Shown: positions 1 through 35,727 of the stretch, in pieces | How the letters are laid out: the number at the start of each line of letters is the position of its first letter | How positions within the stretch are numbered: position 1 is the first letter of the stretch | From: an uncultured Erysipelotrichaceae bacterium | Lineage (GTDB): Bacteria > Bacillota_I > Bacilli_A > RFN20 > CAG-826 | Direction of reading: 5' to 3' | NCBI GenBank assembly: GCA_902777015.1 | Contig: CACYSA010000024.1 | Location: 1-35,727, forward strand | DNA length: 35,727 bases | Notes under the pieces: generated by a model | What the model was told of the DNA's origin: nothing | Seen by the model: only the letters and a program-made list of their open reading frames with translations | The model's database searches: none | Position numbers and translations under genes: made by a program

Positions 1-1
1 T

Positions 2-1711
<1,710 letters not shown>

Positions 1712-1728
1712 GGAAAGGAGTGCAAGTT

Positions 1729-4464
1729 ATGTTATTAGATGATGAAAACAAAGTCTTAGACGAAGAAGCTGTCCAAGATGAAGAAGAAACTGAAGAAGTT
1801 TCCGCTGAAGAAGAACAAGAACTTGAAGCTGGTATTGTCGCCGGTTTAACCGATGTTGATACTGTCCCATTAGTTAAAGAATCCTTCCTTGATTACGCCA
1901 TGTCTGTTATCGTCGCTCGTGCGATTCCAGATGTCAGAGATGGCATGAAACCAGTTCATAGAAGAATCGTTTATTCTATGTCTGAAACAGGTAATACACC
2001 TGATAAACCATTTAAGAAATGCGCTCGTATCGTTGGTGACGTCATGGGTAAATATCACCCACATGGTGACTCCGCGATCTATGGTGCATTAGCTAGATTA
2101 GCCCAACCATTCGCTATGAGATATATGTTAGTTGAAGGTCATGGTAACTTTGGTTCTATCGATGGTGATGAACCTGCTGCGTACAGATATACCGAAGCCA
2201 GAATGGCTAAATTAGCATTAGAAATGGTCCGTGATATCAACTGCGATGTCGTTGATTTCATGGATAACTACGATGGTGTTGACCAAGAACCAACTGTTCT
2301 TCCTTCTAGAATTCCAAACTTATTAGTTAACGGTTCTAGTGGTATTGCTGTTGGTATGGCCACTAACATCCCACCACACAACTTAGGTGAAGTTATTGAT
2401 GGTGTTATTGCTATTGCAAGAAACCCACAAATAACTGTTGATGAATTAATGGAATATATTAAAGGTCCAGACTTCCCAACAGGCGCTATCATCTTAGGTA
2501 GAAGTGGTATCCGTGATGCCTATGAAACAGGTACAGGTAGCATCGCTATTAGAAGTAAATGCCATATTGAAGAACGTGGTGAACACGGTTTAAAACGTAT
2601 CGTTGTTGATGAAGTTCCTTATGGCATCAATAAAGCTAATATGATTGAAGCAATGGCGGGTTTAGTCCGTGATAAAGTCATTGAAGGTATCTCTGATATC
2701 CGTGATGAATCTAATAAAGATGGTATCCGTGTTGTTATCGAAGTCAAACGTGACGCTATTCCTGAAGTCTTATTGAACCAATTATATAAACTCACCAACT
2801 TACAAGTGAGCTTTGGTATTATCAACCTCTGCTTAGTGGACAACGCTCCAAAAGTATGTTCTTTACCAGTTTTATTACAACAATATTTAGACTTCCAAGT
2901 CTCCGTCATTGAAAGAAGAACTAAATTCTTACTCGAAAAAGACGAAGCACGTGATCACATTGTCATCGGTTTAATCAAATGTCATGACAATATTGATGAT
3001 ATCGTTGACATCATTAAAGAAAGCAAAACTCCAGAAGAAGCCACTAAGGTTTTAATGGAAAAATATCAATTCACAGAATTACAAGTTAACGCCATTTTAG
3101 CGATGACGTTACGTCGTTTAACTGGTATTGAAACAGATAAATTAATTGCTGAACGCAATCAATTAGAACTCAATATCGCTGAATACAAACGCATTCTTTC
3201 TTCTAGAGAAAATGAAGTCGAAGTCGTTATTAAAGAATTAGAAGAAATCAAAGATAAGTTTGGAGACGAAAGAAGAACTGAAATTTCTAACGTTGCCGCC
3301 AATATCGATGATGAAGATTTAATTCCACAAGAAGACATCGTTGTTACCTTATCTAGAGGTGGCTATGTTAAACGTTTAAGTGCTGATACATTTAAAGCGC
3401 AACATAGAGGTGGTAGAGGTGTTCGTGGTGCATCATTAAATGAAAACGATGTCGTTGAATTAATGGTCTATACCGAAACACATACCGACTTATTATTCTT
3501 TACAGATTTAGGTAAAGTTTATCGTATCCGTGGTTACCAAATTCCTGAATATCAAAGAACAGGTAAAGGTATTCCAGTCATTAACTTAATCAATATCGAA
3601 AAAGGTGAAAATGTTAAATCTATTATCGCTGTTAACAAATACTACGATTACAGATATTTAATGTTCTTCACAAAGAAAGGTATTGTAAAGAGAACACCAA
3701 TTAGTGAATACGAATCCATTAGACAAAATGGTAAGATCGCTATCACATTAAGAGAAGATGATAACTTATTAGCGGTCAAAGAAATTCAAGAAAAATCTAT
3801 CGCTAATGGCACAATCAATCCTGATAGAAATTACTACACTATGACAATGGGTGAAGATGGTGTTGCTAAATTCGATAAAGTTGAAAATCCAAAACAAGAA
3901 GACATTGGTTCATACTTTGTTGATACAATCGTCGGTATCGCTTCTAGCGAAGGCAAGATGGTTAACTTCCCAGTTGATGAAGTAAGACCAATGGGTCGTA
4001 CAGCTTCTGGCGTTATCGGTATCGATTTAGATGATGGTGTTGAAGCAGTTGGCGTGACCGCTGAATATGAAGGCGAATTAGTCTTAGTTGTCACTGATAA
4101 AGGCTTCGGTAAGATGACACCATATTCTGAATATCGTATTACCAAACGTGGTGCTAAAGGTGTTAGCACACTTAAATCAACCGATAAAGTTGGTAAGATT
4201 GTTACCGTCAGAAGCGTTTCTGATGACGATGATTTAATGGTTATTACAAACTATGGTATTGTCATTAGAACTCACTTATCGGAAGTTAGACAATCTTCTA
4301 GAAATACTCAAGGTGTCAAGATTTTGAACCTTGAAGGTAGACAAAAAGTTTCTTCTATCGCTATTGTTCCTTATGAAGATGAGGAAGAATTCGTTGAGGG
4401 TGAAGAACCTGTTGAAGGTGAAGAAGCACCAATCGAAGAAGAAAATAACGAAAGTAACGAATAG
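1729..4464 (+). CDS. gyrA: DNA gyrase subunit A
   Basis: DNA-breaking and religating subunit of gyrase. I place the start at ATG 1729: a strong ribosome site (aaaggag, 1714-1720) sits 8 nt upstream, while the in-frame GTG at 1720 lies inside that site. An acidic N-terminal extension (about 30 residues, rich in Glu) precedes the breakage-reunion domain. The active-site Tyr154 is in RYTE, and the quinolone-determining stretch HPHGDSAIYGA covers residues 110-120. The C-terminal beta-pinwheel begins with a GyrA box, QHRGGRG (residues 558-564), which supports GyrA rather than ParC. The protein ends in a Glu-rich tail. Gly119 stands where an acidic residue (Asp87 in E. coli) is usual. The stop lies 2 nt before the next gene. 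Confidence 0.95.
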   Translation: MLLDDENKVLDEEAVQDEEETEEVSAEEEQELEAGIVAGLTDVDTVPLVKESFLDYAMSVIVARAIPDVRDGMKPVHRRIVYSMSETGNTPDKPFKKCARIVGDVMGKYHPHGDSAIYGALARLAQPFAMRYMLVEGHGNFGSIDGDEPAAYRYTEARMAKLALEMVRDINCDVVDFMDNYDGVDQEPTVLPSRIPNLLVNGSSGIAVGMATNIPPHNLGEVIDGVIAIARNPQITVDELMEYIKGPDFPTGAIILGRSGIRDAYETGTGSIAIRSKCHIEERGEHGLKRIVVDEVPYGINKANMIEAMAGLVRDKVIEGISDIRDESNKDGIRVVIEVKRDAIPEVLLNQLYKLTNLQVSFGIINLCLVDNAPKVCSLPVLLQQYLDFQVSVIERRTKFLLEKDEARDHIVIGLIKCHDNIDDIVDIIKESKTPEEATKVLMEKYQFTELQVNAILAMTLRRLTGIETDKLIAERNQLELNIAEYKRILSSRENEVEVVIKELEEIKDKFGDERRTEISNVAANIDDEDLIPQEDIVVTLSRGGYVKRLSADTFKAQHRGGRGVRGASLNENDVVELMVYTETHTDLLFFTDLGKVYRIRGYQIPEYQRTGKGIPVINLINIEKGENVKSIIAVNKYYDYRYLMFFTKKGIVKRTPISEYESIRQNGKIAITLREDDNLLAVKEIQEKSIANGTINPDRNYYTMTMGEDGVAKFDKVENPKQEDIGSYFVDTIVGIASSEGKMVNFPVDEVRPMGRTASGVIGIDLDDGVEAVGVTAEYEGELVLVVTDKGFGKMTPYSEYRITKRGAKGVSTLKSTDKVGKIVTVRSVSDDDDLMVITNYGIVIRTHLSEVRQSSRNTQGVKILNLEGRQKVSSIAIVPYEDEEEFVEGEEPVEGEEAPIEEENNESNE

Positions 4465-4466
4465 TT

Positions 4467-5483
4467 ATGAAAGTATTAGTTTATTTTCAACCAAGTAACA
4501 AATATGACAATTTCGAAGGCGCGAGAATGCGTAAAACCATTAAAGGCGCTTTAGAAACTATTGATGTGCAATATACATCTAATTTATATGATGAATGTGA
4601 TGTTGCCCATTTCATGTCGCCTGATGATGAAAATAAACTCAGTTTAGTGGCAGAAAGAGGCGTGCCGACTATTGTCTCTGCATTATTCGGAGAAGATGAT
4701 CCTTCGACACGCTTCATTGTCCACAAAATCAAAGATGGTAAAGTTAGTAGGCATTTAAGAAATAGAGCGTTTAAAATGCTCAATAAAGCTACTTTAGTCA
4801 TTGTTCCTAGTGAATCCGCAAAACAATTCTTAATTAGTGAAGGAATTACTAGTCGCATTGAAATAGCTGTTCCAGGAATTAACTTAGCGAGATTTAATTT
4901 CTCTAGAGAAGATGAAAAAGAACTTTTCTACCGCTACTTTAGAGAAGATAAAAATAAGAAAGTTGTCTTAGCGGTTGGAGACTATGATAGCAATATGGAT
5001 GGCATTCATGCATTCATTAACGCCGCTAATAAAAGAGACGACACGGTATTCTATTATGTCGGATATCAAAATAAAGAAGCTAACAAAGGTAGAAGCAAAA
5101 AGATTATTAGATCTGCTCCTAAAAATGTGCGCTTTAAAGATATCCTTCCAGATGATATCTACCGTAGCTTATTATTAAACGCTGATGTCTTTATGCTTCC
5201 TGGTTATACTTTAGCGGGTATTGTTTCCGTTGAAGAAGCGATGGCAGCTAAATGCCAATTGATTGTGAGAAAATCCACAATCTTTCCAGAATTTTTAGAG
5301 AATGAAAAGACCGCCTATATCGCGGAATTTTCAGAAACTTTAACATCACTTTGCTTAGAATATCTCGATCATGAGATGCAACCAACAGTTAAAGAAGCGT
5401 ATAATCAAGTATCAGAATATAGTTTGAAAAACTTTGGTGACCAATTAGTGAGTATCTATAAATCATTAATTAAAAAAGAATAA
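4467..5483 (+). CDS. Glycosyltransferase family 4 (GT-B fold), substrate unknown
   Basis: A 338-residue cytosolic glycosyltransferase of the GT4/group 1 type. The N-terminal Rossmann half includes VVALIVPSES-like segments around residues 110-120. The C-terminal nucleotide-sugar half has KKVVLAVGDYD (about 168-178), RFKDILPDDIYRSLLLNADVF and GIVSVEEAMAAK, the usual donor-binding region with its conserved Glu. No signal peptide or membrane helix is visible. It starts 2 nt after the gyrA stop without a clear ribosome site of its own, so it is probably translationally coupled, and serS follows after 16 nt. The family often builds glycolipids or surface glycans in this group of bacteria, but the sequence does not fix the acceptor. 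Confidence 0.8.
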   Translation: MKVLVYFQPSNKYDNFEGARMRKTIKGALETIDVQYTSNLYDECDVAHFMSPDDENKLSLVAERGVPTIVSALFGEDDPSTRFIVHKIKDGKVSRHLRNRAFKMLNKATLVIVPSESAKQFLISEGITSRIEIAVPGINLARFNFSREDEKELFYRYFREDKNKKVVLAVGDYDSNMDGIHAFINAANKRDDTVFYYVGYQNKEANKGRSKKIIRSAPKNVRFKDILPDDIYRSLLLNADVFMLPGYTLAGIVSVEEAMAAKCQLIVRKSTIFPEFLENEKTAYIAEFSETLTSLCLEYLDHEMQPTVKEAYNQVSEYSLKNFGDQLVSIYKSLIKKE

Positions 5484-5499
5484 AGAGGAGAAAAAGATT

Positions 5500-6783
5500 A
5501 TGATAGACATTAATCGTATTCGTGAAAATCCAGAAGGTGTAAAAGCCGCTCTTAAGAAGAAATTATGGGATGCGGACTTTACTGAATTATTAGGCTGGGA
5601 TAAAAGAAAAAAAGAATTAATTCAATTTGTTGAAGGTAACAAAGCAGAAATGAATAGATTGTCCGCTTCTGTTCCTCAAGCTAAAAAGAATGGTGAAGAT
5701 GTTTCTAAAATCTTCGCTCAAGTTAAAGAAATCGCTGCTAAAAATGCTGAAAGTGATAAGGAATTAAAAGAATTAGAAGATAAAATCTTCAATTTCTTAG
5801 CAGAACTTCCAAACATTCCTGATGATGACTTATTAGGTGGTGGTAAAGAAAACAATAAACCAATTAGATCATTTGGTAAGAAACCAGAATTTGATTTCCC
5901 AATGAAAGACCACGTTGAACTCGCTACATCATTAGGCTTAGTTGACTATGATAGAGCGGCTAAAATCGCTGGTCGTGGTGCATGGATTTATACAAATTTA
6001 GGTGCACAACTTGAATGGGCATTATTAAACTATTTCATCACCACACACTTAAAAGATGGATACACATTCATCCTTCCTCCTCATTTATTAAACGAAGCAT
6101 CAGGCTTTGGTGCGGGTCAATTCCCAAAATTTAGACAAGATGTTTTCTGGCTTGAAGGTATGGAACCAAGAAGATTTCTTCTTCCTACCGCTGAAACAGC
6201 TTTAGTTAATATCTACCGTGATGAAATCTTAAAAGAAGAAGATTTACCAAAGAAATTCTTCGCTTATACTCCATGTTATAGAAGTGAAGCTGGTTCATAT
6301 AGAACTGAAGAAAGAGGTATGATTCGTGGCTATCAATTCGACAAAGTCGAAATGGTCCAATATACCAAACCAGAAGATAGCGATGCCGCTTTCGAAGAAT
6401 TAGTGAAAAAGGCAGAAGCTTTAGTCGCAGGTTTAGGCTTACATTATCAAGTTAGTAAATTAGCCGCTGGTGACATTTCTCACTCCATGGCTAGAACATA
6501 TGATATTGAAGTCTATTTACCAAGCATGGGCATTTATAAAGAAGTCAGTTCCGCAAGTAACGCTAGAGACTATCAAGCAAGAAGAACAATGTGCCGTTAT
6601 AGAGATAACGCCACAGGAAAGACCAGATACGTGCATACATTAAATGCTTCTGGCTTAGCTACTTCTCGTATCTTCCCAGCGATCTTGGAACAAAATCAAC
6701 AAGCTGATGGTTCAGTTATCATTCCTGAAGTCTTAAGACCATGGATGGGTGGACTTGAAGTCTTAAAACCAATTAAGAAATAA
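5500..6783 (+). CDS. serS: Seryl-tRNA synthetase
   Basis: Charges tRNA-Ser with serine (class II aminoacyl-tRNA synthetase). The N-terminal tRNA-binding arm, a long helical hairpin, covers about residues 1-110 (IDINRIRENPEGVKAALKKK). The catalytic core follows: PTAETALVN, the motif 2 stretch CYRSEAGSYRTEERGMIRG and, at the C-terminus, motif 3 NASGLATSRIFPAILEQNQ followed by IIPEVLRPWMGG. Motif 3 normally begins NGSGLA, and NASG is a mild variant. The length of 427 residues is normal. A good ribosome site (aaagaggag) precedes the ATG. No T-box leader is visible, since the gene directly follows another one. A clear intrinsic terminator ends it. Confidence 0.96.
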   Translation: MIDINRIRENPEGVKAALKKKLWDADFTELLGWDKRKKELIQFVEGNKAEMNRLSASVPQAKKNGEDVSKIFAQVKEIAAKNAESDKELKELEDKIFNFLAELPNIPDDDLLGGGKENNKPIRSFGKKPEFDFPMKDHVELATSLGLVDYDRAAKIAGRGAWIYTNLGAQLEWALLNYFITTHLKDGYTFILPPHLLNEASGFGAGQFPKFRQDVFWLEGMEPRRFLLPTAETALVNIYRDEILKEEDLPKKFFAYTPCYRSEAGSYRTEERGMIRGYQFDKVEMVQYTKPEDSDAAFEELVKKAEALVAGLGLHYQVSKLAAGDISHSMARTYDIEVYLPSMGIYKEVSSASNARDYQARRTMCRYRDNATGKTRYVHTLNASGLATSRIFPAILEQNQQADGSVIIPEVLRPWMGGLEVLKPIKK

Positions 6784-6791
6784 ACCAAAAC

Positions 6792-6818
6792 GGACACATT
6801 AAATTGTGTCCTTTTTAT
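6792..6818 (+). terminator. Intrinsic terminator after serS
   Basis: Perfect 7-bp stem ggacaca/tgtgtcc (6792-6798 with 6805-6811), 6-nt loop, then a run of five T. It closes the gyrB-gyrA-GT-serS transcription unit. Confidence 0.88.
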
Positions 6819-6840
6819 TAGTTCTAATAAGTGATATAAT
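6812..6840 (+). promoter_or_regulatory. Promoter of the SRP RNA
   Basis: A perfect -10 box tataat at 6835-6840. The -35 position 17 bp upstream (6812-6817, tttтta-like T-rich) is weak and overlaps the T-run of the serS terminator. A start about 7 nt after the -10 box coincides with the beginning of the SRP RNA helix at 6847. Confidence 0.65.
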
Positions 6841-6846
6841 CATTTC

Positions 6847-6928
6847 GCCATCGCGATGAATGTTTGCGAACCAGGTCAGGACAGGAATGTAGCAGCCTTA
6901 AGTATCAATGTTCATGTGCGGTGGTTTT
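6847..6928 (+). ncRNA. ffs: Signal recognition particle RNA, small bacterial (4.5S-like) type
   Basis: RNA scaffold of the SRP, which binds Ffh and targets membrane proteins to FtsY and SecYEG. The conserved apical domain is recognisable: ggtcaggacaggaa, then agcagcc and taag. The flanks pair into one long hairpin: gccatcgcg near 6848 with gcggtggt near 6920, and atgaatgtttg with caatgttcat, giving an RNA of about 80 nt. No Alu-type 5' domain fits between the promoter and the hairpin, so this is the short form, not the long scRNA of Bacillus subtilis. A T-run follows the closing helix and may terminate it. The gene sits directly before tadA; in Bacillus tadA, scr and dnaX are neighbours. Confidence 0.92.
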
Positions 6929-6937
6929 TAAAAAAAT

Positions 6938-7393
6938 ATGGAAAACGATATCAAATACATGCAAGAAGCTTTAAAAGAAGCAGAACTAGCAGCGTTAGAA
7001 GATGAAGTCCCAATTGGTTGTGTCATTGTTAAAGATGGTCAAATAATTGCAAGAAGTCATAACCAAAGAGATAAATCTCATAACCCATTAGGTCACGCTG
7101 AAGTTTTAGCTATTAAAAAAGCTAGTGAAGTAGTTAATGATTGGCAGTTAGTGGATTGCACATTATATGTCACTATTGAGCCATGTATTATGTGTAGTGG
7201 GGCAATTATCCAATCTCGTATCAAAAGAGTGGTGTACGGCGCTCCTGATATCAAAGGTGGAGCATTTGGTTCCTCAATTAATGTCTTAGAAGCAAATAAC
7301 ATTAATCATCGCCCAGAAATAGTTAAAGGTGTTTTAGAAAATGAATGCACCGCAATCATAAAAAACTATTTCAAAAGCAAGAGAAGCAAATAA
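6938..7393 (+). CDS. tadA: tRNA-specific adenosine deaminase (A34 to inosine)
   Basis: Converts adenosine 34 of tRNA-Arg(ACG) to inosine. Zinc-site motifs are intact: His53-Ala-Glu55 (GHAEVLAI) and Pro82-Cys83-x-x-Cys86 (EPCIMCSG). The length of 151 residues is typical. The first ATG (6938) lies only about 10 nt after the SRP RNA hairpin and has no ribosome site; the next in-frame ATG (6959) has none either. Translation may depend on readthrough of the SRP RNA end or on an unusual leader. A terminator follows. Confidence 0.93.
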   Translation: MENDIKYMQEALKEAELAALEDEVPIGCVIVKDGQIIARSHNQRDKSHNPLGHAEVLAIKKASEVVNDWQLVDCTLYVTIEPCIMCSGAIIQSRIKRVVYGAPDIKGGAFGSSINVLEANNINHRPEIVKGVLENECTAIIKNYFKSKRSK

Positions 7394-7404
7394 CTTATAA
7401 AATA

Positions 7405-7433
7405 AACTTGGTATTTTACTCCAAGTTTTTTTA
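7405..7433 (+). terminator. Intrinsic terminator after tadA
   Basis: Stem aacttgg/ccaagtt (7405-7411 with 7421-7427), 9-nt loop, and a run of seven T. Confidence 0.85.
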
Positions 7434-7439
7434 TTATGT

Positions 7440-8888
7440 ATGTGCATGAGTAATAAAATTAGTAATCCAATTGCTTTTCTTAAGCTATCACAAGCCACGA
7501 CAGTTTGTTTTGATAAAGAAACCGCTCTTTGTGATGGTGAAATATTAATTAAAAAAGTCGTTATTTTAGACGTTAGAAGAAGTGAATCAGAAGTATCACA
7601 AGCTATTTCTAATGTTTTAAACGCCGTTAATGAAAGAAATCCATTAATTGACGCTCTTAAGAAACAATATGACTTTGAACTAAGTAGCGAAGTTAAAAAA
7701 GTTTACTCGTTTAATTATGAAACACGCACCATGGGTGCTACTTTTAGAGGTGGAAAAACATATTTCATTGGTTTAGTGGATAATATGCCTATTAAAAATA
7801 AACCAGGTATTATTAAAAGATGTGATGAATATGTTAGATATGGACAAGACGTCTACGTTTTAGCCCAAGGTGAAAATGAAATTACTGAAAATTTGGATGT
7901 TGTTGCCTTAATTATCACCAAAGAGCATGTTAGAGAATCAATGGTGGAATCAATTAAATGGCTAAACGAACATAATATTAATGTTAAAGTTGTATCAAGT
8001 GATAACACATTAAAAGCTTCTTGTATTGCCTATGACGCTGGAGTGTTAAATACAAGTAAACAAATATCAATGGAATATACCGCAATACGTAATGCTTATA
8101 GAAACGTTGTTTTTGGTGAAGCACAAAGAGAAGAGAAAAACGCTATTATTAAATCATTAAAAGCCAAAGGTGAAAAAGTCGTTTACATAAATGATAATTA
8201 CGATGATCTTCCTAAGGCTTTTGAAGAAAGTAAAAGATTAGTTAACAATCTATATAGAGTTAGTTTATTCCTTGTTAGTAAAGTCTTATTCGCTATATTC
8301 TTAGCAATATTATTCGCGATTAGTTACGCAACTAAAGTTTCGGAAAATCCATTTGCGTTATATCGTTATTTTGTTTTAGATGCGATTATTGATATCGCAG
8401 CGATAGCGTTATTAGTGTTTGATAGAAAGAACAACGAAGTTAAAGGTAAATACTTTATTAATATACTAAAGAAATCATTACCAGGAGCACTTATGATGCT
8501 TATTGCTTCCATCTTATTAGTGGTCCTATATTCAATGCAAAAGAACAACATTGTTAGTTTTGGTATTTATAATGAGCAAACATTAACAACAATGTTTATG
8601 ATTGCTATTACTATTTTAGGTATCCCGGTTTTCTATTATGTTTGCTTACCTTTAAGTAAATATCGCCGTATAAGCATCGTTGTTATAGGGCTTATTTCTA
8701 TTATTATGCTAGTGACTTCTGCTATTATTTCTTACACATCAAATAAAGCAGATCCAATATTTGGTGTTCCATTTATGGAAATGAGTGGACCGGCATATTT
8801 CATTACTGGCATTATCGTTACTGTCTTAATTGCATTATATTTCGTTATAAATAAGATTTTTGGAAAGGGAGAAGAGTATGAAAATTAA
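7440..8888 (+). CDS. Degenerate P-type ATPase-like membrane protein (predicted inactive)
   Basis: A 482-residue ORF that aligns by eye with the second half of a CtpE-like cation P-type ATPase. The phosphorylation motif DKTGTLT reads DKETALC (residues 25-31). The P-domain SGDN reads SSDN (186-189). The FARVSPEQK region is recognisable as FGEAQREEK (225-233). TGDGVND and the following ADIG segment are shortened to VVYIND (247-252) and run into NYDDLPKAFEESKRLVNNL, the usual start of the C-terminal membrane domain, with about six hydrophobic helices to the end. The actuator domain and the first four helices are absent. The start lies just after the tadA T-run without a ribosome site. It may be a decaying gene or a retained pseudoenzyme. 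It overlaps psuG by 11 nt. Confidence 0.72.
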   Translation: MCMSNKISNPIAFLKLSQATTVCFDKETALCDGEILIKKVVILDVRRSESEVSQAISNVLNAVNERNPLIDALKKQYDFELSSEVKKVYSFNYETRTMGATFRGGKTYFIGLVDNMPIKNKPGIIKRCDEYVRYGQDVYVLAQGENEITENLDVVALIITKEHVRESMVESIKWLNEHNINVKVVSSDNTLKASCIAYDAGVLNTSKQISMEYTAIRNAYRNVVFGEAQREEKNAIIKSLKAKGEKVVYINDNYDDLPKAFEESKRLVNNLYRVSLFLVSKVLFAIFLAILFAISYATKVSENPFALYRYFVLDAIIDIAAIALLVFDRKNNEVKGKYFINILKKSLPGALMMLIASILLVVLYSMQKNNIVSFGIYNEQTLTTMFMIAITILGIPVFYYVCLPLSKYRRISIVVIGLISIIMLVTSAIISYTSNKADPIFGVPFMEMSGPAYFITGIIVTVLIALYFVINKIFGKGEEYEN

Positions 8889-9780
8889 TCCAGAAGTTTT
8901 AGAGGCTTTAAAAGCTAATAAACCAGTCGTTGCGTTAGAAAGCACAATTATTAGCCACGGCATGCCTTATCCAAAGAATGTGGAAACCGCTTTAAAAGTG
9001 GAACAAGTTATTAGAGAACATGGTGTTGTTCCTGCTACTATTGGCATTATTGATGGTGAACCTGTTGTTGGTATGACACCAGAAGAAATTGAATTATTTG
9101 GCAAAGTTAAAGGCATTGGTAAAGCATCTAGAAGAGACTTACCAGTTGTCTACGCTAAGAAGTTATGGGCGGCAACCACTGTTTCTTCCTCAATGATTTT
9201 AGCTAACCAAGCAGGTATTGAAGTATTTGTTACTGGTGGTATCGGTGGTGTTCATAGAGGAGCACAAGAATCAATGGATATTTCCGCTGACTTACAAGAA
9301 TTAGGTAAGACCAATGTCACTGTCGTCTGTGCGGGCGCTAAAGCTATTTTAGATTTGCCGTTAACTTTAGAATATTTAGAAACAATGGGTGTCCCAGTAT
9401 TAGGCTATCAAACAAAAGAATTACCAGCTTTCTATACAAGACATTCAGGTTTATCTGTGGATTATGAAATAAATGATCCAAAAGAAGCTGCGGAAATTGT
9501 TTATCAAAAGAGGAAAAATAATCTCCAAGGTGGTATATTAATCACAAATCCAATTCCTCAAGAATTCGCTATGGATGATAAAATCATCAATGACGCTATC
9601 GAAAAAGCTTTAAAGATGGCTGATGAAAAAGGCGTAAAAGGAAAAGAAATTACACCATTCTTATTAAAAACAGTAGTGGATTTAACTGGTGGAGAATCAT
9701 TAGAATCCAATATCCACTTAATTCTTAATAATGCTGCTGTTGGAGCAGAGATTGCTAAAGAGGTTTGTAAACATAAGTGA
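8878..9780 (+). CDS. psuG: Pseudouridine-5'-phosphate glycosidase
   Basis: Cleaves pseudouridine 5'-phosphate to uracil and ribose 5-phosphate (reversible), a step in pseudouridine salvage. ATG 8878 is chosen because a ribosome site (aaagggagaag) lies just before it; the in-frame TTG at 8860 overlaps that site. Family signatures: LESTIISHGMPYP with catalytic Glu21, FVTGGIGGVHRGA, CAGAKAILD with the Schiff-base Lys155, GYQTKELPAFY and a C-terminal NIHLILNNAAVGAEIA. The length of 300 residues is normal. The usual partner, the PsuK sugar kinase, is not in this window. The GTG start of the TetR gene overlaps its stop by 4 nt. Confidence 0.94.
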   Translation: MKINPEVLEALKANKPVVALESTIISHGMPYPKNVETALKVEQVIREHGVVPATIGIIDGEPVVGMTPEEIELFGKVKGIGKASRRDLPVVYAKKLWAATTVSSSMILANQAGIEVFVTGGIGGVHRGAQESMDISADLQELGKTNVTVVCAGAKAILDLPLTLEYLETMGVPVLGYQTKELPAFYTRHSGLSVDYEINDPKEAAEIVYQKRKNNLQGGILITNPIPQEFAMDDKIINDAIEKALKMADEKGVKGKEITPFLLKTVVDLTGGESLESNIHLILNNAAVGAEIAKEVCKHK

Positions 9781-10340
9781 AAACAGAACATCGATTCGCT
9801 GAAGCGCTTAAATCAATGATGTCAGAAATGCCGTTAGAAGAAATATCGGTAGCGGCTTTAACACGCCGTTGTAAAGTTAATAGACAAACATTCTATTATC
9901 ATTTTCATGATATCTATGACTTATTAGCGTTAGTGTTCTTAAACGAAAAAATACCTGGTATTGATAACGTTAAACACTCCGAAGAAATGGCGACATCGAT
10001 ATTTGAATATTATTTAAAGAATCAAAGATTCATAGATGAAACACTTAACTCAGCGGGTAAAGATTTATTCGTAGAATTTATTTACAATACTTGCTATCGC
10101 TGCTTTACAACTTTTATCAATAATATTTCTGAAAGTAAACGTATAAACACTAACGAGAAGAAAAATATCGTCCGCTTTAGAGCGTTCGCTTATTCTAATT
10201 CCATCGTTTATTATTTATCTACTCATAAGAACAAAACATTAAGTGGTTTATTTGAATGTTTCTGTTTTGAAAACGATGAAAATATGAGAAAAGAAATATT
10301 AGATTTATTAGATTATCGATGGAGGAATAAGAAATCATGA
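9777..10340 (+). CDS. TetR/AcrR-family transcriptional regulator
   Basis: An N-terminal helix-turn-helix of TetR type: EEISVAALTRRCKVNRQTFYYHF (residues about 21-43, shown without a break only for recognition of the TFYYHF end) followed by DIYDLL. The remaining 140 residues are helical and form a ligand or dimer domain reminiscent of DhaS-type regulators. It starts with GTG inside the psuG stop and overlaps the next gene through ATGA, so psuG, this regulator and the dehydrogenase are probably one operon. It may sense an aldehyde or alcohol handled by its neighbour, which is inference from position only. Confidence 0.82.
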   Translation: MKTEHRFAEALKSMMSEMPLEEISVAALTRRCKVNRQTFYYHFHDIYDLLALVFLNEKIPGIDNVKHSEEMATSIFEYYLKNQRFIDETLNSAGKDLFVEFIYNTCYRCFTTFINNISESKRINTNEKKNIVRFRAFAYSNSIVYYLSTHKNKTLSGLFECFCFENDENMRKEILDLLDYRWRNKKS

Positions 10341-11509
10341 TTGATTTTAATTTCATCAGTCCCACAAAGATATATTTTGGCAGCAATAAAGAAGATCTTA
10401 TTGGCCAAATCTGTTTAGATGGTGGCTATAAGCGTGTTTATATAGTGATTGGCCAAGGCTCAGTTAAAAGAAATGGCTTATTAAAGAAAGTCGAAGATTC
10501 ATTAACTGCTTCTAATATCAAATATAAAGTCTTAGAAGGCGTTAGACCAAATCCTACGATTGTCTTATGTCATAAAGGTATTGAAGAAGCGAGAATATTT
10601 GCTCCTAACTTAATACTCGCTATTGGTGGTGGTTCAGTTGTTGATACCGCGAAAAATATTGCTGTAGGCTATTTCTATTCTGGTGATTCTTTTGATTTCA
10701 ATTTGCATAAGGTTAAACCCACTAAAGCACTACCCGTTGGCGTTATTTTAACAATTGCCGCATCTGGTAGTGAATTATCAACATCTTGTGTTATCCAAGA
10801 TGATGAAAAACAAATTAAACAAGGTTTCAATGATGATATTGTTAGACCAGTATTCGCTATTGAAAACCCAAAATTAACTTATAGTGTTTCTAAAGTACAA
10901 ACAGCCTATGGCATTGTTGATATTATGATGCACACATTAGAAAGATATTTTAATTATTCTAGTGAAAACGAACCTGCGGATGGCTTTGCTGAAGCATTAT
11001 TAAAATCAGTTATTAAAGCCGCTAAAGTGGTGATGAAAAATCCAACTGATTATGATGCTAGAGCGGTCATTATGCTAATGTCATCTTTATCACATAATGG
11101 TTTAACAAGCATTGGTAAAAATGGTGCATTCTTTGTTCATCCAATAGAACATGCTGTTTCTGCTGTTTATCCTAGTGTTGCTCACGCTGCTGGCTTAGCG
11201 GTCTTATTCCCAGCCTGGGCTAAATATTATGTAAATTATGATGTTGATAAATTTGATAAATTAGCGAGAAATGTTTTTGATTTACATAAGCATGATAAAT
11301 TAGATAACGCAAAAGCTGGTATTAAAGAAATAGAAAAACTATTTAAAGAATTAGAAATGCCTCTATCTTTTAAAGATTTAGGCATAAATAATCCAGATAT
11401 TACGCTTTTGACTAACATTATTACTAGTAATGGTACTAAAATAATTGAGCACCCAAAGAAAAATATGGATAAAGAAGTGGTAGAAGCCATTTTTAAAAGT
11501 TGTATCTAG
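10337..11509 (+). CDS. Iron-containing alcohol dehydrogenase (BdhA-like)
   Basis: A group III, metal-dependent NAD(P)H alcohol/aldehyde oxidoreductase of 390 residues. The nucleotide-binding AIGGGSVVDTAKNIA lies near residues 96-110. Metal ligands are visible in order: Asp and His in GIVDIMMHTLERY, His in FVHPIEHAVSA and His in SVAHAAGLA. It resembles butanol dehydrogenases (BdhA/YqhD branch), which commonly reduce aldehydes formed in fermentation or stress. The ATG overlaps the TetR stop, and the stop codon (tag) is part of the ribosome site of the following gene. Confidence 0.9.
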   Translation: MIDFNFISPTKIYFGSNKEDLIGQICLDGGYKRVYIVIGQGSVKRNGLLKKVEDSLTASNIKYKVLEGVRPNPTIVLCHKGIEEARIFAPNLILAIGGGSVVDTAKNIAVGYFYSGDSFDFNLHKVKPTKALPVGVILTIAASGSELSTSCVIQDDEKQIKQGFNDDIVRPVFAIENPKLTYSVSKVQTAYGIVDIMMHTLERYFNYSSENEPADGFAEALLKSVIKAAKVVMKNPTDYDARAVIMLMSSLSHNGLTSIGKNGAFFVHPIEHAVSAVYPSVAHAAGLAVLFPAWAKYYVNYDVDKFDKLARNVFDLHKHDKLDNAKAGIKEIEKLFKELEMPLSFKDLGINNPDITLLTNIITSNGTKIIEHPKKNMDKEVVEAIFKSCI

Positions 11510-11524
11510 GAGGACATCGATATT

Positions 11525-12673
11525 ATGAAAAAAGAAGATGTTATTGGTCTTATAATTTATCTCATTATTATCGCCTTAGCGGTAGTGTTTGGTTTAACAG
11601 TCTTACAAACACACCAAGTCGATAGTGCATTCCAAGGAGGACTTTATTACTTATTTGTGTTCCTTTCAGTCATTATCGGCGTATTGTTCAATTCGATATT
11701 ATTTGAACTTGCCCATATCGCTGGGGCTAAAGTGGGCAAATATGAAATATTAAGTGTCACTATTATTTATTTCTCATTTTATAAAGATAATGGCAAATTC
11801 AGATTCCGTTTCTCTTCATTTGATGGTTTAACTGGTGAAACTAAAATTGTTCCAAAGAAAGGCTACGAAGAAAAGGCTAATCCAACACCATATTTGATAT
11901 TTGGTTCATTATTCTTTGTTATTGAAGCTATCATCGTCATGGTTATTTTCACATTATTTAAAGATAAAGGTGGAGCATTAGGCGATTTAGCGTATGGTTT
12001 CTTAACTGTGGGCGCGATTGGTTTAGTTATTCTTTTCTACAACATTATTCCTTTAAAGATTGACTCTATGACCGATGGTTATCGTTTAACAATGGTTAGC
12101 AATCCTAAAAATAAAGCCGCTTTTAATGAATTATTACGTGTAGAACACGAAATACAACAAGGTAATACTGATGTTGAAATTAAGTTATTCGATGAAATTA
12201 CTAACTTCACCGCTGATCTTAACTTAAACAAAGTTTATGCTTTATTAGATAAAAAAGAATATAAAGAAGCAGAAGAAATCTTGGATAAGATTATTGCGGC
12301 GAAAGAAAATATTGACGCAAAAGTCTTTATTCGCGCTCGTGCACAAAAGATCTATATCAATTTAATTACTAAAGATTTAGAAGAAGCTAAAGAATATTAC
12401 GAAAAAGAAGTTCCAGTTTCTGAAAGAAGAGAAATTTCTAATGACGTATCCATGGCCTCTATTCGTGCTTATTTATTAATGTCTGGTTTATTAGATAAAT
12501 CTAGAAGTGAATGTATTATTGCTTTAAATAATGTCTATAGAGCGTTTAAGAAAACACCTAAAAATAGACAAGCAACTGAAGTTACATTATTTAATGAAGC
12601 ATTAGATAGAGTTATTGAAGCTCACGCTGATTGGGAATTAGAAGGCTACAAGCTTCAAATCGCCTCTAAATAA
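11525..12673 (+). CDS. Membrane protein resembling an inactive M50 (site-2-protease) peptidase with a TPR-like tail
   Basis: 382 residues: hydrophobic helices at about 8-28, 40-60, 122-143 and 155-176, then a soluble helical C-terminal half (about 190-382) with repeated A/L-rich helix pairs like TPRs. The second helix ends FELAH (60-64), where M50 peptidases have HExxH, and the last helix is followed by NIIPLKIDSMTDG (173-185), matching the N-x-x-P...DG element that supplies the third metal ligand. The first metal His is replaced by Phe, so peptidase activity is unlikely. A strong ribosome site (aggagg) precedes the ATG. The M50 link is made by eye and needs a profile search. Confidence 0.62.
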   Translation: MKKEDVIGLIIYLIIIALAVVFGLTVLQTHQVDSAFQGGLYYLFVFLSVIIGVLFNSILFELAHIAGAKVGKYEILSVTIIYFSFYKDNGKFRFRFSSFDGLTGETKIVPKKGYEEKANPTPYLIFGSLFFVIEAIIVMVIFTLFKDKGGALGDLAYGFLTVGAIGLVILFYNIIPLKIDSMTDGYRLTMVSNPKNKAAFNELLRVEHEIQQGNTDVEIKLFDEITNFTADLNLNKVYALLDKKEYKEAEEILDKIIAAKENIDAKVFIRARAQKIYINLITKDLEEAKEYYEKEVPVSERREISNDVSMASIRAYLLMSGLLDKSRSECIIALNNVYRAFKKTPKNRQATEVTLFNEALDRVIEAHADWELEGYKLQIASK

Positions 12674-12694
12674 GCAAATATATTAGATAAACCA

Positions 12695-12721
12695 AAAAGC
12701 GCCTTAAATGGCGCTTTTAAT
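12695..12721. terminator. Intrinsic terminator, possibly bidirectional
   Basis: Stem aaaagcgcc/ggcgctttt (12695-12703 with 12710-12718), 6-nt loop, A-run on one side and T-run on the other. It lies between the convergent 11525 gene (+) and the endonuclease gene (-) and can serve both. Confidence 0.85.
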
Positions 12722-12741
12722 ATAATTAAATAACTTTTTTA

Positions 12742-14247
12742 TTAATGGAATAAATAGATAGGTACGGACGGAGCGCTTTTATAACCACAGAATGAACTAT
12801 TGTAGTATTCCAAATATACATTAGCGGTATTCTTAAACACAAAGCCTTTGCCAGTAGTTGTGATATTCCATGACAAACTACCATTATTAGTAGGAGTGGT
12901 GCCTAAGCCAATGCTATAGTGGGAACCATCATAGTAGGCAAATAAGTAGTTATTATTCTCTTTATTTTGGATATAGTAGTTTCCATCAGTTTGTTTGATG
13001 AATTTATAGTATTTGAATGTTGAACCAGCATTAGGAATGATTTTGGTTTTATCTTCGTTTACTGAAGCACCGATTGGTTTAATATACCATGGAAGGCTAC
13101 TAGATTTGGCTTCATTATCCATTGCAAAATATGAGAAAGATGTAGAAGAATCGCTTGAAGCAATAACATATTCCTTTCCATCTAAATTGCTTAATGTAGT
13201 TTCGATATTTAAGCCATTTTCAAATTCGGTTGGATCAGGTGGTATTTCTCCTCCTAATAAACCATTATTATCCCAAATATATGAAGCATATTCTGGGTGA
13301 TCAACAAATGGATTACGGCCATAACCATTATCACTTAAATAATTATTAATTTGAATTTCAATTGGTGTTGGAGCGTAAGTAGTGTTCCACGCTAATAAGG
13401 TGGAAAGAGTACCCATTGTTTTTAAAGAAGTACCATCGTTTGGATTATTTGATAATGATAAACCTTCTTTATAGTACATTGTGGCAGCATAGAGAATAAC
13501 TCTTGCGGATTCACCACGTGATGCTTCAAAACCACATGACATTGGATCCCATTCTTTATTGCTTTTGCCTCTTGTACCATAGAAAAGATTACCACGGTCA
13601 CTATTTTCACTTGATAATGTTGGTCTAATAATGAATGGATCTGCACCTGGACCAGTTGTTCCAGTTCCTCTAGAATTTGGCCAAGTATGTTCTCTATTGC
13701 ACTGACCAGTAGTGGCGGTTGTAGAAGAATCATGATAGAAAGGCACAAATGTTGAAGAAGAGGCACTTGGATATGCCGCTGCTTTAGCGCCTAATGATAA
13801 ACAATTACTATATGTTGTTGTTTTAGTTCTTTTACCCGCCATAATGGTTTGTAAGGCATTCCTAAATTCAGCACCTCTTAACGAAAGATTTATATTCCAT
13901 TTAGTATCTTCATCTACTGGAGGAACACTGTAGCTATAAGAAGAACTACTACTTGCAGTGGAACTACTTTTTGCTGCAGATGAACTGCTAGAAGCAGCAG
14001 AACTACTGCTAGCTGTAGATGAACTAATAGTGGATGATGAACTATTTTGGCTACTGCTAGAAACTGTTGGTGACGCTATTGAACTCGAAGAAGAAACAAC
14101 ATCACTTGAACTTACCTGTTCACTAGTTACGCTAGTCGCACTAGTTTCACTAGAAGGAACATTAGAAACTGGTTGGTTTTTAACACAGCCACTTAAAATA
14201 AGAGCAATAGCAGATAGAATTATTGGGAGTTTTTTATAATTTTTCAT
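12742..14247 (-). CDS. Endonuclease I-family secreted lipoprotein with Ser-rich stalk
   Basis: A surface-anchored nuclease. Lipoprotein signal: LILSGC, with Cys21 as the lipidated residue. Residues about 32-107 are a very Ser-rich linker that would lift the enzyme off the membrane. The EndA/NucM-type nuclease domain (about 120-330) shows CNREHTWPNSRG with catalytic His187, ENSDRGN with the metal-ligand Asn, ESARVILYAATMYY and NPFVDHPEYASYIW. Residues about 340-501 form a separate C-terminal beta-rich domain of unknown role. Likely job: degrading extracellular DNA or RNA for nutrients. A TATAAT box 8 nt before the ATG and no ribosome site suggest a near-leaderless mRNA. Confidence 0.88.
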   Translation of the reverse strand: MKNYKKLPIILSAIALILSGCVKNQPVSNVPSSETSATSVTSEQVSSSDVVSSSSSIASPTVSSSSQNSSSSTISSSTASSSSAASSSSSAAKSSSTASSSSSYSYSVPPVDEDTKWNINLSLRGAEFRNALQTIMAGKRTKTTTYSNCLSLGAKAAAYPSASSSTFVPFYHDSSTTATTGQCNREHTWPNSRGTGTTGPGADPFIIRPTLSSENSDRGNLFYGTRGKSNKEWDPMSCGFEASRGESARVILYAATMYYKEGLSLSNNPNDGTSLKTMGTLSTLLAWNTTYAPTPIEIQINNYLSDNGYGRNPFVDHPEYASYIWDNNGLLGGEIPPDPTEFENGLNIETTLSNLDGKEYVIASSDSSTSFSYFAMDNEAKSSSLPWYIKPIGASVNEDKTKIIPNAGSTFKYYKFIKQTDGNYYIQNKENNNYLFAYYDGSHYSIGLGTTPTNNGSLSWNITTTGKGFVFKNTANVYLEYYNSSFCGYKSAPSVPIYLFH

Positions 14248-14255
14248 AGTACTTC

Positions 14256-14284
14256 ATTATATACCACTTACAAAATAATAAAAG
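14256..14284 (-). promoter_or_regulatory. Promoter of the endonuclease gene
   Basis: A perfect TATAAT on the - strand at 14256-14261, 8 nt upstream of the ATG at 14247. The -35 region (about 14279-14284, cttttа-like) is poor and overlaps the upstream terminator stem. A start about 7 nt after the -10 box leaves only about 2 nt of leader. Confidence 0.55.
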
Positions 14285-14306
14285 ACCGCTATTTTAATAA
14301 CGGTCT
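14272..14306 (-). terminator. Intrinsic terminator of the tldD-pmbA unit
   Basis: On the - strand, stem agaccg/cggtct (14301-14306 with 14283-14288), extended inward by further A-T pairs around a short loop, followed by ttttattatttt. Confidence 0.85.
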
Positions 14307-14329
14307 ATTTAGTTGATTAATTTGATTAA

Positions 14330-15655
14330 TTATTTACCGGAAACAGCAATCTTTTTAATTAATACTGATTCAGCGGAAACACCACTTGGTGAGACAGTAA
14401 CATCGTTACCAACTTCAACGATATCCTTAAAGACATCTAATAAGTTACCACCAACAGTAATTAAGTCTAATGGTTTACCTTTCTTACCATTTTCAATCAT
14501 GAAACCAGTGGATTGAAGTGAGAAGTTACCACTTTGTCTATTAAGACCAGCATGTAAACCAGAAACATCAGTAATAAAGACACCATTGCCAACCATTTTG
14601 AATAATTCTTCTAATGATTTCTTACCTGGTTTTAAGGAAACAAACGCTGTACCGATGCCGCGTTTAGAACCGCCACCGAAACCATTACCTGTTGTTTGAA
14701 CACCATCTTTAGCAGCGGTGGTTAAGTTATATAAATATGTTTGTAACACACCGTTTTTGATAATTGGCTTATTGTATGTAGCAACACCTTCATCATCAAA
14801 CCATCTAGCAAAGACGTTCTTTGTTAATGGCTTATCTTCAATAGTGACTTTACTAGAAGCAATCTTTTGACCAACCTTATCAATGAATAAGGATGATTTC
14901 TTTTGAACTTCTTCAGCGTCAGCATGACCGATATAGGCTCTTAATAAGGAAGTAACAACATCTGGATGTAAAACAGCTTTATATTTATTTGTTTCACATG
15001 GTTCTCCGCCTAATTGATCAACAGTTAATTTAACAACTTTCTTAGCGAATTCTTCTGCGTTGAATTTTGAGAAATCGTTATCTAAGAAGAAGTCATAACC
15101 TGATTTTGTTTGTTCGCCTTGTTTAGCAACACATTGAACGACATAAGTGAAGTAGTTACTTCTTTGGACTAAGTTAAGGCCATTAGAATTGATTAATGTC
15201 ACCTTTTCACTTGTTTGATTGAATTCAGTACCAGCAACTTCTGCAATACGTGGATCAATTTCTTTACATGTTTTTTCTAAGAAATAGAGATTTTTCATTT
15301 TTTCATCAATGGAAACGTTCTCTAATTCTTTGTTAAATGTGTTAATTTTGTGGTATTTTTCACTGCCTTTGAAGATGAAGATTGGGTCATCATTTTCAAT
15401 GACTTTAGCGTTGGCAACAATTTCTTTTACTAACCACGCTGCTTTATCTTTATTCCAGACATCGCATGCGGCAGCGCCACATTTACCGTTTAAGATACCT
15501 CTAGCTAAAATGGAATAACCATTGTTATCTTTATACTCATCAACTTCTCCATGGAATAAGGAGATGTTTATATTATGAGATTCATAAATGGATAATTCGA
15601 CTTGTTCGAGTCCTGCTTCTTTTGCTAATGCAAAAAACTTATCATATTTGCCCAT
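14330..15655 (-). CDS. pmbA: TldE/PmbA-type metalloprotease subunit
   Basis: The non-catalytic partner of the TldD/TldE heterodimeric protease, which cleaves unfolded peptides and, in enterobacteria, matures microcin B17 and degrades CcdA. 441 residues. Family regions: the N-terminal substrate-channel domain (NNGYSILARG), KYKAVLHPDVVTSLL, KSSLFIDKVGQKIAS, FDDEGVATYNKPIIKNG, a Gly-rich TTGNGFGGGSKRG and the C-terminal NFSLQSTGFMIENGKKG. It lacks HExxxH, as expected for the E subunit. It begins one base into the tldD stop codon region (taatg), so the two are coupled. Its partner is frameshifted here, which questions whether this subunit can work. Confidence 0.9.
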   Translation of the reverse strand: MGKYDKFFALAKEAGLEQVELSIYESHNINISLFHGEVDEYKDNNGYSILARGILNGKCGAAACDVWNKDKAAWLVKEIVANAKVIENDDPIFIFKGSEKYHKINTFNKELENVSIDEKMKNLYFLEKTCKEIDPRIAEVAGTEFNQTSEKVTLINSNGLNLVQRSNYFTYVVQCVAKQGEQTKSGYDFFLDNDFSKFNAEEFAKKVVKLTVDQLGGEPCETNKYKAVLHPDVVTSLLRAYIGHADAEEVQKKSSLFIDKVGQKIASSKVTIEDKPLTKNVFARWFDDEGVATYNKPIIKNGVLQTYLYNLTTAAKDGVQTTGNGFGGGSKRGIGTAFVSLKPGKKSLEELFKMVGNGVFITDVSGLHAGLNRQSGNFSLQSTGFMIENGKKGKPLDLITVGGNLLDVFKDIVEVGNDVTVSPSGVSAESVLIKKIAVSGK

Positions 15656-17074
15656 TATTTTAACTCCCCTCCGCGGCCACCGACGGTGACTTCGCTAACT
15701 CTTAGAGTTGGTTGACCAACGTTTGTTCTAATAGAACCAGAAGAAGCACCACACATACCTTGGGCTAAATCTAAGTCATTAGCAACCATGTCGATTTTCT
15801 TTAAGATTTCAAAACCTTTACCAATTAAAGTTGCACCTTTAACTGGTTCAGCAATTTTACCATCTCTAATGATATAAGCTTCACTGCAACCGAAGTTAAA
15901 TTCACCAGTTGTTGGATCAACAGAACCACCGTTAAAACCAACAGCATATAAGCCTAATTTAGTGGCTTTAATGATTTCTTCAGGTGTGCTCTTACCATTA
16001 CAGATATAGGTATTAGACATACGAGATGTAGGTACGAATCTATAGTTTTGTCTACGGCAAGCACCGTTGCCTTCTCTATTCATACGACGACCATTGAGAT
16101 CATCAATCATATAGTCATTTAATTTACCATTTTTGATAAGTAATCTCTTTGTACCTGGATTACCTTCATGGATTACCTTCATCATCGATATCAATTGAAC
16201 CCCATTCGCCAGGAATAGTGGAATCATCAACCGCACTAACGACTGGTGAAGCAATATAATCACCAATCTTGTTATTTGAGAAACAAGATAAGCCTTTAGC
16301 GACTGCGCTTGCTTCTAATGGGTGACCACAAGATTCATGGAATAAGACGCCACCCCAACCGTTACCAATAACAACTGGCATGATACCACTTGGGCATTCC
16401 GCTGCTGTTAACATCTTAAGAGCGGTTTCTGCGGCTTTTCTAGCCACTTTCTTAGGATTAACTTTTTCAGTTCTAAAATATTCGATACCATGTTGAGCGC
16501 CTGGTCCTTCAAAACCTGTTTCAAAGCCGTTTTGATCAGCGGCGATAACTTGGAAGACCATTCTACCGAACTCAGTAGTGCGTTTGAACCATTTACCTTT
16601 AGAGTTAAAGATAGCGACAAAGCGCTTATTATCACCAAAGACACCAAATGTTCTAACGATTCTTGGATCTTTTAATGAATTGATTTCATCAATACCTTCA
16701 CGGATTAAAGCAATCTTTTCTTCCACTGGAACATCATCATAACTGCGTGTTACAGGATTACGATTCTTGCTCTTAATCATGTCTAATTTTTCCACAGTTA
16801 AGATTCTTTTATCGTGGAATGATTTGTTTAATGAATTGGCTAACGCTAATAAGCCTTTTTTACTTAAGTCATTAGTGTAACCATATACGCATTGGTTGTT
16901 TTTTAATAAACGTAAGCCAACACCACATAGTGAATTGGAACTAGTTGTTTCCACTTTGCCGTTTTCAATCATCACTGAATGTGAGCTGCTATCTTCATAG
17001 AAGATTTCAGCATAATCAGCGCCTGTTTCTAAACCAGCATTAAGTACTTCAATAGCTAATTTCTTACTAATCAT
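15655..17074 (-). pseudogene. tldD: TldD metalloprotease, frameshifted by a 13-bp duplication
   Basis: The catalytic subunit of the TldD/TldE protease. ATG at 17074 has a good ribosome site (aaaggagg); an upstream in-frame start at 17122 does not. The first part reads normally through the zinc motif HESCGHPLEA and ends GSIDIDDEGNP then TGA at about 16168. The rest continues in another frame from EGNPGTKRLLIKNG through RMSNTYICNG to SEVTVGGRGGELK. The break is an exact tandem duplication of tgaaggtaatcca. Removing one copy restores a 468-residue TldD of normal length, so the lesion is recent, reversible or an assembly error. No other damage is seen. Confidence 0.9.
16156..16181 (-). repeat. 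Two tandem copies of a 13-bp unit inside tldD
   Basis: Units at 16156-16168 and 16169-16181 are identical (tgaaggtaatcca on the coding strand). Thirteen is not a multiple of three, so the second copy shifts the tldD frame by +1 and creates an immediate stop. Confidence 0.97.
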
Positions 17075-17177
17075 GTATTTTCCTCCTTTGTCTAAAATTT
17101 GATACTGGTGAAATATTAGCATAATTCCAATGAATTATGTATGAAAACACGTAAAAAGAGCAAAAAGACCACTAAAG

Positions 17178-17214
17178 TTTACATAGATGACGGAATGTGA
17201 TTTAACATATTTTA
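17178..17214. repeat. Diverged repeat, left copy
   Basis: Similar to 17635-17670 over about 36 bp (shared core ggaatgtgat plus matching flanks, roughly 80% by eye). The pair flanks the mini IS element in direct orientation. It may be two fragments of one decayed gene. Confidence 0.6.
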
Positions 17215-17223
17215 GCAAGAAGT

Positions 17224-17262
17224 CCCCCACATCAATTTGATGGCTACCTCTATAGGTGGGGG
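17224..17262. repeat. GC-rich hairpin of IS605-type end
   Basis: Perfect 7-bp stem cccccac/gtggggg around a 25-nt loop. The bases before it (agcaagaag) match those before the right-end hairpin of the tnpB copies, and the bases after it (atgaac) resemble atgtcac. It is either the left end or the remnant of a second right end. Confidence 0.65.
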
Positions 17263-17327
17263 ATGAACTACTAATTATAAACATTTATAAAAACAAGTAA
17301 ATTTCTATATAAAAAAGTAGATATTTG

Positions 17328-17356
17328 TTGTGATTATATCAATAAATTGATATACT
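17328..17356 (+). promoter_or_regulatory. Promoter inside the mini IS element
   Basis: TTGTGA at 17328-17333, a 17-bp spacer, and TATACT at 17351-17356, pointing into the tnpB remnant. It probably once drove the transposon genes and could still transcribe the right end. Confidence 0.55.
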
Positions 17357-17385
17357 AATAATAGGACGACGGGATATGGAAATAG

Positions 17386-17547
17386 ACTTGTCCTACATGT
17401 GGATCTATTCATGATCGAGATCTAAACGCTGCGAAAAATATTCTAAGTAAGGGAACTACAATACTTACAAAGGATGGGACACATCCGGATAGCTTGTTTA
17501 TGCTGGGGTCATTAGACTCCTCGAGCAAGAAGCCCCCACTTCTTTAA
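17386..17547 (+). pseudogene. tnpB remnant (C-terminal zinc ribbon and RuvC-III part only)
   Basis: The last 54 codons of a TnpB RNA-guided nuclease: CPTCGSIHDRDLNAAKNI with the second CxxC of the zinc ribbon and the third RuvC Asp, ending SSKKPPLL. The frame is closed by a TAG directly upstream (17383), and everything N-terminal is missing, so no nuclease can be made. The fragment nearly matches the 3' end of the gene at 35331. Confidence 0.85.
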
Positions 17548-17554
17548 GTGGCGG
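17533..17554 (+). repeat. Right-end hairpin of the mini IS element
   Basis: Stem ccactt/aagtgg (17536-17541 with 17546-17551), extended by two more C-G pairs beyond a mismatch. It overlaps the tnpB stop codon, as is usual for IS605 right ends, where the omegaRNA scaffold maps. Confidence 0.75.
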
Positions 17555-17634
17555 AGCATGTCACTTAATTTGGTCAGTTGATATAGCGTCCTTAATTGCG
17601 ATGCTTCGATGCTGACTTTTTTATTGACATTGTA

Positions 17635-17670
17635 TTTACCTAAATGATGGAATGTGATTAAATATTTTCA
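17635..17670. repeat. Diverged repeat, right copy
   Basis: Partner of 17178-17214 (shared ggaatgtgat core). It lies in the 3' part of the small - strand ORF 17636-17794. Confidence 0.6.
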
Positions 17671-17794
17671 GATGATGTTGCCCATTATGGACTAGCAAAC
17701 TGGAATACCAGATTGACATCATCTTTTTATCTCCACTTTTGATGGAAATAGAAGGATGCTTAGTTTTACGATTGTTATAAATTTTGAAAGCCAT
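17636..17794 (-). CDS. Small ORF of 52 residues, unknown, probably a decayed gene
   Basis: The ATG at 17794 has an excellent ribosome site (taggaggtaaatt) and opens MAFKIYNNRKTKHPSISIKS, a basic N-terminus that reads like real protein. The frame closes after 52 codons. The +1 frame stays open beyond the stop (GKYNVNKKVSIEASQLRTL, continuing to about 17570), where the IS right end begins. This suggests an older, longer gene interrupted by frameshift and by the IS insertion. I do not recognise the family. Confidence 0.4.
   Translation of the reverse strand: MAFKIYNNRKTKHPSISIKSGDKKMMSIWYSSLLVHNGQHHLKIFNHIPSFR
17671..17728. other. Structured segment ending in a T-run
   Basis: Outer stem gatgatgt/acatcatc (17671-17678 with 17716-17723) encloses two small hairpins, ccat/atgg and ctgg/ccag (17700-17711), and is followed by ttttt. 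On the + strand it could be a terminator with a three-way junction. It also lies within the small - strand ORF, so it may be chance. Confidence 0.4.
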
Positions 17795-17848
17795 AATTTA
17801 CCTCCTATATATTTAAGTAGGAGAGAAAAACGCTTTTTGTCCAAAAAA

Positions 17849-17877
17849 GTTTTAAAAATATAAAAATAAGTTAGAAT
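17849..17877 (+). promoter_or_regulatory. Probable promoter of the 17887 glycosyltransferase
   Basis: TAGAAT at 17872-17877 with a weak -35 (gtttta, 17849-17854) at 17 bp. The ATG follows 9 nt after the -10 box without a ribosome site, so the transcript would have almost no leader. Confidence 0.45.
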
Positions 17878-17886
17878 AGTAGTGCT

Positions 17887-18966
17887 ATGAAAAAAATAAG
17901 AATTAATATGTTATCTCAAGCCACATCTGTTGATGGTCAAGGTGTTGGTAGTGCTTATATCGAACAAGTCGCATTAGTAAAAGAAAATGATGATATCTTT
18001 GAAGTGGAAATTAACTCAAAGAAATCTAATTTTGATATCTATCATATGCATACGTTTAATCCTCAATATGTGATGAGATTAAATAAAAGACATATCAATG
18101 TTACTTATGTACACTGCTTACCTGAAACATTTGATGGTTCACTTAAAATGCCTAAACCAATATTCTGGGCATTTAAGAAATATGTTAAACATGCTTATAA
18201 GAAAGCCGATGAAGCAGTCGTGGTTAATCCAATCTTTATTGAACCATTGGTGAAACTTGGTTTAAAAAGAGAAAACATTACATATATTCCTAACTTCGTT
18301 GATCATGAAAAATTCCATGAATTACCTCTTGAAGAAAGAAACGCCTTAAGAGATAAATATGGCATTCCACATGATAAGTTTGTAGTTATGGGATGTGGAC
18401 AAGTCCAAACAAGAAAAGGTGTTAAGGACTATGTCGAATGTGCGAAACGTAACCCAGATAAAGTATTCGTTTGGGCGGGTGGTTTCTCATTTGGCGCAAT
18501 TACTGATGGCTATAAAGAATTAAAAGCCATCATGGATAATCCACCAGAAAATGTGAAATTTATCGGTATCATTCCACGTGTGGAAATGAATGGTATCTTC
18601 AATATGTGTGACTTATTATTCATGCCGTCATTTGATGAATTGTTCCCAATGTCTATCTTAGAAGCTGTTAATTCTAGAAAACCAGTCTTACTTCGTAATT
18701 TAGAATTATATGAAGATATCTTATTCAATGATAAAGATACCTACGCGAAAGCGCCTGATGTTGATGGTTTCTGTGAACAAATTAATAAATTAGCCACTGA
18801 TAAGAAATATTATGAACACTATCAAGAAGGTAGCAAATATATCTCAGATTTCTATAGCAAAGAACACGTTAAGAATCTTTGGAGAGAATATTATCAAAGA
18901 ATCTATAACAAGTGGGCACCACTTAAGAAATTAAAGACAAATAAAAAGGCTAAGAAGACTAAATAA
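17887..18966 (+). CDS. GT4 glycosyltransferase, LafB/CpoA-like glycolipid synthase
   Basis: 359 residues, GT-B fold. The sequence closely follows the LafB/CpoA pattern: INMLSQATSVDGQGVGSAYI at the N-terminus, YVHCLPETFDGSL, YIPNFVDHEKF, VMGCGQVQTRKGVKDY, VWAGGFSFGAITDGYKEL and DELFPMSILEAVNSRKP with the donor-site Glu. These enzymes add a second sugar (usually alpha-galactose) to glucosyl-diacylglycerol, giving the membrane glycolipid that also anchors lipoteichoic acid. A Lys-rich C-terminus would favour peripheral membrane binding. The LafA-type first enzyme is not in the window. Its 3' end overlaps the convergent permease gene by 8 bp. Confidence 0.85.
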   Translation: MKKIRINMLSQATSVDGQGVGSAYIEQVALVKENDDIFEVEINSKKSNFDIYHMHTFNPQYVMRLNKRHINVTYVHCLPETFDGSLKMPKPIFWAFKKYVKHAYKKADEAVVVNPIFIEPLVKLGLKRENITYIPNFVDHEKFHELPLEERNALRDKYGIPHDKFVVMGCGQVQTRKGVKDYVECAKRNPDKVFVWAGGFSFGAITDGYKELKAIMDNPPENVKFIGIIPRVEMNGIFNMCDLLFMPSFDELFPMSILEAVNSRKPVLLRNLELYEDILFNDKDTYAKAPDVDGFCEQINKLATDKKYYEHYQEGSKYISDFYSKEHVKNLWREYYQRIYNKWAPLKKLKTNKKAKKTK

Positions 18967-20278
18967 CAAAGCCTAACACTAATAAAGTAACAGCTAATAC
19001 GGGTACCGATATAATGGACCCGTATTTTATAAAGTCTAAGAAAGAAAATTTAACTTCGTATTTATTTAATAAATTAGAGAACATAATTCCCGCAAGCGCA
19101 CCAATCGGTGTTAAGAAAGCACCAATGTTACTACCAACAATACTTGAATAGATTGCTTTCATATACTCGCCATTAGTTAAAGCAGTAGGAATATTGGAAT
19201 ATAAGATACTCATTGGAATATTGTTAATAAGATTAGAGAACAAATAAGAAGAAGCACCATAATTGATAATTAAATTACCATTATTTAAGAAGTCACCAAT
19301 CTTACTAGCGATACCTTGATAATTAATAGCAATAACAATAATAGACATTGATAACACAAATGGAATTAGTTGATATGGTAGTCTTTTAAAACTATCTCCT
19401 AAATAATTCCATTCTTTTCTTCTAATAAGTCTAAGTATTAAAGAAAATACTAATAGAGATAGTGCGCATATCGCTGATATTAACCACATTTCAATATGTA
19501 AATATGGAGAGATGATTAAGAAAACGAGGCACACTAATAGGTGTAAAGAACCAATAATCAAATCAACCTTACTCTCAATATGAATTGTTATTACTTCATC
19601 GTTATTTAATGGTTCTCTTAATTTCTTGGAGAACAATAGATAAATAATTAACAATTCCACTAAACCAGCGGCAATCGTTGGTAATAGCATCACTTTTAAA
19701 TATTCAATAAATGTAATACCCGCGGAAGTTGCTAAATAGATGTTCGTGGGGTTACCAATAATAAACATCATTGACCATGTATTAGCCGCGGCAAATTCTG
19801 CAATTAAATATGGTAAAGGATTGATCTTCGCGTGTTTGCAAAAGAAACATATAAATGGTGTGAATGTGAGAATAACAATATCGTTTGATGTAAATATCGT
19901 TAAAACACTAACTAGGAAATATAAAACAAAGAATAAGACATATTGATGACCTTTAGCTTTATTGACCGCGAACGCCGCTAAAAATTTAAATAGACCTAAT
20001 TCATCTAAATAGATAGATAAGATAGTCATCGAAAAGAATAAGACTAATATCTTTAATGGATTGACCGCGGTATTACTTGTCCATGAATCTTTGATTTCTT
20101 TTATTGGACACAAAGTAGTGGCCACTAAAACGATTGCTCCTAATAAAGCAATCATCCAATAGGTATCTAATTTAATACTTTTAATCTTGATATGTGGGAA
20201 GAACAATATCGATAGTGTAATCCCTAGAAATGTTATGCATGAAATAATAATCGTTGCTATCATACAAACGATAATCAT
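18959..20278 (-). CDS. ArsB/NhaD-type (ion transporter superfamily) permease
   Basis: 439 residues with about 11 hydrophobic helices. Two re-entrant signature regions are clear: AAANTWSMMFIIGNPTNIYL (about 165-184) and SNLINNIPMSILYSNIP followed by GSNIGAFLTPIGALAGIMF (about 375-395). These fit the arsenite/anion permease branch (ArsB, SLC13-like). No arsR, arsC or arsenical operator is nearby, so arsenite as substrate is not supported, and an organic or inorganic anion is equally possible. A TATAAA box (20290-20295) 11 nt before the ATG lies just beyond the carbamate kinase terminator, and no ribosome site is visible. Confidence 0.8.
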   Translation of the reverse strand: MIIVCMIATIIISCITFLGITLSILFFPHIKIKSIKLDTYWMIALLGAIVLVATTLCPIKEIKDSWTSNTAVNPLKILVLFFSMTILSIYLDELGLFKFLAAFAVNKAKGHQYVLFFVLYFLVSVLTIFTSNDIVILTFTPFICFFCKHAKINPLPYLIAEFAAANTWSMMFIIGNPTNIYLATSAGITFIEYLKVMLLPTIAAGLVELLIIYLLFSKKLREPLNNDEVITIHIESKVDLIIGSLHLLVCLVFLIISPYLHIEMWLISAICALSLLVFSLILRLIRRKEWNYLGDSFKRLPYQLIPFVLSMSIIVIAINYQGIASKIGDFLNNGNLIINYGASSYLFSNLINNIPMSILYSNIPTALTNGEYMKAIYSSIVGSNIGAFLTPIGALAGIMFSNLLNKYEVKFSFLDFIKYGSIISVPVLAVTLLVLGFVI

Positions 20279-20302
20279 AGACTTTTTGTTTTATAAAACA
20301 AT

Positions 20303-20341
20303 AAAAAAATAAAACCGGAAATTATTTGATAATCGTTCCGG
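20303..20341 (-). terminator. Intrinsic terminator overlapping the arcC stop
   Basis: On the - strand, stem ccggaa/ttccgg (20336-20341 with 20315-20320) with the last arcC codons and stop in the loop, followed by ttttattttttt. The stem therefore includes coding sequence. Confidence 0.8.
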
Positions 20342-21236
20342 CTTTTAATTTAAATGCTTCTTCAGCGTTATTTAATGATGCGATAACAGCGGTTTTCTTA
20401 TTTCCTTTAAGGAAGTTTAGTACCGCTTGAACTTTAGGATACATGCTGCCTTTAGCGAAATGACCTTGCTCTAAATAGTTTTCCATCATTTCTTTAGTGG
20501 CATTAGTTAATACCATTTCATTTTCTTTTTTATAATTGATGCTTACATAATCAACAGCGGTTAATATTACTAAATAATCAGCGTCGATTAATTCCGCTAA
20601 TTTCGCGGAAGCGTAATCTTTATCAATAACCGCAGCAACACCTTCTAGTTTATTGTTTTTATTAATAACAGGGATGCCACCTCCACCTGCGCATATGACG
20701 ACTTGTCCATCGTCTAATAATGCTTTAATGGATTCTTTTTCGATAATATCAATTGGAAGTGGTGAAGGGACCACTCTTCGATAGCCTCTGCCAGCATCTT
20801 CTTTCATGATATAGCCTTTTTCTTTAGCGATTTGTTCTGCTTCTTCTTTTGAATAAAATGAACCAATTGGCTTAGACGGGCTATTAAAAAGTGGGTCTTT
20901 TTCATCCACGAGTACTTGTGTAACCACTGTGGAAACAGTTTTATTAATACCTTTTTCTCTTAAACAGTTATATAGAGCGTTTTGGATGTGAAAGCCAATA
21001 TAGCCTTCACTCATCGCGCCACATTCAGGAAACGGCATATTAGGTGTTTCTTTAGAAGTTTCAAAAGCAAGATTGATCATTCCTACTTGTGGACCATTAC
21101 CATGGACGATTGCTACTTGGTTATTAGATACAAGTAAATCAGAGATAGCGGAAGCCACTCTGATTAATGCTTGTTTTTGTTCTTCTGGATTATTACCTAA
21201 GGCGTTACCACCTAATGAAACAACATATTTTGCCAT
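20322..21236 (-). CDS. arcC: Carbamate kinase
   Basis: Makes ATP from carbamoyl phosphate and ADP, the last step of arginine deiminase, agmatine or purine catabolism. 304 residues. Family signatures: VSLGGNALGN at the N-terminus, VHGNGPQVGMI, AMSEGYIGF, GYRRVVPSPLP, VICAGGGGIPV, IDKDYASAKLA and a C-terminal FAKGSMYPKV. No arcA, argF or agmatine genes are adjacent, so the source of carbamoyl phosphate is not shown here. It starts 2 nt after the small membrane protein gene and is probably in one operon with it and the XRE gene. Confidence 0.95.
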   Translation of the reverse strand: MAKYVVSLGGNALGNNPEEQKQALIRVASAISDLLVSNNQVAIVHGNGPQVGMINLAFETSKETPNMPFPECGAMSEGYIGFHIQNALYNCLREKGINKTVSTVVTQVLVDEKDPLFNSPSKPIGSFYSKEEAEQIAKEKGYIMKEDAGRGYRRVVPSPLPIDIIEKESIKALLDDGQVVICAGGGGIPVINKNNKLEGVAAVIDKDYASAKLAELIDADYLVILTAVDYVSINYKKENEMVLTNATKEMMENYLEQGHFAKGSMYPKVQAVLNFLKGNKKTAVIASLNNAEEAFKLKAGTIIK

Positions 21237-21238
21237 AA

Positions 21239-21565
21239 TTATTCTTTATTTTCTTCTTGTTCTCTTTGATATTTTTTCGCTTTTTGGATTAATACTTTTC
21301 TATTATTAATTCTACTATTGAATAAAGCGGATCTTAATATGAAGCACGCTATACCAGAGACAATAGAGAATGCAAATAGCCACATTGACCATTCGTAGAA
21401 TTGATATTGGATATTACGAAGGAATATCGCAGCGATAAGTAATGATAGCGCGCCACTAAAAGAACCAATCGCGCACCAGAACAATATATTTCTATAGTTC
21501 ATGAAGTTTTTGATTTCTGCTTCGTATTTTTCAATATCTTCTTTTGTTAATTCTCTATAATCCAT
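21239..21565 (-). CDS. Small two-helix membrane protein, unknown
   Basis: 108 residues: an acidic N-terminal helix (YRELTKEDIEKYEAEIKN), two hydrophobic helices (about 27-48 and 58-78), and a basic Lys/Arg-rich then Glu-rich cytoplasmic tail. No family recognised. It sits between the membrane-tethered XRE regulator (20 nt upstream) and arcC (2 nt downstream) in one orientation, so co-transcription is likely. Confidence 0.65.
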   Translation of the reverse strand: MDYRELTKEDIEKYEAEIKNFMNYRNILFWCAIGSFSGALSLLIAAIFLRNIQYQFYEWSMWLFAFSIVSGIACFILRSALFNSRINNRKVLIQKAKKYQREQEENKE

Positions 21566-21585
21566 AATGAAGCTCCTATTAAATA

Positions 21586-22371
21586 CTATTTATCTTCGTT
21601 ATCTTTTTCTTCTTTTTCTTCGTCTTTTTCGTCTTCATCAACTTTGCCTAATGCTTTATTAATCGCACCAACAGTGGAGTGATAAGCTGGAATAGCTAAG
21701 AAGACTGCCCACATTGGGTGCCATAAGTATGGCATACCATTATGAAGGGCAATAGGTAAGAACCAGCACACAAAGAAGAAGGCAAATGAGGCTAAGAATG
21801 CCATATTGAAGTGGTTAGCGTTTTTCTTTCTAATTGCTCTAGCGATAGAACAAATGATTTCTGGAATGAAGAATACTACCCACATGATGTGCCACCAGTT
21901 AAAGATCGCACTAACAACGATATAAGCCACTAAAGCTAATGTGAATAATGTTGCTTCAACAGCACCGATAACAGCAGTAGGGACATCCATTTCGTGTCTT
22001 TTAACTGTCCCATCAGCGTTATAACAGGTAACACCATTATCATCAATAGTGACCTTCTTGCCATTTTTACTAAATAAGACAACATGATCATCTTTGATTT
22101 CTACTTTATCGTCTTTCTTTTCATCTTTATTATCTTTGACTTGCTCTTCAACGATAGTGTCGATGTCTTCATCTGTAGCGAGGAGTTCATCAAGAGATAC
22201 TCCATATAATTTCGCTAAGCAAATGAGGTTGTCTGTGTCTGGGCTAGCTTCGGCTCTTTCCCATTTACTAACTGCTTGTCTTGATAAACCTAATTTATCC
22301 GCGAGTTCTTCTTGGGAATAACCATATTTTTTTCTTAATTTGACTAATCTGTCTGCAATTTCAATCGTCAT
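21586..22371 (-). CDS. XRE-family regulator with C-terminal membrane domain
   Basis: ATG 22371 is preceded by a strong ribosome site (aggagg), and an upstream in-frame start at 22431 is not supported. Residues 5-60 form a Cro/CI helix-turn-helix (YSQEELADKLGLSRQAVSKWE, split as the two helices of the motif). A charged linker follows with a small beta segment (VVLFSKNGKKVTIDDNG). Then come three or four hydrophobic helices (about 130-225) and a very acidic tail rich in Asp, Glu and Lys. This architecture suggests a DNA-binding protein tethered to the membrane, perhaps sensing envelope state. A palindrome upstream (22449-22469) could be its operator. Confidence 0.82.
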   Translation of the reverse strand: MTIEIADRLVKLRKKYGYSQEELADKLGLSRQAVSKWERAEASPDTDNLICLAKLYGVSLDELLATDEDIDTIVEEQVKDNKDEKKDDKVEIKDDHVVLFSKNGKKVTIDDNGVTCYNADGTVKRHEMDVPTAVIGAVEATLFTLALVAYIVVSAIFNWWHIMWVVFFIPEIICSIARAIRKKNANHFNMAFLASFAFFFVCWFLPIALHNGMPYLWHPMWAVFLAIPAYHSTVGAINKALGKVDEDEKDEEKEEKDNEDK

Positions 22372-22448
22372 AATCGTTTCCTCCTGTTTTTGACACCAAC
22401 AATCTAGCAAATACGCATTCGGTTGCGCCACCTAGTCTAGTTAGAATT

Positions 22449-22469
22449 TTCGCAACTTTTGGTTGCAAA
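22449..22469. promoter_or_regulatory. Imperfect palindrome, possible operator of the XRE gene
   Basis: Half-sites tttgcaac and gttgcgaa (- strand) separated by 5 bp. It lies between the hydrolase stop and the XRE gene, about 80 nt upstream of the XRE start. A third gcaacc occurs nearby at about 22423. Confidence 0.4.
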
Positions 22470-23435
22470 CTAGGCATTTCTCGCCAAAAAGTCGCCGACA
22501 ATGGAGTCATAACGCTCTTCATCACTTAATCTGACACGAGAATGAAGTGCGCCTTCAAACCAGGCAATTTCTTTCTTATTTGAAGAGCAAACGGCGTATA
22601 ATTCTTTGCTCTTTTCAGGTAAACAATAGATATCTTTTGTACCCCAGATAAATAAGACTGGGATGTTACCAAATTCAGGAACATATTTAATTGTTCTTGC
22701 GTCATTGATATCGCATTTAGTGAAATGCTTAAACCACATCCAAATTTGATAATAGACAGGGAATAAAGCGTGACCACTTTCGATGTAGTGGTTCTTATAT
22801 ATTTCCTTATATGTGATAAAAGCGCTGTCCATAATAACGGCTTTTAAATATGGTTCTTTAAATGTCGCTACCACAATAGAGGTCACACATGTACCAACAC
22901 ATATGCCATGTATATACATTTCTTTTTGGTTATGTTCATCATGCATATATTTAAGCCATAACTTAACGTCTTCTGCTTCTAATATGCCACATGTGCTATA
23001 TGTACCTTCAGAAAGGCCATGCGCTCTTTGATCGATAACTAAAACGTTAAAACCTAAATTCTTATATGGTTGAGCGTAATAGTATGAATACACTAATGTT
23101 TCTCTTCGACCTGGAAGAATGACGATTGTTCTATCGAAACCATAATCAAACCATTCACCAACAAGCTTTAAGTCATCTTTAGAAGTAATACTAACTTCTT
23201 TGATGAATGATTTATCACCTTTAGACCATTCAACGCCTCTTTTCCACATTGTTTCTAAAGCGGGATTACCTGGTTCTGAGCATTGTTCTCTACCCCAAGA
23301 ACCAGCTTTTCCACGCATTAAAGTCTTGCTATAAACTTTATAAGCGACAAGGAATGTGAAAAATACGGAAAATAATAATCCTAAGACTAATAATGACCCA
23401 ACGACGATTAAGATAATGATAACGAATTGAGGCAT
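22470..23435 (-). CDS. Membrane-anchored alpha/beta hydrolase with Cys in the nucleophile elbow
   Basis: 321 residues. One N-terminal membrane helix (about 4-32) and a serine-hydrolase fold: ILPGRRETL oxyanion region, VIDQRAHGLSEG, nucleophile elbow HGICVGTC with Cys179 in place of Ser, Asp268 in WGTKD and His298 in GALHSR. The triad is otherwise intact. It is similar in outline to YqkD/YqiK-type hydrolases of Firmicutes. The catalytic Ser-to-Cys exchange recalls dienelactone hydrolase. The substrate is unknown. It starts 1 nt after the degV stop and belongs to the GT2-degV-hydrolase operon. Confidence 0.82.
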   Translation of the reverse strand: MPQFVIIILIVVGSLLVLGLLFSVFFTFLVAYKVYSKTLMRGKAGSWGREQCSEPGNPALETMWKRGVEWSKGDKSFIKEVSITSKDDLKLVGEWFDYGFDRTIVILPGRRETLVYSYYYAQPYKNLGFNVLVIDQRAHGLSEGTYSTCGILEAEDVKLWLKYMHDEHNQKEMYIHGICVGTCVTSIVVATFKEPYLKAVIMDSAFITYKEIYKNHYIESGHALFPVYYQIWMWFKHFTKCDINDARTIKYVPEFGNIPVLFIWGTKDIYCLPEKSKELYAVCSSNKKEIAWFEGALHSRVRLSDEERYDSIVGDFLARNA

Positions 23436-23436
23436 A

Positions 23437-24378
23437 TTACTTCTTTAATAATTCCCCTAAAATAACGGCTTCTTTTTCACACATTGGTGAAACTGGTTCG
23501 TCGCCAGCATAGAACGCTGCGGCTAAACCTGGACCAACGTTACAACCTGTGGATTGACCAACAGGAACAAAGATTAAGTTTTCTGGATGGAATGTTTCTT
23601 CAATCATGCGTTTCATTTCTAAAGCTTGTGCTTCTCTTAATGAATATGTGACAACGAATGATTTACCAGTGGAATGACCAATGGTTTTCTTAATATATTC
23701 TGGGAATAATTTTAAAACAGCTTTATAACCACGGGCTTTACCAATGATTTGTGTTTGACCTGTTTCATTACATAAATCGCCTAATGGTTTAATACCAATC
23801 ATGTTACCCATGAAGGCTTTACCTTTACCGATTCTGCCTTTTCTGGCTAAGAAGAACAAATCATCAATGAAACCACATTGGTGAATTCTTAATCTAAAGT
23901 CTTGTAAATATTTAACAGTGCTATCAAAGTCCATACCTTTTTCACGACATAAACTTGCTTCAACAGCGATTAAATCAATCGCGCCACTATATCTTAATGA
24001 GTCAATAACTTCAATTTTGATATTTGAATATTTTTCCATCACTTCTCTAGCGGCAACGGTAAATGCACTGAAGCCACCGCTCATCGCAGAAGAAATAGTA
24101 ATAACGACAACGTTTCTGCCTGCTTTTGCTAAAGCACTTAATCTATCAATAATTGTTTGAGGGGAAGGAATGGAACTGCTGAAGTTATTTTTCTTATTTG
24201 TCATTAATGTGAAATATTCTTCAGGTTTCATTGTGTCCCAATATAAATCTGTTGGTTTTTCAGAACCATCTGGCCACACAACAGTACTCATTGGTGTTTC
24301 TTCAATGCCATATTTAGCAATGATTTCTCTTGTAAAATCGCCACCGGCGTCAGTAAGAATTGCGAAATTCTCTTTCAT
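23437..24378 (-). CDS. DegV-family fatty acid-binding protein (FakB-like)
   Basis: Binds a fatty acid and, in Firmicutes, presents it to the kinase FakA for phosphorylation before phospholipid synthesis. 313 residues. Motifs: ILTDAGGDFT at the N-terminus, SSIPSPQTI and ISSAMSGGF with the carboxylate-binding serines, VIDSLRYSGA, FLARKGRIGKGKAF and the C-terminal VGPGLAAAFYAGDEP. FakA is not in the window. The neighbouring hydrolase and GT2 would fit a lipid-related operon, but this is inference. Confidence 0.9.
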   Translation of the reverse strand: MKENFAILTDAGGDFTREIIAKYGIEETPMSTVVWPDGSEKPTDLYWDTMKPEEYFTLMTNKKNNFSSSIPSPQTIIDRLSALAKAGRNVVVITISSAMSGGFSAFTVAAREVMEKYSNIKIEVIDSLRYSGAIDLIAVEASLCREKGMDFDSTVKYLQDFRLRIHQCGFIDDLFFLARKGRIGKGKAFMGNMIGIKPLGDLCNETGQTQIIGKARGYKAVLKLFPEYIKKTIGHSTGKSFVVTYSLREAQALEMKRMIEETFHPENLIFVPVGQSTGCNVGPGLAAAFYAGDEPVSPMCEKEAVILGELLKK

Positions 24379-24384
24379 GATGTT

Positions 24385-25464
24385 TTAATTCTCCTTTTTG
24401 TTATTACTAACAACTCTTCTATTTTTAATCTTCCACACCAAGTAAGCAAGCGGGAAGTTAATTAAGAATGACAATGTTAAGGCAATTGTATACGCAATTG
24501 AGCCATATAGATGACACACTTCGTAAAAAAATGTGAATATCACAAAAACAAATAACGTTTTAATAGTGGCGTAACATCCTTCCACAAGTATTCTTCTATT
24601 CATCCTTTTTGTGGGCCACATAAATGTTGTAATACCCATCAATGCTTGGAAGTAGAAAAGATAAGATAACGCCATAAAGAGATATTTGTATAATCCAGCG
24701 TTATTCCATACACCTGATAAGATAGTCATCATGGCAATACTTAATAAACCACAGACAAAAGGCACTATCGCATTCATCCAAATTGTTCTTTGAATTCTAA
24801 ATGTGTCTAAACTTGGTTTAAAGTGTGATGATTTATTGTCATTTAAATAAACAGTTTCAATAGGTACTTCTTCAAATCTTAAACGTTTAATTTGTAGATT
24901 ACATATGACATTCATTTCATATTCGTAGTGGTTACCCTGTAATGATATTAAATTGAAAACATCATCAATTGGAAAACCACGTAAACCACATTGATCATCT
25001 TGAACATATTCCTTAGTTAAAAGTGTGCGACATAATCTCGACATGAAATTACCATTTCTACTTCTTTTAGGCACGCTTTTATCAAAGGTACGACTGCCTA
25101 AAACAATGTTATTTGTTTCATGTAATTTATCATCAACTTTAATGATGTCTGACACTAGATGTTGTCCATCCGCGTCACATGTAATGACATATTTATGAGT
25201 GGTGGGGTGTAAGTTTACATAAGAAAATCCTAAACGTAGCGCTGCACCTTTACCCTTATTTGGATTTTGTTCTATCACTTCAGCGTATTTTTTAGCTTCT
25301 TCAAAAACAGCATTATATTGTTCTCCTGAGCCATCATTAACAACGAGAATATCAAAACCTTCGTCTTTAAGCTTTTTCAATAACTCAATCATTAGATGAT
25401 CTGGCTTATAAGCCGGTATTAAGATATATGTTTCGTTTCTTTGATAACTCAATGTTTCCATCAT
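24385..25464 (-). CDS. GT2 glycosyltransferase with GtrA-like membrane domain
   Basis: 359 residues. The N-terminal domain (about 12-215) is a dolichyl-phosphate-mannose-synthase-like GT-A fold: YILIPAYKP, LVVNDGSGE, NKGKGAALRLGF, the metal-binding CDADGQH (Asp97, Asp99) and QCGLRGF. The C-terminal 130 residues have four hydrophobic helices resembling GtrA. Such fusions transfer a sugar to a polyprenyl phosphate for cell-wall or lipid glycosylation. A consensus promoter ends 5 nt before the ATG, no ribosome site is present, and the gene opens ATGATG, so it looks leaderless. It heads the operon with degV and the hydrolase. Confidence 0.87.
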   Translation of the reverse strand: MMETLSYQRNETYILIPAYKPDHLMIELLKKLKDEGFDILVVNDGSGEQYNAVFEEAKKYAEVIEQNPNKGKGAALRLGFSYVNLHPTTHKYVITCDADGQHLVSDIIKVDDKLHETNNIVLGSRTFDKSVPKRSRNGNFMSRLCRTLLTKEYVQDDQCGLRGFPIDDVFNLISLQGNHYEYEMNVICNLQIKRLRFEEVPIETVYLNDNKSSHFKPSLDTFRIQRTIWMNAIVPFVCGLLSIAMMTILSGVWNNAGLYKYLFMALSYLFYFQALMGITTFMWPTKRMNRRILVEGCYATIKTLFVFVIFTFFYEVCHLYGSIAYTIALTLSFLINFPLAYLVWKIKNRRVVSNNKKEN

Positions 25465-25469
25465 GTTAG

Positions 25470-25498
25470 ATTATATGATAAAAATAACTTTCTGTTAA
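25470..25498 (-). promoter_or_regulatory. Promoter of the GT2-degV-hydrolase operon
   Basis: On the - strand TTAACA (25493-25498), a 17-bp spacer and TATAAT (25470-25475). The expected start falls on the ATG of the GT2 gene. Confidence 0.78.
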
Positions 25499-25505
25499 TT
25501 AATGA

Positions 25506-25534
25506 TTAACAAATCATTTAGAAAGCGTTATAAT
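25506..25534 (+). promoter_or_regulatory. Promoter of the toxin-antitoxin operon
   Basis: TTAACA (25506-25511), a 17-bp spacer and TATAAT (25529-25534). It uses the same hexamers and spacing as the divergent GT2 promoter 8 bp away. Confidence 0.78.
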
Positions 25535-25540
25535 AAATTG

Positions 25541-25556
25541 ACCAGACTAGTCAGAC
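25541..25556 (+). promoter_or_regulatory. Putative autoregulatory operator of the toxin-antitoxin operon
   Basis: Perfect 8-bp palindrome gactagtc (25545-25552), flanked by direct cagac repeats (25543-25547 and 25552-25556), just at the predicted start site. Phd-type antitoxins bind such sites. Confidence 0.5.
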
Positions 25557-25572
25557 CAAGGAGAAAAAGATT

Positions 25573-25809
25573 ATGGAAATTAGCATTTATGATGCCAAAG
25601 CACATCTTTCTAATCTAATTCAGCAATTAGTAGATGAAAAAGAAGAAATTATTTATATTAAAAAGAATGGCAAGCCAATCGTGCAGCTTACTTTAATAAG
25701 AAATAAAAAGAGCAAACGCATAGGCGCTGCTAAAAAGGAAATGAAAGATTTTAATCTTTCTCTTGAAGAATTCAATGATATTTCAATTGATGAATTTTAT
25801 GGAGACTAA
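25573..25809 (+). CDS. Phd/YefM-family antitoxin
   Basis: 78 residues. The N-terminal DNA-binding fold starts ISIYDAKAHLSNLIQQLVD and continues EEIIYIKKNGKPIVQL, the usual Phd/YefM pattern. The C-terminal 25 residues are acidic and would wrap the toxin. A ribosome site (aaggagaaaaa) precedes the ATG. The toxin gene follows 3 nt later, the usual order for type II systems. It would repress its own promoter together with the toxin. Confidence 0.9.
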   Translation: MEISIYDAKAHLSNLIQQLVDEKEEIIYIKKNGKPIVQLTLIRNKKSKRIGAAKKEMKDFNLSLEEFNDISIDEFYGD

Positions 25810-25812
25810 CCT

Positions 25813-26205
25813 ATGAAGCTTTTATTAGATACCCACACACTTCTTTGGGCGCTTGGTGCACCGGAAAAGCTCCCAGAATACATTGTCGAAATGATTTGCA
25901 ATGAAAGTAACGATGTGTATTTATCAGCAGCCTCTCTTTGGGAAATAAGCATTAAGCACAAAAAGGCACCAAATAAAATGCCATTCACTGCTACTCAAAT
26001 TAGAGATTATTGCCAGAGAGCTGGTTATTTCTTCTTATCTTTGAGCGTCGATAGTGTTGCCACTTTTGATAAACTTACTTTTGAAAACAACAACGATCCT
26101 TTTGATCAGATTCTAGTCAGCCAATCTATTGCAAACAATATGAGATTTATAACCCATGATGAGAAAATTAAACAATTCGGTGTTGGCAATATAGAATTGT
26201 TCTAA
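25813..26205 (+). CDS. VapC-like PIN-domain toxin
   Basis: 130 residues, a PIN endoribonuclease. Acidic active-site residues are in place: Asp6 in LLLDTHTLLWAL, Glu in AASLWEISIKH and Asp in NNDPFDQILVSQS, with a further Asp in FITHDEKIKQFG. The family cleaves tRNA or rRNA and stops growth when the antitoxin is lost. The pair is complete and undamaged. No clear terminator follows; the next feature is the rpmE promoter about 50 nt downstream. Confidence 0.9.
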   Translation: MKLLLDTHTLLWALGAPEKLPEYIVEMICNESNDVYLSAASLWEISIKHKKAPNKMPFTATQIRDYCQRAGYFFLSLSVDSVATFDKLTFENNNDPFDQILVSQSIANNMRFITHDEKIKQFGVGNIELF

Positions 26206-26257
26206 CTATTATTTGTGTGTTTATCCTTTTGCAAAAATTATTATTTTTAAAATCTAT

Positions 26258-26286
26258 TTGCTAACCTCATTTATATTTGTTACTAT
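26258..26286 (+). promoter_or_regulatory. Promoter of rpmE
   Basis: TTGCTA (26258-26263), a 17-bp spacer and TACTAT (26281-26286). The start would be near 26293, giving a leader of about 50 nt. Confidence 0.6.
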
Positions 26287-26301
26287 TTATGGGCAAACTT
26301 A

Positions 26302-26326
26302 CTTTGAACGACATTACAGTTCAAGG
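26302..26326 (+). promoter_or_regulatory. Leader hairpin of rpmE (possible L31 autoregulation)
   Basis: Stem ctttgaac/gttcaagg with a 9-nt loop, directly upstream of the ribosome site. L31 leader RNAs are known in Firmicutes; whether this one belongs to them is inference. Confidence 0.45.
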
Positions 26327-26345
26327 CGGAAGGAGAAAAAAAGTT

Positions 26346-26558
26346 ATGAAAAAAGGTGTCCATCCAGAATACCATCGTTGCACAGTCACATGCATCTCCT
26401 GTGGTAACACATTTGAAACAGGTTCCACATTAAAAGAAATCAAGGTTGATACATGCGCTAACTGCCACCCATACTACACTGGCAAACAAAGATTTGTTCA
26501 ATCCGATGGTCGTGTCGATCGTTTCAACCGTAAATATGGCTTAAACGATAAGAAATAA
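26346..26558 (+). CDS. rpmE: 50S ribosomal protein L31
   Basis: 70 residues, starting [20 protein letters not shown]. The ATG at 26346 is chosen for its ribosome site (ggaagga) and because L31 normally begins here; an upstream in-frame ATG at 26277 would add a non-homologous stretch. CxxC pairs (CISC-type and CANC) mark the zinc-binding C+ form. The end [20 protein letters not shown] is classical. It stands alone with its own promoter, leader hairpin and terminator. Confidence 0.97.
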
Positions 26559-26580
26559 GTACTAAATATCTAGAAAATTA

Positions 26581-26610
26581 AAACCCCGAGAATGAAAATC
26601 GGGGTTTTTA
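26581..26610. terminator. Intrinsic terminator after rpmE, possibly bidirectional
   Basis: Stem aaaccccga/tcggggttt (26581-26589 with 26599-26607) and a T-run. It lies between convergent rpmE (+) and the VWA lipoprotein gene (-). Confidence 0.9.
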
Positions 26611-26624
26611 CTTTGTCTTTTTGA

Positions 26625-28064
26625 CTAATGTTGAAGAGCTTTTGTTTTTCTAACTGTTTGTACAAAGTCTTCTTTATAGACATCATTGATATATGATTCA
26701 TTAATTCTTCCTAATAAGTGATCATAAGAAGAACTGCCTTTATATTTGCTATCAGTTAATGTTAAGCAATATTCAGCGACATATGAAGTAAATGCGAAGT
26801 CATCCGCTCTAACGATATTGAAGTCATCTTTTTTATTAATGATTTCTTTATTAGCTTGAGTAATTGGATCTTTATATCTTAGTGTTGTCTTGATAATAAA
26901 GTCATCAGAATATTGTTCATTTAATTTCAATTCATATAAAGCGACAGTAGTGTGGTCAGACATGATTTCACCAGCGTCTTTTTTATCATCTTCGAATTCT
27001 TCATCGCTCATTTGTCTTGTTTCATAACCTAATAAACGATATGAGGCAATTGCGTCACTGAATTCGATTTGACACTTTGTGTCTTTAGCGACGGTATACA
27101 TTGCTTTACCAAATTCTTTTTCAAACACTTTTGTGGCTTCTAATTCACCATCAATATAGTAAGCATTACCATTACCATTTTCAGATAAGGTATATAAGGT
27201 ACCATTATCATAGCTACGATAGCCACAGCAGGTGAGATAAACACCATCTGAGGCCTTTTGTTTGATAAGAGTGGTTAATTGATCACCTCTCACTTTTCCG
27301 ACGTTAAAATCGCCATCTGTTAATAAGACAACACGGTTATTACCACCGGTAATGAAGTGTTTATGAGCGAGTTCATAAGCTTTTTCAATACCACCTTCAC
27401 CCCAGGTAGAACCACCCGCCATAAGGTTATTAACGATATTTGTTAATTCAGTTTTCTTTTTACCTGTATAACCATCTGCTTCAACAGAAACGCCAGAAGC
27501 ATATGTAACGATAGAAACTGTATCATCATCGCCTAATTTTTCAATTAATGTATTAAGTGATTTCTTAACTAAATCAAAGACACCAGTCATAGAACCACTT
27601 CTATCAACAAGAAGGACAAAATTATTCTTAACATTAGCGGTTTCCGCGGCTTTTGCTTTAACGATAACAGAGGCTAAATATGTATCATTACCCCATGGGC
27701 ATCTTTGTAATTCCAAGATAGTGGATAAAGCTTCATCTGTTTCATTTTTATAACCATAAGAGAAATAATTAAGCATTTCTTCAGTTCTAAGGGCGTTTTT
27801 CGCACCATTTAAGGAATTATGATCAATAGCCTCTCTCACACATGGATAAGAGAATGTAGAACTTGTTAAAGAAATATTACTTGTCTTTTGTTCTTGTGGA
27901 TCGGTATATGGGTTTTCGCTTGTTCTTTGTCCAGAGTAAGATGTCTCACGACTAGGAGAATAGTAAGTATCTCTTCCTCCTGGATAATATCCGCTCTTTG
28001 AGCTACAACCCGCTAAAGAAACAGCGGCTAAACTTAATAAGACTAATTTAATTTTGGAATTCAT
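26625..28064 (-). CDS. YfbK-like von Willebrand factor A lipoprotein
   Basis: 479 residues. Lipoprotein signal ending LAGC (Cys20), a Tyr/Ser-rich linker to about 60, then the YfbK-type N-terminal segment (STFSYPCVREAI, LRTEEMLNYFSYGY, LQRCPWG). The VWA domain has a complete metal-ion-dependent adhesion site: Asp154-x-Ser156-x-Ser158, Thr220 in AGGST and Asp250 in LLTDGDFNVG. A C-terminal beta-rich domain completes the family layout. It is exposed at the cell surface; the role is probably adhesion or scaffolding of protein complexes, with unknown partner. It has a good ribosome site (taggagga). Confidence 0.9.
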   Translation of the reverse strand: MNSKIKLVLLSLAAVSLAGCSSKSGYYPGGRDTYYSPSRETSYSGQRTSENPYTDPQEQKTSNISLTSSTFSYPCVREAIDHNSLNGAKNALRTEEMLNYFSYGYKNETDEALSTILELQRCPWGNDTYLASVIVKAKAAETANVKNNFVLLVDRSGSMTGVFDLVKKSLNTLIEKLGDDDTVSIVTYASGVSVEADGYTGKKKTELTNIVNNLMAGGSTWGEGGIEKAYELAHKHFITGGNNRVVLLTDGDFNVGKVRGDQLTTLIKQKASDGVYLTCCGYRSYDNGTLYTLSENGNGNAYYIDGELEATKVFEKEFGKAMYTVAKDTKCQIEFSDAIASYRLLGYETRQMSDEEFEDDKKDAGEIMSDHTTVALYELKLNEQYSDDFIIKTTLRYKDPITQANKEIINKKDDFNIVRADDFAFTSYVAEYCLTLTDSKYKGSSSYDHLLGRINESYINDVYKEDFVQTVRKTKALQH

Positions 28065-28109
28065 TGTTTTGTCCTCCTACTAACAAGACGCACTAATAAA
28101 TCAAAACTG

Positions 28110-28142
28110 CTAAAAAACGGATAAATTTTTTCATCTATCCGT
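28110..28142 (-). terminator. Intrinsic terminator of the opp operon
   Basis: On the - strand, stem acggata/tatccgt (28136-28142 with 28117-28123), 12-nt loop, then six T. Confidence 0.88.
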
Positions 28143-28153
28143 CTTTTGATTGA

Positions 28154-29383
28154 TTATTTGTCCGCTTTAACTAAGTGACATGCAACTTGGTGACCTGGTT
28201 TAATTTCCACAAGTGGTGGTCTACTTTTTGCACATTCAGGAGTGGCTTTTGGACATCTTGTTCTAAATGGACAACCACTAGGAGCGTTAAGTGGTGAAGG
28301 AATATCACCTTGCATAATAATACGCTTATTACTCTTAGCAATCTTTGGATCTGGAACAGGAATCGCAGATAATAACGAATTAGTGTATGGATGTAATGGA
28401 TTTTCAAATAATTCATCACTATCCGCAAATTCAACAATATGTCCTAAATACATAACAGCAATTCTGTTAGAAATGTGTCTAACAACAAGTAAGTTATGGG
28501 CTACAAATAAATATGTAAGTTTTAACTTTTCTTGTAGCTCCTTAAAAGTATTAATAACTTGGGCTTGAATAGAAACGTCTAAGGCTGAAACAGGTTCGTC
28601 ACAAACGATGAATTCAGGATTAAGCGCTAAAGCTCTAGCAATACCAATTCTTTGTCTTTGACCACCAGAGAATTCATGAGCATATCTAGTAGCGTGTTCG
28701 CTAGATAGACCGACCATCTTCATTAATTCTTCAACACGTTGGTGACGTTCTTCTTTGGTTTTACAAATCTTATGAGCGTCTAATGGTTCAGCGATAATAT
28801 CTTCAACTGTCATACGTGGATCAAGAGAAGAATATGGATCTTGGAAAACCATTTGTGCGTGTTTTCTAAATTCTTTAATTAATCCTTTATAGTATTTCTT
28901 ACTAGCTCTAATCTTATCGATATTTCTTTGTAATCTTTCAATACGGTCATTAGCGAGCTTGACTTGTTCAATAGCTTCTTGATCACCGTTTTGAGCCTTT
29001 GGTTCTAATTGAACAAGTAAATCCTTCATCTCATAAATTTTACGAGTAAGGTCATCAATATCCATTCTAGTGCCTGGATTAACTCTTTGGCCGTTAAAGA
29101 TAATACGTCCCGCAGTTGGTTTATATAATTGTAAGATAGTTCTACCTAATGTGGTTTTGCCGCATCCTGATTCACCCACTAAACCAACAGTTTCACCTCT
29201 TTTAACAGTAAAGGAAACATCATCGACCGCTTTTAACATTTTGGTCTTCATGAAACCAACGTTAATTGGGAAATACATGGAAAGGTGATTAACTTCTAAG
29301 ACTATTTCTTTTTTAACATTTAAGTCTTCGTGTGCCGCTGCAAACTCTTTATCGAGTTGAGCTTGTAAATCTTTAGAAATCAT
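28154..29383 (-). CDS. oppF: Oligopeptide ABC transporter ATP-binding protein OppF, with helical insertion
   Basis: 409 residues. Walker A GESGCGKTT (70-78), Q-loop Gln181, signature FSGGQ (238-242), Walker B FIVCDEP (258-264), D-loop SALD, H-loop His296 and the C-terminal Cys-rich oligopeptide-transporter tail (GCPFRTRCP...VACH). Between the first beta sheet and the Q-loop there is an extra segment of about 70 residues (104-174) rich in Lys, Glu and Asp and likely a helical hairpin; standard OppF has only a short link here. It follows oppD by 6 nt and is the last gene of the operon. Confidence 0.93.
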   Translation of the reverse strand: MISKDLQAQLDKEFAAAHEDLNVKKEIVLEVNHLSMYFPINVGFMKTKMLKAVDDVSFTVKRGETVGLVGESGCGKTTLGRTILQLYKPTAGRIIFNGQRVNPGTRMDIDDLTRKIYEMKDLLVQLEPKAQNGDQEAIEQVKLANDRIERLQRNIDKIRASKKYYKGLIKEFRKHAQMVFQDPYSSLDPRMTVEDIIAEPLDAHKICKTKEERHQRVEELMKMVGLSSEHATRYAHEFSGGQRQRIGIARALALNPEFIVCDEPVSALDVSIQAQVINTFKELQEKLKLTYLFVAHNLLVVRHISNRIAVMYLGHIVEFADSDELFENPLHPYTNSLLSAIPVPDPKIAKSNKRIIMQGDIPSPLNAPSGCPFRTRCPKATPECAKSRPPLVEIKPGHQVACHLVKADK

Positions 29384-29389
29384 AATTTA

Positions 29390-31174
29390 CTACTCCTTTC
29401 CTTGTCCTTTAGCTTTTTCCGCTCTTTTATAAGCATTCTCATAAATAGCGGTTAAAGCCTTCTTGGTGGCCTCTAATTTCTTATTAATATAATTGAACCA
29501 ATAGAGGTCTCTTTTAGCTTGTACGACGTGTTCTTTAGCAATATCAATCTTATATCTAGCTTCCACTCTGTCTTTACGTGGTCTACCAGCAGCGGCTAAA
29601 TATTCTTTTTTAGCTTCGTTTAAATCAGCTTTTGCTTGATTAACCGCTTCATTAGAAGCATCTGGATTAACAGGTGTAGTGGAGATCACTAATTTATCTA
29701 GATATGCATTAAATTCTTCTTTAGACATATCTAAAGCATTAGCGTCGATTTCCACCTTATGGTGTTTAATTTTTTTATGAACATCGTTCTTATCAATAGA
29801 TAATCTTTCAGAACCACCCGCTTTACGGTCTTTAATTGCATATGCAAAGTCACGTCTAGCGCGGTAATATTCTTGTCTAGATTCATTAACTCTATATTTA
29901 GCGATTTCTAATCCTTCTTTGCTTAATGCGTTGTTCTTAACATCGTTATTGAAGTTATTTTTCTTCGCTAAATAATCTTGATAAGCTTTTTCAACATCTA
30001 AACGAGAGATACGTGTAAAGGCTTTATTACCTTCTTGGCAGTTATCAAGATATCTTTGAAGTTCGTCTTCACTAATCTTGCCTTCATCAGCGAGTTTTTC
30101 TAAATATTTGAAGCACGCTGTATAGTGGTCTTCACTCACTTTAATAAATTGTGGGAATTTCTTTAAACAGACTTTCATACAATTCTTACAACGTGGAGCA
30201 AAAGAACAACCACTTGGTAAAGTAAAGACATCAACAGGGTTACCTGGAATAGGTTCTAATTTATCAACACGTTTATCTGCTTTTGGAATGGAATTAATCA
30301 AACCTTTAGTGTATTCATGTTGAGGATTATAGAAAATATCATCAACGGTACCTGTTTCTACAACACGTCCAGCGTACATAACATTAACTCTATGACAGAT
30401 TTGAGCAACAACACCTAAATCGTGAGTAATGATGATAATACCAACGTTAAGTCTCTTTTGAAGATCTAATAATAATTCAAGAATTTGTGCTTGAATGGTG
30501 ACGTCTAACGCGGTCGTTGGTTCGTCAGCGATAATTAAATCTGGTTCATTAATTAAAGCCATCGCAATCATTGATCTTTGTAACATACCACCTGAATGTT
30601 CGAATGGATATTGTTTTAAACGTTTTTCTGGATCAGTAATACCAACAAGCTTTAACATTTCTAAAGCGCGCTTTCTAGCGAAATTGACTTTATCATCTAA
30701 TTCTTTTGCTAATTCAGAATAATCTTCATTATTTGCCTTTTTGACTTTAATTTCCGCTTTTAATTCTTTAATACGTGCTTTTCTTTTGGCCTTAACTTCT
30801 GCGTCTTCATGAATACGAACGGCTTCCATTAATTGGTCACCAATACTCCACACAGGGTTAAGAGAAGACATCGCGTCTTGGAAAATAATAGAGATCTTTT
30901 TACCTCTAATTTTTTGTAATTGTTTGACTGGTAAACCGAGTAGTTCTTGACCATCGAATTTGATAGAACCACCGATCACACGTCCTGGTTTTTCTAAGAT
31001 TTGCATGATGGAATATGCAGTAACTGATTTACCAGAACCGGATTCACCAACAATGCCCAATACTTCGCCTCTTCTTAAGGTGAAAGAAACGCCATTAACA
31101 CTTCTCACTTCACCAGAAGGCACGTTGAAGGAGGTATGTAAATCTTTGACTTCTAATAATACTTCGTTCGCCAT
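29390..31174 (-). CDS. oppD: Oligopeptide ABC transporter ATP-binding protein OppD, with long C-terminal extension
   Basis: 594 residues, against about 330-360 for typical OppD. The ATPase core is complete: Walker A GESGSGKS (43-50), Gln99, signature HSGGM (193-197, in place of LSGGQ), Walker B LIIADEP (213-219), His251 and the Cys cluster 323-354. Residues about 122-163 are an extra charged helical insertion. Residues about 358-594 are an extension without match to the family: Lys/Glu/Asp/Ala-rich, strongly helical, likely coiled coil, with no membrane segment. It would hang into the cytoplasm under the transporter. Spacing to oppC and oppF is short (12 and 6 nt). Confidence 0.93.
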
Positions 31175-31186
31175 AAGTTAAACCTC

Positions 31187-32251
31187 CTATCTTTGTTTTG
31201 GGTCAAAGGCATCTCTTAAGCCATCACCCATAAGGTTAAGCGCTAAAACGATTAAGCAAATGAAGATTGCAGGAATGAGCAATAAGTAAGGACGATTACT
31301 TAAAGCAGAAACAGCATCACTTGCTAAGCTTCCTAATGATGGCATAGGAGCGCTAACACCTAAACCAATGAAGCTTAAGAATGATTCAGTAAAGATTGCG
31401 CTTGGCACTTGTAAAGTCGCGCTAACGATGATGACAGATAAGCAGTTAGGAATAATGTGTTTTCTAATTGTCATACCAGTGCTTGTGCCAATTGATCTAC
31501 TAGCTAAAACATATTCAGTTTGTTTAACGGATAAGACTTGACCACGAACAAGTCTAGCCATACCTACCCAATATAACAATGCATAAACAACGAAGATGGA
31601 GATAAGTGGTGTACCTACTTTATCTAAGAATGTTCCTTCAAAGTTAAACGCTTGTTTCAAAACAACTGATAAAAGAATAATGATAACCATATCTGGTAAC
31701 GAATAAATAACATCAACGATACGCATCATCACCATATCAACCTTGCCACCACTAAATGCGGAAATAGAACCGTAAATAGTGCCGATAATCAACACGATAA
31801 TCGCGGCAAAGAAACCAACCATCAATGACACACGAGCACCATAGATAACACGGATGAAATAGTCTCTACCTAATTGGTCTGTACCAAATAGGTGTGGCCA
31901 AATGAATTCACCAGCGGATATTCTAACTTGCTCACTAGTGCTATAAGCAAATGGTGGTAAGTTATTGAATGTATCATCAACAGCTTTACCTGGTTGAATA
32001 CCTAATTGTTGGTCGTAGGTATATGGATAAAATACAGGAATAAGGAAAATCGCTAATAAGATAAAGACGATAAAGAATAAAGATACAACAGCGATCTTAT
32101 TTCTTTTGAATCTTCTAATCGCATCTCCTAAGAATGATGTAGAAGGACGCATGAATGTTTGTTCTTGTTTTTCTTTATCAGTTGCGACTTTGAATATTGA
32201 TTCGCGGTCGTAATCAACTTGGAAAGATAAAGGATTTTTAAATTTCTTCAT
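31187..32251 (-). CDS. oppC: Oligopeptide ABC transporter permease OppC
   Basis: 354 residues. A cytoplasmic N-terminus of about 48 residues, a first helix (about 52-74), an extracytoplasmic loop (75-125) ending HLFGTDQLGRDYF (the OppC signature), then five more helices. The EAA loop that docks on the ATPase is SRSIGTSTGMTIRKHIIPN (about 251-269), and the C-terminus is GDGLRDAFDPK. The ribosome site (ggagggcgg) precedes the ATG, and the gene lies 13 nt after oppB. Confidence 0.95.
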   Translation of the reverse strand: MKKFKNPLSFQVDYDRESIFKVATDKEKQEQTFMRPSTSFLGDAIRRFKRNKIAVVSLFFIVFILLAIFLIPVFYPYTYDQQLGIQPGKAVDDTFNNLPPFAYSTSEQVRISAGEFIWPHLFGTDQLGRDYFIRVIYGARVSLMVGFFAAIIVLIIGTIYGSISAFSGGKVDMVMMRIVDVIYSLPDMVIIILLSVVLKQAFNFEGTFLDKVGTPLISIFVVYALLYWVGMARLVRGQVLSVKQTEYVLASRSIGTSTGMTIRKHIIPNCLSVIIVSATLQVPSAIFTESFLSFIGLGVSAPMPSLGSLASDAVSALSNRPYLLLIPAIFICLIVLALNLMGDGLRDAFDPKQR

Positions 32252-32264
32252 AATTCCGCCCTCC

Positions 32265-33194
32265 TTAATCTAAATCAACACGTGGATTGACCACTGTGTA
32301 GAGAATATCGCTAACTAGCACCATGATGATAACTAAATAAGTTAAGAAAATAGTTAAACCCATAACTTCTGGATAGTCACGGTTAGTAATGGATGTGACG
32401 AATTCACGACCAATACCAGGAATACCATATATCTTTTCAACAACCAATGAACCAGTAAGAATAAAGGCAATCATTGGACCAGCATATGTAATAACAGGTG
32501 TTAACGAGTTTCTTAATGAATGCTTATATAAAACTCTAGAGAATGAAGCGCCTTTTGCGTAGGCTGTTCTAATATAGTCACTATTTAAAACATCTAGAGT
32601 AGATGAACGAGTTAAACGAATAATGTACGCCATTGGCGAGAATGATAGTGTGATTGTTGGAAGAATAAAACCTCTCCAATCGCTACCATTTGCAGGTAAA
32701 ATTTGCCACACAACACAGAACAAATATAAGAAAATAGTGGACACGATGAATGATGGCACCGCCACAGAAGCAGTGGAAAGCACCATAATAATACGGTCAA
32801 TAATTGTATTGTGTTTATAAGCGGCTAAAGAACCTAAGATAACGCCGACAATGATTGCTATAAAAGCGGCAATAAGTCCAATAGTGGCGCTAAATTTCAT
32901 ACCTTCTCCAATGATATGATTAACAGTCACCGCACCACGTGACTTAATAGAATAACCAAAGTCGAATCTTAGTGCGTTAAATAAGTAATTAAAGTATTGA
33001 ATTATTAGTGGTTTATCTAAGCCATATTTTGCATATAGCCTATCAAGAGATTCTTGCGAGACGGCTTTTTCTGAAGTAAAAGGGCCGCCTGGAATTAATT
33101 GCATTGCGAAGAATGTCACAGTGATGACAATAACAATGGTTAAAAGAGCTAAAAGAACTCGCTTGAGTATATAAAAACCAAGTTTTTTATTCAT
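32265..33194 (-). CDS. oppB: Oligopeptide ABC transporter permease OppB
   Basis: 309 residues from ATG 33194, which has a good ribosome site (aaaggagc); an upstream in-frame start at 33251 runs through the oppA-oppB hairpin and is unlikely. Six helices. The first is followed by the family sequence MQLIPGGPFTSEKAVS and RLYAKYGLDKPL. The EAA loop is TAYAKGASFSRVLYKHSLRN, and the end is EKIYGIPGIGREFVTSITNR. Length and motifs are ordinary. Confidence 0.95.
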   Translation of the reverse strand: MNKKLGFYILKRVLLALLTIVIVITVTFFAMQLIPGGPFTSEKAVSQESLDRLYAKYGLDKPLIIQYFNYLFNALRFDFGYSIKSRGAVTVNHIIGEGMKFSATIGLIAAFIAIIVGVILGSLAAYKHNTIIDRIIMVLSTASVAVPSFIVSTIFLYLFCVVWQILPANGSDWRGFILPTITLSFSPMAYIIRLTRSSTLDVLNSDYIRTAYAKGASFSRVLYKHSLRNSLTPVITYAGPMIAFILTGSLVVEKIYGIPGIGREFVTSITNRDYPEVMGLTIFLTYLVIIMVLVSDILYTVVNPRVDLD

Positions 33195-33232
33195 AGTTTT
33201 TGCTCCTTTCGTGAATAAGGGGTATTTAATAG

Positions 33233-33265
33233 CAAAACCAGGTAGAGGCATAGGCCTCTCCTGGT
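33233..33265 (-). terminator. Hairpin between oppA and oppB (attenuator or processing site)
   Basis: On the - strand a 12-bp stem with one bulge: accagg/cctggt closing agaggc/gcctct (33237-33265), followed by only four T. The position fits partial termination or 3' protection that keeps oppA mRNA more abundant than oppBCDF. Confidence 0.75.
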
Positions 33266-33289
33266 ATGCTACTAACTTAATTTAAATAA

Positions 33290-35071
33290 TTATCTACCAA
33301 ATTGAGCGTCGTTGTTGCCGGAATCAGTTGTCCACATATCTAAGAAGGAACATGCGTCGTTGTAGTCTGCTAACCAGCCGTTACGAGCGATAGAATAGTT
33401 ACCATCTTTACGAGTGTTGAGGAAGGTAGCCCATTCTTGAGATTCAAGTTTGAGGTTGATGCCATAAGCTTTGAAAGCACCTTGGAGGTATTCAGCAATG
33501 GCTTTGTGACCTGAACTTGTGTTGTAGAGGTAGGTAAGTGTTGGGATGTTGGTGAATTTCTTACCATCAAACTTGAAGCCTAAGCCTTTGATCATTTCAA
33601 TAGCTTCTGCGCAGTTTGCTTCGTAGTCAGCTTTGCCAACTTTGTAGTAACCTTTACCGTCTCTATTTGGTCCGGATTTGGTTGTCCATTCACTTAAGGA
33701 ACCATCAGCGTTTGTTTCCATAATACCTTTACCAACGAATGTATTGGCTGGTTCTTGACCGGCTTGACCAATCTTTTCACAGATGTAGTTTCTGTCGATG
33801 AATAAACCTAAGGCTTTACGGAATGTAGCGTATTCTGATTCACTCTTTAATGTTCTATTGAGTGTCTTATCGTTAACATTGAAGATAACGTAGTATGTAC
33901 CTAATTGACCATTGACGTGGTAGTCTTTACCCTTACTGAGTTCTTCGATTTGATCGTTTGGTACGGAGTCGATGAATTTCCAGTCACCTTTCTTGTAGTT
34001 GGCGAGTTGGTTATCATCATCATCGGATAACGCAAATGTTAATTTGCTAACTTTTGTATTAGCGTTGTCCCAGTAATTTTCGTTTGGAACGAATTCGATG
34101 GAACCGCCATCTTTGTTATCCATTTTGGAAACTTTTAATGGACCATTGCCGATATAGTTTTCAGCTTTTGTCCACCAGTCATCACCTGTCACCTTGTCGA
34201 GTTTAACTGGAGCATAGGTTGGGAAGGCTGTTAATTCTAAGAAGTATGGAACGTCACTAATGAGTTCGACTTCTAATTCACCTTTTTCATCATCGGCTTT
34301 AACGCCAGATAATGGTTTGAAGTTGTTTTCGTCTGCGGCTGTTTCTTCATAACCGACGACACAGTCAAACATATAACCATAGTCAGCGGCTAATTTACCA
34401 GAAGCAGCTCTGGCCCAGGAATTAGCGAAATCACTAGCTTTTAAAGCAGTACCATCAGAATATTTGATGTTATCTCTTAATTTGAATTTGTACTTAACGT
34501 GACCATCATTGCCTGGAACTTTTTCGAAGCTTTCGGCTTGGCCTGGTTCGAGTTCGGCAGCAACATCACCTTTTTCTGGTTGTTTCCAACGGTATAAACC
34601 TTCGAAAACGTGGGAGATGACGATAGCGCCATCGACAGCGGAGTTAATCGCTGGGTCGAATGAGTCACCTTTTGGACCAACGCAAACAGTGTATTCTTTT
34701 GCGCCGTCAACTGTGGCTCTGTGGAAGAATTTGTAACCTAATGGGGATGAGAAGAATCCTTCCATCTTTTCATTTTCCATGAAGAGGTCTGTGTAGTAGT
34801 AGATAGGTGTAATAGCACCTGTACTCATTAAGATGTCTTCAGCTTGATGTAAATACTCGTTTCTGACAGCACCAGAGGTCTTCTTTGTCATGGCAATAAC
34901 GGCATCATACGAGTCCTTCCATGTAAGATTGTCTTTCTTAGCACCATCAATTGTTGCACTGTAGATAGCTTCGTCCTTATGTGCTTTTCTTTCTGGTAAT
35001 GGACCATTACAAGCACAAAGGGTACCGACAGTGGCTAACACGATAACTTGGGGTAACCTTTTGAATTTCAT
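33290..35071 (-). CDS. oppA: Oligopeptide-binding lipoprotein OppA, apparently circularly permuted
   Basis: 593 residues, substrate-binding protein of the Opp importer. Lipoprotein signal LCAC, Cys21. The canonical N-terminal part (KEYTVCVGPKGDSFDPAINS, then HVFEGLYRW and YKFKLRDNIKYSDGTALKA) starts only at about residue 125, and the protein ends at ADYNDACSFLDMWTTDSGNN plus six residues, where normal OppA continues for about 85 more. That missing tail lies at the front: residues 49-119 read WKDSYDAVIAM, HQAEDILMSTGAITPIYYYT and FFSSPLGYKFFH, the usual OppA C-terminus. The segment is bounded by ATIDGAK (39-45) and ATVDGAK (119-125). A ribosome site (aaaggag) precedes the ATG. Confidence 0.92.
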   Translation of the reverse strand: MKFKRLPQVIVLATVGTLCACNGPLPERKAHKDEAIYSATIDGAKKDNLTWKDSYDAVIAMTKKTSGAVRNEYLHQAEDILMSTGAITPIYYYTDLFMENEKMEGFFSSPLGYKFFHRATVDGAKEYTVCVGPKGDSFDPAINSAVDGAIVISHVFEGLYRWKQPEKGDVAAELEPGQAESFEKVPGNDGHVKYKFKLRDNIKYSDGTALKASDFANSWARAASGKLAADYGYMFDCVVGYEETAADENNFKPLSGVKADDEKGELEVELISDVPYFLELTAFPTYAPVKLDKVTGDDWWTKAENYIGNGPLKVSKMDNKDGGSIEFVPNENYWDNANTKVSKLTFALSDDDDNQLANYKKGDWKFIDSVPNDQIEELSKGKDYHVNGQLGTYYVIFNVNDKTLNRTLKSESEYATFRKALGLFIDRNYICEKIGQAGQEPANTFVGKGIMETNADGSLSEWTTKSGPNRDGKGYYKVGKADYEANCAEAIEMIKGLGFKFDGKKFTNIPTLTYLYNTSSGHKAIAEYLQGAFKAYGINLKLESQEWATFLNTRKDGNYSIARNGWLADYNDACSFLDMWTTDSGNNDAQFGR

Positions 35072-35112
35072 AATTAGTTCTCCTTTCGTTGGAATTTAAA
35101 AGATTTGCAATT

Positions 35113-35141
35113 ATTAAAGTCCTAATCAATATATTTGTCAA
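35113..35141 (-). promoter_or_regulatory. Promoter of the opp operon
   Basis: On the - strand consensus TTGACA (35136-35141), a 17-bp spacer and TTTAAT (35113-35118). The start would be near 35106, giving a leader of about 35 nt with a strong ribosome site. Confidence 0.78.
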
Positions 35142-35150
35142 GCGCTTAAC
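35137..35150. promoter_or_regulatory. cre-like palindrome over the opp -35 box
   Basis: gtcaagcgcttaac, a near-perfect inverted repeat with core aagcgctt, overlapping the -35 hexamer. It resembles sites of CcpA and other LacI-family repressors, which would block RNA polymerase here. Confidence 0.5.
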
Positions 35151-35240
35151 TTTTTATACTACACACGTTTTTGTTTCTATTTTGTTTACAAAATATTAGC
35201 ACTTTTTTAGCACTTACATTTTTTATTTATAAATAAGAAT

Positions 35241-35258
35241 GTTCACGTGTACGCGAAC
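35241..35258. promoter_or_regulatory. Imperfect palindrome upstream of oppA, unknown binder
   Basis: gttcacgtg/tacgcgaac, seven of nine positions symmetrical, about 100 bp upstream of the -35 box and 57 bp from the IS right end. The rest of 35151-35314 is AT-rich; I see no gene in it. Confidence 0.35.
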
Positions 35259-35314
35259 GATTCTATTACCCTTCATTTACATAAATTTTTGAGAAAAATA
35301 AGCGTTTAAAACGT

Positions 35315-35345
35315 GTGACATACCCACCACTTAAAGAAGTGGGGG
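35315..35345 (-). mobile_element. Right end of an IS200/IS605-type element
   Basis: Hairpin ccactt/aagtgg (35327-35332 with 35337-35342), overlapping the tnpB stop, then atgtcac on the - strand ending at 35315. The boundary is inferred from where this copy and the one at 17564 diverge. The first bases outside on the - strand (acgttttaaacgctta) would be the guide of an omegaRNA. Confidence 0.7.
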
Positions 35346-35727
35346 TTTCTTGCTCGAGGAGTCTAATGACCCCAGCATAAACAAGCTATCCGGATGTGTC
35401 CCATCCTTTGTAAGTATTTCAATTCCCTTACTTAGAATATTTTTCGCAGCGTTTATATCTCGATCATGAATAGACCCACATTTAGGACAAACCCATTTCC
35501 TAATAGCGAGGTCTTTAGTGAGCGAGTTTTTATAAGAACATATAGAACATAATTGAGAAGAAGGATAAGTAGAAGGAACCTTTATTACTTTCCTACCATA
35601 CCAATTAGCCTTATAAATTAGCATAGCGACTAATCTAGACCAAGATACATCAGATATGTTTCTTGCTAATTTAGAATCACTCATCATGTCCTTTACTTTC
35701 AAATCTTCGATACAAATGATTTGGTTT
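35331..35727 (-). CDS. tnpB: TnpB RNA-guided endonuclease of an IS200/IS605 element, 5' part outside window
   Basis: The last about 132 codons; the frame is open to the window edge. Visible: RuvC-II IICIEDLKVKDMM with the catalytic Glu, the conserved SWSRLVAMLIYKA, zinc ribbon LCSIC and WVCPKCGS, and RuvC-III HDRDINAAKNI with Asp. It ends SSKKPPLL. No stop or frameshift is seen, so the protein may be active. TnpB cuts DNA guided by an RNA from the element's right end, which helps the transposon persist. A Met-like codon at 35702 is only an internal start. Confidence 0.9.
   Translation of the reverse strand, partial: NQIICIEDLKVKDMMSDSKLARNISDVSWSRLVAMLIYKANWYGRKVIKVPSTYPSSQLCSICSYKNSLTKDLAIRKWVCPKCGSIHDRDINAAKNILSKGIEILTKDGTHPDSLFMLGSLDSSSKKPPLL

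What the first reader, a model, noticed from the sequence alone, without database searches (positions are those of the whole stretch)
17214..17564. Mini IS605 that keeps a promoter and the omegaRNA-type right end but no transposase or TnpB
The element holds a promoter (17328-17356), the last codons of tnpB and the right-end hairpin, nearly identical to the copy at 35.3 kb. If transcribed it would give an omegaRNA-like RNA whose guide is the chromosomal sequence after 17564, usable by TnpB made from the other copy in trans. This may be a non-autonomous element or a tool for guided cleavage elsewhere.
Basis: partly seen in the sequence, partly recalled or inferred. Interest (0 to 1): 0.6.

Follow-up and report, generated by a model that had tools for sequence, protein, structure and literature searches.

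The report
Gene-less mini IS605 keeping its guide-RNA
A 359-base jumping element in a gut-type Bacilli genome has lost both of its genes but kept its two ends, its promoter and an intact copy of the RNA that would steer the TnpB DNA-cutting enzyme; a sister copy at an unrelated site in another species suggests that it moved in this stripped-down form.

Summary
It is the left end plus the last 187 bp of a tnpB-bearing IS200/IS605 element, fused by a ~1.0-kb internal deletion. No TnpA or TnpB is left. The right end is a real omegaRNA scaffold: 118 nt, 31 pairs, 98.9% of cells paired across 36 sequences, with covariation far above shuffled and slid controls. The mini folds the same way. A second copy with the same deletion junction and shared derived bases sits in another species at an unrelated site, so the mini probably moved as a mini. 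The two minis are identical over 120 bp of the omegaRNA region and differ at 22 places in the 226 bp before it (permutation p = 0.0009). Relatives carry the parents: tnpA+tnpB (1.76 kb) and tnpB-only (1.3-1.4 kb), same ends. The guide matches the element's own empty site, seen in a relative, and nothing else in the genome. So the best role is trans-mobilisation plus TnpB-assisted retention, not cleavage elsewhere. This is a PATE, a known kind. Transcription, TnpB loading and current mobility are not shown.

The parts
17201..17205 (+). TAM / TnpA target motif TTTAA; also the first five bases of the -10 box (TTTAAT in relatives) of a host small-RNA promoter
   Evidence: TTTAA precedes nearly every left end recovered; TTTAG at the G007 mini. 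Empty site TTTAA+TTAATTTAGTCAGTTG in G011:C5.
17206..17564 (+). Mini IS605 element (359 bp), no intact ORF
   Evidence: Ends defined by homology breaks against other copies; second copy of 358 bp in G007.
17223..17263 (+). Left-end hairpin (predicted TnpA recognition structure)
   Evidence: ssDNA fold -9.5 kcal/mol, z -2.07; arms conserved in other left ends.
17328..17356 (+). tnpB-type promoter TTGTGA-17-TATACT, overlapped by the palindrome ATATCAATAAATTGATAT (17336-17353)
   Evidence: Consensus match not above chance, but conserved in copies; palindrome found only in four copies of this IS family in the genome.
17374..17386 (+). Deletion junction; TAGGAA microhomology is present on both sides in full copies
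   Evidence: Alignment to the full copy on C19 and to the G007 mini, which has the same junction.
17378..17546 (+). Non-coding remnant of the tnpB 3' end
   Evidence: tblastn match to TnpB with 2 TAG and 2 TAA inside; PF07282 fragment with one stop.
17447..17564 (+). OmegaRNA scaffold (predicted)
   Evidence: Six helices, 98.9% of cells paired, 20 double-changed cells against 3.3 shuffled; mini folds as the 35.3-kb copy does; 0 differences between the two minis over 17432-17551.
17532..17557 (+). Right-end hairpin, last helix of the omegaRNA
   Evidence: Folds.
17565..17580 (+). Guide: 16 nt of host DNA after the element (TTAATTTGGTCAGTTG)
   Evidence: 16-nt guide length by analogy with ISDra2 (PMC8612924); no second TAM+guide site with <=3 mismatches in the genome.
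17178..17206 (+). Host promoter cut by the insertion: TTTACA-17-TTTAA|C (last base of the -10 box changed from T to C)
   Evidence: Comparison with intact units in G011:C5 and G008:C22.
17572..17620 (+). Displaced host small RNA with terminator-like hairpin, now downstream of the mini
   Evidence: Conserved repeat in relatives; RNA fold z -3.86.
35331..35727 (-). C-terminal 131 aa of TnpB and right end of a longer copy, cut by the contig end
   Evidence: PF07282 at E 4.9e-25.

Best explanation
It is a non-autonomous IS200/IS605 derivative of the PATE type. It arose by a ~1.0-kb internal deletion (probably at a TAGGAA microhomology) in a tnpB-bearing element. It keeps everything that acts in cis: the TTTAA target motif, left and right hairpins, the tnpB promoter and a complete omegaRNA scaffold whose guide is set by the flanking DNA. 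A TnpA from an autonomous relative with the same ends would peel and paste it after TTTAA (inferred from anatomy and from its presence at two unrelated sites). When excision leaves an empty TTTAA-guide site on one sister chromosome, TnpB made by a tnpB-bearing copy, loaded with the mini's own omegaRNA, would cut it, and repair from the sister would restore the mini (inferred). Shown: deletion structure, second copy at a different site, empty-site sequence, structured and conserved omegaRNA, existence of TnpA/TnpB relatives. Inferred: transcription, TnpB loading, cleavage, present-day mobility.
For: Left and right halves match the two ends of full copies. The same deletion and shared derived bases occur in G007 at an unrelated site. 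Empty site in G011:C5, syntenic on the right side with the same glycosyltransferase gene. OmegaRNA covariation and reduced third-codon variation in tnpB there (0.198 to 0.078). 120 bp without a difference between the two minis although non-coding. TnpA (PF01797, 1.6e-40) plus TnpB with the same ends and TAM in G014, with the same architecture in G021 and G030; TnpB related to ISDra2 TnpB 8H1J at 5.8e-73.
Against: No TnpA of the matching type was found in this genome or in G007, though both assemblies are incomplete. The one complete tnpB copy on C19 has an in-frame deletion after the second RuvC motif; intact halves are split over contig ends. Only one copy per genome and only two genomes: a small family. 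The identical 120 bp could come from gene conversion by tnpB copies rather than selection. The G007 copy has a weaker -10 (TATCCT) and a TTTAG motif.
Confidence: 0.72

Rival explanations
1. Dead remnant: two independent or inherited internal deletions that never moved as minis and have no function; conservation of the right end reflects recent origin or gene conversion.
For: Only two copies known; no matching TnpA in either genome; deletion derivatives are common in the family.
Against: Same junction and shared derived bases at unrelated sites in two species, which independent deletions would not give; uneven divergence, 22 differences in 226 bp then 0 in 120 bp.
Confidence: 0.15
2. TnpA-only MITE: mobile through its hairpins, with the omegaRNA as a passive passenger because right-end structure is needed for TnpA.
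For: TnpA needs only the end hairpins (established for IS608/ISDra2). PATEs are described as ends-only elements moved in trans (PMC7290912).
Against: The identical stretch extends ~100 bp inside the right-end hairpin, into helices that covary as RNA; the promoter/operator is kept too.
Confidence: 0.25
3. Domesticated guide: the mini's omegaRNA steers TnpB to another chromosomal or foreign target, or regulates the host small-RNA locus it interrupts.
For: It sits inside the -10 box of a host small-RNA promoter and its promoter points into that RNA.
Against: No second target with <=3 mismatches in the genome; the guide matches the self site by construction.
Confidence: 0.05

Closest known systems
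PATE-like element of Halanaerobium hydrogeniformans (PMC7290912)
   Same: IS605 ends-only element (271 nt) with left-end hairpin, last 58 nt of tnpB and complete right end; no tnpA or tnpB; proposed to move in trans
   Different: Keeps only 28 nt of left end; a single copy in one genome; no omegaRNA analysis in the passages read. Here the tnpB promoter is kept, the omegaRNA is tested by covariation and a second copy exists in another species
ISDra2 (Deinococcus radiodurans) TnpA/TnpB/reRNA (PMC8612924)
   Same: Right-end-derived ~150-nt RNA with 16-nt guide from the flank, pentanucleotide TAM, TnpB proposed to cut the donor joint; TnpB of the parent element is homologous
   Different: TAM is TTTAA rather than TTGAT; the mini encodes neither protein
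Autonomous IS605 of the same family in G014, G021, G030 (this work)
   Same: Same TTTAA motif, left end, right end and omegaRNA
   Different: 1.76 kb with tnpA and tnpB

Membership tests
IS200/IS605 (as a non-autonomous derivative) | Both ends homologous to those of a TnpA(Y1)-TnpB element | tested here: met
   Ends shared with the tnpA+tnpB element in G014:C147; TnpA hits PF01797 at 1.6e-40
IS200/IS605 (as a non-autonomous derivative) | Subterminal hairpins at both ends, no target duplication, insertion 3' of a fixed short motif | tested here: met
   Folds; TTTAA motif and empty site without duplication
PATE (palindrome-associated transposable element) | Short element with palindromic ends and no transposase | tested here: met
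   359 bp, no intact ORF
PATE (palindrome-associated transposable element) | Mobile in trans, more than one copy | tested here: inconclusive
   Two copies with the same junction at unrelated sites in two species; movement itself not observed and no matching TnpA in either genome
OMEGA (TnpB omegaRNA) | Conserved structured RNA ending at the right end, guide from the flank | tested here: met
   Covariation counts, fold of the mini
OMEGA (TnpB omegaRNA) | RNA is transcribed, processed and bound by TnpB and directs cleavage | not testable with these tools
   Needs RNA sequencing and biochemistry

The most novel reading that the evidence does not exclude
The mini is a guide-only parasite of TnpB: a transposable element of 359 bp under selection to keep a promoter and an omegaRNA so that TnpB from other copies homes it back into its own empty sites, so that RNA-guided retention works fully in trans.
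Probability: 0.4. Interest if true: 0.6.

Novelty: new member of a known kind. Interest (0 to 1): 0.42.

Why it matters
Whether TnpB helps copies other than the one that encodes it is, as far as I could check, an open point in IS605 biology. A gene-less element that keeps the guide RNA and its promoter, with a sister copy and an empty site available for comparison, makes trans-retention directly testable, and gives a compact natural omegaRNA (about 118 nt) for a TTTAA-type TnpB.

Tried and rejected
Rfam found no omegaRNA or small-RNA family in the region. A mini-specific 23-base pattern found no viral contig and only G007 among genome contigs. No useful match among plasmids or phages (one weak right-end match in an unannotated phage record). 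An idea that the retained tnpB fragment is translated was dropped (stops, no start). The first guess that the mini keeps the tnpB start codon was wrong: the tnpB start in the C19 copy lies downstream of the deletion start. The first guess that the cut host -10 box is TGTGAT gave a 12-nt spacer; TTTAAT with a 17-nt spacer fits the units compared. Paper searches for non-autonomous TnpB elements gave only the Halanaerobium and Haloquadratum PATE papers as direct precedents; the 2023 Nature paper on TnpB-driven transposon spread is not held.

Full report
WHAT IS THERE. The window is contig C24 of a 1.62-Mb, 82%-complete genome. A sister species in the same genus carrying the same element is a Bacilli MAG from a water-deer omasum (JAGAYY010000031.1). 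The mini's left part (17201-17386) matches the left ends of three other copies (C26, C37, C19; 77-84%) and its right part (17378-17564) matches the right ends of three copies (C24 at 35.3 kb, C19, C25; 92-93%). Alignment with the complete copy on C19 shows one internal deletion of about 1.0 kb; element lengths are 359 bp for the mini against 1331-1411 bp for the longer copies without tnpA and 1761-1763 bp for tnpA+tnpB copies. In full copies the sequences on the two sides of the junction share TAGGAA, so a microhomology deletion is likely (inference).

BOUNDARIES AND TARGET. Nearly all recovered left ends follow TTTAA. In G011:C5 the uninterrupted sequence reads TTTTAATTAATTTAGTCAGTTGATATAGCGTCC, which across the insertion point differs by one base from the window's flanks joined at TTTAA, and the downstream gene there is the same glycosyltransferase as at window 17887. 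So insertion was clean, after TTTAA, with no target duplication. The left neighbour gene differs, so the synteny is one-sided. The element is 17206-17564. The TTTAA is also most of the -10 box (TTTAAT) of a host small-RNA promoter (TTTACA-17-TTTAAT in the relatives), which the insertion changes to TTTAAC.

THE MINI HAS A SISTER. G007:C25:43943-44307 matches 17201-17566 at 93% with unrelated flanks and a TTTAG motif. It has the same junction, and both minis share bases that differ from the full copies in the alignment (for example GGGAACTACAATAC against GGGAATTGAAATAC). Independent deletion is therefore very unlikely; the simplest history is one deletion followed by movement as a mini. In 224 genomes of the family no further copy with this junction appeared (only the three best candidates per genome were scored, and a full mini should rank first).

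THE OMEGARNA. In 36 right ends from several genera the last 118 nt form six helices; 98.9% of cells are standard pairs (shuffled 96.2%), 20 cells have changes on both sides (shuffled mean 3.3; slid controls 0-7) and the covariation score is 0.108 (shuffled 0.058; slid 0.016-0.030). The clearest case is columns 128-133/138-143 with UA/GC and CG/GC/UG/AU exchanges. Because these sequences also code for TnpB, I checked third codon positions: mean variation falls from 0.198 upstream to 0.078 in the RNA region. The mini's 17447-17564 folds the same way as the copy at 35.3 kb (-37.5 and -38.9 kcal/mol, z about -2.9 for both). With the 16-nt guide added, the minimum-energy fold of the mini partly rearranges the right-end hairpin, a caution for this particular guide.

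SELECTION OR NOT. Between the two minis there are 22 differences in the first 226 bp and none in the next 120 bp (17432-17551); a random placement of differences gives such a run in 0.085% of trials. The region no longer codes, so RNA-level constraint is the natural reading, but conversion by tnpB copies, which are nearly identical there, is not excluded.

PARTNERS. Autonomous relatives with the same ends carry a Y1 TnpA (PF01797, 1.6e-40) and a TnpB (PF01385, PF07282); that TnpB matches ISDra2 TnpB 8H1J over most of its length at 5.8e-73. In the window's own genome TnpB N-terminal halves (C26, C37) and C-terminal halves (C24, C25) lie at contig ends with an overlap between C37 and C24/C25, so a full-length TnpB probably exists; the C19 copy lacks residues after the second RuvC motif. 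No TnpA of the matching type was seen in this genome or in G007.

MECHANISM. By the ISDra2 model (PMC8612924), TnpA excises the element from the lagging strand, leaving a donor joint of TAM plus flank; TnpB with right-end RNA cuts that joint and repair from the sister restores the element. The mini has every cis part of this cycle and neither protein, so the best reading is mobilisation and retention in trans. The guide has no other target in the genome with up to 3 mismatches, which argues against guided cleavage elsewhere.

KNOWN OR NEW. Gene-less IS605 derivatives are known as PATEs; a 271-nt one with the right end and the last 58 nt of tnpB is described in Halanaerobium (PMC7290912). From memory, not checked here, PATEs were also noted in Geobacillus in the 2023 work on TnpB-driven retention. 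This is a new, well-documented member. What is less usual is the kept promoter, the tested omegaRNA and the sister copy.

Noticed in passing
window 17679-17737 (+) and 17720-17794 (-); L127:1568-1861, L136-L144, G000:C31:11847-12125: Candidate RNA-protein module: a family of ~97-aa basic proteins without Pfam, NCBIfam or PADLOC match, in 7 of 16 genomes of the genus; at all nine near-full-length loci inspected the gene's 3' end is met convergently by a tiny promoter, a ~55-60-nt RNA that mostly folds as a three-way junction, and a poly-T. Sequences differ between loci but folds are alike. Looks like an RNA antitoxin with a toxin, unproven. The window holds the RNA and only 25 aa of the protein.
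   Followed up: partly
window 17565-17625; L104 (G008:C22), L044 (G011:C5), L105 (G002:C12), L125 (G004:C54): Tandem arrays of tiny transcription units (TTTACA-17-TTTAAT, ~50-nt hairpin RNA, poly-T) of several types; one pair of copies has a compensated outer stem (GTCAG/CTGAC and GTCGG/CCGAC). Not in Rfam. The mini sits in the -10 box of one unit.
   Followed up: partly
L061 (G002:C13), match 1501-1574: A 50-bp ultra-mini: left-end foot TTTAACATATTTTAGCAAGAA joined directly to the right-end hairpin, probably by deletion between the AGCAAGAA repeats of the two ends.
   Followed up: partly
window 17336-17353; L096, L097, L106 (G007): Perfect palindrome ATATCAATAAATTGATAT overlapping the tnpB promoter; in this genome only in four copies of this IS family, but also upstream of a different IS605 type in G007. 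Possible operator.
   Followed up: partly
G000:C19:23958-25052 (L016:1759-2853): TnpB of 364 aa with an in-frame deletion just after the second RuvC motif, so the only uninterrupted copy in the assembly is probably inactive.
   Followed up: no
L016 about 1700-1750: Full copies carry a strong hairpin-forming stretch (GGGATATAGGAATGG..CCATTTTTATATCCC) between promoter and tnpB start; the mini's deletion removes its 3' arm.
   Followed up: no
L093 and L094 (G004:C73, C119), 1-175: Two contigs begin with the same ~100-bp unrelated sequence followed by the last 74 bp of this right end: another element type using the same right end, or a contig artefact.
   Followed up: no
G000:C44:1-1700 (L063); G000:C8:10501-10542: A second IS605 type (left end AAACGGGAATCCTCGGTTGTTCAACTGCCGAG) with a broken tnpA; and a lone right-end relic on C8.
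   Followed up: no
window 6845-6930 (+): Bacterial small SRP RNA, 59.9 bits.
   Followed up: no
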